Assembly (NCBI RefSeq): GCF_001968835.1
Contig: NZ_MRDE01000064.1
Location: 1-64,000 of the forward strand
Reading direction: 5' to 3'
Origin: Tersicoccus phoenicis
GTDB taxonomy: Bacteria > Actinomycetota > Actinomycetes > Actinomycetales > Micrococcaceae
Length of the DNA: 64,000 bases
Under the pieces are notes generated by a model. That model had not been told where the DNA came from. It ran no database searches and saw only the letters and a program-made list of their open reading frames with translations. Both the position numbers and the translations under genes were made by a program. Each line of letters begins with the position of its first letter. Position 1 is the stretch's first letter. Below are positions 1-64,000 of this stretch, piece by piece.

Positions 1-120
1 GCAACATTCACCTGGATCGAGGAGTACTACAACCGGGCACGGCGACACTCCACCCTCGGCTATTTGACACCCGCCGAGTATGAATTAGGATTGAGGGACA
101 TCCACGAACTCGCCGCATAA
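1..120 (+). CDS. IS3-family transposase, C-terminal fragment (cut by window edge)
   Basis: Frame 1 is open from the window edge to a TAA at 118-120 and encodes the last 39 residues of an IS3-type OrfB transposase. The WIEEYYNRARRH motif followed by STLGYLTPAEYE is the typical end of the DDE integrase core (rve_3) of IS3, IS407 and IS51-like elements. The N-terminal part and the catalytic residues lie outside the window, so intactness cannot be judged. Codon use is less G/C-rich at third positions than in the neighbouring genes, as expected for a mobile element. Confidence 0.85.
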   Translation, partial: ATFTWIEEYYNRARRHSTLGYLTPAEYELGLRDIHELAA

Positions 121-151
121 TTCTGGTATCCACTTTCCCGGGAACACTCCA
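1..151 (+). mobile_element. Right end of an IS3-family insertion sequence
   Basis: After the transposase stop, positions 125-151 read GGTATCCACTTTCCCGGG and then AACACTCCA. This resembles the right terminal inverted repeat of IS3-family elements, which end in CA and often carry a GTCCACTTT-like core. The element boundary is therefore placed at about 151. The matching left end and any target duplication are outside the window. Confidence 0.5.
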
Positions 152-316
152 GGCAACACCACGTGATCCATTCCACCTCAACAAGAGGAACCCCCGAATG
201 CTTGTGATTGGTTGTGACAACGCTCATAGTACGCATAGAGGTTGACCAGCGTCTATAGAAATCTGGCAACCAAGGCGAGTCCGCTTGTCGACCGATCCGT
301 ACCCATGCCCTTCACC
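152..316. other. Non-coding flank between IS end and ABC permease
   Basis: This stretch is clearly less GC-rich than the rest of the window and holds no convincing gene. It lies just beyond the putative IS end and downstream of the convergent ABC permease gene. It may be a remnant of older mobile DNA; nothing in it can be named. Confidence 0.4.
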
Positions 317-1894
317 TCAGCGGATCGCCGCCACCTGCGCGTACAGCTCGGGGGTGCGCCGGTCGAACCAGCGGCCACCGAGCCGGACCCCGAGCAGCAG
401 GAAGATGACGCCGAGCCCGGGACCGACCACCAGGGCCAGCCAGCCGGCCAGTGCGGAGCCGCCGAACAGGGCGATCGCGAACAGGATCAGGGCCGGCAGG
501 CACAGCACCGCCATCACGCCCATCCCGGCGAACTGGACGAGCACCGGCAGCACACCGGCGCCCTGCGGGGACTTGAAGGGGCTCTCCCCGGGCGCCGGCA
601 CCGGGTAGACCCAGCGGGCCGAGACCACGCTGGCCAGACCGAGCCCGGTCAGCAGGACGCCGACGGTGCTCCCGGCCAGCGGCGCGAGCACGTCCCACCG
701 GCCGCTGACGGCGACGGGAACGACGACGACGATCGCGAGCAGGGGCACCGCGATCGCCAGGCAGGCGAGCACCCGCCCCCACCGGTCGGCCGCACCGCGC
801 ACGCCCGAGGCCACGTGCAGCCAGAAGGCCGTGTTGTCGTACGAGATGTCCGCCGAGATGGACCAGCCCAGCAGGAACGCGACGATCGGCCCGGTCCACA
901 GCATCAGGGTGAAGTTCCCGGCCTGCAGGCCGACGAACCAGAACACCACCGGCAGCAGCGGCACGACGACGAGGCTGCCCCCGTAGCGGGGGTCCTTGAA
1001 CCAGTAGGTCAGGCAGCGCGCCGCCACCGCGGCCACGGCGCCGTCGGCCGCACCGAAGAACCCCAGCCGTCCGCCCGCTCGCGCCCCGGACCCCGTGGCC
1101 GGCGGGTTGACCAGGGCACGTGCCAGGGTGGCCCGCCAGATCGCCATCAGCACCCCGAGTGTGGCGAGCGCGATCACCGCCCGCACCGCGGCCGCACCGG
1201 CTTCACCGGACAGAGCGGAGGCGCCGATGCCCCACGCCGCGCCGAGCGGCGTCCACCCGAGCACGTCGGCGACCCGGGCGAACAGTGCCGGCAGGTCGGC
1301 GTTGCCCTCCGCGGCGGTCGCCACGGAGCCGATGATCGGTCCGAGCAGGATCAGCGGGATGAACGCGATCACGCCGGCGACGTCGCGGAACCGGCGGGAG
1401 TTGGTCAGCCCGGTCAGCCCGGTCGCGACGACGCGGGACGCGGCCACGCAGGTGAACAGGCCGAGCACCGCGCCGACGAGGCCCGCCAGGGCGCTGAGCG
1501 GATCGCGGGCGATCGGGACGACGCTGAGCAGCGACAGGACGGCGCTGGCCAGGCCCGGGATCCCGACCAGGGAGGCGATCGCCAGCCCGATCACCAGGGC
1601 GTTGACCGGCACGGCGTAGGTGGCGAACCGGCGCGGGTCCAGCGTCATGTCCACGCCGGAGGCGACCAGCGGCACGAGCGCCCAGCCCGCCACCAGGACC
1701 GACCCGCCGAGCACGACGACGGCGCCGGCGAGCGCCGCGTCGGCGAACCGCAGGGCCACCAGCCCGGCACCGATCAGGCCGAGCACGAACAGGGCGTAGA
1801 GCCCGCCGAGGACGAGCCCGACCACCTGCCACGGGCTGCGTCTGAGCCCGTTGACCAGCAGTCGGGCCTTGAGCCGGATCAGATGTGCAACCAC
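317..1894 (-). CDS. ABC exporter permease (ABC-2-like), about 525 aa
   Basis: This is a polytopic membrane protein with roughly ten or more hydrophobic segments, for example VVGLVLGGLYALFVLGLIGA near the N-terminus. It directly follows, and overlaps by 16 bases, an ABC ATPase gene, so the two probably form one exporter. I chose the GTG at 1892-1894 because GGGGGAGGG lies just upstream and because longer starts run far back inside the ATPase gene. No substrate can be inferred. The sequence resembles large actinobacterial ABC-2-type permeases of unknown cargo. The overlap implies coupled translation. Confidence 0.8.
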   Translation of the reverse strand: MVAHLIRLKARLLVNGLRRSPWQVVGLVLGGLYALFVLGLIGAGLVALRFADAALAGAVVVLGGSVLVAGWALVPLVASGVDMTLDPRRFATYAVPVNALVIGLAIASLVGIPGLASAVLSLLSVVPIARDPLSALAGLVGAVLGLFTCVAASRVVATGLTGLTNSRRFRDVAGVIAFIPLILLGPIIGSVATAAEGNADLPALFARVADVLGWTPLGAAWGIGASALSGEAGAAAVRAVIALATLGVLMAIWRATLARALVNPPATGSGARAGGRLGFFGAADGAVAAVAARCLTYWFKDPRYGGSLVVVPLLPVVFWFVGLQAGNFTLMLWTGPIVAFLLGWSISADISYDNTAFWLHVASGVRGAADRWGRVLACLAIAVPLLAIVVVVPVAVSGRWDVLAPLAGSTVGVLLTGLGLASVVSARWVYPVPAPGESPFKSPQGAGVLPVLVQFAGMGVMAVLCLPALILFAIALFGGSALAGWLALVVGPGLGVIFLLLGVRLGGRWFDRRTPELYAQVAAIR

Positions 1895-2850
1895 GACAGG
1901 CCCTCCCCCGTCGTGCGCCCGCCGACCATCGCGACGAACCGGTCCTCGAGGCTCTGCCCGGCCCGCACCTCGTCGACGGTGCCGGCCGCCAGCACGTTGC
2001 CGCCGGCGATGACGGCGACGTGGTCGCACATCCGCTGCACGAGGTCCATCACGTGGCTGGAGACGATGACGGTGCCGCCGGAGTGCACGTAGGTGGCCAG
2101 GATCTGCCGGATGTTGGCCGCGGAGACGGGGTCCACCGACTCGAACGGCTCGTCGAGCACGAGCACCGACGGGGCGTGGATCATGGCCGCGGCCAGGGCG
2201 ATCTTCTTCGTCATGCCGGCGGAGTAGTCCACGACGGCGGTACCGGCGTCGGCGGCGAGGTCCAGCGCGCTCATCAGGTCGGCGACCCGTTCGGCGACGG
2301 TGGCGCGGTCCATGCCGCGCAGCAGCCCGGCGTAGGTGACCAGCTGCTCGCCGGTCAGCCGGTCGAACAGCCGCACCCCGTCGGGCAGCACCCCCAGCAT
2401 CCGCTTGGCCTGCAGCGGCGCGGCCCAGACGTCCGTGCCGCGGACCAGGACGCTGCCCTCGGTGGGCCGGAGCAGGCCGGTGGCCATGGACAGGGTGGTC
2501 GTCTTGCCCGCGCCGTTGGGGCCGACCAGGCCGTAACAGGAGCCGGCGGGCACGTCCAGCCCGATGCCGTTGACGGCGACCTTGTCCCCGAACACCTTGA
2601 CCAGGGAACGGACGGAGAGGGCGAGCCGGTCACGTTGCGGACCGTCCGGGGCGAGCGGTGCCCACGGGCCGAGCGGGCGGGCCGGGTCGGCGGTGGCGGG
2701 CTGGGCGCGGGAAACAGAAGTGGACTCGGCCGGCGTCTGCGGGCCGCCCGCCGGCCCGGTCAACTCGCGCCCGACGGCCTCGGCGGCCGGGTACCGCATC
2801 GACTCCTGCCGGGTCGGATCGGTCGAGGGCGGGGCGGCGCGGTCGTCCAT
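1879..2850 (-). CDS. ABC transporter ATP-binding protein, 323 aa
   Basis: This is the nucleotide-binding subunit of the exporter whose permease follows. Walker A GPNGAGKT is at residues 110-117 and Walker B is LVLDEPFE. The signature loop reads YSAGM rather than LSGGQ, as seen in some drug- or bacteriocin-type (CcmA-like) exporters. About 75 residues rich in Pro, Ala and Thr precede the ABC domain and look disordered. A TAGGCT hexamer sits six bases before the ATG, suggesting a leaderless mRNA starting at this codon. The gene is first in a two-gene unit. Confidence 0.88.
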   Translation of the reverse strand: MDDRAAPPSTDPTRQESMRYPAAEAVGRELTGPAGGPQTPAESTSVSRAQPATADPARPLGPWAPLAPDGPQRDRLALSVRSLVKVFGDKVAVNGIGLDVPAGSCYGLVGPNGAGKTTTLSMATGLLRPTEGSVLVRGTDVWAAPLQAKRMLGVLPDGVRLFDRLTGEQLVTYAGLLRGMDRATVAERVADLMSALDLAADAGTAVVDYSAGMTKKIALAAAMIHAPSVLVLDEPFESVDPVSAANIRQILATYVHSGGTVIVSSHVMDLVQRMCDHVAVIAGGNVLAAGTVDEVRAGQSLEDRFVAMVGGRTTGEGLSWLHI

Positions 2851-2856
2851 GGAGTC

Positions 2857-2862
2857 AGCCTA
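2857..2862 (-). promoter_or_regulatory. -10 element (TAGGCT) of the ABC exporter unit
   Basis: On the minus strand TAGGCT is followed by six bases and then the ATG of the ABC ATPase. This spacing puts the transcription start on or next to the start codon, with no room for a ribosome binding site. Confidence 0.5.
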
Positions 2863-3010
2863 GAGCGGAGGTTCCCCGGTGTCGCGGAGGCAGCAGCCAG
2901 CGTTCCGGCCGTGAGTCCGCCGGCTTCCACACTCGCTCAGGCGTGAGTCCGTCGCTTCCCCACGGTGAGTCAGCGGTCCCCGCCCGAAAGCCCCGCTCAA
3001 AGAGCACCAT

Positions 3011-3086
3011 CAACGGGCGGCACCAACTAACTCACCCGAGACAACGGGCGGCACCAACTAACTCACCCGAGACAACGGGCGGCACC
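3011..3086. repeat. 31-bp tandem repeat, 2.45 copies
   Basis: Two exact 31-bp units begin at 3011 and 3042 (each starting CAACGGGCGGCACC and ending CTCACCCGAGA), followed by a partial third copy at 3073-3086. It lies between the ybbN-like stop and the ABC ATPase promoter. The adjacent stretch 2911-2982 contains GTGAGTC three times, which may belong to the same repeat-prone region. No coding role is apparent. Confidence 0.85.
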
Positions 3087-3098
3087 GGCAGACACCAC

Positions 3099-4082
3099 TC
3101 AGAACAGCACGCGGGCGAGCGCCGAGCGGGCGCGGGTGACGCGCGGGTCGGTGGCGCCGACGACGTCGAACAGCTCGACCAGGCGCGCCCGGGCGCTCTC
3201 CTTCTCCTCCCCGGCGCTGGATCCGATGAACGTGATCAGCCGGGAGAAGGCGTCCTCGACGTGACCGCCGCTGACGTCCAGGTCGGCGACGGCCAGCTGC
3301 GCGGTCAGATCGTCCGGCCGCTCTGCAGCCTCGGCGCGCACGACGTCGGGGTCCGCGCCGTCCAGCCGCTGCAGCAACTGGACCTGGGCCAGGCCCACGG
3401 CGGCGTCGGCATCGCCGGGGCGCTCGGCCAGCGCCCGACGGTAGGCCGCGGCGGCCCGGTCGAAGTCACCGGCGTCGATGGCGTCCACCGCCTCCTGGTG
3501 CAGGGGCGGCAGGGCGGGCTCCGCCTCGGCCTGCTGCTCCCCGGCCTGTTCGTCGTCGCCGCCGGCCAGGCTGCCGGTGACGCCGTTGGCCTGGGCGACC
3601 TGCAGCAGTTCGTCGAAGAACGCGTCGATCTGGCTGGCCGGCTGGGCGCCGGTGAACAGGGGCACCGGCTGGCCCTTGACCAGGGCGAACGTGGCGGGCA
3701 CCCCCTGCACGGCGAAGGCCTGGGTGATCTGGGGGTTCGCGTCGATGTCGATGGTGGCCAGCGCGAGGCGGCCACCGCGGGCGTGCACCCGCTCGGACAT
3801 CAGGTCCAGCATCTGCAGCGAGGTCTCGCTGTAACCGGCCCACAGCTGCAGGATCACGGGCACCTGGCCGGAGAGCTGGGCCAACTGGTTGATCCGCGCG
3901 TCGCTGCCCTCGACGACCCACGGGGACGGCGTTCCCTCCCCAGCAGCTCCGGGCGCCCCGGGACCGGCCGATCCAGCGGCGGACGCGGGGCGCTGCGCGC
4001 GCGCCTTGAGCGCGGACAGGTCCACCGCGCCGCGCAGATTCATGGAGGGGGGCACCGGCTGACCGGGGCGAGGTGTGGTCAT
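3099..4082 (-). CDS. ybbN: YbbN/CnoX-like thioredoxin-fold co-chaperone with TPR-like tail, 327 aa
   Basis: The protein has a proline-rich N-terminus, a thioredoxin-like domain (about 80-190: PVILQLWAGYSETSLQ, IDIDANPQITQAFAVQGVPATF) and a C-terminal helical region with TPR-like repeats (QEAVDAIDAGDFDRAAAAYRRAL). YbbN proteins hold unfolding clients and pass them to GroEL or DnaK. The site where thioredoxins carry CxxC reads SETS here, with no cysteine at all, so thiol redox activity is not expected. The start is supported by TAGGCT six bases upstream. Confidence 0.85.
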   Translation of the reverse strand: MTTPRPGQPVPPSMNLRGAVDLSALKARAQRPASAAGSAGPGAPGAAGEGTPSPWVVEGSDARINQLAQLSGQVPVILQLWAGYSETSLQMLDLMSERVHARGGRLALATIDIDANPQITQAFAVQGVPATFALVKGQPVPLFTGAQPASQIDAFFDELLQVAQANGVTGSLAGGDDEQAGEQQAEAEPALPPLHQEAVDAIDAGDFDRAAAAYRRALAERPGDADAAVGLAQVQLLQRLDGADPDVVRAEAAERPDDLTAQLAVADLDVSGGHVEDAFSRLITFIGSSAGEEKESARARLVELFDVVGATDPRVTRARSALARVLF

Positions 4083-4088
4083 GCCTTC

Positions 4089-4094
4089 AGCCTA
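4089..4094 (-). promoter_or_regulatory. -10 element (TAGGCT) of the ybbN-like gene
   Basis: TAGGCT, six bases (GAAGGC), then ATG on the minus strand. This is the same geometry as the ABC ATPase promoter and is consistent with leaderless transcription, although GAAGG could act as a weak Shine-Dalgarno on a longer message. Confidence 0.45.
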
Positions 4095-4155
4095 GCCAGC
4101 CCTCCGCGCCCGGGCACATCGAGGCCGACGCCGGCACGAGCCCGCGGGGACCGGG

Positions 4156-5796
4156 TCAGCGCCGCGTCACGGAGAGCAGTTCCTGGGCCGCGCCGATCAC
4201 CTGCAGCGCCTCCCGCGACCCCGCCGCCGGCACATAGAGCACCACGGACTCGCCGTAACCGATGTCCACCGGCGTGCCCGACTCCTTGACGCCGGCGAGC
4301 GCGGCCAGCTCGGACCGCAGCGTGAGCCGGCCGCCCTTCTCCTTCGGTGTCACCGCCACCGTGTTGCGCAGGGTGCCGATCACCAGGGCCCCGCCGTCGG
4401 ACGTCTGCAGCACCCGCGTGCCGGCCGGGTCGGAGGTGTGCCGAGCGGTGAGCCGCGCGCCGGGATTGGTCCTGGCCGCCGCCGTCTGGCCGGCGATGAT
4501 CGCATCGACGAAGCGATTCTTCGCGACCGTCGCGGTGTAGGCGGTGCGGCCGGCCGTGAGCACGGACGCGAGCGAGGTCAGGGCGGCGCGAGGCGAGGTC
4601 GTCAGCCCGTCGCCGCCGGCCGGGTCCAGCGGACGCGCACCCGGCTGGTCGGACCCGGCCTGGGGGAACGTGGTGCCGGGCAGCAGCCCGACCGCGGAGA
4701 CCACCCGGTAGTTCTCCCGCGGCGAGGCCTGGACGAGGGTGAGGATCTGCGGCACCGTGCCGGCGTCGTCCTTGGTGACGATGACGACGGTGCGCGGCCA
4801 GTCCGCTCCGGTGGTGATCATCTGGGCGAGCACCGGTCCGGCAGCGATGGCCGCCGGTGCCCGGTACCCGGGCGTCCTCGAGCGGATCCGGTAGTTGGCC
4901 GTGCGCTCGGCCAGCGCCGCCCCACTCATCCGGGGCTGCAGCGCGGCACCGGAGCGGGCGTCGTCGGCCCGGCCAACGACGGTCGCGACCGAGCCCATGA
5001 TCCGGTCCACCTGCGGGGGCTGCAGCGCGATCCCGGCATCGGCGAACCCGGTGCCGGTGCTGCCCTCGGCGGCACGGGCCGGCAGCGACCCGGCGGTGAG
5101 GAACCCGGACACCAGCATCCCGGAAACCAGCACGGTGCCGAGACCGGTGGACAACACGACATGCTCGCCCGAACCACCACGCCGGCCACCACGCCGGCGA
5201 CCACCGCGGCCGAACCACAACAACGCCGCGCCGAGGAGCAGGGCGGCGGCGCCCAGCACCAGCAGGGGAACGGCCCCGGGCGTGCCCCGGTCGTTGGCCC
5301 AGCTGACGGTGATGTCCGTCGGGGCGGCAGCGCTGCCGTCGGCGGTCAACACAAGGGACGAGTCCACGCCGTCCGCGCCGGTCCAGGTGTGCGTCAGTTC
5401 CCCGGTCGCCCGCTGGCTGCTGATGAAGAGGTCGGCACCGTCCGGGCTGGGGACCCGGGTCTCGCCTGCAGTCGTCGTCGCGGCCAGCCCGTCGCCCCTC
5501 GCGCTCACGGTGGTGTGAGCGGCCGGGCCGACCCAGGCCTCGACGTCGGTCGCCCGGCCCCGCGCGAGCACGAAGGCGCCCGCGGCCCGGACCGAGACGG
5601 TGACGTCCTTGCCCTGCCCGAGGCCGCCGACCCCGCGGTCGATGACCGTGACCGGCGCCGAGCCCGACGGTGCGGGAACGGAGGCGGAGATCGTGGCCGG
5701 CGGCAGCCACCAGGTGCGCATCCCGACCCCGGCCAGGAGGGTCAGCGCCCCGATCAGGACCAGCGCCGCGGCACTGAATCGTCGAGCCCGTCTCAT
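4156..5796 (-). CDS. Conserved actinobacterial membrane protein of unknown function (DUF8094-like), 546 aa
   Basis: The N-terminus is a signal anchor (RRARRFSAAALVLIGALTLL). An extracytoplasmic beta-rich part of about 140 residues, a transmembrane helix (PLLVLGAAALLLGAALLWF), an Arg/Gly linker and a second hydrophobic segment follow. The C-terminal half (WPRTVVIVTKDDAG, QILTLVQASPRENYRVVSAV) resembles an extracytoplasmic domain I associate with DUF8094. I know no biochemical function for it. The start at 5794-5796 has GGGGGAG about 11 bases upstream; longer in-frame starts lack this and do not begin with a signal anchor. The ybbN-like gene follows after 73 bases. Confidence 0.65.
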   Translation of the reverse strand: MRRARRFSAAALVLIGALTLLAGVGMRTWWLPPATISASVPAPSGSAPVTVIDRGVGGLGQGKDVTVSVRAAGAFVLARGRATDVEAWVGPAAHTTVSARGDGLAATTTAGETRVPSPDGADLFISSQRATGELTHTWTGADGVDSSLVLTADGSAAAPTDITVSWANDRGTPGAVPLLVLGAAALLLGAALLWFGRGGRRRGGRRGGSGEHVVLSTGLGTVLVSGMLVSGFLTAGSLPARAAEGSTGTGFADAGIALQPPQVDRIMGSVATVVGRADDARSGAALQPRMSGAALAERTANYRIRSRTPGYRAPAAIAAGPVLAQMITTGADWPRTVVIVTKDDAGTVPQILTLVQASPRENYRVVSAVGLLPGTTFPQAGSDQPGARPLDPAGGDGLTTSPRAALTSLASVLTAGRTAYTATVAKNRFVDAIIAGQTAAARTNPGARLTARHTSDPAGTRVLQTSDGGALVIGTLRNTVAVTPKEKGGRLTLRSELAALAGVKESGTPVDIGYGESVVLYVPAAGSREALQVIGAAQELLSVTRR

Positions 5797-5952
5797 CGGC
5801 ACGGCTTCTCCCCCGTCGGCTTTCACGTCTCGCCCCGCACGGCTAGCGCGTGTCCGCGCCCGGCAGGGCCCGTCCATGGTAACCGTCTCCGTGGCGTACA
5901 CCGCGATGCGCCGGTGGGTGGCAGGATCGGACCACGACGATGACGAAAGTGG

Positions 5953-7251
5953 GTGCCGGTGGACACGGGATCGGATCGACCGGACGAGGAGCCACGGCTG
6001 TCCCCGCCCCCGGGGCCGGCGACGTCGTCCCGTCCGCGCCCGCCGCGGTGGCGGTCGCTGGCGCGCCGCCTGATCCGCCCGATCCCCGGCGCCCAGCCTC
6101 GGCGCCGCTTCGATCTGCCCCCGGACGTGGAGTCGGTCGAGCACCACTACTTCGACGCCGAGGGCAACGAGGTGAGCACCGACGAGGCGGCGTACGGGCC
6201 GCCCGGGCCGGTGTCCGTGCGGCGCAGCCCGGTCTACTACGGCTTCCTCGGCACGGTCGGCGTCGGCATCGCCCTGGGCCTCTACTACGTCGTCACGTCG
6301 AACAGCCAACTGCTGCTGTGGATCGCGGCCGCACTGTTCATCGCGCTCGGTCTGGAACCCGTCGTCCGCTGGCTGGAGCGCCGCGCGGTGCCGCGGCCGA
6401 TCGGCATCATCGGCGTCCTGCTGGCGCTCGCCGGTGCCATCGCCGTCTTCATCGCCACCTTGATCCCGACGATCGTCGATCAGACCACCCAGCTGGTGCA
6501 GGCCGCTCCCGGATTCGTCACCGACTTCCTCAACTCGGACCTGGTCCAGCAGCTGGACCACCAGCTCAACGTCCGCGCCTGGGCCGAGGCCGAGGCGGCG
6601 AAGTTCTTCTCCAACTCGGCGGCCGTCAGCTCCGTGGCCGGTGGCGTGCTCGGTGTCGGTACCGCCATCGTCAACTCGCTGTTCGGCACTCTGATCGTGC
6701 TGGTCCTGACCCTGTACTTCCTTGCGTCGATGCCGGCGATGAAGCGCTGGGCCTACCGGCTGGCGCCCCGCTCGCGCCGAGCGCGCGTCGAGACGCTCGG
6801 CGAGGCCATCACCGACGGCGTGGGCAACTACGTGATCGGTCAGGCGTGCGTGGCCATCCTCAATGCGGTGTTCGCGTTCATCGTGATGACCATCGTCGGG
6901 GTGCCGTTCTCCGCGCTGCTCGGCTTCCTCGTCGCCCTGCTCGCGTTCATCCCGTTGATCGGCGGGGTGATCGCCGGCGTGCTGGTGTCCCTGATCGCGC
7001 TGACCGTCGGCTGGCAGACCGCCGTGCCCTACGCCATCTCCTACTTCGCCTACCTGCAGTTCGAGGCCTATTTCGTCTCCCCGCGCATCATGCAGCGCGC
7101 CGTCGCCGTACCCGGAGCGGTCGCGGTGATCGCCGTGATCGCGGGCGGTTCGCTGATGGGCGTGCTGGGTGCGCTGATGGCGATCCCGACGGCGGCGGCG
7201 GTGCTGCTGCTGGTCCGGGAGGTCTTCATCGCCCGCCAGGACCGGCTCTGA
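5953..7251 (+). CDS. AI-2E family transporter (UPF0118/PerM), 432 aa
   Basis: A cytosolic N-terminal region of about 95 residues precedes the membrane domain typical of the AI-2 exporter/PerM family: an N-terminal helix pair (YYGFLGTVGVGIALGLYYVV), a long soluble loop, then a C-terminal helix bundle with FIPLIGGVIAGVLVSLIAL and the end motif PTAAAVLLLVREVF. Members move autoinducer-2, Na+/H+ or other solutes; the cargo cannot be read from sequence. The GTG at 5953 is the first start in frame and a second GTG lies two codons on. Neither has a clear ribosome binding site, so the start is uncertain. Confidence 0.85.
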   Translation: MPVDTGSDRPDEEPRLSPPPGPATSSRPRPPRWRSLARRLIRPIPGAQPRRRFDLPPDVESVEHHYFDAEGNEVSTDEAAYGPPGPVSVRRSPVYYGFLGTVGVGIALGLYYVVTSNSQLLLWIAAALFIALGLEPVVRWLERRAVPRPIGIIGVLLALAGAIAVFIATLIPTIVDQTTQLVQAAPGFVTDFLNSDLVQQLDHQLNVRAWAEAEAAKFFSNSAAVSSVAGGVLGVGTAIVNSLFGTLIVLVLTLYFLASMPAMKRWAYRLAPRSRRARVETLGEAITDGVGNYVIGQACVAILNAVFAFIVMTIVGVPFSALLGFLVALLAFIPLIGGVIAGVLVSLIALTVGWQTAVPYAISYFAYLQFEAYFVSPRIMQRAVAVPGAVAVIAVIAGGSLMGVLGALMAIPTAAAVLLLVREVFIARQDRL

Positions 7252-7269
7252 GACCAGGCCGTCCCGCGG

Positions 7270-8064
7270 CTAGTCGGCGGCGGTCGCGACCGGTCCGTCG
7301 AACGTCGTCGGCAGCGACACCGTGCCCGGGCCACAGACGACGTCGACGATCTCCTGGAGCACCCGGCTGACGTACTTCTCCCCCACCCACAGGTGCTTGG
7401 CGCCGTCGACGCCGGTCAGGTCGCACTGCGGCACGGCCGCGAACCGCTCGGCCGCCGCGGCCGGCCGGAGGAAGTCGTCGTGCTCGGGCACCAGCACCCG
7501 CAGCGGCTTGCCCGACGTCCGCCACCGCTGCAGGTCGGCGTCCCCGGCGCGGCGCAACGGCGGCGAGAGCAGCACGGCACCCTCGATCCGGTCCACCACC
7601 GGCGGCGCGGCCCCGTGCTTGAGGGCCAGCTCGGTGCCGAACGACCAGCCGACCAGCCAGCGAGCGGGCAGCCCGCGCGTCACCGCGAACGCGGTGGCCG
7701 CGTCGACGTCGGCCGCCTCGGTGACGCCGTCGCCGAACTCACCGTCGCTGCAGCCCCGCGGCGAACACGTGCCCCGGGTGTTGAAGCGGAGCACGGCCAG
7801 GTCCGCGAGCGCGGGCAGCCGGTAGGAGGCCTTCCGGAAGACGTGCGAGTCCATGAAGCCGCCGGCCGTGGGCAGCGGGTGCAGGGTGACGAGGGTGGCG
7901 ACCGGGTCCCGATCGGCCGGCAGTGCCAGCTCCCCGACCAGCGTCAGCCCGTCGGAGGTGTGCAGCTCGATGTTCTCCCGCCGGGCGGGCAGCACCGTCG
8001 AGGCCCGGATCGGGGCCGGTTCGGCGCCGGCACGGAAATCGAAGACGGGGGCGGCGGACGTCAT
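7270..8064 (-). CDS. Alpha/beta hydrolase, 264 aa
   Basis: The fold shows the nucleophile elbow GWSFGTE, an acid in VLVPEHDDFL and a late histidine in GAKHLWVG, with an oxyanion-side LHPLPTAGG strand. It belongs to the KANL3/Tex30 or dienelactone-hydrolase-like group, and its substrate is unknown. I set the start at 8062-8064 instead of at a much longer upstream ATG because TACGCT lies exactly six bases before it and because the extension would run through the neighbouring small gene. It converges with the AI-2E transporter gene with only 18 bases between stops and no terminator hairpin. Confidence 0.85.
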   Translation of the reverse strand: MTSAAPVFDFRAGAEPAPIRASTVLPARRENIELHTSDGLTLVGELALPADRDPVATLVTLHPLPTAGGFMDSHVFRKASYRLPALADLAVLRFNTRGTCSPRGCSDGEFGDGVTEAADVDAATAFAVTRGLPARWLVGWSFGTELALKHGAAPPVVDRIEGAVLLSPPLRRAGDADLQRWRTSGKPLRVLVPEHDDFLRPAAAAERFAAVPQCDLTGVDGAKHLWVGEKYVSRVLQEIVDVVCGPGTVSLPTTFDGPVATAAD

Positions 8065-8070
8065 CGGGCC

Positions 8071-8076
8071 AGCGTA
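8071..8076 (-). promoter_or_regulatory. -10 element (TACGCT) of the hydrolase gene
   Basis: TACGCT, six bases, then ATG on the minus strand. The geometry predicts a leaderless mRNA. Confidence 0.5.
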
Positions 8077-8095
8077 GTCAGTTGGGCCGGTGTCG

Positions 8096-8416
8096 TCAGC
8101 GATAGGCGCGCCAGCACCGTTCGTGCCAGTGCCGGCGGTCGGCCGCGGCCGCCTCGTCACCCATGATCCAGTCCGCTCGCCAGGCCACCACGTGCGCGAT
8201 GCCGGGCAGGACGGCGTTGCCGCAGCCGGGACACACATAGGTCTTGACCGCGCGCTGGGCACTGACGGGCGCGACGACGAACGCTCCGTGCCGGGTGCTC
8301 TCGGTGCGGCGGACCCCGTCGAGGACGCCCTCGACGTCTCGGGGCTCGGCCGCCGGACGACGGCCGCGGCGCACCGAGGGCCGTGGGGCACGCGAGGGAC
8401 GGTTGGAGCGGGGCAC
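8096..8416 (-). CDS. Small conserved actinobacterial protein with CPGCG knuckle, about 106 aa
   Basis: The N-terminal part is basic and Pro/Arg-rich ([19 protein letters not shown]). The C-terminal part holds a possible zinc site: YVCPGCG, then HVVAW, and HWHERCW near the end. Proteins of this type sit beside nucS in many actinobacteria and are sometimes called ATP/GTP-binding without evidence. The GTG at 8414-8416 has CACAAT six bases upstream. GGAGG ends one base before it, too close to serve as a ribosome binding site. A longer ATG start at 8506 would overlap the divergent nucS gene. Confidence 0.65.
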
Positions 8417-8479
8417 GCCTCCATTGTGTCGGTTCCGCCTTCCGTCCCACGACTCGCGGACGTCCCGCTCCGCTGCCGG

Positions 8480-8485
8480 TAGAGT
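8480..8485 (+). promoter_or_regulatory. -10 element (TAGAGT) of nucS
   Basis: TAGAGT is followed by seven bases and the GTG at 8493, which fixes the likely nucS start and suggests a leaderless message. A second GTG at 8487 would be only one base downstream of the hexamer and so is disfavoured. Confidence 0.5.
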
Positions 8486-8492
8486 CGTGCGG

Positions 8493-9188
8493 GTGCGTCT
8501 GACCATCGCCCGCTGCTCCGTGGACTACATCGGCCGGCTCCGGGCCCACCTGCCGCTGGCCACCCGGCTGCTGGTGGTCAAGGCCGACGGGTCGGTGCTG
8601 GTGCACTCCGACGGCGGCTCCTACAAGCCGCTGAACTGGATGAGCCCGCCGGCCACGCTGCGGATCAGCGAGCCGGACGACGAGGCGGCGGCCGCGGGAG
8701 CGGTCAGCATCTGGACCGTGCAGCACGCCAAGAGCGACGACCGGCTGGTCATCACCGTCGAGGAGATCCTGCACGAGAGCACCCACGACCTCGGTGTCGA
8801 TCCGGGCCTGATCAAGGACGGCGTCGAGGCGGACCTGCAGCGCCTGCTCGCCGATCAGATCCACACCATCGGAACCGGCTGGTCGGTGGTCCGCCGGGAG
8901 TACCCGACCGCGATCGGACCGGTCGACATCCTCGTCCGCGACGCCGACGGCGGCACCGTGGCCATCGAGATCAAGCGACGCGGCGACATCGACGGCGTCG
9001 AACAGCTCACCCGGTACCTCGACCTGCTCAACCGCGACCCGCTGCTCGCCCCGGTCCGCGGCATCTTCGCCGCCCAGCAGATCAAGCCGCAGGCCCGGGT
9101 GCTCGCGACCGACCGCGGCATCGACTGCCTGACCCTGGACTACGACGCCCTTCGCGGTGTCGACGACGCGGACAGCCGCCTGTTCTGA
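8493..9188 (+). CDS. nucS: Mismatch-specific endonuclease NucS (EndoMS), 231 aa
   Basis: NucS cuts both strands at mismatches and replaces MutS/MutL repair in most actinobacteria. The N-terminal dimer and DNA-binding domain includes [18 protein letters not shown] and [10 protein letters not shown]. The C-terminal RecB-like nuclease has its metal site at D145, E159 and K161 (EIK). The final residues, ADSRLF, match the tail that binds the replication sliding clamp. Length is normal for the family. The GTG start is chosen from the promoter spacing. The small CPGCG-protein gene diverges from it. Confidence 0.93.
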
Positions 9189-9344
9189 CATCCGCGCTGG
9201 CGGCCCCCTCCCAAACCCGGTCCCGAGAAGCCCGTCGGCGCACGTCAATCCCACGTCGTACCGCGGATCCCGGAGCGCGTGCGGCCACGTTGACCGGGCA
9301 CCGGGCATGTGTTTTGCTTGGGGTGTCTTTGTGGTTGGATTTTC

Positions 9345-9367
9345 CGCTCGCAAGGCCGTTGCGAGCG
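9345..9367 (+). promoter_or_regulatory. Stem-loop 1 in the cold-shock gene leader
   Basis: CGCTCGCAA, loop GGCCG, TTGCGAGCG: a perfect 9-bp stem about 105 bases before the cold-shock start codon. There is no T-run after it, so it is not an intrinsic terminator. A weak promoter (TTGCTT 9314-9319, TTGGAT-like 9335-9340) lies just upstream and would place this hairpin at the 5' end of the mRNA. Confidence 0.6.
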
Positions 9368-9420
9368 ACGAAACGCAGCACGCCCCAGCGGCTCGTGTGC
9401 GTCTCCTCGTCAGTAACGAC

Positions 9421-9443
9421 GACCGGCACGAGGTGTGCCGGTC
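9421..9443 (+). promoter_or_regulatory. Stem-loop 2 in the cold-shock gene leader
   Basis: GACCGGCAC, loop GAGGT, GTGCCGGTC: a second perfect 9-bp stem, ending 15 bases before the AGGAG ribosome binding site (9459-9463). The loop exposes a GAGG sequence resembling an anti-16S motif. Two strong hairpins ahead of a cold-shock gene fit a structured, temperature-responsive leader; this role is inferred. Confidence 0.6.
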
Positions 9444-9471
9444 TTCACGCATCATCATGAGGAGAAATTCG

Positions 9472-9675
9472 ATGGCACAGGGAACCGTCAAGTGGTTCAA
9501 CGCTGAAAAGGGCTTCGGGTTCATCACCCCGGACGACTCCGACGGCGACGTGTTCGTCCACTACTCGGAGATCCAGACCAACGGATTCCGCACGCTGGAC
9601 GAGAACCAGCGGGTGTCCTTCGAGATCGGCCAGGGCCAGAAGGGCCCGCAGGCCACCGGCGTCACCGTCATCTGA
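9472..9675 (+). CDS. cspA: Cold-shock domain protein (CspA family), 67 aa
   Basis: This is a single-domain OB-fold RNA chaperone with RNP1 KGFGFI (residues 13-18) and RNP2 VFVHYS (27-32), starting with the classic [11 protein letters not shown]. It would melt mRNA secondary structure at low temperature or in stationary phase. The start at 9472 has AGGAG eight bases upstream; an in-frame ATG at 9457 overlaps that site and is unlikely. The leader carries two perfect stem-loops and the gene ends at a strong terminator, so it is a monocistronic unit. Confidence 0.97.
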
Positions 9676-9690
9676 TCTCGGCGTCAACGC

Positions 9691-9729
9691 AGAACGGCCC
9701 CCGGCAGCACCGCTGCCGGGGGCCGTTCT
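9691..9729. terminator. Strong hairpin between cspA and the lipid synthase gene
   Basis: AGAACGGCCCCCGGCAG, loop CACCG, then the exact complement: a 17-bp perfect stem. There is no T-run on either side, which is common for actinobacterial terminators. It sits between convergent genes and can serve both strands. Confidence 0.85.
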
Positions 9730-9748
9730 CCGTCTACCGGGTCCAGAC

Positions 9749-12295
9749 CTACCGGGTCGACGCCGGTTCCGGCGCACGCGCCGCCGTCGGCCCGAGTCCG
9801 CGCAGCAGCCGACCCGCCTGACGCAGCGTCAGGTCCGGCGCGTACGCCTCCGCCAGCGCACGGGCGATCCGCGGCAACTGCAACGGATCGGGATAGGCCA
9901 GATACCAGGTGCGGTGGGCGGGAGCGAACCGGCTCTTGAAGGCCGCCAGGGCCGCGAACCCGTACGCCGGTTCGAGCAGCCGACGCAGCGTCCCCTGCAG
10001 TCGTTCGACCGTCGTCGCCTCCGTGGGCCCGTCCCCGGAGCCGGCCGCCCGCTCGGGGTCGACGGCCAGCGGCGAACCGGAGAGGGAGAGCGCCTGCACC
10101 TCGTCGCGGAAGTGCAGCACCGCCGAGGCGATGAGGAACTCCATCACGCCGTTGAATCCCCCCGGATCCCGCCGCATGAAGTCCAGCGTCCAGCTGACCA
10201 CCTGCCCGTCCGCGTGGACGGGCAGCCAGGACACGACCCCGTGCACCCGGTCCTCGTCGTCGACGGCCAGACAGAGCGCCACGTCCGGATCGGCGAGCTC
10301 GGCCACCCCGCCGAGCGTGAAACCCAGTTCCGGCAGTGCCCGCTCGGCCACCCACGCCTCGGAGATCTCGCGCACCCGCGTGCGCGCGCCGTGCGGCAGG
10401 TCCGGCCATCGGTACCACCGCGCCCGCACCCCGATCCGCTCGGCCCGGTTCAGGGCGGTCCGCACGTTCTGCCATCGCTTGCCGGAGAAGGTCAGTCCCT
10501 CGATGGGCAGCACCGTCTCGTCGGCGACGCCGATCGCGCCGAACCCGAGCGGCCGGACCACCTCGACCAGGTCCCGCGGCACCGAGTAGAGGCAGGGCAC
10601 CAGCGCCTCGTCCGCGCACCACCGGATGAAGCCGAGGGCCGCGTCGGGCCACCGCTCCCTCGCGCCGATCGGTCCCCCGATGGTCAGGGCGACGCCGTGG
10701 TGGCGCTGGTAGGCGATCGCCGCGGTTCCGTCCGGGGTGAACCAGTAACTCGCGCCCGGCCACAGCGTCATCCGCGACAACGAATCCCCACCCACGCGCA
10801 CCAGCGCGGCCGCCCGGGCGACGACCGGCGCGGTGGCGCGCTCGGTCCGCCGGCCCCGGCGGATCAGGACGACCAGGCCGACCAGGGTGATCGCCCAGAA
10901 CACGGCGCCGCCGTAACCGAACACCAACCCACTGACCGGGCCGTCGGGCTCGACCGAGACCCCGAACCGGGCGGGGAACGGGTAGGGGACGAACATCCGG
11001 ACCAGGCTGGCCCAGAGGGCCCACCACGGGTGCGGGTGCAGGTCCGCGTTCCCCTCGGCGAACCACACCACCGCGTACAGACCGGCGACGGCGACCAGCC
11101 CGGAGACGACGACGGCGAAGGCCCGGCGGCCGGCGCGCGGCACCACGTCGCGGACGAAGAAGCGACGCTGACCGACCAGCACCAGGGCGAGCACCAGCGG
11201 TACCAGGACCCCGGGCAGCGTCGCCTCGAACACCCGCCAGGGCGGCAGCCGCCCGTTCGGGAACACGAACAGGGAGCGCAGGTTCAGGGCCGCCGCCGCG
11301 AACAGGCAGATCGCCGCCTGTGCCGCCACCGCCGCCCACAGGGCCGCCCGGCTGCCTTCGCGCATGCCCCAGGCGCACACCAGCAGCACCGCCAGCGGGG
11401 CCAGCGCCAGGGCGACGCTGCCCGGACCGGTCAGCGCCGCGCTGTGCGTGATCTCCGGGCAGGTCAGGTCCACCGCCGCCGAACAGCTGCGGCTCAGCTC
11501 CGCCGCCGTGGGCACCGGGTTGACGATGAGGACGCGCAGTTCCGCCAGGGGACCGGCCGGGGCGTGAGCCAGACCGGCCAGCAGCGGCCCGGTGGCGAAG
11601 ACCCCGACCACCAGCGCGAGCAGGGTCCGGCGCTCTCGCGCGGTCGCCAGGAACACGCCGCCCCGTTCGGCGGGTCCGCGGGCGGCTCTGCCCAACAGCA
11701 GGCCGAGCAGCAGGCCGAGCACACCGAGGACCGACTGGGGGGCGCCCACGTAGAGGACCAGGGTCACCGTCACGGTGGCGGAGACCAGCCGGATCCGGCG
11801 ACGCCAGAGTGCGGTCAGGCAGGCGCTCGCGGTCAGGAGCACCGTCATGGCGGCGACGTACGGACCGATCAGGGGTTGGTGGCGCAGGGAGCCCAGCCAC
11901 TGGACGCCCATCTGGTCGGCCGCGGCGGCCACCGCGAAGTAGGCGCTGACGCCGATCGCCTGCCCGATGCCCGCCACCACGACCGTGCGCAGGGTGCCCA
12001 TCGTGGCCTCCGCCAGTCCCACCAGCACCAGGATCAGCGCCGTGGCCGCGAGGTAGGACGCGAGATTGCCGGCGAACAGCGGTGCGGTGGCGACCGTCCA
12101 CCACCGACCGGCCGGCAGGTCCCCCACCGAGGCGGCCACGACGGTCTCGATGCGCGGCGGCGGTCCGCTCACCAACGACCCGGTGAGGGCCCCGAGGACC
12201 CACAGTGCCGCCGTCCAGCTCACCGCGAACGGGGTGCGGCGCACGTGCCGGGCCAGACGGCGCACCGCGCCCCGGAGGGGCGATCGTCCGCTCAC
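9749..12295 (-). CDS. Aminoacyl-phospholipid synthase (MprF-like, DUF2156), 848 aa
   Basis: The N-terminal half is a multi-pass membrane domain with a rhomboid-like character. The C-terminal half is a DUF2156 GNAT-like domain (GASYWFTPDGTAAIAYQRH, WQNVRTALNRAERIGV, WTLDFMRRDPGGFNGVMEFLI) that transfers an amino acid from aminoacyl-tRNA to a lipid. Such proteins make Lys- or Ala-phosphatidylglycerol or alanyl-diacylglycerol and lower sensitivity to cationic peptides. The amino acid used cannot be read here. The GTG start overlaps the esterase stop (GTGA), so the two are co-translated. The long open frame continuing upstream is antisense-like shadow inside the esterase. Confidence 0.82.
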   Translation of the reverse strand: MSGRSPLRGAVRRLARHVRRTPFAVSWTAALWVLGALTGSLVSGPPPRIETVVAASVGDLPAGRWWTVATAPLFAGNLASYLAATALILVLVGLAEATMGTLRTVVVAGIGQAIGVSAYFAVAAAADQMGVQWLGSLRHQPLIGPYVAAMTVLLTASACLTALWRRRIRLVSATVTVTLVLYVGAPQSVLGVLGLLLGLLLGRAARGPAERGGVFLATARERRTLLALVVGVFATGPLLAGLAHAPAGPLAELRVLIVNPVPTAAELSRSCSAAVDLTCPEITHSAALTGPGSVALALAPLAVLLVCAWGMREGSRAALWAAVAAQAAICLFAAAALNLRSLFVFPNGRLPPWRVFEATLPGVLVPLVLALVLVGQRRFFVRDVVPRAGRRAFAVVVSGLVAVAGLYAVVWFAEGNADLHPHPWWALWASLVRMFVPYPFPARFGVSVEPDGPVSGLVFGYGGAVFWAITLVGLVVLIRRGRRTERATAPVVARAAALVRVGGDSLSRMTLWPGASYWFTPDGTAAIAYQRHHGVALTIGGPIGARERWPDAALGFIRWCADEALVPCLYSVPRDLVEVVRPLGFGAIGVADETVLPIEGLTFSGKRWQNVRTALNRAERIGVRARWYRWPDLPHGARTRVREISEAWVAERALPELGFTLGGVAELADPDVALCLAVDDEDRVHGVVSWLPVHADGQVVSWTLDFMRRDPGGFNGVMEFLIASAVLHFRDEVQALSLSGSPLAVDPERAAGSGDGPTEATTVERLQGTLRRLLEPAYGFAALAAFKSRFAPAHRTWYLAYPDPLQLPRIARALAEAYAPDLTLRQAGRLLRGLGPTAARAPEPASTR

Positions 12296-13608
12296 CGGCT
12301 CAGCCCCAGCGACCGCGCCACGAACGCCAACCCGCGGGGCAGGGCCGCTCGCACCATGACATAGGAATGCCCGACGCCCGGGACGATGTCGAGCTCGGTC
12401 CGCATCCCTGATGCCCGCGCTGCCGCCTCGAGCACCCGGGCATTCGCCTGGTACACCGGATCGGCGCTTCCCGCCGCGAAGAAGGCGGTTGAGGTGGGGT
12501 AGTTCCGGTGCCGCAGCAGCGTCATCGGCAGGAGACGATCGAAAGCCGAGGTGTCTCCCCCGAACGCCCGGCCGACCGTCACCCGCCGGTCGACGGACAG
12601 AGCCGGCTCCCGTTCCGAGCCCAGCGCGATGACGGAGCGATAGCGCTCCGGGTGCCGGGTTCCCATCTGGATCGCGCAGGTTCCCCCGTAGGAGAAGCCG
12701 CCGACCGCCCAGTGGGCGGGGTTGCCGTCGACGTCCAGTGTGCGCGTGATCCAGTTCGGCACGTCGACGGCCATGTAGGTGTCGGCCGCGCCCAGCGCGG
12801 TGTTCATGCACATCGTGTTCCCCACCGTTCCGTTGGGGTCCGGCATCACCACCACCGGCGCCAGCCCCTGATGGCGAGCGGCGAAGGCATCGACGACCTC
12901 TCGGATCTGCCCGGCGGCAATCCAGTTCGCGGGAACGCCCGGTTGACCGGCCACGAGGACGAGCACCGGCAGCTTGGGCCGATTCGGCAACAGATAGGCT
13001 CCCGGCAGATAGACCAGGGCCTGTCCGCCCGTGAAGCGAGACACGGTACCGGGGATGGCGATCCGACGGAAAACCCCGGTGGTGGCCATGCCCGCGGGTT
13101 GCCGCCAGCCCGTGCTCACCCCCGCCGAATCGAACGCGGGCCGCCCCTGCAGGCTGAGTGCGGGGGGAATGCCCGCGGCGACCGGCGGCGTGCGCCCCAA
13201 CACGTCCGCGGCCGTGGCGAACAGGCCGTAGTAGGCGTTGATCTGCAGCGCCGCCGTCGCGGCGACCAGGACCACGGCCACCGGAGCGACCAGCAGGCGC
13301 CACCACCGGAAACGGGGAACGACCACCGCGAGCACGGCCAGCAGCAGACCGCCGACGCCGAGGGCTCCCCAGAGCACCACCTCGTCCGGCAGGGCCTCGG
13401 GCCACACCGAGAGCACGTCGACCAGCAGCACGCTGATCCCGTAGGCCACGCCGATGGCGACCGGGACGACCAGCACGACCAGCAGCCACCACCACCAGCG
13501 GGCCCGGCGTCGGACGAGCAGGGCCAGGACCGCGCAGACCGCGAGCACCAGCACCGTGATCGGCAGCCACCCGTCGACGACGGAGACGTGTTGCAGCCAG
13601 GTGTCCAT
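12292..13608 (-). CDS. Membrane-anchored esterase (alpha/beta hydrolase), 438 aa
   Basis: Four hydrophobic segments (for example LPITVLVLAVCAVLALLV) precede an extracytoplasmic esterase-D/mycolyltransferase-like domain with nucleophile GFSYGGT, acid in AGSADPVY and histidine in GVGHSY. It shares an operon with the lipid synthase. In corynebacteria, as I recall, a hydrolase is paired with a DUF2156 aminoacyl-lipid synthase, so this one may deacylate or remodel the product; that is inference. Of two ATGs, the second (13606-13608) is preferred because GGAGGG lies nine bases upstream, whereas it directly abuts the first at 13617. Confidence 0.82.
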   Translation of the reverse strand: MDTWLQHVSVVDGWLPITVLVLAVCAVLALLVRRRARWWWWLLVVLVVPVAIGVAYGISVLLVDVLSVWPEALPDEVVLWGALGVGGLLLAVLAVVVPRFRWWRLLVAPVAVVLVAATAALQINAYYGLFATAADVLGRTPPVAAGIPPALSLQGRPAFDSAGVSTGWRQPAGMATTGVFRRIAIPGTVSRFTGGQALVYLPGAYLLPNRPKLPVLVLVAGQPGVPANWIAAGQIREVVDAFAARHQGLAPVVVMPDPNGTVGNTMCMNTALGAADTYMAVDVPNWITRTLDVDGNPAHWAVGGFSYGGTCAIQMGTRHPERYRSVIALGSEREPALSVDRRVTVGRAFGGDTSAFDRLLPMTLLRHRNYPTSTAFFAAGSADPVYQANARVLEAAARASGMRTELDIVPGVGHSYVMVRAALPRGLAFVARSLGLSR

Positions 13609-13781
13609 GCCCGCCATCCCTCCCAGCAGTGACCACTACCGAGTGCAGCGTAGGCGTGGAGAGCGAGGTGGACCTTGATGCCACAGGGGGGCCACCTGAG
13701 AACCAGTGGTGAGTATCCGGTGAGCGCAGACGGTCGCCAGGAACCCGTCAGCGCCTGGACCGCGCCACTGACAGGAGCCCG

Positions 13782-14213
13782 TCAATGCCAGTTGCCGACC
13801 CGCCGGGACGGCCCGGCCTCCACCCAGGAGGACAGGCCCGCCCAGGCGTCCCGGGACAGCGCGAGGAGCGCCCGGTCGCCGTCGTGCTCGACCGTGCCGA
13901 TCACGGCCCCGGGCTGCACGTTGCCCCGCTCGGCCTCCGTCGGCTCCCGCCAACCCAGCAGATCGAGCCGGCGACGGCTGAACTCCGCGACCGGCACCGG
14001 GCTGACGGAGAACATGCGCAGCCACTGCAGGGAGTTGTCCTGGTAGCGGCACACGCCCAGCTGCCAGCGCCCCGAGGGACGGCGCAGCGAGGCGTCGAAC
14101 GTCCCGTAGGCCGAACGCAGCTGGTGGCGGCGGACCAACCCCGCCGCCACCAGCCCGAAGCAGGCGAGCACGATCACCACGAGGACGATGATCGCGACGA
14201 CGCCTGCGTTCAT
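13782..14213 (-). CDS. DUF2550 membrane-anchored protein, 143 aa
   Basis: A single N-terminal transmembrane helix (VAIIVLVVIVLACFGLVAAGL) is followed by a compact domain (GRWQLGVCRYQDNSLQWLRMF, RRRLDLLGWREPTEAE) typical of DUF2550. This family follows atpC in many actinobacteria, including mycobacteria. It starts seven bases after atpC, so it is probably transcribed as the last gene of the ATP synthase operon. Its function is unknown. No clear terminator is visible in the 173 bases downstream. Confidence 0.88.
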   Translation of the reverse strand: MNAGVVAIIVLVVIVLACFGLVAAGLVRRHQLRSAYGTFDASLRRPSGRWQLGVCRYQDNSLQWLRMFSVSPVPVAEFSRRRLDLLGWREPTEAERGNVQPGAVIGTVEHDGDRALLALSRDAWAGLSSWVEAGPSRRVGNWH

Positions 14214-14220
14214 ACGACTC

Positions 14221-14517
14221 TCAGCGGGCCCCGGCCGTGGTGCCCTCCGCCACCGTGGCGTCGTCCGCCACGATCACCACGCGGTCGTGGTCCACGGAGA
14301 AGAAACCCTGCGAGACCTGCACCCGCACCCGGGCGCCGGTGACCGGTTCGATGGCCACCTCGCCCTCCGCCAGCAGGGCCAGCACCGGGCTGTGGCCGGG
14401 CAGGATGCCGATGTCACCGTCCGTGGTGCGGGCCTTGACCAGCCGAGCACCCCCGGACCAGATGAAACGGTCGGAGGCGACGACCTCGACCTCGAGTTCG
14501 GATCTGGATTCGGCCAT
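14221..14517 (-). CDS. atpC: ATP synthase epsilon subunit, 98 aa (short form)
   Basis: This is the central-stalk subunit linking F1 to the c-ring. The N-terminal beta-sandwich is complete (VEVVASDRFIWSG, GDIGILPGHSPVLALL, SQGFFSVDHDRVVIVAD). The protein ends shortly after it, so the usual C-terminal helical hairpin, which inhibits ATP hydrolysis in many bacteria, is missing. The family is usually about 120-140 aa. There is no sign of a frameshift: DUF2550 begins seven bases later. It follows atpD with two bases between them. Confidence 0.95.
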   Translation of the reverse strand: MAESRSELEVEVVASDRFIWSGGARLVKARTTDGDIGILPGHSPVLALLAEGEVAIEPVTGARVRVQVSQGFFSVDHDRVVIVADDATVAEGTTAGAR

Positions 14518-14519
14518 GG

Positions 14520-18632
<4,113 letters not shown>

Positions 18633-18732
18633 CGTCAGTCCCTACTCTCCTGTAGTGGTTGCCCACCGGGCGTGGTGCGCGGTGAGCGGTGGTTGTCGGT
18701 GGGCGGAGCTGGGCTCCGCGAACGGGTGGTGG

Positions 18733-19545
18733 TCAGCCGGCCAGTCGGCGGGCCAGGTCGTGCAGGCGGCTCAGCACGGAGGCGTCGACGACTTCGTCGC
18801 CCACGCTGACCCGCAGCCCGCCGAGGAGCTGGGGGTTCTGCCGTACGGTGACCAGCAGGTCCCGGCCGTACAGCCGATTCAAACCGTGGTGCAGGCGCTG
18901 GAACTGGTCGTCGGTCAGCGGGCGGCTGATGACGACCTCGGCGATCCACCGCTGTTGCCGGGCGGCGACCTGGTGCAGGAACCGCTGGATCAGAGCCACG
19001 GGCTTGAGTCCCCGAGGCGCCCGGACGGCCCGGTCGATCAGCAGCTTCGCCGACTCGGAGACACCGGGCACCAGCCGCAGCGCCAGCCGGGACTTCGCGT
19101 CCGGCGTCGCCTGCGGCTCGTCCAGGGCCCGCTGCAGATCGTGCCGGCCGCCGATCACCTCGGTGAACCGGAACAGGTCGTTCTCCAACCGGTCCAGTCC
19201 CGCCTTCCCGGCGGAGTTCTCGGCCTCGGCGGCGACGACCGTGGTCGCCAGCTCCTCCAGGGTGTCGCTCAGGTCGCGAGGCTCGGACCACCGATCACCG
19301 GCCGCTCGCACGGCCAGCTGCTCGACGTCCGTCTCGACCCGCCCGGCCAGCAGCCGGCGCATCAGCTGCGCCTTCTGCTCGGGCTCACGCGACGGGTCCG
19401 TCAGCGCACGCCGCAGCCCGGCGGAGGAGTCCAGCAGGTCGACGACGCCGAACAGGTCGCCGGCCATCGCGCCGGAGGCCCGTTCCAGCCGCGGCTCGAG
19501 ATCGCGTCGCGCCTCGGCCGCCGATGTCTGGGAGGTACCGCTCAT
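18733..19545 (-). CDS. atpH: ATP synthase delta subunit, 270 aa
   Basis: This is the peripheral-stalk subunit that caps F1. The N-terminal helical domain (AEARRDLEPRLERASG, DLFGVVDLLDSSAGLRRAL) and C-terminal OSCP-type domain (RPLTDDQFQRLHHGLNRLYGRDLLVTVRQNPQLLGGLRVSVGDEVVDASV, split into recognisable blocks) are clear. It has the long actinobacterial form. It is a separate protein here, unlike the b-delta fusion of mycobacteria. Its ATG shares one base with the atpF stop (TGATG), so translation is coupled. Confidence 0.95.
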   Translation of the reverse strand: MSGTSQTSAAEARRDLEPRLERASGAMAGDLFGVVDLLDSSAGLRRALTDPSREPEQKAQLMRRLLAGRVETDVEQLAVRAAGDRWSEPRDLSDTLEELATTVVAAEAENSAGKAGLDRLENDLFRFTEVIGGRHDLQRALDEPQATPDAKSRLALRLVPGVSESAKLLIDRAVRAPRGLKPVALIQRFLHQVAARQQRWIAEVVISRPLTDDQFQRLHHGLNRLYGRDLLVTVRQNPQLLGGLRVSVGDEVVDASVLSRLHDLARRLAG

Positions 19546-20150
19546 CAGTGACCGGTGCTCCCGTCCGCGTCCACGACCGATGCGCCGGAGCGGACCGGTG
19601 TGCGTCCGGCACTACCGGCGTCGGCGGCCTCCAGGTCGCTCAGGAACCGGTCGACCACCCGGGCCGAGCGCGCGTCGTCGTCGAGCGCCTCACCGACGAT
19701 CTTGCCGGCCAGGGCGGTGGCCAGGCTCCCGACCTCACTGCGCAGGGACGCGACCGCGGCGGTCCGCTCGGCCTCGATCTGCGTGTGGGCCTGCTCGGTG
19801 ATCCGGGCGGACTCGGCCGCAGCGCGCGCCTTCAAGTCCGCGAGGATCTTCGCGCCGTCGGCGCGGGCCTCCTCGCGGATGCGGTTCGCCTCGCCACGGG
19901 CGTCCTCGAGCTGCTGGCGGTATTCGGTCAGGGCCTCGTTGGCCTCCTCCTGAGCCTTCTCCGCCTTCTCGAGACCACCCTCGATGGCCGCGGTTCGCTC
20001 CGCGTACGTCTTCTCGAAGGCGGGGACGACGAACTTGATCAGGATGTAGAGCAGCACGCCGAAGCCGAGGAGCGCGACCACGATGTCCCAGATGTTGGGG
20101 ATCAGTGGGTTCGCTGCTGTCTCAGCGGCCAGGATCTGCAGGCGATTCAT
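19545..20150 (-). CDS. atpF: ATP synthase b subunit, 201 aa
   Basis: One N-terminal membrane helix (IVVALLGFGVLLYILIKFVV) leads into a long, charged coiled coil (EKAEKAQEEANEALTEYRQQ and onward), the right-handed stalk that holds F1 static. About 25 extra Ser/Gly/Asp residues close the protein. It lies 37 bases downstream of atpE and overlaps atpH by one base. Confidence 0.96.
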   Translation of the reverse strand: MNRLQILAAETAANPLIPNIWDIVVALLGFGVLLYILIKFVVPAFEKTYAERTAAIEGGLEKAEKAQEEANEALTEYRQQLEDARGEANRIREEARADGAKILADLKARAAAESARITEQAHTQIEAERTAAVASLRSEVGSLATALAGKIVGEALDDDARSARVVDRFLSDLEAADAGSAGRTPVRSGASVVDADGSTGH

Positions 20151-20187
20151 CGCTCACCGTCCTCTTCGGTCGACAATCGGGAACGGA

Positions 20188-20397
20188 CTAGAGGACGAAC
20201 GCGAAGACCAGGCCCAGAATGGCCAGGGCCTCCGTGAACGCCAGGCCGAGGAAGGCCAACGGCTGCAGCACGCGCTGGGCCTCCGGCTGCCGCGCCACGC
20301 CGTTGATGTAGGCGGCGAAGACCAGACCCACGCCGACGCCACCACCGATGGCAGCCAGACCGTAGCCGATCGCGTTGAGGTTGCCAGTGATATTCAT
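20188..20397 (-). CDS. atpE: ATP synthase c subunit, 69 aa
   Basis: This hairpin proteolipid forms the rotor ring. Helix 1 has the glycine-rich IGGGVGVG, the polar loop is ARQPEA (RQP at 36-38) and helix 2 holds the ion-binding carboxylate E56 in FTEALAI. The residues that mark Na+-binding rings (Gln in helix 1) are absent, so protons are the likely coupling ion. The homologous carboxylate is the site hit by bedaquiline in mycobacteria. It is followed closely by atpF. Confidence 0.97.
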
Positions 20398-20479
20398 TGT
20401 TTTCCTTTCACGATGCCCGATTGGAGGTCGGACAGGGTTTACGGTGCAGCGATTCCCCCGGGTGGGGGAAGATGTGAGG

Positions 20480-21289
20480 TCAGTGCTCCTGGACCAGCGA
20501 GCCCTGGATGTAGACGGCGGTCAGCAGAGTGAACACGTACGCCTGCAGAACCTGGATGAAGACCTCGAACAGGAACATCGCGATGCCGCCGACCAGAGTC
20601 AGCGCACCGAGGCCCTTGAGAATGCCGTCGGCTTCGAGAAACAGGAACTCGGTGCCCGCCGCACAGATCGCGATGATCATGTGTCCGGCCAGCATGGTCG
20701 CGAACAGTCGCATGCTGTGGGTGAGCGGGCGGACGAAGAAGTTGGAGATGAACTCGAGCGGGATCACCACGATCAGCAGCGGCTTCGGCACCCCGCCCGG
20801 CACCAGCATCTGTTTCATGAAGCCGGCGCCGTGGCGCTTGAAGCCGAGGATGATCCAGGTCAGGTAGACCATGCCCGCCATCGCGTAGGCACTGCCCACG
20901 TAGGAGAACGCCGGCAACTGGATGACCGGGATCGACCCCATCAGGTTGTTGACCAGGATGAAGAAGAACAGGGCCGTCAGCAGCGGCACCCACGGCTTGA
21001 ATTCCTTCTCCCCGATGATGTCCTTGCCGATGGAATTACGCACGAAGCCGTACGCGGACTCTCCGATGAACTGCAGCCGGCCCGGGACCAGATTGCCGCG
21101 CCGGGAGGCGATCACGAAGAAGATGGAGACGATGGCCGCCGAGAGCAGCATCACCAGCATCTGCTTGCCGAAACCGGTGCCGGACGCGGCGCCCCACGGG
21201 ATCAGTTCCGGAAGGTGCAGATCCTCCGGTTTGGGAGCAACGAAGCCACCTCCGGATCCGGTTTCGGCGGGGAGCGCAAGCGCGATCAA
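20480..21289 (-). CDS. atpB: ATP synthase a subunit, 269 aa (TTG start)
   Basis: This is the stator channel of Fo. The essential arginine lies in [14 protein letters not shown], and the later helix has [18 protein letters not shown]. The start is the TTG at 21287-21289: AGAGAGGA lies seven bases upstream and no other start with a ribosome binding site is nearby. The use of TTG for such a highly expressed gene is notable. It is the first canonical gene of the operon. Confidence 0.95.
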
Positions 21290-21370
21290 CGCGGTTCCTC
21301 TCTACGTGGCTCGTGGCGGGACCGTTCGACGGCGGACACGGCTGTGAGCGCGGGTCACCGAGCCCGTTCG

Positions 21371-21376
21371 ACCGTA
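21371..21376 (-). promoter_or_regulatory. Possible -10 element upstream of atpB
   Basis: In the 293-base gap before atpB, TACGGT (minus strand, after CTGA) fits the TANNNT pattern. No good -35 is visible at 17 bases. It would give an mRNA with a leader of about 75 bases. The upstream atpI-like gene may instead be co-transcribed. Nothing else stands out in this gap. Confidence 0.25.
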
Positions 21377-21582
21377 TCAGAACGATCGGGAACACCACGG
21401 GATGTACCGGTGTGCCCGGCGAACGCCGGCGCCGGTGTCGAGACCGCATCCGAGGGGAACGCCCGCCCCCGGACGAGACCGGGAAGGGCGAGAAGACGCG
21501 GGTCTGAGCGTGTCGATTGGCTGGACCCAGCTTACCAAAGATCGACACCGCTCCCTGCCACGGGAACGCCGTACCGGGGCAC

Positions 21583-22005
21583 TCAGGGCAGGTAGAGCCG
21601 GCGGGAGCGGGCGAAGGCGGCCAGTTCCGCCGTCTGCCAGGCGAGCACGACGACGACGGCGGTGCCGACGAACCAGACCGGGTCCACCCAGCCGGGTCGG
21701 CCGAGCAACAGCAGCGCCGCCCCGAAGCCGACCACCTTGAGGAGGTAGGCGATCATGAAGGCGCGCAGGGCGCGGCTGCCGCTCGCCGCCGCGAACCGGT
21801 GACCGACGAGCAAGCTGATGGTGAAGAACGCCTGCACCAGGGCAGCGGCGCCGAGGGCACTGCCCGCGGCACCCCAGCCGGCGGTGATCGCTCCCGCCGC
21901 CGTGGCCAGCACGGCGACCGGGACGCAGACCAGCAGGCAGAACCGCAGCATCGGCAGCCACACGCTGGGCACCGGATCGGCCACCGGCACTGGTCCCTCG
22001 CTCAC
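21583..22005 (-). CDS. AtpI-like small membrane protein, 140 aa
   Basis: Four hydrophobic segments are visible (FCLLVCVPVAVLATAAGAI, GAAALVQAFFTISLLVGH, AFMIAYLLKVVGFGAALLLL, WFVGTAVVVVLAWQTAELA). Position directly before atpB and size match the ATP synthase protein I-like genes of actinobacteria, which are thought to help c-ring assembly or Mg2+ supply. Sequence identity to true AtpI is weak, so the role is inferred from context. The GTG start (22003-22005) overlaps the preceding transferase stop (GTGA-type). Confidence 0.75.
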   Translation of the reverse strand: MSEGPVPVADPVPSVWLPMLRFCLLVCVPVAVLATAAGAITAGWGAAGSALGAAALVQAFFTISLLVGHRFAAASGSRALRAFMIAYLLKVVGFGAALLLLGRPGWVDPVWFVGTAVVVVLAWQTAELAAFARSRRLYLP

Positions 22006-23045
22006 GAGCGGCTCCCGTCGGGGACGTCACGGGGACGAGGGGCACGGCCCCGGCGCCGGGTGATCACGGTGGGACTGACCAGATAGCCCGCCACGACGGC
22101 GATCCCGGCGACGGCGGCCGCGGCCGACGTGGCCAGGGTGCCCTGCGCGGCGATGAAGCCGAGCAGCCCGACGGCGACGGTGCAGGCGGTGACCACGGCG
22201 GCGGACCCGAGGTGGGACAGACCGGCGTCGGTGAGGCGCTGGTAGACGTGCTGCCGATGGGGGGCGTACCAGCGGGCGCCTGCCCGCACGCGCCGCACCC
22301 AGGTGAACGCGGTGTCGGCCAGGTAGATCACCAGCGGCGAGAGCAGGTACTCGACGTACACACCGGCCAGGAAACCCGCGGCGGCCATCGCCGCGATCAT
22401 GCCGCCGAGCAGGTAGGACCCCACGTCGCCGAGGAACACCGGTCCCCGGGCGCGGCCACCGGCGAGGTTCCACGGCAGGAAGGCGGCGAAGGCGGCGGCG
22501 AGCACCAGCGCGCTGACGGTGAGCCAGGTCTGTCCCGACAGCTGCCCGGCCAGGGCGTAGAACAGCCCGACGGTCAGGCCGTGCAGGCCGGAGATGCCGT
22601 TGATGCCGTCCATGAAGTTCGCCACGTTGATGTAGACGGCGATGGCCAGGGTCCCGGCCGGGATCCACCAGCCACTCTGCCCGAGCGCCAGTGCGAGGGC
22701 CGTGGTGCCGACGACCCCGACCAGCAGCTGCGTGCCGGCGCGCGCGCGAACGGAGACGCCGCGGAAGTCCTCGGCCCAGCCCAGCACGGCGGCGGCGCAG
22801 GCGAGGAGCAGCACGATCACCGTGACGGCGCGGTCCACCCGCACCGCCCCGGTCAGCAGCGCGAGCAGCATCCCGACGACGATCGCGATCCACGTCGCCA
22901 GGCCCATCCCCCGCACCGCCGGACGGGCGTGGGAGGACCGGGCGTTCGGCACGTCGATGACGCCGCGGCGCCGCAGCACGGGCCGCAGTACCGCCGGGAG
23001 CGTCCCGGAGAGCACCAGCACGACGGTGAGGACGAGCGCGAGCAT
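22002..23045 (-). CDS. Polyprenyl-phosphate sugar-1-phosphate transferase, WbpL/WecA family, 347 aa
   Basis: This is a multi-pass membrane enzyme that starts a glycan by moving a HexNAc-1-P from a UDP-sugar to a polyprenyl phosphate. Catalytic motifs are NFMDGING, FLGDVGS and the late APHRQHVYQRL. The N-terminal PNARSSHARPAVRGMG resembles WbpL-type enzymes (QuiNAc/FucNAc) more than mycobacterial WecA, although it occupies the wecA position before atpI. The WbpM-like dehydratase directly upstream overlaps by one base (TGATG), which supports a joint pathway. It could still fill the WecA role in arabinogalactan linker synthesis. Confidence 0.85.
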   Translation of the reverse strand: MLALVLTVVLVLSGTLPAVLRPVLRRRGVIDVPNARSSHARPAVRGMGLATWIAIVVGMLLALLTGAVRVDRAVTVIVLLLACAAAVLGWAEDFRGVSVRARAGTQLLVGVVGTTALALALGQSGWWIPAGTLAIAVYINVANFMDGINGISGLHGLTVGLFYALAGQLSGQTWLTVSALVLAAAFAAFLPWNLAGGRARGPVFLGDVGSYLLGGMIAAMAAAGFLAGVYVEYLLSPLVIYLADTAFTWVRRVRAGARWYAPHRQHVYQRLTDAGLSHLGSAAVVTACTVAVGLLGFIAAQGTLATSAAAAVAGIAVVAGYLVSPTVITRRRGRAPRPRDVPDGSRS

Positions 23046-24928
23046 CACTGACCGGCAGCCGGCGGATAGCCCGGCTCGTAGGGCCGTGCGTCCCGCTGTT
23101 GGGTGGGCACGATCGAGATGAATCCGGTCTCCGGCCCGTTCCCGTCCATGCCGGCCCGCCGCTTCCACTCGCCGTAGTCCAGTCGCTCGGGGTCGAGCTC
23201 GGCGATCGCGGTCCGGGAGATCTTCGGGTGCAGCTTCTCGTCCACCTCGTCGGAGCCGATCAACTCCTCGTGCAGCTTCTCGCCGTGTCGCAGCCCGGTG
23301 TAGACGATGTCGACCTCCCGGCCCGACATGGCGATCATCCGCTGGGCGACGTCGAGGATCTTCACCGGCTCCCCCATGTCGAGGATGAGCACATCCCCGG
23401 GGACGCCGATGGCACCGGCCTGGACCAGCAGCTGGCAGGCCTCGGGGATCGTCATGAAGAAGCGGCTGACCTCGGGGTCGGTCACGGTGACCGGGCCCCC
23501 GGCCCGGATCTGCTCGGTGAACAGCGGCAGCATCGAGCCGCGGCTGCCGATCACGTTGCCGAACCGGACGGAGACGAAGCGGCGGCCGCTCACGTGCGCC
23601 GCCCACGCCGTCATCCGCTCGGCCATCCGCTTCGAGTGCCCGAGCACGGAGGCCGGGTTGGCCGCCTTGTCGGTCGAGATGTTGACGAACGTCTGCACCT
23701 CGGCCTCCAGTGCGGCCCGCAGGACGTTCAGGCTGCCCAGCACGTTGGTCTTCCACGCCTCGCCCGGGTACTGCTCCAGCAGGGAGACGTGCTTGAGCGC
23801 GGCGGCGTGGAAGACCACCTCGGGACGGCGCCGGGAGAAGATCTTGCCGATCGCCTCCTCGTCGCGGATGTCGGCCAGCACGGTGTCCCGTCCGTCCAGC
23901 AGCCCTCGGCCGGTGAGCGAGATCTGCGTGGCCTGCAGGGCCGATTCGTCACGGTCCACCATGATCAGCTCGGCGGGGGCGAAGGCGCTGATCTGCCGGC
24001 ACAGTTCGGACCCGATGGAGCCGCCCGCACCGGTCACCAGCACCCGCCGACCGGTGAGGTAACCGGCGATCTCGTCCACGTTGGTGTCCACCGGGTGCCG
24101 GCCGATCAGGTCCTCGACAGCCACGTCGCGGAAGTCACCGATGCCCGGTCCTCCGGCCAGCATGTCCCGCAGCGGCGGGAGCACGAGGACGCGGACCTGC
24201 TGGCCGGCCACGTGGTCCGAGATCTCGCGGAGCTTCTTGGCTTCGAGGTCGGCGACGGCGACGACGAGCACCCCGGCGCGCGTGCGGCGCACGGCGTCCG
24301 CGATGTCCTCGGTCCGCCCCAGCACCGGCACGCTGTCGATGCGCAGGTGCTTCTTGCCCGGGTCGTCGTCGATCAGGCCGACCGGGCGGTAGGGGGACTG
24401 CGGGTCGTTGTTCATCCGCCGGGCGAGGGAACCGCCGAGGAAACCGGCACCGTAGATCAGGGTCCGCTGCGCCCCGGACCCGGGCTTGGCCCGGGACTCG
24501 ACGTACATCCGCTTGACGTACCGGCTGGCCGCCATGAACAGACAGGCGAACGGGAACGCGATCAGAGCGGTCGAGCGCGGCACGTGCAGGGACCGGTAGA
24601 AGAGCAAGGTGGCGGCCAGCAGCAACGCCGAGACGATGACGGTCACCACCACGAGCAGTCTCGCCTCGTTGAAACTGCCGAAGACGTACCGGCCGCGATA
24701 GAGGGCGAAGATGTAGCCCACCACCGCCTGCCCGGCGATGGCGAGCGCAGCGAAGATGACGAGGTCCGGCACGGAGATCGCGTCGACGGTGAGCTCGTAC
24801 CGCAGCACCAGGGCGAGCACGATGGCCACCAGCCACGCACCGGCGTCCAGGGCGAACTGGATCCAGAACCACAGCGCCGGCTTCTCCTCCCGGGGCAGCC
24901 CGCCGACACCGGTGGTGATCTGCGCCAT
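23045..24928 (-). CDS. Membrane UDP-HexNAc 4,6-dehydratase, WbpM/CapD/PglF type, 627 aa
   Basis: Four transmembrane helices are followed by a degenerate Rossmann domain (YGAGFLGGSLARR) and a full SDR domain (VLVTGAGGSIGSELCRQI). Relatives convert UDP-GlcNAc to a 4-keto-6-deoxy sugar, the first step toward QuiNAc, FucNAc or bacillosamine. The active-site Asp-Lys pair is in STDKAANPASVLG. The residue eight after the Lys, Tyr in small FlaA1 enzymes and Met in WbpM/PglF, is Leu here. It is divergent from the glycosyltransferase genes and its product probably feeds the transferase encoded next. Confidence 0.9.
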   Translation of the reverse strand: MAQITTGVGGLPREEKPALWFWIQFALDAGAWLVAIVLALVLRYELTVDAISVPDLVIFAALAIAGQAVVGYIFALYRGRYVFGSFNEARLLVVVTVIVSALLLAATLLFYRSLHVPRSTALIAFPFACLFMAASRYVKRMYVESRAKPGSGAQRTLIYGAGFLGGSLARRMNNDPQSPYRPVGLIDDDPGKKHLRIDSVPVLGRTEDIADAVRRTRAGVLVVAVADLEAKKLREISDHVAGQQVRVLVLPPLRDMLAGGPGIGDFRDVAVEDLIGRHPVDTNVDEIAGYLTGRRVLVTGAGGSIGSELCRQISAFAPAELIMVDRDESALQATQISLTGRGLLDGRDTVLADIRDEEAIGKIFSRRRPEVVFHAAALKHVSLLEQYPGEAWKTNVLGSLNVLRAALEAEVQTFVNISTDKAANPASVLGHSKRMAERMTAWAAHVSGRRFVSVRFGNVIGSRGSMLPLFTEQIRAGGPVTVTDPEVSRFFMTIPEACQLLVQAGAIGVPGDVLILDMGEPVKILDVAQRMIAMSGREVDIVYTGLRHGEKLHEELIGSDEVDEKLHPKISRTAIAELDPERLDYGEWKRRAGMDGNGPETGFISIVPTQQRDARPYEPGYPPAAGQ

Positions 24929-25066
24929 CGTGCTCCGTTCCGCTCGGACTCAGGTCCCGGGCCGGACCGTGCCGGCCCGCGGCACCGGTCCCGTGGACTA
25001 GGGTGGAATCCGTCCCAGCTTACCCACCGCCGCCCCGCTCCAGCCGAGACGAGCCGGAAGGACGTC

Positions 25067-26008
25067 ATGTCGCAGCAGTTCCCTGACGTCCCGCCGGGGA
25101 CCCCGCGCCGGGAGGCACGCATCGCGGCCGCGGTGGTCACGCTGGACCGGCCGGAGGACCTGTCCGTCCTGCTGGACGCGTTCGCCCGCCAGAGCCGGCC
25201 GATCGAGTCCGTGATCCTGGTGGACGCGGGTGCCGCGGACGTGCGGGAGCTCGCGGAGGCCGCCGACGTGCCGGTGACCTACGTCCGGTCCGAGGTCAAC
25301 CTCGGGGGCGCCGGCGGGTTCGCGCTGGCGATCCTCGGGGCCCTGGCCTCGGGTGCCGAGTGGATCTGGATCATGGACGACGACGCGCACCCGGAGGACA
25401 CCGGGACCCTTGGCGCCCTGCTGGACGCCGCCGCCGACCGGTCCCTGGAGGCGGTGCTGCCGCTCGTGATCACCCCGGACGATCCGAGCCGGCTCTCGTT
25501 CCACTTCCGGGTCGACGGGCGCAGCACGCACGACCGGGAGACGGTCGAGGCCGCCGGCTTCCGGATGGGCGTGGGCCACTTCTTCAACGGTGCCCTCGTG
25601 CACCGTGACGTCTTCTACACCGTGGGACTGCCGGACCTACGGCTCTTCCTGCGCGGCGACGAGACGGACTTCATGCTGCGGCTGCGCCGCGCGGGCGTCC
25701 GGTTCGGCACCGTCACCACCGCGGCGCTGCGGCATCCCTCCGCGGAGGTCGAGCTGCAGCACGTGATCGGTGACCGGTTGCACGTGCTGATCCCGGAGAC
25801 GGAGACCAAGCGGTTCTACTTCTACCGCAACCGCGGTCAGCTGATCCGGCGCTATCGTCGCGTCCGCTCCCTCGTCGCCGACGGCGTCGGCTACCCCCTC
25901 TACTTCCTGCGCCGCGGCGACGTCGCCGGCCTGACGGCCTGGGCCCGGCCCTTCGTCGCCGGACTGCGCAACCGGTCCTTCGGCCCGCCCTGGACGCTGC
26001 CGCGATGA
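25067..26008 (+). CDS. GT2 glycosyltransferase (GlfT1-like), 313 aa
   Basis: This is a GT-A fold enzyme with VVTLDRPEDL, the nucleotide-site SEVNLGGAGGFA and the metal-binding IWIMDDDAHP. The NLGGAGG signature is shared with actinobacterial galactofuranosyl- and rhamnosyl-type transferases such as GlfT1, so a cytoplasmic role on a lipid-linked cell-wall glycan is likely. Donor and acceptor are unknown. GGAAGGA precedes the ATG at 25067. A TAGGGT hexamer at about 24996-25001 in the divergent gap could be its -10. It overlaps the next gene by four bases. Confidence 0.87.
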   Translation: MSQQFPDVPPGTPRREARIAAAVVTLDRPEDLSVLLDAFARQSRPIESVILVDAGAADVRELAEAADVPVTYVRSEVNLGGAGGFALAILGALASGAEWIWIMDDDAHPEDTGTLGALLDAAADRSLEAVLPLVITPDDPSRLSFHFRVDGRSTHDRETVEAAGFRMGVGHFFNGALVHRDVFYTVGLPDLRLFLRGDETDFMLRLRRAGVRFGTVTTAALRHPSAEVELQHVIGDRLHVLIPETETKRFYFYRNRGQLIRRYRRVRSLVADGVGYPLYFLRRGDVAGLTAWARPFVAGLRNRSFGPPWTLPR

Positions 26009-26994
26009 CCGGCTCCGCGGGCGACGAGCCGGCGGTCGCCCCCGCCGTCCACCTCGTCGTCGTCACCTTCAACCGGTCCGTGTACCTGCGGGGCCTGCTG
26101 GACAGCGTCCTCGGCCTGGATCCCGCGCCGGCCGGCGTCACCGTGGTCGACAACGCCAGCACCGACGACACTCCCGCCGTGCTCGCCGCCTTCGGCGCTC
26201 GGGCCCCGTTCCCGGTGCAGGTCGAGCGGCTGCCGGTCAACAGCGGCGGCTCCGGTGGCTTCCGGGACGGGGTGAGCGCGGCGCTGACCGCCACCACACC
26301 GGGGACCGCCGGCTGGCTGTGGCTGATGGACGACGACGTCGTCGCGGTCCCGGATGCGCTCGCCGCGATCGCCCCCTTCCTCGCCGATGCGGGCGCCGTG
26401 CACGGGCGCCGCTGGGACGAGGAAGGCCGGCCGTTCTTCTGGCAGCACCGGTTCAGCACCTGGCTCGGCGTGCCGCTGCCCGTGCCCGGCAACGTGTTCC
26501 GGCATGGACCGGTGATGCGCACCGACGTCGGCTGCTTCGAGGGCATGTTCCTCAACCGCAGCACGGCGGAGCGGCTCGGGCCGCCGGACGGCCGGTTCTT
26601 CCTCACCTGGGACGACGCGATCTACGGCTGGCTGATCTCCCGCACCGAACCGGTCACGTACGTGGACCGGTACGTGCTGCGCAAGGTGCGGCCCCAGCGT
26701 CATGTCGACCTCGGCGTGCGGCACCTGAACGACTCGTCGGACCTGAGCCGGTACCACGTGATGCGCAACCGTGGCCACGTGGCCCGCTACCTGCAGACCG
26801 AAGGCTGCTGGTCACGGCCGGGGTTCGCGGTGGGCACCGCCCTGACGGCGGCGAAGGAGCTGGTCCGGCTGCTGTTCGTGGAGCACGGACTCCGCGGCGC
26901 CGTGCCCCTGTGGCGCGGGTGGCGGAACAGCCGCACGATCCTGCACGACCCTGCGTGGACGCCGGAGATGGGGTTACCGGAGATGGGGACATGA
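26005..26994 (+). CDS. GT2 glycosyltransferase, 329 aa
   Basis: This is a second GT-A transferase of the same broad type (VVVTFNRSVYLRGLLDS, VDNASTDDT, LPVNSGGSGGF, WLMDDDVV). The tail WDDAIYGW and DRYVLRKVRPQ are typical of the acceptor side. It is only distantly similar to the preceding gene, so the pair probably adds different residues rather than being a recent duplication. The ATGA overlap at 26005 and another at 26991 make the three genes one translationally coupled unit. Confidence 0.87.
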   Translation: MTGSAGDEPAVAPAVHLVVVTFNRSVYLRGLLDSVLGLDPAPAGVTVVDNASTDDTPAVLAAFGARAPFPVQVERLPVNSGGSGGFRDGVSAALTATTPGTAGWLWLMDDDVVAVPDALAAIAPFLADAGAVHGRRWDEEGRPFFWQHRFSTWLGVPLPVPGNVFRHGPVMRTDVGCFEGMFLNRSTAERLGPPDGRFFLTWDDAIYGWLISRTEPVTYVDRYVLRKVRPQRHVDLGVRHLNDSSDLSRYHVMRNRGHVARYLQTEGCWSRPGFAVGTALTAAKELVRLLFVEHGLRGAVPLWRGWRNSRTILHDPAWTPEMGLPEMGT

Positions 26995-27935
26995 GGTTCG
27001 CCGTCCTCGGCGGTCGTGGCTTCATCGGCCAGGCCCTGGTCGAACAGCTGACCCGCTCCTCCCGCGCGGTCGTGACCGTCGTCGCCCCGCGACTGCGGTC
27101 CGACGCCGCCGACGTCGACGCGGTGCTGGCGGACGCACGCTCCCAGACCGAGGCCCTGGCTTTCCTGACGGAACGGTTCCGCGGGATCGACGTCGTGATC
27201 AACGCGGCGGGCCTGGCCTCCCCCGACGGCGCCGCCCCGGACCGGATGACCGGAGCGAACGCCGTGCTGCCGGCCGTGGCCGCCCTCGCCGCCCAGCGCG
27301 CCGGGGTCACCCGGTTCCTCCACCTCTCCTCGGCGGCGGTGCAGGGCGACCGGCCGCGGCTGGACGAGTCGGACGACCTCGCCCCCTTCTCCGCCTACTC
27401 CCGGTCGAAGGCCCTGGCCGAGCGGGCGCTGCGGCGTTTGCCGTCCGGCTCCGCCGCCGCGGGCACCCGGATCACCATCGTCCGGGCCACGTCGGTGCAG
27501 GGTCACGGCCGGCACACCACCGCGTCCCTGGCCCGGATCGCCCGCTCGCCGCTGGCCTCCGTGGCGGCGGGTCCCCCGCGGCCGACACCGGTGGTCTCGG
27601 TCCGCCACCTGGTCGGCTTCGTGCTCACCGTAGCGACCTGGGCCGGAAGCCTCCCGGCCGTGGTGCTGCAACCCGGGGAGGGTCTGCGCACCGACGAGGT
27701 GCTGTGCCTGGCCGGGGGCCGCGAGCCCTATCGGCTGCCCGCCGTTCTGTGCCGGGCCGCCGTGCGCGCCGGCTACCTGGCGTCCCGGATCGCCGGCGAC
27801 CGGCTCCGCGGCGCGGTCCGGCGGGTCGAGTTGATGTGGTTCGGCCAGGAGGCGGACGCCGCCTGGGCGCGAGAGAACGGCATCACCGTGCCCGGCGACG
27901 TGCGCCACGTCCTGCAGCGCGCCGGCCGACCCTGA
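26991..27935 (+). CDS. NAD-dependent epimerase/dehydratase (extended SDR), 314 aa
   Basis: This is an N-terminal Rossmann domain with LGGRGFIGQ, a conserved VINAAG strand, LSSAAVQG and the catalytic YSRSK motif. Extended SDRs of this kind epimerise, dehydrate or reduce nucleotide sugars. In this cluster it may act on the 4-keto sugar made by the WbpM-like enzyme, for example as a 4-reductase; that is inference. It overlaps the preceding GT2 gene by four bases and converges with sua5 with only 16 bases between. Confidence 0.85.
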   Translation: MRFAVLGGRGFIGQALVEQLTRSSRAVVTVVAPRLRSDAADVDAVLADARSQTEALAFLTERFRGIDVVINAAGLASPDGAAPDRMTGANAVLPAVAALAAQRAGVTRFLHLSSAAVQGDRPRLDESDDLAPFSAYSRSKALAERALRRLPSGSAAAGTRITIVRATSVQGHGRHTTASLARIARSPLASVAAGPPRPTPVVSVRHLVGFVLTVATWAGSLPAVVLQPGEGLRTDEVLCLAGGREPYRLPAVLCRAAVRAGYLASRIAGDRLRGAVRRVELMWFGQEADAAWARENGITVPGDVRHVLQRAGRP

Positions 27936-27951
27936 GTCGCTCCCGCTCCGG

Positions 27952-28602
27952 TCAGACGTCGGCGGCGCTGATCTCCGGGACGACCTCGCACAACCGCTCC
28001 AGACTCAGGGCGCCCTCCCGCACCACGGTGAACGTCTCACCGGTGCAGTCGACGATGGTCGAGGGCGCGTTCTCGCCGCGGGGGCCGCCGTCGAGGTAGA
28101 CGCCGACCGCCTCGCCGAGCTGCTCGCGCGCCTGCTCGACGGTGGACGCAGCGGCGTGCCCGGTGCGGTTGGCCGAGGACACCGCGAGCGGTCCGGTCAT
28201 GGCCAGCAGGTCGAGGGCGATCGGGTCGTCCGGCATCCGCAGGGCGACGGTGCCCCGGGTCTCCCCGAGGTCCCAGGTCAGCGAGGGCTGTGCGCGCAGG
28301 ATGAGCGTCAACGGGCCGGGCCAGAAGGCGGTGGCCAGGTCCCGCGCCGGTGCCGGCACCTCGGTGGCCAGACCGTCGAGGGTCTCCGGCCGGCCCACCA
28401 GCACCGGCGGCGGCATGTTCCGGCCGCGCCCCTTGGCGGCCAGCAGCGTGGCCACCGCCCGCGGGGAGAACGCGTCGGCGCCGATGCCGTACACGGTGTC
28501 GGTGGGCAGCACGATGCACTCCTGCGCGGTGATCGCCTCGTGCGCGCGGGCCAGGCCCTCGGCCCGGCCGGCGTCGTCGGTGCAGTCGATGATCTCGCTC
28601 AT
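27952..28602 (-). CDS. sua5: L-threonylcarbamoyladenylate synthase (Sua5/YrdC), 216 aa
   Basis: The enzyme makes the activated threonylcarbamoyl group for the t6A37 tRNA modification. Motifs LPTDTVYGIGADA, KGRGRNMPPPVLV, WPGPLTLIL and SSANRTGHAA are complete. It is of the short YrdC/TsaC form without the Sua5 C-terminal domain. The ATG overlaps the prmC stop (ATGA), so prfA, prmC and this gene are translated together, as in mycobacteria. Confidence 0.95.
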   Translation of the reverse strand: MSEIIDCTDDAGRAEGLARAHEAITAQECIVLPTDTVYGIGADAFSPRAVATLLAAKGRGRNMPPPVLVGRPETLDGLATEVPAPARDLATAFWPGPLTLILRAQPSLTWDLGETRGTVALRMPDDPIALDLLAMTGPLAVSSANRTGHAAASTVEQAREQLGEAVGVYLDGGPRGENAPSTIVDCTGETFTVVREGALSLERLCEVVPEISAADV

Positions 28603-29546
28603 GCGCGGGAGTCTCCGTTCTGATTCGGGCTGCGTCGGCCCGGGCTGGTGGGGATGACGCCGGACGTGGCGCGACGTCGCCCGGTCAGGTCCGGGTGCGC
28701 CTCGATGCCGGCGAAGCCCGCGTCGGCGAGGATTCGTTCCACGGCCGCGCCCTGCGCCTCGCCGTGCTCCAGGACGAGGAAGCCGCCGGGCCGCAGCGCC
28801 GCGGCGGCGGCCACGGCCGCGGCGGCCGGGTGCTCGAGGCCGCCGCGGTCGCCGCCGTAGAGCGCCTCGGGCGGGTCGTGCTCGGCGACCTCGGGGTCCA
28901 CCGGCACGGCGTCCGGCGGCACGTACGGCGGGTTGGTGATGACGACGTCGAACGTGCCCTCGCGGCCGGCCAGCGCGGTCCGGAAATCCCCCGCCAGCAG
29001 CTCGACACCCGTGTCGGCGAGGTTGCGTCGCGCCCAGGCCAGGGCGAGGTCGCTGCGTTCGACGGCCACCACCCGGGCCCCGGGGACCTCCGCCGCGACC
29101 GCCGCGGCGATCGCCCCGGACCCGGTACCGAGGTCGGCGACCACCGGGGTCTCCACACCCCTCGCTCGCACCCAATCGAGTGCCACCTGGACCACGGATT
29201 CCGTCTCGGGCCGTGGCACGAACACCCCGGGCCCGACCGCCAGCTCGACGGTGCGGAAGGATGCGGTGCCGGTCAGATGCTGCAACGGCACCCGCCGCGC
29301 CCGCTCGGCCACCAGGTCGGCCAGCGCGGCGGGGGCGTCGGCGCCGGTGATCGCCAGCGCCCGCACCCGGCCACGGCTCACCCCCAGCAGGTGAGCGGCG
29401 AGCAGTTCGGCGTCCACCCGCGGCGTCGCGACCCCGGCGTCGGCCAGCGTGGTCTCGGCCTCGCGCAGCGCGGCCGCCAGCCCGTCGCGGGACACGAGCT
29501 CGTCCTGCCGCTCCGCAGGGCGCTCCGGGCTCGCATCCGCGCTCAC
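28599..29546 (-). CDS. prmC: Release factor glutamine methyltransferase PrmC (HemK), 315 aa
   Basis: PrmC methylates the glutamine of the GGQ motif in release factors. The N-terminal helical domain precedes a SAM-binding Rossmann fold ([13 protein letters not shown]) and the catalytic NPPYVP motif. Its neighbour prfA encodes its substrate. The GTG start overlaps the prfA stop by three bases, so the pair is coupled. About 20 extra polar residues close the protein. Confidence 0.96.
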
Positions 29547-30625
29547 GCCACATCCTCCCCCAGGGCCGCCAGCCGGGCGGCCTCGTCGGCGTCGATGCAG
29601 GACTGCACGACCGGCCCCAGTTCGCCGTCCATCACGGCGTCCAGGTTGTAGGCCTTGTACCCGGTGCGGTGGTCGGCGATCCGGTTCTCCGGGAAGTTGT
29701 AGGTCCGGATCCGCTCGGAGCGGTCCATGGTGCGGATCTGGGAGCGGCGCGCGGCGGAGTTCGCCTCGTCGATCTGCTCCTGCTGGTGGGCCAGCAGCCG
29801 GGCGCGCAGCACCCGCATCGCGGCCTCCCGGTTCTGCAGCTGGGACTTCTCGTTCTGCATGGCGACCACGATGCCGGTCGGCACGTGAGTGATCCGCACC
29901 GCGGAGTCGGTCGTGTTGACGGACTGGCCGCCCGGACCCGAGGAGCGGTAGACATCGATCTTCAGGTCGTTGGCGTTGATCTCGATCTCCTCCGGCTCGT
30001 CCACCTCCGGCAGGGCCAGCACGCCGGCCGCGGAGGTGTGGATCCGGCCCTGCGACTCGGTCACGGGCACCCGCTGGACCCGGTGCACCCCGCCCTCGTA
30101 CTTCAGGTGCGCCCAGACGCCCTCCGCCGGGTCGTTCGACGAACCCTTGACCGCGACGGAGACGTCCTTGTAGCCCCCCAGGTCCGAGCCGGTGCCGGCG
30201 ATGATCTCCGTCTTCCAGCCCCGGGCCTCGGCGTACCGGCTGTACATCCGCAGCAGGTCCCCGGCGAACAGGGCGGACTCCTCGCCGCCCTCGCCCGCCT
30301 TGATCTCCAGGATGACGTTGCGCCCGTCGTCGGGATCGCGCGGGATCAGCAGTCGGCGCAGCCGCTCGGTCGCGGTGCCCAACTCGATCTCCAGGCCGGG
30401 CACCTCGGCGGCGAGCTCGGGATCCTCGGCCGCCAGCTCGCGGGCGGCCTCCAGATCACCGGCGACGGCCTGGTAACGCCGGTAGGCCTCGACGACGCCG
30501 TTCAGCTGGGCGTAGCGCCGGCCGAGCTGGCGGGCCCGCCGTGGATCGGCGTGCACCGCCGGATCCGCCAGTGCGGTCTGCAGCTCCGCGTGCTCGGTGA
30601 GCACCGTCTGCACCGACTCGAACAT
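29543..30625 (-). CDS. prfA: Peptide chain release factor 1, 360 aa
   Basis: RF1 ends translation at UAA and UAG. The catalytic [10 protein letters not shown] lies near residue 228 and the stop-codon reading loop carries PVT ([10 protein letters not shown]), the RF1-type tripeptide motif. AAGAGGAGAA directly precedes the ATG. Length is standard. The upstream neighbour is rho; the rpmE gene found between rho and prfA in mycobacteria is not here. Confidence 0.97.
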
Positions 30626-30683
30626 GTTCTCCTCTTCTCCCTACCCCGACGACGACACCGCTTCACCGACGCTCCACCGACGA

Positions 30684-30761
30684 CACCGCCCCGCCCGGAC
30701 GGGCCCCGGACCGGTCCTCGGTGAGGAGAGCCCGGGCAGGACCGCCCGGTGCGGGGCGGTG
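30684..30761 (-). terminator. Long GC-rich stem-loop after rho
   Basis: The outer arms CACCGCCCCG (30684-30693) and CGGGGCGGTG (30752-30761) are exact complements, and the interior holds a further CCGGGC/GCCCGG hairpin. It begins nine bases after the rho stop. It may act as a terminator or processing site between rho and prfA. No T-run follows. Confidence 0.5.
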
Positions 30762-30769
30762 CAGAGGAG

Positions 30770-32944
30770 CTACTTGTCGTCGGGCCTGGCGGCGAGGGTG
30801 GTCCGGCCCACCGTCATGAGGAATTCCGCGTTGGACTGGGTCTCCCGGATCTTGCCGGTCAGCAGCTCGAGCGCCTGCTGCTGCTCGAGGCCCGAGAGCA
30901 CGCGGCGCAGCTTCCACATGATCTTGACCTCCTCCGGCGAGAGCAGGTTCTCCTCGCGGCGGGTGCCCGAGGCGTTCACGTCCACGGCCGGGAAGATGCG
31001 CTTGTCCGCCAGATTGCGGGACAGCCGCAGCTCCATGTTGCCGGTGCCCTTGAACTCCTCGAAGATGACCTCGTCCATCTTGGAGCCGGTCTCCACCAAC
31101 GCGGTGGCGAGGATGGTCAGCGAGCCGCCGTTCTCGATGTTGCGGGCCGCACCGAAGAAGCGCTTCGGCGGGTACAGGGCCGCCGCGTCGACACCACCGG
31201 AGAGGATGCGCCCGGAGGACGGGGCCGCGTTGTTGTAGGCGCGGCCCAGTCGGGTCATCGAGTCGAGCAGCACGACGACGTCCATGCCCATCTCGACGAG
31301 CCGCTTGGCCCGCTCGATGGCCAGCTCGGCGACGGTGGTGTGGTCATCGGCGGGACGGTCGAAGGTCGAAGCGATCACCTCGCCGCGGACGGACCGCTGC
31401 ATGTCGGTGACCTCTTCGGGACGCTCGTCCACCAGCACCATCATCAGGTGCACCTCGGGGTTGTTGATCGTGATCGCATTGGCGATGGCCTGCAGGATCA
31501 TGGTCTTGCCGGCCTTCGGCGGGGAGACGATCAGACCGCGCTGGCCCTTGCCGATCGGGGCGACGAGGTCGATGACGCGCGGGCCGATCCGCTTCGGATC
31601 GGTCTCGAGGCGCAGTCGCTCGGACGGGTACAGCGGGACCAGTTTGGTGAACTCGACCCGGCCGGTGTTCTCGTCCGGGTTCTTCCCGTTGATGCTGGTC
31701 AGTTGGACGAGGGCGTTGAACTTCTGGCGGTTGGTACCGCCGCCCTGGTTGGTGTTCTCGCCGTCCCGGGGGGCACGGATGGCACCGACGACGGCGTCGC
31801 CCTTGCGCAGATGGTACTTCTTCACCTGGTTCAGCGAGACGTAGACGTCGTTCTGGCCGGGCAGGTAGCCGGAGGTACGGACGAACGCGTAGTTGTCCAG
31901 CACGTCGAGGATGCCGGCGACGGGCAGCAGCACGTCGTCGTCGGTCACCTCGGTGTCATCGACCTCGGGGCCGGCGTTGCGGCGACGGCGATCGGTGCGG
32001 TCGCGGAACCGGTCGTTGCGGTCGTCCCGGTTGTTGCGGTTGCGGTTGCGCCGGTTCCGGCCGCCGCGCGAGTCGTCGTCGTTCCGGTTGTCGTTCCGGC
32101 TGTCGCCGCGATTCTCGTTCCGGCTGTCGTTCCGGTTCTCGTTCTCGTCGCGGTCCCGGTTCCGGTTGCGCTCACGGCGGGACTGCCGGCTCTCCTGACG
32201 GGATCCGCTGTCGTCACCGGACTGGGTGTCATCCCGCTTGTCGTCCCGGTTACGGTTCCGGTTTCGCTGCCGACGGTTCTCGCCCTCGCCGGACTGCTCG
32301 CCGTCACCGTTCTCGTTCCGCTGGCCGTTCCGGCCGCGCGACGCGCCCTGCTCGGCGGTGTTCTCGGCGGTCTTCCCGGTGGTGTGCTCGGCTGCCTGCT
32401 CGGTGGTGTGCTCGGCTGCCTGCTCGGTCGTCTTCTCACCGGCCTGACCGGCTGCCTGACCGCCGGACTCGACGACACCGGCGCTGCTCGCCCGGCGGCT
32501 GCGACGAGCGGGCCGCTCCGGCGCGGCGCCGCTCTGCTGGCCGGCCTCGCTGCCGTTCTGCTGGCCGGTCTCGCTGCCGTTCGACGCAGCACCGTTCGAC
32601 GCAGCACCGTTCGACGCAGCACCGTTCTGGCCGCGGCTCTCGGTGGGCCGGTCGGCGACGGCCGAGCCGCGCTGGTGATTGTCGATGGCGGTCACCAGGT
32701 CGCTCTTGCGCATCCGGGACCCGCCGCTGATGCCGAGCTGACCGGCGAGGGCCTGCAACTGGGCCAGTTTGAGGCCGGCGAGCCCGTTGGCACGCGGGCC
32801 CTCGGTCGCCGACCGGTCGGCGCTGGACGTGGTGGTGTCGGAACCGGTGGTGTCGGACGTGGTGGCGCCCGTCGTCTCCGGGGCGCTGCCCACGGTGACG
32901 CGATCGTTCTCCGTACCTGGCAACAGGTCGGTGGTGTTGGTCAC
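30770..32944 (-). CDS. rho: Transcription termination factor Rho with long disordered N-terminal extension, 724 aa
   Basis: This is a hexameric RNA helicase that ends transcription. A Rho-N domain (LAQLQALAGQLGISG, about 59-90) precedes roughly 240 residues of low-complexity sequence, first Ala/Ser/Gln/Glu-rich with short repeats, then Arg/Asn/Asp-rich (RNRDRDENENRN). The RNA-binding fold begins near 335 (VAGILDVLDNYAFVRTSGYLP) and the ATPase has PPKAGKT near 475. Long inserts here are typical of high-GC actinobacteria and extend RNA binding. The start is the GTG at 32942-32944 with AGGGGGAAGGA about seven bases upstream. Confidence 0.95.
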   Translation of the reverse strand: MTNTTDLLPGTENDRVTVGSAPETTGATTSDTTGSDTTTSSADRSATEGPRANGLAGLKLAQLQALAGQLGISGGSRMRKSDLVTAIDNHQRGSAVADRPTESRGQNGAASNGAASNGAASNGSETGQQNGSEAGQQSGAAPERPARRSRRASSAGVVESGGQAAGQAGEKTTEQAAEHTTEQAAEHTTGKTAENTAEQGASRGRNGQRNENGDGEQSGEGENRRQRNRNRNRDDKRDDTQSGDDSGSRQESRQSRRERNRNRDRDENENRNDSRNENRGDSRNDNRNDDDSRGGRNRRNRNRNNRDDRNDRFRDRTDRRRRNAGPEVDDTEVTDDDVLLPVAGILDVLDNYAFVRTSGYLPGQNDVYVSLNQVKKYHLRKGDAVVGAIRAPRDGENTNQGGGTNRQKFNALVQLTSINGKNPDENTGRVEFTKLVPLYPSERLRLETDPKRIGPRVIDLVAPIGKGQRGLIVSPPKAGKTMILQAIANAITINNPEVHLMMVLVDERPEEVTDMQRSVRGEVIASTFDRPADDHTTVAELAIERAKRLVEMGMDVVVLLDSMTRLGRAYNNAAPSSGRILSGGVDAAALYPPKRFFGAARNIENGGSLTILATALVETGSKMDEVIFEEFKGTGNMELRLSRNLADKRIFPAVDVNASGTRREENLLSPEEVKIMWKLRRVLSGLEQQQALELLTGKIRETQSNAEFLMTVGRTTLAARPDDK
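32377..32424. repeat. 24-bp tandem repeat (2 copies) inside rho
   Basis: Two exact 24-bp units, 32377-32400 and 32401-32424, encode the repeated octapeptide EQAAEHTT in the disordered region of Rho. Frame is preserved. Confidence 0.9.
32580..32624. repeat. 15-bp tandem repeat (3 copies) inside rho
   Basis: Three exact copies of TTCGACGCAGCACCG at 32580, 32595 and 32610 encode GAASN repeats in Rho. Copy-number change would stay in frame. Confidence 0.93.
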
Positions 32945-33276
32945 GAAGGATCCTTCCCCCTCGATATCCGGTCGTCACTGGACGACGACCGTCGGGTAGT
33001 GGCTGAGCCGGACGCCAAGCGACCGGCTCCCCCGCCCGCGCTCACCGGATCGGTGAGCCGATCCGCTCGGGATCGGGGCGGTGTGAACGTCTTCTCCTCA
33101 GCTCCGGCGGCTTCCCGGTCCGGGGTGATCCACGCGTGGAGCGGGGGCGCTCCGAGGGTGACAGGAAGAAGAAGAGTGCACCGGGAACGGCGATGAGCCC
33201 GAACCGGGTGCGACACCGGAAACATAACACCTGACGTGTCAGCTTCGCGGGACCCTCGCCCCCGGTTGGAACATGA
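32945..33276 (-). promoter_or_regulatory. rho 5' region (332 bases) with promoter candidate
   Basis: No convincing gene is present. On the minus strand TATGTT (33219-33224 region) fits a -10, and just upstream lies the palindrome CTGACACGTCAG (33231-33242), a possible operator. A leader of about 270 bases would result. A 94-codon open frame (33225 to 32941) ends by overlapping the rho GTG, but its ATG lies inside the putative -10. Autoregulation of rho through such leaders is known in other bacteria; here it is inferred. Confidence 0.4.
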
Positions 33277-34284
33277 TCACCAGATGATCGTCGAGATGTC
33301 GCTTGATCCTCGGTGCTCCTCCATTCTAGCACCCTCCCGCCCGACCGCCGGGGTACGCACGGTCCACCGGGCGCCGTCGGCGGTCTCGTCCCGGTGCCGA
33401 CCGATGGCACGGACGACGGCGTCCCGCTGGACGGGATCGACCGCGAGGGTGAGCACGCTCGGTCCCGCTCCCGAGATGACGGCGGCGAAGCCCTGCTCCC
33501 GCAGCGTGCGGAGCAGTTCCGCGCTCGCCGGCATCGCGCCGGCGCGGGCGTCCTGGTGCAGGTAGTCCCGCGTCGCGGGAGCCAGCAGTTCGGGGGCGGA
33601 CCCGATCGCGTGCACGAGCAGCGCCGCGCGACCCGCGTTGGCCGCCGCGTGGGCGTGCGGTACCGACGAGGGCAGCAGTCCCCGGCTGACCTCCGTGGAC
33701 AGCTCCATGGCGGGGACCGCCATCACCGGGCTGATCGACGGCGCGACCGGCACGACGGCGTGCCCGAACGTCCCGTCGTCGCGCGCCCAGGTCACCACCA
33801 GAGAGCCGAACAGAGCGGGGGCGACGTTGTCCGGGTGCCCCTCCAAGCGGGAGCACCACTGGAACGTCTCCTCGCCGTCCGCACGCGCGTCGGGGGGCAG
33901 CAGCGCGTTGGCGGCCAGCACGCCCGAGACGATAGCGGCGGCCGAGGAACCCAGACCGCGGCCGTGCGGGATGACGTTGACCGCGTCCAGGTGCAGTCCC
34001 GGCGCCCGGTAGCCGGCGCGTTCCAGGGTCCGGCGGATGGTGCGGACCACCAGGTGGGTCTCGTCCCGCGGCACGTCCTGACCGGCTTCCCCGGCGACCC
34101 GCACGGTCAGCGCGGGACCGGCTCCCGGGTCCGTCGTGATCACGGTCAACTCGTCCCGCAGATCCAGGGCGAGGCCGATGCAGTCGAACCCGGGGCCCAC
34201 GTTGCCCACCGTGGCGGGTACGCTCACCCGCACGCGCTGCCCTGTGGCCACCGGTCGCAGCCGCGCTCGCTCCCCCGTGGTCAT
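33277..34284 (-). CDS. thrB: Homoserine kinase, 335 aa
   Basis: This GHMP kinase phosphorylates homoserine for threonine synthesis. The N-terminal VPATVGNVGPGFD and the ATP-binding IPHGRGLGSSAAA are diagnostic, and a C-terminal ISGAGPSVL is present. It follows thrC with one base between them and precedes the rho promoter region. It is the last gene of the hom-thrC-thrB run. Confidence 0.96.
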   Translation of the reverse strand: MTTGERARLRPVATGQRVRVSVPATVGNVGPGFDCIGLALDLRDELTVITTDPGAGPALTVRVAGEAGQDVPRDETHLVVRTIRRTLERAGYRAPGLHLDAVNVIPHGRGLGSSAAAIVSGVLAANALLPPDARADGEETFQWCSRLEGHPDNVAPALFGSLVVTWARDDGTFGHAVVPVAPSISPVMAVPAMELSTEVSRGLLPSSVPHAHAAANAGRAALLVHAIGSAPELLAPATRDYLHQDARAGAMPASAELLRTLREQGFAAVISGAGPSVLTLAVDPVQRDAVVRAIGRHRDETADGARWTVRTPAVGREGARMEEHRGSSDISTIIW

Positions 34285-34285
34285 C

Positions 34286-35386
34286 TCACTGCAGGCCGAG
34301 GGCGTCGGCGACGCTGACGACGTCGAACGGCACCCGGGTCGGCTCGATCGCTGCGCCGTCCGCGGACTTCAGGGCCCAGTCCGGATCCTTCAGCCCGTGC
34401 CCGGTGACGGTGATGACGATGGTCTGGCCGGGCTCGACCTCGCCGGCGGCGTGCTTCTTGAGCAGGCCAGCGACGCCGGCGGCAGAGGCCGGCTCGACGA
34501 AGACGCCCTCCTTCGCCGAGAGCCAGCGGTGCGCCTCGAGGATCTGCTCGTCGGTGACGGAGTCGATCAGTCCGCCGGAGTCGTCGCGGGCGGCCTCCGC
34601 CTGCTCCCACGAGGCGGGGTTGCCGATCCGGATGGCGGTGGCGATGGTGTCCGGCTCGGTCACCGGGTGGCCGAGCACGATCGGCGCGGCGCCGGCCGCC
34701 TGGAAGCCGCACATCCGCGGCCGGTGGGTGGCCACCGGCGCCAGCGTGTCCCCGGCCTGGTTCTCCCACGGCGTGGAGTACTCCACGTAGCCGCGCCAGT
34801 AGGCGGTGATGTTCCCGGCATTGCCGACCGGCAGCAGGTGCAGGTCGGGGGCGTCACCGAGCGCGTCGACGACCTCGAACGCACCGGTCTTCTGACCCTC
34901 GATCCGCGCGGGATTGACCGAGTTGACCAGGAACACCGGATACGCCTCGGCGAGCTTGCGGGCCACCTCGAGGCAGTTGTCGAAGTTGCCGTCGACCTGC
35001 AGCAGGGTCGCCCCGTGCGCCAGGGCCTGGCTGAGCTTGCCGAGGGAGATCTTGCCCTCGGGGACGAGGACGGCGCAGGTCAGACCGGCCTGCTTCGCGT
35101 AGGCAGCCGCGGAGGCCGACGTGTTGCCGGTCGACGCGCAGACCACCGCTCGCGCGCCGGCGGCCTTGGCGGCCGTCATCGCCATCGTCATGCCGCGGTC
35201 CTTGAAGGAACCGGTCGGGTTCATGCCCTCGACCTTGATCCGCACGTCGCAGCCCGTCAGCTCGGACAGGTGCCGGGCCGGCACCAGCGGGGTGCCGCCC
35301 TCGCCGAGGGTGATCACCTCGGTGTCCGCGGTGACCGGCAGCCGGTCGGCGTACTCGCGGATCACGCCGCGCCACTGGTGAGCCAT
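34286..35386 (-). CDS. thrC: Threonine synthase, 366 aa
   Basis: This PLP enzyme converts O-phosphohomoserine to threonine. The Schiff-base lysine is in [13 protein letters not shown], the phosphate loop is [12 protein letters not shown], and [10 protein letters not shown] is near the N-terminus. It is the short class typical of actinobacteria. It starts one base after the hom stop, consistent with one operon (lysA-hom-thrC-thrB). Confidence 0.96.
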
Positions 35387-35387
35387 C

Positions 35388-36713
35388 TCAGGCCCCTTCC
35401 ACTCGCAGGATGCTGGTCACCTCGTGCACCGCGGGCAGCTGTCCGACGGCGTCGACGGTGCGGCGCAGGGCCGCGTCGAGGGCGCGGTGGGTGACGATGC
35501 GCAGGTCGGCGTCGTTGCTCGTTCCCTCGCGGGCGCCGTCGGCGTGCGTCGTCTGGCGCAGGGTCCCGATGGAGACGCCGTGGTCGCCGAACACGCGCGC
35601 GATCGTGGCCAGCACACCGGGTGCGTCGGCGACGCGCAGGCCGATCGCGTAGCTGGTGGCGACGGCCTCCAGCCCCACCGGGGTGACGCTGGCGCCCACG
35701 CTCTCGGTCACGCCGGGGCCGCCGAGGACCCGGCGCCGGGCGGAGCTGACGATGTCGCCGAGCACGGCGGAGGCGGTGGGCACCCCACCGGCGCCGGCGC
35801 CGTAGAACATCAGGGAGCCGGCGTACTCGGCCTCGATGTAGACGGCGTTGAACGCGCCCCGCACCGCGGCGAGGGCGTGCTCCCGGGGTAGCAGCGTCGG
35901 ATGCACGCGGACGGCGACGCCGCGGTCGCCGTCGGGCGCCTGCGGGTCCGCGGGCACCGCCTCGCAGATGGCGAGCAGCTTGATCACGTAGCCGGCCTCA
36001 CGCGCCGCGGCCACGTCGGCGGCGGTGATGGCGGTGATGCCCTCGCAGGAGACGTGCGCGCGGTCGAAGCTGGTGTGGAAGGCGAGGGAGGCGAGGATGG
36101 TGGCCTTCGCGGCGGCGTCCAGCCCCTCGACGTCCGCCGTGGGGTCGGCCTCCGCGTACCCGAGGCGCTGGGCCTCGGCGAGGGCGTCGGCGAAGGAGGC
36201 CCCGGTGGTGTCCATCGCGTCGAGGATGTAGTTGGTCGTGCCGTTGACGATGCCGAGCACCCGGGTGATGTTGTCCCCGGCCAGGTTGTCGCGCACCGGC
36301 CGGATGATGGGGATCGCCCCGGCGACCGCCGCCTCGTAGGCCAGCTGCACCCCGGCCTCCTCGGCGGCCGCGTACAGCTCGGGTCCGTGCTCGGCCAGCA
36401 GCGCCTTGTTGCCGGTGACGACGGCGGCGCCCCCGGCCAGCGCCCGCTTGATCAGGGACCGCGCGGGCTCGATGCCGCCCATCAGCTCGACCACGAGGTC
36501 CGCCCCGGACAGCACGGCCTCCGCGTCGGTGGACAACAGGTCCCGCGGGAGATCCACGGTCCGGGGCGCGTCGACGTCGCGCACAGCGATCCCGGTCAGC
36601 TCCAGCCGGGCGCCCACCCGCCCGGCCAGCGCGTCCGCGTCCTCGAGCAGGATCCGCGCCACCTGCGCGCCGACGTTCCCGGCCCCCAGCAGGGCCACCT
36701 TCAACGTCTCCAT
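35388..36713 (-). CDS. hom: Homoserine dehydrogenase, 441 aa
   Basis: The enzyme reduces aspartate semialdehyde to homoserine. The N-terminal Rossmann site is [11 protein letters not shown], the catalytic domain includes [14 protein letters not shown] and [18 protein letters not shown], and a C-terminal ACT domain ([17 protein letters not shown]) suggests threonine feedback inhibition as in corynebacteria. Its ATG shares one base with the lysA stop (TGATG). Confidence 0.96.
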
Positions 36714-38386
36714 CAGACTCCCTCGTTCCCGGCCGGCTCCGGCACGTCCCGGGCCAGCAGGTCGGCCTCGGTCTCCGCGCGCACGATGGGACGGGCCGAT
36801 CCGTCCCGGACCGCCGTCACCCCCGGACGCGGCAGGTAGTTGTAGTTGCTGGACAGGGACCAGCAGTAGGCGCCGGTCGCGGGCACGGCGAGCACGTCAC
36901 CGGGGTGCAGGTCCGCGGGCAGGTACACGTCGCGCACCACGATGTCCCCACTCTCGCAGTGCTTGCCCACCACCCGGCACAGCACCGGCGCGGCCGTGGA
37001 GGTGCGGGAGGCGAGCACGGCCGTGTAGTCCGCGTCGTAGAGCACCGGCCGCGGGTTGTCGCTCATCCCGCCGTCGACGGAGACGTAGCGGCGCACCGCC
37101 GTCTGCTCCGATCCACCGATCCCGTCGTCGTCCTCTTGCCCGGTAGGCACCGCGTCCAAGTCCACCCGGACGTCCTTGATGGTGCCCACGGTGTAGAGGG
37201 TGATCCCGGCGGTGCCGACGATCGCGCGGCCCGGCTCGATGGAGATCCGCGGGACGGCCAGTCCGAGCTCGGCGCAGGTCTCACGCACGACGGCGGCGGT
37301 GGCGGCGGCGATGTCGGCCGGCTCCCGCGGGGTGTCCGTCGGCAGGTAGGCGATGCCGTACCCGCCGCCGAGGTCCAGTTCGGGCAGTTCGACGCCGTGC
37401 CGGTCCTTCACGTGGGCCAGGAAGGCCAGCAGCCGGCGCGCCGCGGCTTCGAAGCCGTCGGGTTCGAAGATCTGCGAGCCGATGTGGCAGTGCACGCCGA
37501 TCAGGTCGACGTTCGGGGCGGCCAGGGCGGCGTCGACGGCGGCCTCGGCGGGCGACCCGGCCGGGCTCGCGCCATCCCCGGCCCCGCCGGCACCGCCGCT
37601 CTCCCCCGCACCGCTGGCACCGCCGCTCTCCCCCGCACCGCTGGCACCGCCGCTCTCCCCCGCACCGCTGGCACCGGGCTGGCCGGCACCGCCGCTCTCC
37701 CCCGCCAGGGACAGGCCGAACTTCTGGTCCTCGTGGGCGGTGGCGATGAAGTCGTGGGTGTGCGCGTGCACGCCCGGGGTGAGCCGGAGCATCACCGGAG
37801 CCCGGACCCCGGCCTCGCCGGCGAGCGCGTCGATCCGGTCGATCTCCGGCAGGCTGTCGGCCACGATCCGCCCGACGCCGGCGGTCAGCGCCCGGCGCAG
37901 CTCGGCGTCGGACTTGTTGTTCCCGTGCAGGCCGATCCGCGCACCCGGCACGCCGGCCCGGAGGGCGACCAGCAGTTCCCCGCCCGAGGCGGTGTCCAGG
38001 TTCAGGCCCTCCTGCTCGACCCAGCGGGCCACCGCGGTGCACAGGAAGGCCTTGCCGGCGTAGTAGACGTCGACGGTGGTGCGCTGGTCGGGCGACCCGC
38101 TGGCGAACGCTTTCGTGAACGCGTCGGCGAAGGCGCGGGCGCGGGCGCGGAACTCCCTCTCCGAGAGGACGTAGGACGGGGTGCCGAACCGCTCGACCAG
38201 CTCGGCCAGCCCGACCCCGCCGATCGTCAACGCGCCGCTCTCGGCAGAGTCCGTGCCCGCGCGCGCCGCGTCGGCCGGCCACAGGCCCGGCGCCAGGGCG
38301 TTCACGTCGTCCGGCACGGTCAGCCAGCTCGGGGCGAGGGGATTGGCGCGGGTCGGGCCGGCGCTGTTCCCATGCGCGCTGGTCAC
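36713..38386 (-). CDS. lysA: Diaminopimelate decarboxylase with a Gly/Ser-rich insertion, 557 aa
   Basis: This PLP enzyme makes lysine from meso-diaminopimelate. The PLP lysine is K112 (YYAGKAFLC), with [27 protein letters not shown] and the C-terminal CESGDI and YNYLPRP. Between the strand QKFGLSLAG and the next helix (about residues 229-279) lies an insertion made of repeated SGAGESGGA units, so the protein is longer than the usual 440-475 aa. The GTG start overlaps the argS stop (GTGA). Confidence 0.94.
37593..37673. repeat. 27-bp tandem repeat (3 exact copies) inside lysA
   Basis: Copies begin at 37593, 37620 and 37647, with a partial copy at 37689-37707. Each encodes the nonapeptide SGAGESGGA, so expansion or loss keeps the lysA frame. 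It lies in a loop of the PLP-barrel domain. Confidence 0.93.
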
Positions 38387-40032
38387 ATGCGCTCCGGGGC
38401 GGTGACGCCGAGCAACCCGAGCCCGTTGGCGAGCACCTGGCGCGTGGCGTCGTTGAGCCAGCGGCGGCTGCGGTGCGTGTCCGTGACGTCCTCGCCGGAG
38501 AGCGGGGTCACGCGGCGCACGTCGTACCAGCGGTGATAGGTGCCGGCGAGGAGCTCGAGGTGCCGGGCCACGCGGTGCGGCTCTCGGAACTCGGCGGCCT
38601 GCGCAACGACGCCCGGATACTGGCCCAGCGCCGCCAGCAGCGCGGACTCGGTCGGGTGGTCGAACACGGACGCGTCGAACGCCTCGTCGCTGCGGTCCAC
38701 GCCCGCTGCGTCGGCGTTCCGCCCGACGGCGCACGTGCGGGCGTGCGCGTACTGCACGTAGAAGACCGGGTTGTCGTTCGAGTGCCGGACCAGCAGGTCC
38801 AGGTCGACGTCGATGTTGGAGTCGACCGAGTAGCGGGTGAGCGCGTAGCGGGCGGCGTCCACGCCGACGGCGTCGACGAGGTCCTCCATCGTCACCACGG
38901 TGCCGGCGCGCTTGGACATCCGCACCGGCTTGCCGTCGCGGACCAGGTTGACCAGCTGCCCGATCAGCACCTCGACCCGGGCCGGATCGTCGCCCAGGGC
39001 CGCGGCGGCGGCCTTGAGCCGGGCGACGTACCCGTGGTGGTCGGCGCCCAGCAGGTAGACGCACAGGTCGAAACCGCGGGACCGCTTGTCCTTGATGTAG
39101 GCAATGTCGCCGGCGATGTAGGCGGCGCGCCCGTCGGACTTGATCACGACGCGGTCCTTGTCGTCGCCGTAGTCCGTCGAGCGCAGCCACCACGCGCCGT
39201 CGGCGAAGTACAGGGTGTCCGATGCCTTCAGTTGCTCCAGCAGGATCTCCACGTTGCCGCCCGTGAACAGGGAGTCCTCGTGGAAGTAGACGTCGAAGTC
39301 GACCCCGAAGTCGTGCAGGGACCGCTTGATCTCGTCGAACATCAACGTGACGCCGACCGAGCGAAATACCTCCTGCGGATCCGGGTCGGTCAGGGCGTCG
39401 GGGCGCAACCGCAGCACGTCGGACGCGATCTCGGCGATGTACTCCCCGCCGTAGCCGTCCTCGGGCGCCGCCTCGCCGCGCGCCCGGGCCAGCAGGGAAC
39501 GGGCGAACCGATCGATCTGGGCGCCGTGGTCGTTGAAGTAGTACTCGCGGGTCACGTCCGCACCCTGGGCGGTGAACACCCGGGCCAGCGCGTCCCCGAC
39601 CGCTGCCCAGCGGGTCCCGCCGAGGTGAATGGGCCCGGTGGGGTTGGCGGAGACGAACTCGAGGTTGACGCGGGTGCCGGCCATCGTGGTGCCGGCGCCG
39701 TAGGCGGTCCCCGCCTGGACGATGGTGCGGGCCAGTTCGCCCGCGGCCGCAGTGTCCAGCACGATATTGAGGAAGCCCGGACCGGCGACGTCGACCGAGG
39801 CGATGCCGTCGACCTCGCCCAGGCGGTCACCGAGCAGGGTGGCGATCTCCCGCGGCGGCCGGCCGGCCGGCTTGGCCAGCTGGAGGGCGACGCTGGTGGC
39901 CCAGTCCCCGTGCTCCCGGTTCTTCGGTCGCTCCACGCGCACCGCCGGCACCGTGGTCAGCGCCAGGTCGCCGGCGTCGACGGCGGCCTGCAGGCAGGCA
40001 GCAATAGCGGAGGAGAGTTCTTCGGGAGTCAC
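38383..40032 (-). CDS. argS: Arginyl-tRNA synthetase, 549 aa
   Basis: This is a class I synthetase charging tRNA-Arg. It has an N-terminal Add-1 domain ([22 protein letters not shown]), the HIGH-like motif [16 protein letters not shown] near 130, [10 protein letters not shown] (KMSKS-like) near 365, and a DALR anticodon-binding C-terminus ending [10 protein letters not shown]. The GTG start at 40030-40032 lies six bases after TACCCT. It heads the argS-lysA-hom-thrC-thrB run, as in mycobacteria. Confidence 0.97.
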
Positions 40033-40038
40033 CTGTTC

Positions 40039-40044
40039 AGGGTA
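40039..40044 (-). promoter_or_regulatory. -10 element (TACCCT) of argS
   Basis: TACCCT, six bases, then GTG on the minus strand. This predicts leaderless argS mRNA and probably drives the whole argS-thrB run. Confidence 0.5.
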
Positions 40045-40080
40045 CCGGCGCGGCGTGTCGCCCCCCGAATCGTTGCGTCC

Positions 40081-40160
40081 GTCGGCTGTCTGTCAGCTGT
40101 CGGCTGTCCGTCAGAGAGGCAGTCCGGTCGAGAGGCAGTCCGGTCGAGAGGCAGTCCGCC
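40081..40160. repeat. Two adjoining tandem repeats upstream of argS
   Basis: An 18-bp unit occurs twice with small changes (GTCGGCTGTCTGTCAGCT at 40081-40098; 40099-40116). It is followed directly by an exact 16-bp unit AGGCAGTCCGGTCGAG at 40117 and 40133 and a partial copy at 40149-40160. They lie 36-116 bases upstream of the argS -10, in the gap after the DUF222 gene. Confidence 0.88.
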
Positions 40161-40200
40161 AGGCCTTCATGGACGGTCGGGGTCTCGACGTCGCTACCGT

Positions 40201-42123
40201 TCAGAACGGTGGTCGCTCGGGATCGGTGACGTACTGACGTCCGGCCGGTGACGTCCACCGCAGTCGGGCTGCCACCGTGTGGCTCTCGAGCATCTCGAAC
40301 CAGCGGGCCCGTTCGGGACCGGGCAGATCGGCCTCGCCGACACGACCCGGGTCAGCGGGATCGCGGAGCAGGTCGACGGGGTCACCGAGTCGGTCCACGG
40401 GGTCACCGGTTCGGTCCACCGAGTCACGTCGCGGGTCCACCGAGTCACCGAATCCACAGCCGGTAACGATGGATCCGTCCGACCGCGCCGGCGCGCGGAG
40501 CGGATCGAGTGGTTCCACCTGCACGGACCAGCCCGTGTGGTGTTTGAGGACGTGGTGGCGGCGACATAGCTGCGCGAGATTGACCACCTCACTGGCCCCG
40601 CCGTCGGCCCACGCGGGGACGTGGTCGACGTCGCACCGGTCGGCGAGCCGTCGACAGCCGGGGAACCGGCAGGTTCCGTCGCGCACCGCCAGCGCCCTCC
40701 GCAGCGCAGCCGGGACACGGTACTGCTGCCCGTTGGTGACGGCCACCGGCACCACCACTGGCGTCGTCCACATCGATGAGCCCTCCGCCGGCGGTGGTCC
40801 TGCCGCCGGCGGTTCCGGCCCTGGTGGACCTGCCGCTACCGGTGGTCCCGTGGCCTCGCCCGTGCCGCGCGCCGTGATGACCATACTCAGACTGGTGGCC
40901 AGAGAAGCCAGATAACGGGCATCGGCGGCGGCGATCGGGCCGAGTCTGCCCAACCAGGCGGGGTCCTCGGCGCCCAGCAGGGTGACCGCCGGCACCGTCA
41001 CCACCAGCTGCGGCGCCCGCCCGTCGTCCATCAGCTGAGTCAGGTGACCGTCCGAGTCGAGCACGTCACCCGTAGGCGACTCCCCCGGCAGTACGGGGAC
41101 AACCGATCGACGGCCGGTCAGTCCGCCGAGCAGGTCGGCCAGCACATCGGCCCGCAGCTGTCCGATCGTGGGCGGATACTGCCCAATCGCCTCTGCACGC
41201 GTTTCCCCGGCGATCGACTCTTCCCGCTCCGCCTGCTGCAGCTGGCGGGCGATCGTCGAGAGTCGACCGTCGATCCGGCGCGCCACCGCCGTCGGCAGCA
41301 GCGCCGACAACTGTGCCATCCCGTCCTGGTCTGCGCGCACTCGCACATAACGACCTGCACGGGCCGCTGCGAACCGTTCCGGGAAGGGGACCGGGTGACA
41401 TTGCTCCCGCAGCAGTCGGGCTCGGTTCCGAATTTCTCCGGTCGTCATACCTCGCGTCGCCTCACCCAGCAGATCCAGCTCCGTGCCCTGCACCGCTCGG
41501 GTCAGCGCGTCGACCATCGCCTCGTCGGTGGCCGTCGGCAGCTCCCCAACATATCCGGCCACTCCCGCAGCGATCTCCACCGCGGCAGCACCGGTCACAT
41601 GTCCCGCTCGCAGGGCCGCGTCCGTCGCCGCCAGATGGCCCCCGAACAACTCCGCGCGGAGCACCAGTCCCTGCGCGGCGGTCTCCCCAACGCGAAGTGC
41701 GCAGGCGATCTCGGCCACTCCGGCCCGCTCGGCCAGGGCCAGGCGCTCCGCCCGGGCCAGGCCCTCGCCGCGTTCCCCGTCGGCCAGGTCGTCGCCCGTG
41801 GTCGGGTGCGAATCCACCCACCGCTCCTGCTGCCGCTCCGCGGCGCGCATGGTCGACCCCGCCAGTCGGTGCTTCGCCCACGTCAGCCACGCTTCGATGC
41901 GCCGCACTTCCACCAGCCCACCGACGCCCTCAGCGAGACCCATCGACTCGGCGCACGGGCCGTCGACCACGGAGAGGAGGTGGGCGAGGGCAGCGGCGGG
42001 ATCGACGTCGGTGGCCGAACCCGGGGCGGGAGCGGCCGGGGGCTCCAGCAACCCGGACCGCCCCGGAAGAGTCGTCGTCTCCGACGACCCACTCCGCGCC
42101 TGCTCTCCCGATCTCGCTTCCAT
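40201..42123 (-). CDS. DUF222/HNH endonuclease protein (13E12 repeat family), 640 aa
   Basis: The N-terminal DUF222 region (AAALAHLLSVVDG, VRRIEAWLTWAKHRLAGSTMR) leads to a C-terminal HNH nuclease (RRALAVRDGTCRFPGCRRLADRCDVDH in short blocks, WADGGASEVVNLAQLCRRHHVLKHH). Such genes are multicopy in many actinobacteria and include the REP13E12 elements used as a phage attachment site in M. tuberculosis. A heptapeptide repeat (DPVDRLG-like) separates the HNH core from the end WTSPAGRQYVTDPERPPF. I prefer the ATG at 42121-42123. Its 5' end is duplicated upstream (63-bp direct repeat). Confidence 0.85.
   Translation of the reverse strand: MEARSGEQARSGSSETTTLPGRSGLLEPPAAPAPGSATDVDPAAALAHLLSVVDGPCAESMGLAEGVGGLVEVRRIEAWLTWAKHRLAGSTMRAAERQQERWVDSHPTTGDDLADGERGEGLARAERLALAERAGVAEIACALRVGETAAQGLVLRAELFGGHLAATDAALRAGHVTGAAAVEIAAGVAGYVGELPTATDEAMVDALTRAVQGTELDLLGEATRGMTTGEIRNRARLLREQCHPVPFPERFAAARAGRYVRVRADQDGMAQLSALLPTAVARRIDGRLSTIARQLQQAEREESIAGETRAEAIGQYPPTIGQLRADVLADLLGGLTGRRSVVPVLPGESPTGDVLDSDGHLTQLMDDGRAPQLVVTVPAVTLLGAEDPAWLGRLGPIAAADARYLASLATSLSMVITARGTGEATGPPVAAGPPGPEPPAAGPPPAEGSSMWTTPVVVPVAVTNGQQYRVPAALRRALAVRDGTCRFPGCRRLADRCDVDHVPAWADGGASEVVNLAQLCRRHHVLKHHTGWSVQVEPLDPLRAPARSDGSIVTGCGFGDSVDPRRDSVDRTGDPVDRLGDPVDLLRDPADPGRVGEADLPGPERARWFEMLESHTVAARLRWTSPAGRQYVTDPERPPF
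40372..40455. repeat. 21-bp degenerate tandem repeat (4 copies) in the DUF222/HNH gene
   Basis: Units start at 40372, 40393, 40414 and 40435 and share GTCCACCGAGTCACC-like sequence. They encode the heptads DSVDRTG, DPVDRLG, DPVDLLR and related forms between the HNH motif and the C-terminus. Confidence 0.85.
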
Positions 42124-42166
42124 GACCACACTCAACCAGCCGCCACCGACAGAACTCGGCGGTCCA
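42104..42166. repeat. 63-bp direct repeat, copy 1 (covers the DUF222/HNH start codon)
   Basis: This copy spans the ATG and first codons of the DUF222/HNH gene and about 43 bases upstream. It matches copy 2 (42247-42309) at 62 of 63 positions; the single difference is CTCGGC versus CTGGGC. Confidence 0.95.
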
Positions 42167-42246
42167 TGACGAACTCGACCAGACCGTCGGACCCGTCCGG
42201 TGACCCCGGGAGGACGACCGTCATCGGCCGTCTTCCCGGTCCCCGT

Positions 42247-42309
42247 TCTCCCGATCTCGCTTCCATGACCACACTCAACCAGCCGCCACCGACAGAACTG
42301 GGCGGTCCA
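42247..42309. repeat. 63-bp direct repeat, copy 2
   Basis: This upstream copy begins 143 bases from copy 1. It contains the same ATG (42264-42266) and the same first residues MEARSGE, but its reading frame stops after 44 codons at 42132, so it cannot encode the DUF222 protein. The 232 bases between the DUF222 start and the MFS gene hold nothing else I can name. Confidence 0.95.
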
Positions 42310-42355
42310 CAGAAGTGCCACAAATCCCGGGAGATGCCGGAACCGATCGCCCGGT

Positions 42356-43654
42356 CTACCGGTGCGCCGCGGGCAGGCCCAGCTCGTCCTCGAGCGTCCG
42401 CGGCCGGCAGCACACCGCGCCGCCGACCGCCACGATCACCAGGCCACCGCACAGCAACAGCACCGGCACCAGCCAGCCGCCGGTCGCCTCGTGGACGATG
42501 CCGACGAACAACGGGCCGAGGGATGCGAACGCGTAGCCCAGGCCCTGGGCGAACCCGGAGAGCGCCTGGGCACCGCGGTAGGTGCGGGTACGCAGATTGA
42601 TCAGCACCAGCGCCAACGGGAAGCTCGCCTGGCCCACCCCCATCAGGCACACCCACCACCAGACCGTCGACGCCGACGCCCCGAGCAGCCCGAGATAACC
42701 GGCGGCGTAGGTCACTACCCCGATCAGACACAACGGGAACGGGTTGCGCATCCGCGCGGCCAGCACGGGCACGATCAGGCTCAGCGGCATGCCGATGAAC
42801 GCGAACAGGGAGAGCATCGCTCCACCCCCGGCCCGGTCCAGGCCGGCGTCCTGCACGATCTGCGGCAGCCAGGTGAACATCGAGAACGTGTTGAACGACG
42901 TGAAGCCCATCATCGCCACCAGCCCCCAGGCGAGCGGGGAGCGCCAGGGTTTGACGACGGTTGCCGGCGCGCGGGACACGGGTTGTTCGACGCCGGCCTG
43001 TTCGACGACGCGCTGCTCGACGGCGGGCAGCTCACCCGTCGGTATCTGGGCGTCCGGAGCGCGCACGACGGCGACGTCAGGGCCGGCGCCGCGACCGCGC
43101 GCCAGGGCCAACCACGGCACCGCCGCCACGAGACACGCGATGGCCCACGCGCCGGTGGAGATGCGCCAGTCGGTGGCCTCCGCGAGCGGCACCGCCACGA
43201 GCGGCGGCACGGCGGTACTGAGCGCCAGGATCGTCACGTAGAGGGCGGTGACCAGGCCGATCGCGTCCGGGAAGTACTTCTTCACCAGGGGCGGCAGCAG
43301 CACGTTGCCGACGCCGAGGCCCGCGACCGCCAGCACGGACAGCGTGAGGAAGACGGTGGTGCCGGAGGTGAGGGCGCGGCCGACCTGGCCGATGATGGAG
43401 ACCACCATGGCGAGCACCGCGAGCCACTCCCCGCTGATCCGGCGGAGCAGGACCGGGGTCAGGGCACCGAAGACGGCGAACGCGACCGGGGGCAGCATCC
43501 CGAGCAGGCCCGTGGTGGTGGCGTTCAACGGCACGTCGCGGGTGATGGTGCCGATCAGCGGGGTGACGTCGGTGACGGCGACGCGGAGGGTGAACGCCAG
43601 CAGCATGATCCCGACCAGGGCCAGCCAGCGGCCCTGCCAACGCGTCAACTCCAC
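42356..43654 (-). CDS. MFS transporter (CynX/NimT-like), 432 aa
   Basis: Twelve hydrophobic segments are seen in two halves joined by a variable cytosolic loop with Pro/Val/Glu-rich repeats (AVEQRVVEQAGVEQPV). The start WLALVGIMLLAFTLRVAVTDVTPLI and the pattern PLNATTTGLLGMLPPVAFAVFG match the cyanate/2-nitroimidazole (CynX/NimT/YeaN) group. The substrate is not predictable. The GTG start has TAACCT six bases upstream. Confidence 0.88.
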   Translation of the reverse strand: MELTRWQGRWLALVGIMLLAFTLRVAVTDVTPLIGTITRDVPLNATTTGLLGMLPPVAFAVFGALTPVLLRRISGEWLAVLAMVVSIIGQVGRALTSGTTVFLTLSVLAVAGLGVGNVLLPPLVKKYFPDAIGLVTALYVTILALSTAVPPLVAVPLAEATDWRISTGAWAIACLVAAVPWLALARGRGAGPDVAVVRAPDAQIPTGELPAVEQRVVEQAGVEQPVSRAPATVVKPWRSPLAWGLVAMMGFTSFNTFSMFTWLPQIVQDAGLDRAGGGAMLSLFAFIGMPLSLIVPVLAARMRNPFPLCLIGVVTYAAGYLGLLGASASTVWWWVCLMGVGQASFPLALVLINLRTRTYRGAQALSGFAQGLGYAFASLGPLFVGIVHEATGGWLVPVLLLCGGLVIVAVGGAVCCRPRTLEDELGLPAAHR

Positions 43655-43660
43655 CCTGCG

Positions 43661-43666
43661 AGGTTA
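43661..43666 (-). promoter_or_regulatory. -10 element (TAACCT) of the MFS gene
   Basis: TAACCT, six bases, then GTG on the minus strand; predicted leaderless. Confidence 0.5.
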
Positions 43667-43723
43667 TCGGCCGGCCACCGCCCTCCCCGCCGCCCAACGG
43701 CGTGATGCCGCCCACCATCCGGA

Positions 43724-43754
43724 TTGGGCGCCCGACCCGCTTCGCTGGTAGTCT
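43724..43754 (+). promoter_or_regulatory. Promoter of tRNA-Arg
   Basis: TTGGGC (43724-43729) and TAGTCT (43749-43754) are separated by 19 bases, slightly long. The expected start falls about seven bases later, near 43761, just ahead of the mature tRNA 5' end at 43768. Confidence 0.45.
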
Positions 43755-43767
43755 CAAGGACGCACCA

Positions 43768-43840
43768 GCCCGCGTAGCTCAGTGGATAGAGCGTCTGCCT
43801 CCGGAGCAGAAGGTCGTAGGTTCGAATCCTGTCGCGGGCA
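43768..43840 (+). tRNA. tRNA-Arg (anticodon CCG)
   Basis: This folds as a complete cloverleaf of 73 bases. The acceptor stem GCCCGCG pairs with CGCGGGC, the D-arm is GCTC/GAGC, the anticodon stem is TCTGC/GCAGA with loop CTCCGGA (anticodon CCG, reading CGG), and the T-loop is TTCGAAT. The discriminator base is A. CC follows but the terminal A of CCA is not encoded. A strong terminator follows after seven bases. Confidence 0.97.
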
Positions 43841-43847
43841 CCGTCGT

Positions 43848-43891
43848 GAGCGATGTCGTGGTCCGACCGAGGACCACGACATCGCTCTTTT
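43848..43891 (+). terminator. Intrinsic terminator of tRNA-Arg
   Basis: GAGCGATGTCGTGGTCC, loop GACCGA, then the exact 17-bp complement and TTTT. This is one of the few classical hairpin-plus-T-run terminators in the window. Confidence 0.95.
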
Positions 43892-43930
43892 CGTGACGGC
43901 ACGCTCGACGCCAACCCCCGGGAGTGCGCG

Positions 43931-44542
43931 ATGACGGAGAAGGTCGACCTGAAGAAGACGCTCGAGGGCTATCGGGCGCCCCGGGGCCGCTTCCGCGAGC
44001 TGGACGTGCCGACGTCGCGCTACCTCGCGGTCGACGGGCACGGCGACCCCAACACCTCCCCCGCCTTCACCCGCGCCGTCGAGACCCTCTACCCGGTGGC
44101 GTACCGGCTGAAGTTCGCGAGCAGGAACGACCTCGGCCGGGACTACGTCGTCCCGCCGCTGGAGGGCCTGTGGTGGGCGCAAGGCATGGATGCCTACACC
44201 AGCGCCCGCGACAAGACGCGCTGGGACTAGACCCTGATGCTGCTGGTGCCCGACTGGATCGACGAGGCGCTGGCCGTTTCGGTGCTGGATGAGGCCGGGC
44301 GACCACCGTCGGGTACCGTGCTGCGGGTCGAGACCCTCGCCGAGGGACGCTGCGTGCAGACCCTGCACGTCGGCGCGCACGACGACAAGGCGGACGTGCT
44401 CACCCGGCTGCACCGCGAGTACCTGCCCGAACACGGGCTGAGGCCGACCGGCCACCACCACGAGATCTACCTGAGCGACGCGCGGCGGGTGGCGCCCGAG
44501 AAGCGGCGCACCATCCTGCGGCAGCCGGTCCGGCCTGTCTGA
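43931..44542 (+). pseudogene. GyrI-like (SBP_bac/BtrG-type small-molecule binding) gene broken by an in-frame TAG
   Basis: The two open segments 43931-44230 and 44237-44542 lie in the same frame, separated only by TAG (44228-44230) and ACC CTG codons. Together they make a normal GyrI-like domain protein of about 200 aa: TEKVDLKKTLEGYRAPRG, RYLAVDGHGDP, LEGLWWAQ, then LLVPDWIDEAL, LAEGRCVQTLHVGAHDDK and GHHHEIYLSD. Relatives have Trp-Thr-Leu at the stop position, so a TGG to TAG change explains it. A restart at ATG 44237 would yield only the second half. Promoter evidence is absent; the tRNA terminator lies 40 bases upstream. Confidence 0.85.
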
Positions 44543-44608
44543 GACCGACGCAGGCGCCGCCGACGACGGCGCGACCCCGGTTCCGGCCGCCGTGACAGGA
44601 TCGGGTGC

Positions 44609-45151
44609 ATGAGCGTCTTCACCCTCGGCACCCTGCACGCCGTACCCGCCACCGACCGTCCCGACCTGCTGGGCGAGCCCGTCCGCGCCGCGCTGACCGA
44701 ACTCGGCTGGCTGGACTCCGTCGGCGTCGTCGAGATCGACCCGGAGCTGTCCGACACCGCCGCCACCGAGCAGGCCTACGGTCTCGACACGCAGACGCTC
44801 GTCAACTGTGTCGTCGTGGCCGGACGGCGGGAAGGCGTCGAGAAGGTGGCCGCGTGCGCGGTGCCCGCGACCACCCGCGCCGACGTGAACAACACGGTCA
44901 AGCGACGCCTGGACGTGCGCAAGGCCTCCTTCCTCGCCCGGGAGGACGCCGTCGAGCGCACCGGCATGGAATTCGGCGGGATCTCACCCATCGGGCTGCC
45001 GGCCGACTGGCCAGTGCTCGTCGACGCCAGCGTGCCGGGCCTGCCCGTGATCTGCATCGGCTCGGGTGTGCGCGCGTCGAAGCTGCTGTTGCCCGGTGCC
45101 ACGCTGGCGGAGCTGCCGAACGCCACCGTGGTCGAGGACCTCGGCCGCTGA
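44609..45151 (+). CDS. YbaK/EbsC-family aminoacyl-tRNA deacylase-like protein, 180 aa
   Basis: The YbaK fold is visible in EQAYGLDTQTLVNCVVVAG, VPATTRADVNNTVKRRLDVRKASFL, the glycine-rich EFGGISPIGLP and VICIGSGVRASKLLLPG. Family members hydrolyse mischarged tRNAs such as Cys-tRNA-Pro in trans; some are toxin-like editing domains of unknown target. The conserved Lys expected in the active site could be that in TVKRRL. CAGGAT lies seven bases before the ATG and AGGA nine bases before it, so either a leaderless or a normal start is possible. Confidence 0.85.
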   Translation: MSVFTLGTLHAVPATDRPDLLGEPVRAALTELGWLDSVGVVEIDPELSDTAATEQAYGLDTQTLVNCVVVAGRREGVEKVAACAVPATTRADVNNTVKRRLDVRKASFLAREDAVERTGMEFGGISPIGLPADWPVLVDASVPGLPVICIGSGVRASKLLLPGATLAELPNATVVEDLGR

Positions 45152-45246
45152 CCACACGCAGGCTGACACCCCCCGGCGTCCGGCGGGGCCGTAGTTGCCA
45201 GCAGCCGAGAAGCGGCTGCGGACGGAATCCGTCCGCAGTGCGCGCC

Positions 45247-45252
45247 TAGGCT
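45247..45252 (+). promoter_or_regulatory. -10 element (TAGGCT) of the fructosamine kinase gene
   Basis: TAGGCT is followed by seven bases (GAGAGGC) and ATG. Either leaderless initiation or a GAGAGG ribosome binding site on a longer message is possible; the spacing favours the first. Confidence 0.45.
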
Positions 45253-45259
45253 GAGAGGC

Positions 45260-46087
45260 ATGGCCACCTTCCGTAAAGACCGATCCGGGGCGCCGCGCGG
45301 ATTCTTCGCCTGTGAGGCCGCGGGCCTGCGTTGGTTGGCGTCTGCCGGCGGAGCCCCGGCGGTGACGGTGCTCGAGGTCGACGAGGACCACCTGCTGCTG
45401 GACCGGTTGGACCAGGTCGCCCCGACCCCGGAGGCGGCCGAGGCGTTCGGCCGGGCCCTCGCGGTCACGCACGACGCCGGCGCCGATGCGTTCGGCGCCC
45501 CGCCGGCCGGATGGGACGGGGACGGCTTCTTCGGCCCGCTGGAGGACCCGCTGCCGATGCCGGCCGCGGCCGAACCGACCTGGGGCGCCTTCTACGCGCG
45601 AGCCCGGCTCGGCCCGCTGCTGGACCTGCCCCGCGCGAGGCACGCCTTCAGCCCGCGCACCCGCGCCGCGATCGGTGACGTCATCGACCGGCTGCTCGCC
45701 GGTGACTTCGACGACGGTGACTTCGACGACGGTGACCTGGACGACGACGAAGCCCCCGCCCGGCTGCACGGCGACCTGTGGAACGGCAACGTCATGTGGA
45801 CCCCCGACGGCGCCACCCTGATCGACCCGGCTGCCCACGGCGGCCACCGGGAGACCGACCTGGCGTTCCTCGCCCTGTTCGGCAGCCCGTTCCTGGACCG
45901 CGTGCTCGCCGGCTACCAGCAGGCCCACCCGCTGCGACCGGGCTGGCAGGACCGGGTCCCCCTGCACCAGCTCTACCCGCTGATGCTCCACGCCATCCTG
46001 TTCGACCCGCCCGAGCACGGCGGCTACCACGGAGGCTACGCGCAGCAGACCGACCGGGCCGCGCGGGCAGCCCTGTCGCTGCGGTGA
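45260..46087 (+). CDS. Fructosamine/ketosamine-3-kinase family protein, 275 aa
   Basis: This is an aminoglycoside-phosphotransferase-like kinase fold with the catalytic loop LHGDLWNGNVMW and the metal loop IDPAAHGGHRETDLA, which are diagnostic of fructosamine-3-kinases that repair glycated proteins. A short acidic insertion with an internal repeat (DFDDGDFDDGD) precedes the catalytic loop. Its stop overlaps the GTG of the next gene (GTGA). The exact ketosamine substrate is unknown. Confidence 0.9.
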   Translation: MATFRKDRSGAPRGFFACEAAGLRWLASAGGAPAVTVLEVDEDHLLLDRLDQVAPTPEAAEAFGRALAVTHDAGADAFGAPPAGWDGDGFFGPLEDPLPMPAAAEPTWGAFYARARLGPLLDLPRARHAFSPRTRAAIGDVIDRLLAGDFDDGDFDDGDLDDDEAPARLHGDLWNGNVMWTPDGATLIDPAAHGGHRETDLAFLALFGSPFLDRVLAGYQQAHPLRPGWQDRVPLHQLYPLMLHAILFDPPEHGGYHGGYAQQTDRAARAALSLR

Positions 46088-46926
46088 ACGATCCGCGTTC
46101 CGCCGGGGTGCGCGATGACGTGATCGCCCGGTTGCGCGCGGCCGGCTGCGTGTTCGCCGAGGAGGAGGCCGACCTGCTGCTCGCCGCCACCGGAGACGAA
46201 GCGGCCCGCGAGGACCTGGTGCGGCGGCGCGTGGCCGGCGATCCGCTCGAGTACCTGCTGGGCTGGGCCGCGTTCGACGACGTGCGGGTGCACGTCCGCG
46301 CCGGCGTCTTCGTCCCCCGCCGTCGGACCCTGCTGCTGGCCCGGCTCGCCGCCGACACGCTCGGTGCCACCGGCCCGGCAACCGTGCTCGAGCTGTGCTG
46401 CGGCGCGGCCGCCGTCACCGCCTGGCTGGCCCGGCACGTGGCTGCCGACACGCGCGGTGACACCGGCGAGAGACGCATCCGGCTGATCGCCGCGGACATC
46501 GACCCGGACGCCGTCGCGTGCGCCCGCCGCAACGCCCCGGACGCACTGGTGCTGGCCGGTGACCTGTTCGACCCGTTGCCGCCGGACCTGGCCGGCACCG
46601 TCGACGTCGTCGTCGCCAACGCCCCCTACGTGCCGACCGACGCGATCGGGTCGATGCCGTCCGAGGCCCGCGACCACGAGCACCGGGTGGCGCTCGACGG
46701 CGGGCCGGACGGGCTGGACGTGCAGCGTCGGATCGCCGCCGACGTCGGACGCTGGCTCGCCCCCGGCGGCACCGTGATCGTGGAGACCAGCGCCGGACAG
46801 GCCACGACGAGCGCCCGGCTGTTCGCGGACGCGGGTCTGGCCACCCGGATCGTGCGGGACGAGCAGACGGACGGCACCGTCGTCGTCGCCCGCCGCGAGC
46901 CCGGAGCCGCCGCCGAGCGCGCCTAG
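46084..46926 (+). CDS. PrmC-like methyltransferase (putative protein N5-glutamine methyltransferase), 280 aa
   Basis: An N-terminal helical domain like that of PrmC (LEYLLGWAAFDDVRVHVRAGVFVPRRR) is followed by a SAM-binding fold (VLELCCGAAAVTAWLA) and ANAPYVPTDAI. The catalytic NPPY motif reads NAPY, so activity on the usual GGQ glutamine is uncertain. A canonical prmC exists beside prfA at 28.6-29.5 kb, which suggests a different substrate. The GTG overlaps the kinase stop. Confidence 0.8.
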   Translation: MNDPRSAGVRDDVIARLRAAGCVFAEEEADLLLAATGDEAAREDLVRRRVAGDPLEYLLGWAAFDDVRVHVRAGVFVPRRRTLLLARLAADTLGATGPATVLELCCGAAAVTAWLARHVAADTRGDTGERRIRLIAADIDPDAVACARRNAPDALVLAGDLFDPLPPDLAGTVDVVVANAPYVPTDAIGSMPSEARDHEHRVALDGGPDGLDVQRRIAADVGRWLAPGGTVIVETSAGQATTSARLFADAGLATRIVRDEQTDGTVVVARREPGAAAERA

Positions 46927-46929
46927 ACT
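46924..46929 (+). promoter_or_regulatory. -10 element (TAGACT) of hrpA
   Basis: TAGACT overlaps the end of the methyltransferase gene (stop TAG 46924-46926) and lies eight bases before the hrpA GTG. It predicts a leader of zero or one base. Confidence 0.4.
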
Positions 46930-46937
46930 GGGTCACC

Positions 46938-49900
46938 GTGCCGGCTACCATCAGCTATCCCCCCGCGCTGCCCGTCAGCGCGCGGCGCGAGGACATCATG
47001 GCCACGGTCGCCGGAAACCAGGTGACGATCATCGCCGGGGAGACCGGGTCCGGCAAGACCACCCAGATCCCCAAGATGTGCCTCGAACTCGGCCTCGGCG
47101 AGCGCGGCCTCATCGCGCACACCCAGCCACGCCGGCTCGCCGCCCGCACCGTGGCGGAGCGGATCGCCGAGGAGCTCGGCGAGAGCATCGGGGAGACCGT
47201 CGGCTACCAGGTGAGATTCACCTCGGTCACCGGCCCGAACAGCCGGATCCGGCTGATGACGGACGGCATCCTGCTCGCCCAGATCCGCAGCGACCCGAAG
47301 CTGCGCCGCTACAGCGTCATCATCATCGACGAGGCCCACGAGCGCAGCCTGAACATCGACTTCCTGCTCGGCTACCTCAAGCGGCTGCTGCCCACCCGGC
47401 CGGACCTGAAGGTCATCATCACCTCGGCCACCATCGACCCGGAGCGCTTCGCCGCGCACTTCGCGCTGCCGCCGGCCCCGCGCGACGGCGACAGCAACGG
47501 AGAGCCCGAGCCGGCGCCGATCCTCGAGGTCTCCGGCCGCACCTACCCGGTCGAGATCCGCTACCGGCCGCTGACCGAGCCGGCCGAGGAGGACGACGAC
47601 GGCGACGGCGGCGACGGCGACACCAGCCCCCAGCAGGAGGGCCGGGACCCCCTGGACGCCGTCTGCGACGCGGTCGACGAACTCTCCCGCGAGGCGCCCG
47701 GCGACATCCTCATCTTCTTCTCCGGGGAGCGGGAGATCCGCGACGCGGCCGAGGCCCTGCGCGCCCGGCTGCCCGGCAACCGGCGGCTCGCGGACGCCGA
47801 GGTGCTGCCCCTGTTCGGCCGGCTGTCCCTGGCCGAGCAGCACCGGGTGTTCACGCCGGGACCCCGGCGACGGATCGTGCTCGCCACGAACGTGGCCGAG
47901 ACGTCGCTGACCGTGCCCGGCATCCGGTACGTGATCGACCCCGGCACCGCGCGTATCTCCCGGTACAGCGTCCGCACCAAGGTGCAGCGGCTCCCGATCG
48001 AGCGGATCTCCCAGGCGTCGGCGAACCAGCGGGCGGGCCGGTGCGGCCGCGTCGCGGACGGCATCTGCATCCGGCTGTACTCGGAGGAGGACTTCGAGGG
48101 CCGCCGCGAGTTCACCGACCCGGAGATCCTGCGCACCAACCTGGCCGCCGTCATCCTGCAGATGGCCGCCATGGGCATCGCCGAGGGCCCGCGCGAGGTC
48201 GCCGCGTTTCCGTTCGTCGAGCCCCCGGCCGAGCGGGCGATCAACGACGGCGTCACCCTGCTCCGGGAACTCGGGGCGCTCGCACCCGCGCGCGGCTCCG
48301 CCGCGAAGCCCGCGCGCGGCTCCGGGCTGACCGAGGTCGGCCGGCAGCTCGCCCAGCTGCCCGTCGATCCGCGGCTGGGCCGGATGATCGTCGAGGCCTC
48401 GAAGCGCGGGTGCGCCAAGGAGGTGATGATCCTCGCCGCGGCGATGACCATCCAGGACCCCCGCGAGCGGCCCACGGACAAGGAGGCACAGGCGAAACAG
48501 CAGCACGCCCGGTTCGTGGACCCCACCAGCGACTTCACCGGCTTCCTGCTGCTGTGGAACCACCTCCAGGCCAAGCAGCGAGAACTCTCCGGCACCGCGT
48601 TCCGCCGGCTGTGCCGGGCCGAGTACCTCAATTACCTGCGGATCCGGGAGTGGCAGGACCTGTTCGCCCAGCTACGGCAACTCGCCAAGCCGCTCGGCAT
48701 CACCCTGGCCCCGGGCCGCGACGTCGACGCCGTCGCCGGGCACGACGCCATTCACCAGTCGCTGCTGGCCGGGCTGCTCAGCCAGGTGGGGCTGTGGGAC
48801 GAGCGCAAACGCGAGTACACCGGCGCCCGCGGCACCCGGTTCGCGATCTTCCCCGGTTCCGCCCTGTTCCGGAAGAACCCGGACTGGGTGATGAGCGCGG
48901 AACTGGTCGAGACGTCCCGGCTGTGGGCCCGGGTCAACGCCCGGATCGACCCGCGGTGGGTGGAGGGCCTCGCCCCGCACCTGATCAAGCGCAGCTACTC
49001 GGAGCCGCACTGGTCGTCGAAGAACGCCGCCGTGATGGCGTGGGAGAAGGTCACCCTGTACGGGCTGCCGATCGTCGCGCGCCGGCAGGTGAACTACGGC
49101 CGGATCGATCCGGAGTTCTCCCGGGAGCTGTTCATCCGGCACGCCCTGGTGGAGGGCGACTGGCGCACCCACCACCCGTTCTTCCGCCGCAACCGGGCGC
49201 TGCTGGACTCGGTCGAGGATCTGCAGACCCGGATGCGGCGCCGGGACCTGCGGGTCGACGACGAGACGCTCGTCGACTTCTACGACGCGCGGCTGCCGGC
49301 CTCCGTCGTCTCCGGCCGGCATTTCGACGCCTGGTGGAAGCAGGAGAAGCACGAGCACCCCGACCTGCTCGACTTCGACCGGGGCCTCGTGCTGACCGCC
49401 ACCGAGGACCTGGACACCGACGCCTTCCCCACCGTGTGGCGGCAGCAGGGCCACGAACTGCCCCTGAGCTACGCCTACGACCCCGCCGCCGAGCGCACCC
49501 GCGAGCTCACCGCCGAGGACGGCGTCAGCGTCCGGGTGCCGGTCCTGTTCCTGCAGCAGCTCGACCCGGGCCCGTTCGCCTGGCAGATCCCGGGCCTGCG
49601 GGTCGAGCTGGTGACGGCGCTGATCCGCTCCCTGCCCAAGGCCGTGCGCAAGAACGTCGTTCCCGCCCCGGACGTCGCCCGTGCCGCCGTGGCCGCGTTG
49701 ACCGCCGACGTCGACCCGGCGTCCGACGACCTGCTGCCCTCGCTCGCCCTCGTGCTGCGCCGGCTGCGCGGCGTCGTCGTCGACCCCGCCCTGTTCGACG
49801 TCGACGCGATCCCGGCGCATCTGCGGCTCCGGTTCGTCGTCGTGGGCCAGAACGGCCGGGTGCTCGGCGAGGACACCTCCCTGGAGCGCCTGCAGGCGGG

Positions 49901-50903
49901 GCTGGCGGACGCGTCCCGGCAGGCCGTCGCGGCCACCCTCGGCGGTCAGAAGCCCGGTTCCGGTCGCGGCCGCGGCGGCACCTCCCCCGCACCGGTCTCC
50001 CCCGGTGCGGCTCCCGCCTTCGCCGAGCCCGCTTTCGCCGAGTACACCGGCCTGACGGCGTGGCCCGGTGAGACCATCGACCGGGAGGTCTCGACGACGG
50101 TCGCCGGGCACGCCGTCACCGGGTATCCTGCGCTGGTCGACGACGGCAGCAGTGTCGCGCTGCGGGCGTTGACCGAGGCGGACGAGGCGGTGCAGGCGCA
50201 CCGCCGCGGCGTGATCCGGCTGCTGGCCCTGCGCGTGCCCTCCCCGCAGCGGTACGTGCTGGATCACCTGTCCAACCGGGAGAAGCTGACCTTCACGCAG
50301 AACCCGCACGGGTCGGTGGCGTCCCTGATCGAGGACTGCACCCTCGCGGCCGTCGACCGACTGGTGCCCGCGGACCCGCCGTGGACCCGCGCCGCCTTCG
50401 ACGCGCTGTACGAGCAGGTCCGCGCCGAGTTGATCGACACGGTCTTCGCCGTCACCGCGCTCGTCGAGCGGGTGCTCGCCGAGGCGGCACAGATCCGGCG
50501 CTCGTTGAAGGGGACGACGTCGCTGGCGCTGGTGGGCGCCCTGAACGACGTCAAGGCTCAGCTGGACCACCTGGTGTATCCGGGCTTCGTCGCGGCGACG
50601 GGTTGGGCACAGTTGCAGCACTACCCGCGGTACCTCACGGCGATCAGCCGGCGGCTGGAGAAGCTGCCCACGACCGTGCAGCGGGACGGCCTGAGGATGG
50701 CGGTGGTGCAGGGCCTGGAGGACGATCTCGACGCCGCGGTCGCGGCCCTGGTACCCGGGGCCAGGCCGTCAGCGGCGCTCACTCACGTGCGCTGGATGAT
50801 CGAGGAGCTGCGGGTCAGCCTGTTCGCCGTCGAGCTCGGCACCGCTTACTCCGTGTCCGAGAAACGCGTCCGGACCGCGCTGAAGGCGGCCACCAGCGGC
50901 TGA
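46938..50903 (+). CDS. hrpA: ATP-dependent RNA helicase HrpA, 1321 aa
   Basis: This DEAH-box helicase has motif I GETGSGKTTQ (about 34-43), DEAH near 131-134, SAT in VIITSATID, and the later RAGRCGR. A Glu/Asp-rich insertion (EEDDDGDGGDGD) interrupts the helicase core. The C-terminal HA2, OB and long DUF3418 domains make it full length. HrpA proteins act on ribosomes or mRNA; in E. coli HrpA rescues stalled ribosomes. The GTG at 46938 follows a TAGACT hexamer by eight bases. Confidence 0.96.
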   Translation: MPATISYPPALPVSARREDIMATVAGNQVTIIAGETGSGKTTQIPKMCLELGLGERGLIAHTQPRRLAARTVAERIAEELGESIGETVGYQVRFTSVTGPNSRIRLMTDGILLAQIRSDPKLRRYSVIIIDEAHERSLNIDFLLGYLKRLLPTRPDLKVIITSATIDPERFAAHFALPPAPRDGDSNGEPEPAPILEVSGRTYPVEIRYRPLTEPAEEDDDGDGGDGDTSPQQEGRDPLDAVCDAVDELSREAPGDILIFFSGEREIRDAAEALRARLPGNRRLADAEVLPLFGRLSLAEQHRVFTPGPRRRIVLATNVAETSLTVPGIRYVIDPGTARISRYSVRTKVQRLPIERISQASANQRAGRCGRVADGICIRLYSEEDFEGRREFTDPEILRTNLAAVILQMAAMGIAEGPREVAAFPFVEPPAERAINDGVTLLRELGALAPARGSAAKPARGSGLTEVGRQLAQLPVDPRLGRMIVEASKRGCAKEVMILAAAMTIQDPRERPTDKEAQAKQQHARFVDPTSDFTGFLLLWNHLQAKQRELSGTAFRRLCRAEYLNYLRIREWQDLFAQLRQLAKPLGITLAPGRDVDAVAGHDAIHQSLLAGLLSQVGLWDERKREYTGARGTRFAIFPGSALFRKNPDWVMSAELVETSRLWARVNARIDPRWVEGLAPHLIKRSYSEPHWSSKNAAVMAWEKVTLYGLPIVARRQVNYGRIDPEFSRELFIRHALVEGDWRTHHPFFRRNRALLDSVEDLQTRMRRRDLRVDDETLVDFYDARLPASVVSGRHFDAWWKQEKHEHPDLLDFDRGLVLTATEDLDTDAFPTVWRQQGHELPLSYAYDPAAERTRELTAEDGVSVRVPVLFLQQLDPGPFAWQIPGLRVELVTALIRSLPKAVRKNVVPAPDVARAAVAALTADVDPASDDLLPSLALVLRRLRGVVVDPALFDVDAIPAHLRLRFVVVGQNGRVLGEDTSLERLQAGLADASRQAVAATLGGQKPGSGRGRGGTSPAPVSPGAAPAFAEPAFAEYTGLTAWPGETIDREVSTTVAGHAVTGYPALVDDGSSVALRALTEADEAVQAHRRGVIRLLALRVPSPQRYVLDHLSNREKLTFTQNPHGSVASLIEDCTLAAVDRLVPADPPWTRAAFDALYEQVRAELIDTVFAVTALVERVLAEAAQIRRSLKGTTSLALVGALNDVKAQLDHLVYPGFVAATGWAQLQHYPRYLTAISRRLEKLPTTVQRDGLRMAVVQGLEDDLDAAVAALVPGARPSAALTHVRWMIEELRVSLFAVELGTAYSVSEKRVRTALKAATSG

Positions 50904-51025
50904 GGGCCGGGGGGCGGGACGGTGCTCTGCTCGTGCGCCGAGTGGACGGAAAACGCGCCCATGCCGCACAAATGACACCATCGTCCGCACACTCGTCGCC
51001 TGACCCCGACGGTGTCGCCGGCAGT

Positions 51026-51529
51026 TCAGTCCGCCGGGACGGTCGCCTCGTGGCCGGCTGCCCGGAGGGCGGCGCGCAGGGCCCGGCCGTTGGCGGCCAG
51101 CCGGTCCCGGTCGGGGTCCTTCGCGGCGTTGGCGAAGTCGAACTGCGCCTCGGACGTCGCCGGGAAGACGTGCACGTGCGTGTGCGGGACCTCGAAGCCG
51201 GCGACGATGACGCCGATCCGGTCGCCGTCGAACGCCTGCAGCTGCGCCTTGCCCACGAGCTGCGCGACCTCCATGACGTGCGCCAGCAGGTCCGCGGGCA
51301 GGTCGGTCCAGGCGTCCACCTCCGCCCGCGGGACGACCAGCGCATGCCCGTCGGCGAGCGGGCCGATGGAGAGGAAGACGACGACGGCGTCATCCTTCCA
51401 GACGAAGTCGCCCGGGACCCGCCCATCGATGATCCGGGTGAACAGGGTCGGCTCACCCTTCTCGGCGGGCTGGCCGCTCGCGGTGAGCCGGGTGCCGGGT
51501 TGCGGGGGCTTGGGTCGTCCGAAGGTCAT
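51026..51529 (-). CDS. HIT-family nucleotide hydrolase, 167 aa
   Basis: The histidine triad HTHVHVFP is intact, with the upstream FTRIIDGRVPGDFVW, LSIGPLADGHALVVPRAEV typical of Hint/HIT hydrolases that cleave AMP conjugates. The C-terminal 40 residues extend beyond the usual core. TAGCGT lies six bases before the ATG. The 122 bases between it and the convergent hrpA hold no clear terminator. Confidence 0.92.
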   Translation of the reverse strand: MTFGRPKPPQPGTRLTASGQPAEKGEPTLFTRIIDGRVPGDFVWKDDAVVVFLSIGPLADGHALVVPRAEVDAWTDLPADLLAHVMEVAQLVGKAQLQAFDGDRIGVIVAGFEVPHTHVHVFPATSEAQFDFANAAKDPDRDRLAANGRALRAALRAAGHEATVPAD

Positions 51530-51535
51530 ACCGGC

Positions 51536-51541
51536 ACGCTA
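51536..51541 (-). promoter_or_regulatory. -10 element (TAGCGT) of the HIT gene
   Basis: TAGCGT, six bases, then ATG on the minus strand; predicted leaderless. Confidence 0.5.
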
Positions 51542-51592
51542 CCGGCGCCCGGCCGACCGGCGCCACGGGGCGCGAGCGCACTCCCCGGTGAG

Positions 51593-51844
51593 TCAGCCGA
51601 AGGATTCCGGCTCGGCGCCGTCGGTGGCCGCCGGGGGGTCCGTCGCCGCGTACCGGGCACTGAGCGCGCCGGGGATGTGCCCGGCCTTCGGGTCGATCGG
51701 CTCCGTCTCGTCGCGGTAGTGGTCGAACCCGTGGGGGTCACCGAGCTTCGACCGCACGTCCAGGAGCACGACGCGCCGGCCGGCGGCGCGCGGCGCCGCC
51801 AGCGCGTCAGCCAGGCCGGCCGCGGAGATCAGGTTCGCGCTCAC
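51593..51844 (-). pseudogene. Rhodanese-like N-terminal fragment, 83 aa
   Basis: SANLISAAGLADALA, VVLLDVRSKLGDP and AGHIPGALSA match the start of SseA-type thiosulfate sulfurtransferases (about 280 aa). The frame stops shortly after GHIPGA, so the second half of the first domain and the catalytic second domain with its cysteine are absent. The next 63 bases hold no continuation in any frame I can recognise. The GTG overlaps the corA stop (GTGA), so it may still be translated. It could be a small protein, but a truncated gene is more likely. Confidence 0.65.
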
Positions 51845-52890
51845 AACCACCCCCGTCGCCGGAACTGCCACCACAGTGCCCCCGAACAACCCACGATCAA
51901 CAGCAGCGACGCGACCGTGCCCCACCCGGCGCCGTACCCGGGGAAGGGCACATTCATGCCGTAGAAGCCCGTGATCAGGGTCGGCACCGCGATGATCGCG
52001 GCCCAGCTGGTGACCTTCTTCATCACGACGTTGAGGGTGTTGCCCTGGATGGTCAGGTGGGTCTGCAGCACCGAAGTGGCCATGTCCCGGGCGGACTCGG
52101 TCCAGTCGATCGCCCGCAGCACGTGGTCGTTGACGTCCTGGAGATAGGCGGCGAGCTCGATCAGAGCCTGCCGCCGCTGTTCGTCGGCGGTCGGTGCGTC
52201 GGCGCTCTCCTCCCCGCCCCGACCGGCCGCGTCCTCGTGCACATGCCGGAGCAAGGTGGCAGTCACCTCGCGCATCGGCACCAGCACCCGACGCAGCCGG
52301 ACCAGCGTCTTGTGCAGCTCGAAACCGTCACGCTGCAGACCGGTCCGCACCGATCCGTCGTCCTCGGCGAACAGGTCGTCGCCCAGTCCGTCCGCCGCCT
52401 CGTCCAGCCGCTCCGCGGCAGTCAGCTGACCGTCGACCAGGCTGTCGATCAGCGCGTGCACCAGGCGCCAGACCCCGGTACCGGCCAGGTCCTCCGCCTC
52501 GTCGGCGCGGTCGAGCACGTCGCCCGCGTCGAATCCCTCGTCCTCGGCCAGCACGATCAGGACGTTGCGCCGGATCACCGCGGAGACCTCCGTCAACGCC
52601 AGCCCGGGGGTCCGACCAGCACGCTCGTCGACCCGCACCGCGTAGGCGTTGAGGAAGAGGTGGTCGGCGTAGTGCTCCAGCTTGGGGCGCTGGTGCTCGG
52701 TGACGACGTCCTCGACGGCCAGCTGATGCACCTCGAGGGCGGGCAGCAGCGCCCCGACCTCCTCGGTGCGGCCCGCCGGCAGGCAGATCCACAGGCAGAC
52801 GGCCCGATCCCGGGACAGCTCGGCAATACCGTCGACGTCGAGGCGGCGGTCCTCGTGCCGGCCGTCCCGGAACACCCGCACCGGCAGCAT
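51841..52890 (-). CDS. corA: CorA-family Mg2+/Co2+ transporter, 349 aa
   Basis: This is a large cytosolic N-terminal domain rich in acidic residues, followed by the two C-terminal transmembrane helices with the signature YGMNVPFPG between them and a basic tail. It forms a pentameric cation channel gated by Mg2+. A start at 52890 is preferred over 52956 because the extension would overlap the MBL gene stop (52895); the spacing is then four bases. The MBL gene, corA and the rhodanese fragment form one run. Confidence 0.93.
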   Translation of the reverse strand: MLPVRVFRDGRHEDRRLDVDGIAELSRDRAVCLWICLPAGRTEEVGALLPALEVHQLAVEDVVTEHQRPKLEHYADHLFLNAYAVRVDERAGRTPGLALTEVSAVIRRNVLIVLAEDEGFDAGDVLDRADEAEDLAGTGVWRLVHALIDSLVDGQLTAAERLDEAADGLGDDLFAEDDGSVRTGLQRDGFELHKTLVRLRRVLVPMREVTATLLRHVHEDAAGRGGEESADAPTADEQRRQALIELAAYLQDVNDHVLRAIDWTESARDMATSVLQTHLTIQGNTLNVVMKKVTSWAAIIAVPTLITGFYGMNVPFPGYGAGWGTVASLLLIVGCSGALWWQFRRRGWL

Positions 52891-52894
52891 CGGC

Positions 52895-53554
52895 TCAGAC
52901 CTCGACGCGCTGACCGGGATCCAGGTGCTCGACCGCGACCCCGTGGGCCCCGGCATGGGTGCGCAGATGGCTCTCGGCCATGGTGCGGCCCGTCTCGGTG
53001 AGCAGCGCGTCGTGGATCGGGAACGCTCGCGGGGCCCGGACGGCGATGGCGAAATCGATCACCTCCGCGGTCTTCGACCACGGCGCGTGCAGGGGAACGA
53101 GCAGCGTCCGCACGGCGACGCCGTCCGGGACGATGAAACTGTCCCCCGGGTGGTACACGTTCTCGTCGATGACGTAGCCGAGGTTGGCGACCATCGGGAT
53201 GCGCGGGTGGATCAGGGCGTGCTGACCGCCGACCGTGCGCACCGAGAAGCCGGCCACGGTGACCGTGGTGCCGGAGTCGGCGGTGACGATCCTGCCCCGG
53301 ACCGCCGGGTCGGCGTCGGCCCGCAGGGTCGCCGCGACGGATTCGGGCGCGTGCACGGTCAGGTTCGGCGCGGCGGTCAGCGCGGCGAGCAGCTGCTCCG
53401 GGACGACGTGGTCGGGGTGCTCGTGGGTGATCAGGACGGCATCGGCTCCCTCGAGCGCGGTATCCACCTCGGAGAACGAGCCCGGATCGATCACCAGTAC
53501 CGCGCCGTGGTCCTCGATCCGGACGCAGGAATGGGTGTATTTCGTCAGCTGCAT
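52895..53554 (-). CDS. MBL-fold metal-dependent hydrolase (UlaG-like), 219 aa
   Basis: The metallo-beta-lactamase fold shows HSCVRIE at the N-terminus, the metal motif THEHPDH, the GGQHALIHPRIP strand, YHPGDS and the final PIHDAL. It belongs to the group that includes the L-ascorbate-6-phosphate lactonase UlaG and many of unknown substrate. TACGCT lies six bases before the ATG. It is the first gene of the run leading to corA. Confidence 0.9.
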   Translation of the reverse strand: MQLTKYTHSCVRIEDHGAVLVIDPGSFSEVDTALEGADAVLITHEHPDHVVPEQLLAALTAAPNLTVHAPESVAATLRADADPAVRGRIVTADSGTTVTVAGFSVRTVGGQHALIHPRIPMVANLGYVIDENVYHPGDSFIVPDGVAVRTLLVPLHAPWSKTAEVIDFAIAVRAPRAFPIHDALLTETGRTMAESHLRTHAGAHGVAVEHLDPGQRVEV

Positions 53555-53560
53555 GGCCCC

Positions 53561-53566
53561 AGCGTA
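53561..53566 (-). promoter_or_regulatory. -10 element (TACGCT) of the MBL-corA run
   Basis: TACGCT, six bases, then ATG on the minus strand; predicted leaderless and identical in geometry and hexamer to the alpha/beta hydrolase promoter at 8071-8076. Confidence 0.5.
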
Positions 53567-53613
53567 GTCAGCGCCGGGGCCGGGACGCCGAGAGGCAGCA
53601 GGAATCCCGCTGC

Positions 53614-53619
53614 TAGGCT
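53614..53619 (+). promoter_or_regulatory. -10 element (TAGGCT) of zur
   Basis: TAGGCT lies 37 bases before the zur GTG. The message would carry a leader of about 30 bases containing AGGAGG, in contrast to the leaderless genes around it. Confidence 0.45.
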
Positions 53620-53656
53620 CGTCGGAGCAGTTCCCCGCCGCAGGAGGCATTCACCC

Positions 53657-54160
53657 GTGTCGAGCCGATCGTCATCACCGGCCGCGGCTTCCTCGGCCCC
53701 GCGGGCCCCCGAGCGGAACACCCGGCAGCGCAGCGCGGTCTCGCGCGCCCTGGACGACCTGGACGACTTCGTCAGCACCCAGGAGTTGCACCGCATCCTG
53801 ACCGATGCCGGCGAACGGGTCTCGCTGGCGACCACGTACCGAGTGCTGCAGGCCATGGCCGACGACGGCCGGGTGGACGTGCTGCGCGGCGCAGACGGGG
53901 AAGCCGTGTACCGGCGCTGCGAGGCGCCCGGGCACCATCACCACCTGGTCTGCCGCGTCTGCGGGAAAGCCGTCGAGGTGCAGGCGCCGGCGATCGAGGC
54001 GTGGGCCGAGCGGGTCGCCGTCGAGCACGGGTTCACGGACGTGGAGCATACGGTCGAGGTGTACGGGCTCTGCCCGCGCTGCTCGACCGCCCGCTCCGCA
54101 CCGTCCGGCCGCCCCGGCGCTCCCGTGCCGCCCCCGTCACCCGGCAGATCAGGTAGATGA
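53657..54160 (+). CDS. zur: Zinc uptake regulator Zur (Fur family), 167 aa
   Basis: The winged helix (TRQRSAVSRALDDLDDFVSTQELH, VSLATTYRVLQAMADDGRVDVL) is followed by the metal-binding dimer domain with PGHHHHLVCRVCGK and the C-terminal CPRC, the structural zinc cysteines. The znuABC genes on the opposite strand make Zur, not Fur, the best call. AGGAGG lies nine bases before the GTG. A Pro/Ser/Arg-rich tail of about 25 residues extends past CPRC and overlaps znuB on the other strand. Confidence 0.93.
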   Translation: MSSRSSSPAAASSAPRAPERNTRQRSAVSRALDDLDDFVSTQELHRILTDAGERVSLATTYRVLQAMADDGRVDVLRGADGEAVYRRCEAPGHHHHLVCRVCGKAVEVQAPAIEAWAERVAVEHGFTDVEHTVEVYGLCPRCSTARSAPSGRPGAPVPPPSPGRSGR

Positions 54161-54956
54161 GGAACGAGGTCGTCGTCACGTAGGGGCTGATCGGGATCGA
54201 CCCGCCGAGGGCGAGCAGGATTCCGCCGACCGCGGCGGTCACGCCGAACCCGACGCTGAGCGCGGCCACCAGCCACGGTGTCGACGTCACCCGCAGGGCC
54301 GCGGCCGCGGGCGTGATCAACAGGGAGAGCACCAGCAGGGCCCCTACCACCTGGATGGACAGCGCCACCGCCAGGCCGAGCAGCACCATGAACGCGACGG
54401 ACAGCGCACCGACGGGCAGCCCGCGTGCGGCGGCCATGTCCGGGTCCGCGCTGGCGAAGACGAGGGGACGCCACAGCACGGCCAGGCCGAGCAGCACGAT
54501 CGCGGCGACGATCACCAGCCACTGCAGCTGTACCTCGTCGACCGCGACGATCTGACCGGTCAGCAGCCCGAACTTGTTGGCGGACCGTCCCTGGTAGAGG
54601 GACAGGAACAGGATGCCCAGGCCCAGTCCGAAGGGCATCAGCACCCCGATGGTGGAATTGCGATCCCGCGCGCGCACACCCATCACCCCGAGCACGACCG
54701 CGGCGGACACCGAGCCGACGAGGGAGCCGGCCACGACGTCGACCCCGATCAGCAGGGCGAAGGCCGCGCCCGCGAACGAGAGTTCCGCGATGCCGTGGAC
54801 GGCGAAAGCGAGGTCACGCATCATCACCAGCACACCGATCAGACCACCGACCAACCCGAGCACCGCGGCGGCGACGAGGGACGTGGTGACCAGGGGCAAC
54901 AGCTCCCCGTAGTCGGCGAAGTTGATGATCGAGCCCCACACGGCGTCGGCGTCCAC
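54033..54956 (-). CDS. znuB: Zinc ABC transporter permease ZnuB, 307 aa
   Basis: This is an ABC-3 family permease with about eight to nine helices and the family motifs AVHGIAELSFAGAAFALL and ALLVLSLLITPAAAALRVT. The last 35 residues form a basic cytosolic tail encoded by DNA that is also the 3' end of zur on the other strand (54033-54160). The GTG start follows the znuC stop by one base. It imports Zn2+ with ZnuA and ZnuC; Mn2+ cannot be excluded from sequence. Confidence 0.92.
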   Translation of the reverse strand: MDADAVWGSIINFADYGELLPLVTTSLVAAAVLGLVGGLIGVLVMMRDLAFAVHGIAELSFAGAAFALLIGVDVVAGSLVGSVSAAVVLGVMGVRARDRNSTIGVLMPFGLGLGILFLSLYQGRSANKFGLLTGQIVAVDEVQLQWLVIVAAIVLLGLAVLWRPLVFASADPDMAAARGLPVGALSVAFMVLLGLAVALSIQVVGALLVLSLLITPAAAALRVTSTPWLVAALSVGFGVTAAVGGILLALGGSIPISPYVTTTSFLIYLICRVTGAARERRGGRTVRSGRSSSAGRARTPRPYAPRP

Positions 54957-54957
54957 G

Positions 54958-55770
54958 TCAGTGCCCCTCTCCGGTGTCGCTGTGGTCGTGATGGTGGTGG
55001 GTGGTGGCGTCCGGCAGGCCGACGACGACGAGTCGACCGCCGGTTTCGAACACCTCGACCCGGGACCCGTACATGTCCGAGAGCACCTCGGTGCGCAGCA
55101 CCTCGTCCGGGGTGCCCAGCCGGAACCGGCCGCCGACCAGGTACAGCACCCGGTCCACGTGCTCGAGTATCGGGTTGATCTCGTGGGTGACGACGACGAC
55201 GGCGGTGCCGTGCTCGGTCCGCTGCCGGTCGATCAGGTCGGCGACCGCCTGCTGGTGCTTCAGATCCAGGGACAGCAGGGGCTCGTCGCACAGCAGCAGC
55301 CGGGGCCGGGTGGCGAGGGCCTGCGCCACCCGCAACCGCTGCTGTTCACCACCGGAGAGTGCGCCGACGGGGGCGTCGGCGTAGTCGCGGGCACCGACCC
55401 GGTCCAGCAGCTCGTCGACCAGCCGGGCGTGCTCCCGCCGGTGCCGGCGCGGGCCGAGCCGGGTGCCATCCAGCCCGAGCCCGACGAGATCGCGGGCCCG
55501 CAGCGGGGTGTAGGGGGCGAAGGGGCGCTGCTGCGGGATGTAGCCCGTCCGGGCGGCGGCGCGGCCCGGGTCCCGACCGTCCACGGTGACGCTGCCCGCG
55601 TCGAGGCGTTGCAGGCCGAGCAGCGTCCGCAGCAGGGTGGTCTTGCCCGAGCCGTTGGGGCCGAGCACGGCCAGGAACTCACCGGGCTCGACGGTCACGT
55701 CCAGACCGTCGAGGACGCGCCGGCCGCCGAACGCGACGGTGGCGCCGGCGAGGCGTGCAGCCGGATTCAC
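54958..55770 (-). CDS. znuC: Zinc ABC transporter ATPase ZnuC, 270 aa
   Basis: Walker A GPNGSGKT, signature LSGGEQQRLRVAQAL and Walker B LLLCDEPLLSLD are complete. The C-terminus HHHHDHSDTGEGH is His/Asp-rich and could bind zinc, which strengthens the zinc assignment. Its GTG overlaps the znuA stop by four bases (GTGA), and znuB follows directly. Confidence 0.94.
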   Translation of the reverse strand: MNPAARLAGATVAFGGRRVLDGLDVTVEPGEFLAVLGPNGSGKTTLLRTLLGLQRLDAGSVTVDGRDPGRAAARTGYIPQQRPFAPYTPLRARDLVGLGLDGTRLGPRRHRREHARLVDELLDRVGARDYADAPVGALSGGEQQRLRVAQALATRPRLLLCDEPLLSLDLKHQQAVADLIDRQRTEHGTAVVVVTHEINPILEHVDRVLYLVGGRFRLGTPDEVLRTEVLSDMYGSRVEVFETGGRLVVVGLPDATTHHHHDHSDTGEGH

Positions 55771-56693
55771 CGCGATGCCCGCAGCGCCGACTCGACGGCG
55801 GAGACGTTCGCGGACATCCAGTCGGCGTAGCGGGTGCCCACCGGCAGAGTCTCGGCGAAATCGACCACCGGCACCCCGGCGTCGGCCGCGGCGGACGCCA
55901 GGGACCGCGTCTGGGCGGTCTCCGTCTGCGGGTTGTACGCGAGGAAGGCGACCCGCCGCTGCGCCAGCAGGTCGCGCACGCTCTTCAGGTCGGCCGGGGA
56001 GACGCTCCCCCCGGCCTCGACGGCGTGGGCGAACGACGGCGGCGTCACGTCGCGCAGTCCGGCATCGGCGAGCAGGTAGAGCGGCACCGGTTCGGTGACG
56101 ACGACGTCACGGCCCGTACCGTCCGCCGGGGCGGTGTTCTTCAGCGTCGCGAGACGGCGCTCGAGGGCCGAGAGCTTGCCCGTCAGGGCGGACGCGTTCG
56201 CGGCGAACGCCTGCGCGTCGGCCGGGCGCCGGGCGGCAAGCTCGTCCTTGATGACCGGGACCAGCGCGACCATCGCGGCCAGGCTGTACCAGACGTGTTC
56301 GTTCGCCGGGCGCCCGGATACGGCTACGGCGTCGATCACCGCCCCACCGACGCGGTCCGCCTGGATCAGGGCCGACATGAACGGGTCGTATCCGCCGCCG
56401 TTGACGATCACGAGGTCCGCCTTCGAGACGTTCAGCCGGTCCCGCACCGTCGCCTCGTACGCGTGCGGGTCCTGATCCGGCCGGCTGATCAAAGGGGTGG
56501 CATCCACGGCGTCCCCGCCGACGGCCGCGGCGATGTCCACGTACACGTTGGTGGAGGCCACGACGCGGAGGCGCCCGTCCGCGGCGGCGTTGCGACCCGT
56601 TGCGCGGCTACCACCGTCCTCGCTGCACGCGGCCAGCGGGAGCACCAGCACGGTGGCGAGGAGGGCGGCGATCGAACGGAAGGCACGGGGCAC
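55767..56693 (-). CDS. znuA: Zinc-binding lipoprotein ZnuA-like, 308 aa
   Basis: The signal peptide ends in the lipobox LAAC (Cys about 23), so the protein is membrane-tethered outside the cell. Cluster A-I solute-binding motifs include VASTNVYVDIAAAVGG, the metal ligands His in DQDPHAYE and NEHVWYSL, and Glu in VTEPVPLYLL, a Glu instead of the third His of classical ZnuA. It lacks the His-rich loop. Two Zur-box-like sequences lie upstream. It is the first gene of znuACB. Confidence 0.92.
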   Translation of the reverse strand: MPRAFRSIAALLATVLVLPLAACSEDGGSRATGRNAAADGRLRVVASTNVYVDIAAAVGGDAVDATPLISRPDQDPHAYEATVRDRLNVSKADLVIVNGGGYDPFMSALIQADRVGGAVIDAVAVSGRPANEHVWYSLAAMVALVPVIKDELAARRPADAQAFAANASALTGKLSALERRLATLKNTAPADGTGRDVVVTEPVPLYLLADAGLRDVTPPSFAHAVEAGGSVSPADLKSVRDLLAQRRVAFLAYNPQTETAQTRSLASAAADAGVPVVDFAETLPVGTRYADWMSANVSAVESALRASR

Positions 56694-56722
56694 GGAAGAC
56701 CTCGGTGGACGACGTGAGCAGA

Positions 56723-56737
56723 TGACAACGATTCGCA
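56723..56737 (-). promoter_or_regulatory. zur: Zur-box candidate 1
   Basis: TGACAACGATTCGCA resembles the actinobacterial Zur operator (TGAAAATGATTTTCA type) with AACGATT as core. It lies about 30 bases before the znuA GTG, downstream of a TACGAT -10 candidate (about 56753-56758, minus strand). Confidence 0.55.
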
Positions 56738-56766
56738 GGAAGCGACACCGTCATCGTAACCCCTGT

Positions 56767-56781
56767 CGCGAACGATTCGCA
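56767..56781 (-). promoter_or_regulatory. zur: Zur-box candidate 2
   Basis: CGCGAACGATTCGCA shares the 11-base AACGATTCGCA with box 1 and sits in the -35 region of the same promoter, so zinc-bound Zur on both would block polymerase. Confidence 0.5.
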
Positions 56782-56807
56782 TCTGCGCGTCGGCGGGTAC
56801 CGAAAGG

Positions 56808-57863
56808 TCATCCCAGCCGGCGGGAGTCCTGGCTCTGGCTCGCGTCCCGGATCTCGCCGACGAGCTGCTCGATGATGTCCTCGAGGAACAGGACACCGAG
56901 CGTCCGTCCGCTGCCGTCGATCACGCGCGCCAGGTGCGAGCCGGTGCGCTGCATCAGCGCCAGCGCGTCCTCCACCTCCTCGTCCGGGGCGAGGTTGACC
57001 AGGGTCCGCACCCGCGACTCGGGGATCGGCCGCTGGTGAGCGGCCGGGTCGATGCCGAGCACGTCCTTCAGATGCAGATAGCCGGTCAGGTTGCCCGTAT
57101 CGTCGACGAACACGAACCGGGAGAACCCGGTCCGGCTCACGGTGCGCTCGAACTCCTCCGGCGTCGCCCCGACCCCGATGGTGACGAGGTCGTCGACCGG
57201 GACCATGGTGTCCCGGGCCAGGTGATCGGAGAACTCGAGGGCGCCGGAGATGATCCCGGCGTCGTCGTCGACCAGACCGGTGCGGGTGGACTCCTCCACG
57301 ATGGAGGACAACTCGTCGAGCGTGAACGTGGAGGTGACCTCGTCCTTGGGTTCGACGCGGAGCAGCCGGACGATGTGGTTGGCGGTCCAGTTCAGCGCCT
57401 CGATGACGGGTTTGACCAAGCGGCCGACGAACACCAGCGGTGGGGCCAGCACCAGGGCCGCTCGGTCCGCGACGGAGACGGAGATGTTCTTCGGCACCAT
57501 CTCACCCAGCGTCACGTGCAGGAACGTGACGATCAGCAGCGCGGCGCTGAAACCGATCACGACGGCGACGTCGTACGAGAGGCCCACGGATTCGAGCGGA
57601 CCCGCGATCAGGTGTTCGATCGACGGCTCGGCGACCTGCAGGATCAGCAGGGAAGATACGGTGATGCCCAGCTGGGCGCAGGCGAGCATGAGCGAGACGT
57701 TCTCCATCGCCCACAGCGTGGTTCGCGCTCGCCGGTGCCCGGTCTGGGCCAGTGGTTCGATCTGGCTGCGCCGGGCGGACATGATCGCGAACTCGGCGCC
57801 CACGAAGAAGGCGTTGCTGATCAGCAGGATGACGAGCCAGACGATGCCCCACCAGTAGCTCAT
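56808..57863 (-). CDS. CNNM/CorC-type transporter (DUF21 + CBS), 351 aa
   Basis: A DUF21 membrane domain with three or four helices (NAFFVGAEFAIMSARR, the small-residue-rich MLACAQLGITVSSLLI, and GEMVPKNISV) is followed by a CBS pair (DTMVPVDDLVTI, SRFVFVDDTGNLTGYLHLKDVL). The C-terminal CorC domain is absent. Relatives are Mg2+ exporters. It overlaps the larger paralogue upstream by four bases (ATGA), suggesting a heteromeric pair. Confidence 0.92.
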   Translation of the reverse strand: MSYWWGIVWLVILLISNAFFVGAEFAIMSARRSQIEPLAQTGHRRARTTLWAMENVSLMLACAQLGITVSSLLILQVAEPSIEHLIAGPLESVGLSYDVAVVIGFSAALLIVTFLHVTLGEMVPKNISVSVADRAALVLAPPLVFVGRLVKPVIEALNWTANHIVRLLRVEPKDEVTSTFTLDELSSIVEESTRTGLVDDDAGIISGALEFSDHLARDTMVPVDDLVTIGVGATPEEFERTVSRTGFSRFVFVDDTGNLTGYLHLKDVLGIDPAAHQRPIPESRVRTLVNLAPDEEVEDALALMQRTGSHLARVIDGSGRTLGVLFLEDIIEQLVGEIRDASQSQDSRRLG

Positions 57864-59233
57864 CGGACCTCCCCTCCCCTCTCGACGGCCGTGGCGCCGT
57901 GCGATCCACCGGCGGCAGGGGTGCCTTCTCCCGGGTCCGCGGGCCGGTCGGTGAACCGGATCCGGTCGATCCGGCGGCCGTCCATCCGTTCGACCGTCAA
58001 GGTGCCGGACCCCACGTCCACGGTGTCCCCGGCGACGGGGATGCGACCGAGCTCGGCCATCACGTACCCGCCGACCGTCTCGTACCCGGATTCGTCGGGC
58101 ACCGTCAGGCCGGGGATCTGTTCACTGACCTCGTCCGGGCGCATCAGCCCGGGGAAGTACCAGTCCCCCGCCGCGCTCTGCAGCACGCCGGGCTTGACCC
58201 GGTCGTGCTCGTCGGAGACCTCGCCGACGATCTCCTCGACCAGGTCCTCCAGCGTGACGACGCCGGCGGTGCCCCCGTACTCGTCGAGCACGACGGCGAG
58301 CTGGAGGTTGCCGTCGCGCAGTTCAGCGAGCAGCGCATCCAGGTGCACGGTCTCGGGCACGCGCAGCACGTCGGTCATGATCGCGGCGGCGGGGATGTTG
58401 GCGCGCCGCTCCGCGGGCACCCCGATCGCCTTCTTCACGTGCACCACGCCGCGGATCTCGTCCACCGAGGATCCCAGCACGGGGAACCGGGAGTACCCGG
58501 TGCTGCGGGCGAGTTCGACGACGTCCGCGACCGGTGCCTCGTCGTCGACGGCGGCCATCCGGGGCCGCGGGGTCATCACGTCCGCCGCGGTCTGGCTCGC
58601 GAACCCGAGCGTGCGGGAGACGAAGGTCGCGGTGCCGGCGTCGAGCGTGCCGAGCTGGGCCGAGCGCTGCACCATCGAGGAGAGCTCCTCGGGCGAGCGG
58701 GCACCGGAGAGTTCCTCCTTGGCCTCGAGCCCGACCAGGTGCAGGACCCGGTTGGCGAAGCCGTTGAGCACCACGACGGCGGGCTTGACCACCGCGGTGA
58801 ACATCAACTGGGGCCGGGCGAGCGCGCGGCCGAGCGGTAGGGCACGCGCGATGGCGAGGTTCTTCGGCACCAGTTCACCGAGCAGCATGGAGAACAGGGT
58901 GGCGATGATCATGGACGCGACCAGGGCGATGCCGTACTGCAGCGACGCGGGTACGCCCACGGCGCCCAACGGCCCCTCGAGCAGCACCGCGAGCGACGGC
59001 TCCATCACGTACCCGGTCAGCAGGGTGGTCAGGGTGATGCCGAGCTGGCAGCTGGACAACTGGGTCGACAGGCTCTTCAGACACTGCAGCAGCGCTTCGG
59101 CACCCCGCTCACCGGCGTCGACGGAACGCTGCACCTGGGGCTGGTCGAGCGCCACGAGCGAGAACTCGACGGCGACGAAGAATCCGGTGCCGAGGATGAG
59201 CAGGAAGCCGACGAGAAGGAGCAGCCATTCCAT
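57860..59233 (-). CDS. CNNM/CorC-type transporter (DUF21 + CBS + CorC_HlyC), 457 aa
   Basis: It has the same architecture as its neighbour plus a C-terminal CorC_HlyC domain (GDWYFPGLMRPDEVSEQI, YETVGGYVMAELGRIP). The DUF21 part holds TGFFVAVEFSLVALD and GELVPKNLAIAR; the CBS pair has VMTPRPRMAAVDD and LQLAVVLDEYGGTAGVVTLEDLVEEIVGE. Old annotations call these hemolysins; they are better seen as Mg2+ or Co2+ transporters. Its ATG overlaps by one base the stop of a 55-codon upstream ORF (TGATG). Confidence 0.93.
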   Translation of the reverse strand: MEWLLLLVGFLLILGTGFFVAVEFSLVALDQPQVQRSVDAGERGAEALLQCLKSLSTQLSSCQLGITLTTLLTGYVMEPSLAVLLEGPLGAVGVPASLQYGIALVASMIIATLFSMLLGELVPKNLAIARALPLGRALARPQLMFTAVVKPAVVVLNGFANRVLHLVGLEAKEELSGARSPEELSSMVQRSAQLGTLDAGTATFVSRTLGFASQTAADVMTPRPRMAAVDDEAPVADVVELARSTGYSRFPVLGSSVDEIRGVVHVKKAIGVPAERRANIPAAAIMTDVLRVPETVHLDALLAELRDGNLQLAVVLDEYGGTAGVVTLEDLVEEIVGEVSDEHDRVKPGVLQSAAGDWYFPGLMRPDEVSEQIPGLTVPDESGYETVGGYVMAELGRIPVAGDTVDVGSGTLTVERMDGRRIDRIRFTDRPADPGEGTPAAGGSHGATAVERGGEVR

Positions 59234-59400
59234 CAGGCATCAGCCCGCGTCGGCGCGTAGCAGGGAGCGGATGCGGTGCGGGGCGAGCCGGACCGCGAGG
59301 AGCGACTTCGCCCCGGGGCAGCGTCAGCTGCACCCGGCGATGTCCTCACGATTCTGCGCACACGGCGATGCGCGGCCGGCCCCCGTTGAGGGCGCTTCAT
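59233..59400 (-). CDS. Candidate leader ORF/small basic protein coupled to the CNNM genes, 55 aa
   Basis: The ATG at 59398-59400 lies eight bases after TAGACT, the same hexamer and spacing as hrpA. The product would be MKRPQRGPAAHRRVRR followed by Ser/Pro/Arg/Ala-rich sequence: 12 Arg and 7 Pro in 55 residues, with no cysteine pair or hydrophobic segment. Its stop shares a base with the CNNM ATG (TGATG), so ribosomes ending here could start the transporter. It may be a regulatory leader. I know no homologue, and chance cannot be excluded in DNA of this composition. Confidence 0.4.
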   Translation of the reverse strand: MKRPQRGPAAHRRVRRIVRTSPGAADAAPGRSRSSRSGSPRTASAPCYAPTRADA

Positions 59401-60082
<682 letters not shown>

Positions 60083-60135
60083 CGGACGGGTGGTAGCACA
60101 GCAGAAATGTCGGAGGCGGGTGGTGGACTTGCTGC

Positions 60136-61623
60136 ATGGAAGAGTTCACCACACCACGCGAGGGCAGCGCCGAGCGCGGCTTGGATTGCAGGCCGGCTCC
60201 CGACGCGGATACCGACACCGGCCCGGCCGCCGATCAGGAGTGGATGGACCGGGGCATCGACTGGCCGCGCTACGAGAACGCTCTGGCCCCCGCCCTGGGT
60301 GAGCTGGCCGACTGCGCCCGGGCCGAACGGGCGTTGATGGCGCGTCGAGCCCACGTGATCACCACGGTGATGCACCACGCCGAGGACGCACACCGACGGT
60401 GGGCCACCACCCACCCGGAGTCCTCCGCGAGCCTCCCCTCGCGGCTCGTCCGTGACCTCGCCCATTCCAGTGCCGTCGGCGAGCTCGCCTGCCTGCTGAA
60501 GCTGACCGAGCGCGCCGCCGAGGATCTGATCGCTCAGTCCACGGTGCTCACTTCCGCGCTGCCCCGAGCCCTGGCGGCCCTGGCAGCGGGGCGCATCAGT
60601 TGCCGGTCGGCGGCGGTGATCACCGACGTCGCGGGGGAACTGCCGCCCACGGTGGTCCCCCGGTTCGAGGAGCGGATCGTGGCGTACGCCGAGGGCGACG
60701 TCACCGACGCGCAGGTAGCCGCCCGCGCCCGCCGGCTGCGGGACGACCTGCACCCCGAGTCCCTCGCCACGCGCCGGCGGCGGTGCCACGACGATCGCCG
60801 GGTGTGGATCCGGCCCGCCGGCGATGCGATGGCCTGGCTGGGCGGCTACCTCGCCGCCGAGTCGGCCGCCCTGATCGAGGCCACGCTCACGGCCCTCGCT
60901 CGCGAGGCTCGTGACGCCCCGGACGAGCGCCGGACCATGGAACAGCGCCGCGCGGACGCCCTGGTCGATCTGCTCACCGATCCGGAGTCGCTCTCCCGGC
61001 CCGGCTCGCCCGCCGCAACCGCCACTGGATCCGTCGACCGACCCGTCGCTGGGCCCGCCGGCCGGCCGTCACTGCCGGGAACCGGATGGCTGGCCCGACC
61101 GGTGCTGGCGGTCACCGTTCCAGTCGGCACCATGCTGGGCGGACCGGAGCCGGGCTGGCTCGCGGGATTCGGTCGGATTCCCGCCGACCAGGCCCGGCAG
61201 CTGGCCGCGGCCGCCACCAGCTTCACCCGGATCGTGACCGACCCGGCCGACGGCGGCATCGTCTCGATCGACCCGCGCCAGTACCGCATCCCGGCCGCCC
61301 TGCGCCGTGCGCTGGCCCAGCAGACCGCCAACTGCCGGTTCCCGGGATGCCGCGCCCGGGCCGACACCTGCGACCTCGATCACCGGGTTCCCCACCGGCA
61401 GGGCGGCACCACCGATGCGGAGAATCTGCTGCCCCTGTGTCGAACCCACCACCTACGCAAGCACCGCACCGCCTGGCGGATGCTGCACGGACCGGGCACG
61501 ACCGGAACGGACACCGGCACAGCCGCGACCAGCATCACGTGGGTGTCGCCGGGTGGGCGCCGCTACACCAGTGAGCCCGAGCCGCCGCCGTCCGTCGTGC
61601 TGGCCGACCCGCCGCCCTTCTGA
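60136..61623 (+). CDS. DUF222/HNH endonuclease protein (13E12 repeat family), 495 aa
   Basis: This is a second member of the family, distantly related to that at 40.2-42.1 kb. DUF222 helices (LGELADCARAERALMARRAHVI, LVRDLAHSSAVGELACLLKLTERAAEDL) precede the HNH nuclease (TANCRFPGCRARADTCDLDH, GGTTDAENLLPLCRTHHLRKHR) and the shared end WVSPGGRRYTSEPEPPPS. HNH catalytic His and Asn are in place. Function is unproven; members are often multicopy and linked to mobile DNA. The start has only a weak ribosome binding site. Confidence 0.85.
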   Translation: MEEFTTPREGSAERGLDCRPAPDADTDTGPAADQEWMDRGIDWPRYENALAPALGELADCARAERALMARRAHVITTVMHHAEDAHRRWATTHPESSASLPSRLVRDLAHSSAVGELACLLKLTERAAEDLIAQSTVLTSALPRALAALAAGRISCRSAAVITDVAGELPPTVVPRFEERIVAYAEGDVTDAQVAARARRLRDDLHPESLATRRRRCHDDRRVWIRPAGDAMAWLGGYLAAESAALIEATLTALAREARDAPDERRTMEQRRADALVDLLTDPESLSRPGSPAATATGSVDRPVAGPAGRPSLPGTGWLARPVLAVTVPVGTMLGGPEPGWLAGFGRIPADQARQLAAAATSFTRIVTDPADGGIVSIDPRQYRIPAALRRALAQQTANCRFPGCRARADTCDLDHRVPHRQGGTTDAENLLPLCRTHHLRKHRTAWRMLHGPGTTGTDTGTAATSITWVSPGGRRYTSEPEPPPSVVLADPPPF

Positions 61624-61675
61624 CCGGGCAACCCTCTGACCCGCGCCTCGATGACCAGCAGCGCTGACCGGCGGC

Positions 61676-63400
<1,725 letters not shown>

Positions 63401-63422
63401 TCAGACGGAAGAGGCGAATTCA

Positions 63423-64000
63423 TTGCCACACCAACCACACCAGCGCATCCCCGAGGAGTTCGCGGGTAACGAGTGGCTCGTCGACGAACTGTACGAACAG
63501 TTCACGAAGGACCGGAACGCGGTCGACCAGAAATGGTGGCCGATCTTCGACTCGTTCGACGCCGACGCGACCACCAGCCGCTCGGGGACCGCGGGCAACG
63601 GCGCTGTGCAGGACAGGACCCCCCGGAAGTCCCGCAGCACCGGTGCTGACGTCACCGACGAGGGTCCGGCCACCAACCCGGCCGACCCGGACGCCGACGC
63701 GAAGGGTTCCCGGCCCGCCGGGCCGGGCGGCGGCGCCCTGGGCGTGAAGCCGACCTCGATCGCCGAACCCGGCACGAACAGCCCCCGGATCCGCACCCCG
63801 ATCCCGGCACAGCTACCGGCGAACGACCGGGAGAAGCGCACCGAGGAGGACACCCGGACCGTCCTCAAGGGCGTCGCCAAGGCCGTGGCCGCGAACATGG
63901 ACGCCAGCCTGAGCGTACCCACGGCCACCACCGTCCGGGCCGTGCCGGCGAAGCTGCTGGTGGACAACCGGATCGTGATCAACAACCACCTGCGCCGGGC
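63423..64000 (+). CDS. kgd: Kgd/SucA: multifunctional 2-oxoglutarate metabolism enzyme, N-terminal part (cut by window edge)
   Basis: EFAGNEWLVDELYEQFTKDRNAVDQKWWPIFDSF is the conserved N-terminal helix of actinobacterial Kgd/OdhA (shown here in short form). A disordered linker and the start of the E2-like domain (RIRTPIPAQ, VLKGVAKAVAANMDASLSVPTATTVRAVPAKLLVDNRIVINNHLRR) follow. The full protein should be about 1200-1270 aa. I chose TTG at 63423 because GGAAGAGG lies eight bases upstream; GTG at 63387 is an alternative. Confidence 0.92.
   Translation, partial: MPHQPHQRIPEEFAGNEWLVDELYEQFTKDRNAVDQKWWPIFDSFDADATTSRSGTAGNGAVQDRTPRKSRSTGADVTDEGPATNPADPDADAKGSRPAGPGGGALGVKPTSIAEPGTNSPRIRTPIPAQLPANDREKRTEEDTRTVLKGVAKAVAANMDASLSVPTATTVRAVPAKLLVDNRIVINNHLRR

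Follow-up and report, generated by a model that had tools for sequence, protein, structure and literature searches.

A conserved csp mRNA leader of the Micrococcaceae with a predicted anti-Shine-Dalgarno strand and a candidate Csp binding site

The 5' untranslated regions of csp genes in Staphylococcus aureus are known both for autoregulation by CspA and as thermoswitches, and Csp binds a U-rich site in its own leader there; these leaders come from a different phylum from Tersicoccus, the genus considered here. In Escherichia coli, the cspA mRNA is described as taking its active structure when it is transcribed at low temperature, and Csp as acting on its own mRNA (PMC9947658). The leader of E. 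coli cspA is represented in Rfam by RF01766, and the cspA gene of the actinobacterium Corynebacterium glutamicum (cg0215) has a 5' UTR, placed at 186,328-186,508 by RNAseq, that is called an RF01766 thermometer in PMC3890552. Closer to the present locus is CapA of Arthrobacter globiformis SI55, which is csp-like, is reported to stay high during growth in the cold (PMC4326396), and comes from the same family as our host; A. globiformis NBRC 12137 (L021) carries the leader and gene described below. Among the open-licence PMC papers searched we found no description of this csp leader and no mapped mechanism for csp control in the Micrococcaceae.

The DNA analysed here, which we refer to as the window, is a 64,000-nucleotide stretch from a Tersicoccus genome (family Micrococcaceae). 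On its plus strand, at 9472..9675, lies a gene for a 67-amino-acid cold-shock protein (Pfam CSD, E 1.7e-32), whose product has the usual RNA-binding motifs, KGFGFI and VFVHY, matches solved CspB/CspA chains by sequence, and is identical across three Tersicoccus genomes, the host's own included. The gene sits downstream of nucS (Pfam NucS_C/NucS_N), whose closest named match is a Tersicoccus solisilvae contig at 95% identity, and csp also falls within the fetched stretch at 38 of 80 named nucS loci. An 18-bp perfect inverted repeat with a 3-nt loop (9691-9729) separates the csp stop codon from a convergent gene on the minus strand with an LPG_synthase_C domain, and is probably a bidirectional terminator. 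Elsewhere in the window, a 17-bp perfect inverted repeat at 43848-43887, immediately after a tRNA-Arg gene (43768-43842), is probably the terminator of that gene.

No Rfam family attains its gathering score at the locus. RF01766 reaches 54.2 bits, below its gathering score of 78, over 9402-9729 with the coding region included, and gives no match up to E 1 when the leader is scanned alone; we reject membership of the cspA thermoregulator family on these grounds. Since the leader alone gives no RF01766 match, we infer that the 54.2 bits stem from the coding part of that model. The earlier note on this DNA was right to call the leader different in sequence from those of enterobacterial cspA. Scanned alone, the leader returned one chance-level match in Rfam, to Hammerhead_II on the other strand (15.7 bits against a gathering score of 37). 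The C. glutamicum cg0215 leader is listed with an RF01766 score of 60.19 (PMC3890552), of the size found in the window, the two being likened by score alone. We note that other actinobacterial csp leaders annotated as cspA thermometers by RF01766 may likewise reflect the coding part. Like the E. coli cspA leader, the one described here is a long structured csp leader that would control access to the ribosome binding site; unlike it, it has a different 5' box. We class it as a variant of csp mRNA leader that is new and lineage-specific and would work in the manner of the cspA kind.

A folded leader RNA tied to one csp gene

The csp leader is about 147 nt long, with a start near 9325 predicted from sequence. 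Upstream is a predicted sigma-A-type promoter on the plus strand (9290..9318), with a -35 element TTGACC at 9290-9295, a 17-nt spacer, and an extended -10 element, TGt TTTGCT, at 9310-9318; a strict consensus promoter scan found no promoter. Among 109 leaders of relatives, a crude automatic score found the extended TG in 93, a TTG at a spacer of 16-18 nt in 74, and the best -10 at one same distance from a 5' sequence box in 68. Relatives share both the promoter and its spacing from this box, GUCUUUG (9325..9331, plus strand), which places the box at or just after the predicted +1. The predicted start lies upstream of both stems on which the earlier note was built, and not downstream of 9443. 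Control by transcription attenuation was rejected: the sole terminator-like site in a scan of 9100-9800 is at 9301-9321, upstream of the predicted start.

The two stems are exactly as they had been described, each a perfect 9-bp helix with a five-base loop: hairpin 1 (P1) is CGCTCGCAA-GGCCG-TTGCGAGCG at 9345..9367, and hairpin 2 (P4) is GACCGGCAC-GAGGT-GTGCCGGTC at 9421..9443 (loop GAGGU in the RNA), both on the plus strand. Taken alone, a single perfect 9-bp stem is close to chance expectation: in the window, which is GC-rich, we counted 12 perfect stems of 9 bp or more with loops of 3-8 nt, and 20 first-order Markov sequences hold a mean of 5.5. Stability beyond chance is instead a property of the whole leader, for none of 200 shuffles was as stable as the fold of 9325-9474 (z = -3.11).

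The hairpins do not make up the simple two-hairpin device envisaged in the earlier note; they are two parts of a larger element that also includes the 5' box and a predicted anti-Shine-Dalgarno (anti-SD) strand at 9402-9410. Reading along the plus strand, the box is followed by an outer helix, P0 (9330..9377), which encloses P1 and in which the 3' half of the box pairs with sequence after P1; its strands are UGUAGG/CCUGCA in Arthrobacter, and in the window it is weak (9330-9333 with 9374-9377) and absent from the window's own MFE structure. A variable stem region (P2, 9373..9401) does appear in the MFE structure and is poorly conserved in sequence, column conservation between 9377 and 9401 being mostly 0.3-0.6. 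Then come the anti-SD strand, UCUCCUCGU (9402..9410), an AGURAC box (9412..9417; column conservation 0.60-0.96), hairpin 2, a UCUUC (9442..9446) that is the alternative partner of the Shine-Dalgarno (SD) sequence in the window's 10 °C MFE structure, and the SD itself, GAGGAG (9459..9464), predicted to be buried. Most of the csp leaders collected from the family are laid out alike: the promoter is followed by the 5' box and hairpin 1, then by a variable stem and a CUUCUC-type box, and finally by hairpin 2 and the SD GAGGAG.

We collected 148 csp leaders (137 distinct) from contigs and genomes of Micrococcaceae; one further leader, L150, which has a GTG start, stands outside the 148. Leaving out 18 without the hairpin-1 pattern and merging duplicates gave 122, and removing 13 that keep hairpin 1 but lack the 5' box by the patterns used gave 109, rates on which are accordingly biased. 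Five of the 18 left out (L028, L092, L104, L148 and L174) carry the element and later matched R1, a covariance model built from 30 leaders. R1 has a single match in the host's own genome and 13 matches in 297 genomes of the order, all inside the family, with filters strict enough to miss weak matches. A second model, R2, built from 84 leaders, matches 102 of 240 family genomes with one copy per genome, and all 102 matches end within -3 to +4 nt of a csp start on the same strand; a set of 20 out-of-family csp leaders, drawn from the nearest ones, gave no R2 match better than E 0.1. Sequence comparison thereby shows that the leader is a conserved folded RNA and that it belongs to one csp gene in the Micrococcaceae.

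We also note, by eye, that several csp leaders from other families of the order (L206-L225) have recurring start sequences, CAGTTCCGTGTG, CAGTTCCCGTACGTTC and TCAGTTCGATGAGCACG, and that some have a hairpin directly before the SD; these features point to a class of csp leaders in actinobacteria that is wider and has diverged.

Covariation was assessed in a fitted alignment, A3, for which 98 loci were supplied, a few of them picked as likely negatives, and 84 matched at E 2e-5 (83 distinct); an alignment A2 was dropped because it contained reverse-strand partial matches. In A3, changes on both sides occur at 26 of the 40 pairs, and 231 cells are changed on both sides against 70.6 after shuffling and at most 70 in slid controls. 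Since A3 leans towards the model and the relatives are not independent, we used a tree-aware null in which the substitutions of each column were re-placed randomly on a tree, itself built from the same alignment columns, in 300 simulations; the null maximum for the whole structure was 138 cells, against the observed 231. Hairpin 1, with 13 pairs in the model, 93.0% of its cells paired and 5 pairs changed on both sides, had a score that none of the 300 simulations matched, and none reached that of hairpin 2 (7 modelled pairs, 93.7% of cells paired, 6 pairs changed on both sides, 28 compensatory branch events). The outer pairs of hairpin 2 were likewise never matched by the 300 simulations, the inner GGA/UCC pairs were equalled in 4 of 300, and P0, with 73.8% of cells paired, had its observed score attained in 6 of 300. 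The unfitted MAFFT alignment, A1, gave a smaller excess in the same direction (22 cells against 6.2), its 6 pairs with changes on both sides, against 4.0, being attained by 68 of 500 shuffles; an automatic consensus fold of the family MAFFT alignment had almost no structure. Because the null never matched them, hairpins 1 and 2 are helices well supported by covariation, and both stems are conserved by the covariation check in relatives that the earlier note had proposed.

We also considered a short upstream open reading frame within hairpin 1 (AUGCUCGCA...) acting as a leader peptide attenuator. An in-stem AUG is found in 86 of the 109 leaders, preceded in many, by eye, by an AGGUG-like sequence, but the reading lengths scatter from 6 to 47 codons, 20 have no stop within the leader, and hairpin 1 of the window itself has no AUG; we reject this reading and give it almost no credence. 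The GAGGT that the earlier note saw exposed in the loop of hairpin 2 is present in the window but is not a conserved trait: among the 83 distinct relatives the loop is GAGGT in 14, GAAGT in 14 and something else in 55, and a role as a conserved SD decoy was rejected for that reason.

Predicted masking of the Shine-Dalgarno sequence

The strand at 9402-9410 can pair with AUGAGGAGA at 9457-9465 through 8 Watson-Crick pairs and 1 G-U pair. In computed folds of the window at 37 °C, the probability that the SD is paired with this strand is 0.88-0.93, varying with the coding sequence included, and the SD (9459-9464) is unpaired with a probability of 0.02, rising to 0.06-0.15 at 10 °C. The SD is therefore predicted to be masked by the anti-SD strand and not by either hairpin. 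In relatives the SD is most often partnered by a CUUCUC-type box in the corresponding position, some 70 nt short of the leader's end; the partner is a GCUCCUC just after hairpin 1 in some genera, and the 5' box in several.

This burial was compared across 56 representatives drawn from the 109 leaders, under a uniform rule that takes an AGGAG core in the last 165 nt and makes 60 shuffles of the sequence upstream of the SD only. At 37 °C the element leaders had a mean SD unpaired probability of 0.16 against 0.39 when shuffled, and 35 of 56 fell at or below the 10th percentile of their own shuffles; 14 of 56 had a rank of 0.30 or more, and in these the SD is, by the folding model, not clearly more buried than in shuffles. 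Eleven family csp leaders that lack the element, ten from csp orthologues and one (L002) from a paralogue in the host's own genome, gave 0.40 against 0.43, with one of the 11 at or below the 10th percentile; for 20 leaders of csp genes from other families the values were 0.41 against 0.45 (3 of 20). Rank tests of element leaders against these controls gave p = 0.0006 and 0.00002, values that make the evidence look stronger than it is, since the leaders are related. In full predicted transcripts the SD was unpaired at 0.14 against 0.39, with 44 of 56 below 0.25. Defining the SD instead as the 6-nt stretch of the last 150 nt that best matches AGGAGG weakened the contrast: element leaders gave 0.28 against 0.43, with 16 of 56 no higher than the 10th percentile, and the controls gave 0.36 against 0.47 and 0.42 against 0.46. 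In computed folds, then, the SD appears paired with an upstream strand more than expected, and control csp leaders show no such average excess.

Covariation in the anti-SD:SD helix does not exceed that of the tree-aware null, in which 100 of the 300 simulations were as high by score and 7 of 300 by percent paired; the SD side of the helix barely varies, which leaves the test with low power. This helix is predicted on the basis of complementarity and folding rather than covariation. That hairpin 2 covaries strongly while the anti-SD helix does not, and that a stable conserved hairpin lies near the predicted 5' end, would fit a leader that governs mRNA stability, with hairpins that shield the transcript or make up a ribonuclease site and with merely incidental pairing of the SD. 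Such a leader would leave unexplained both the burial of the SD, which is lacking on average in control csp leaders, and the conserved CUUCUC-type box at a fixed place, and we regard it as quite improbable. A device that protects or times translation, as the earlier note put it, is probably right as to translation; it is the idea that the hairpins alone would do so that gives way to a third strand, 9402-9410, which would mask the SD.

We think it probable that the roughly 147-nt csp 5' untranslated region is a cis-acting translational gate, possibly with Csp autoregulation. The gate would be closed by default. Folding predicts, in most relatives, that the SD is captured by an anti-SD strand lying about 50 nt upstream of it and that hairpin 2, inside the closed domain, brings the anti-SD and SD strands together. 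The gate would be opened by something other than simple melting, and the candidates are folding during transcription in the cold, ribosomes as they initiate, and Csp itself. We infer, in this proposal, the transcript start, translational regulation, the opening factor, and autoregulation together with its sign.

Temperature, the 5' box and a possible role for Csp

As to temperature, the anti-SD:SD pairing computed for the window has a probability of 0.88-0.93 at 37 °C that is reduced to 0.16-0.22 by 10 °C, and the SD then re-pairs with UCUUC at 9442-9446 and stays closed, being unpaired at most 0.19 (at 4 °C). In most relatives the cold brings little or no computed opening: in many the SD is unpaired at 0.00-0.05 from 37 to 10 °C, and a few open partly at 10 °C (L029 from 0.14 to 0.47 and L091 from 0.01 to 0.30). 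A heat-melting RNA thermometer of the ROSE or fourU type was rejected, for the folds computed for the window keep the SD closed throughout the range from 4 to 45 °C. A pure RNA thermoswitch like that of E. coli cspA, in which the leader would refold alone in the cold and make the SD accessible, could draw on the loss of anti-SD pairing in the window and on the gain of SD accessibility in L029 and L091, but is opposed by the re-pairing of the window's SD with UCUUC and by the many relatives that stay closed; we consider it unlikely, while noting that cold folds computed from energy parameters extrapolated far from 37 °C, with kinetics ignored, are weak evidence either way. Equilibrium folding, at least, lends a self-acting cold switch no support; kinetic folding in the course of transcription may still play a part, as in the account of E. 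coli cspA mRNA (PMC9947658).

The GTCTTTG box is present in a single copy in the 64-kb window, with both strands searched. It lies within 220 nt upstream of csp in 95 of the 137 distinct leaders, is found in 69 of the 83 distinct aligned leaders, and stands in the first 20 nt of 91 of the 109 leaders, the last not an unbiased rate; one clade has GUCUUGA in the box position (8 of 109 trimmed leaders), and none of the 20 nearest csp leaders outside the family has a GUCUUUG box. The box equals the consensus heptamer of Bacillus subtilis CspB, given as d(GTCTTTG/C) in PMC7825780. For RNA, the CspB Kd values listed in PMC6467422 are 158 nM for GUCUUUG, 336 for U6, 485 for AUCUUUG and 822 for CUCUUUG, with GUCUUUU listed as tighter (88) and GUCUUGA at 307 nM. 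In the window the box is predicted to be partly paired once coding sequence is included (unpaired 0.23-0.54). Pairing of the box with the loop of hairpin 1 did not stand out from shuffles (a mean fraction of 0.33 of the shuffles did equally well, and 0 of 83 leaders were at or below 5%), and there is a weak sign of pairing with the loop of hairpin 2 (mean fraction 0.29; 17 of 83 leaders at or below 5%), which would be above chance if the leaders were independent.

The 13 leaders in which hairpin 1 is kept without the box, and the lack of the box in the 20 out-of-family leaders, speak against a role in Csp binding, and a box at +1 could instead serve initiation or RNA stability. That it is an initial-transcribed or promoter element unrelated to Csp binding is a reading we take seriously without favouring it: in 68 of 109 leaders it is spaced at one constant distance from the best-scoring -10, the match to the published CspB heptamer is one resemblance and no more, and CspA of E. 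coli is described as binding with low selectivity (PMC9947658). Against this reading, five family csp leaders that act as natural controls (L161, L164, L178, L186 and L190) have a GTTGAC -35-like sequence and a different leader, in which hairpin 1 is not recognisable, without the GTCTTTG box, and the GUCUUGA of the one variant clade is also among the heptamers bound by CspB (PMC6467422).

Within the gate that we favour, Csp at the 5' box is the most attractive candidate for opening; the 5'-terminal GUCUUUG would be a docking site at which the protein acts on its own message, either activating or repressing it. A more specific version, which we hold to be doubtful, is that the csp mRNA of Micrococcaceae begins with a high-affinity site for its own product and that the level of Csp sets the masking of the SD. 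Csp bound at the extreme 5' end would then compete with formation of P0; a number of relatives have a second anti-SD sequence (GCUCCUC) just after hairpin 1, and the 3' strand of P0 overlaps it. If this were true, the leader would be a protein-sensing one, with the preferred Csp heptamer at +1 as its sensor.

The enterobacterial Rfam model, we note, apparently scores the csp gene of the window through its coding part. Control by Csp of its own messages is an old question, and many of these soil bacteria are cold-living. With a named anti-SD strand and a candidate Csp site, self-control by Csp becomes testable in this family with a few point mutations.
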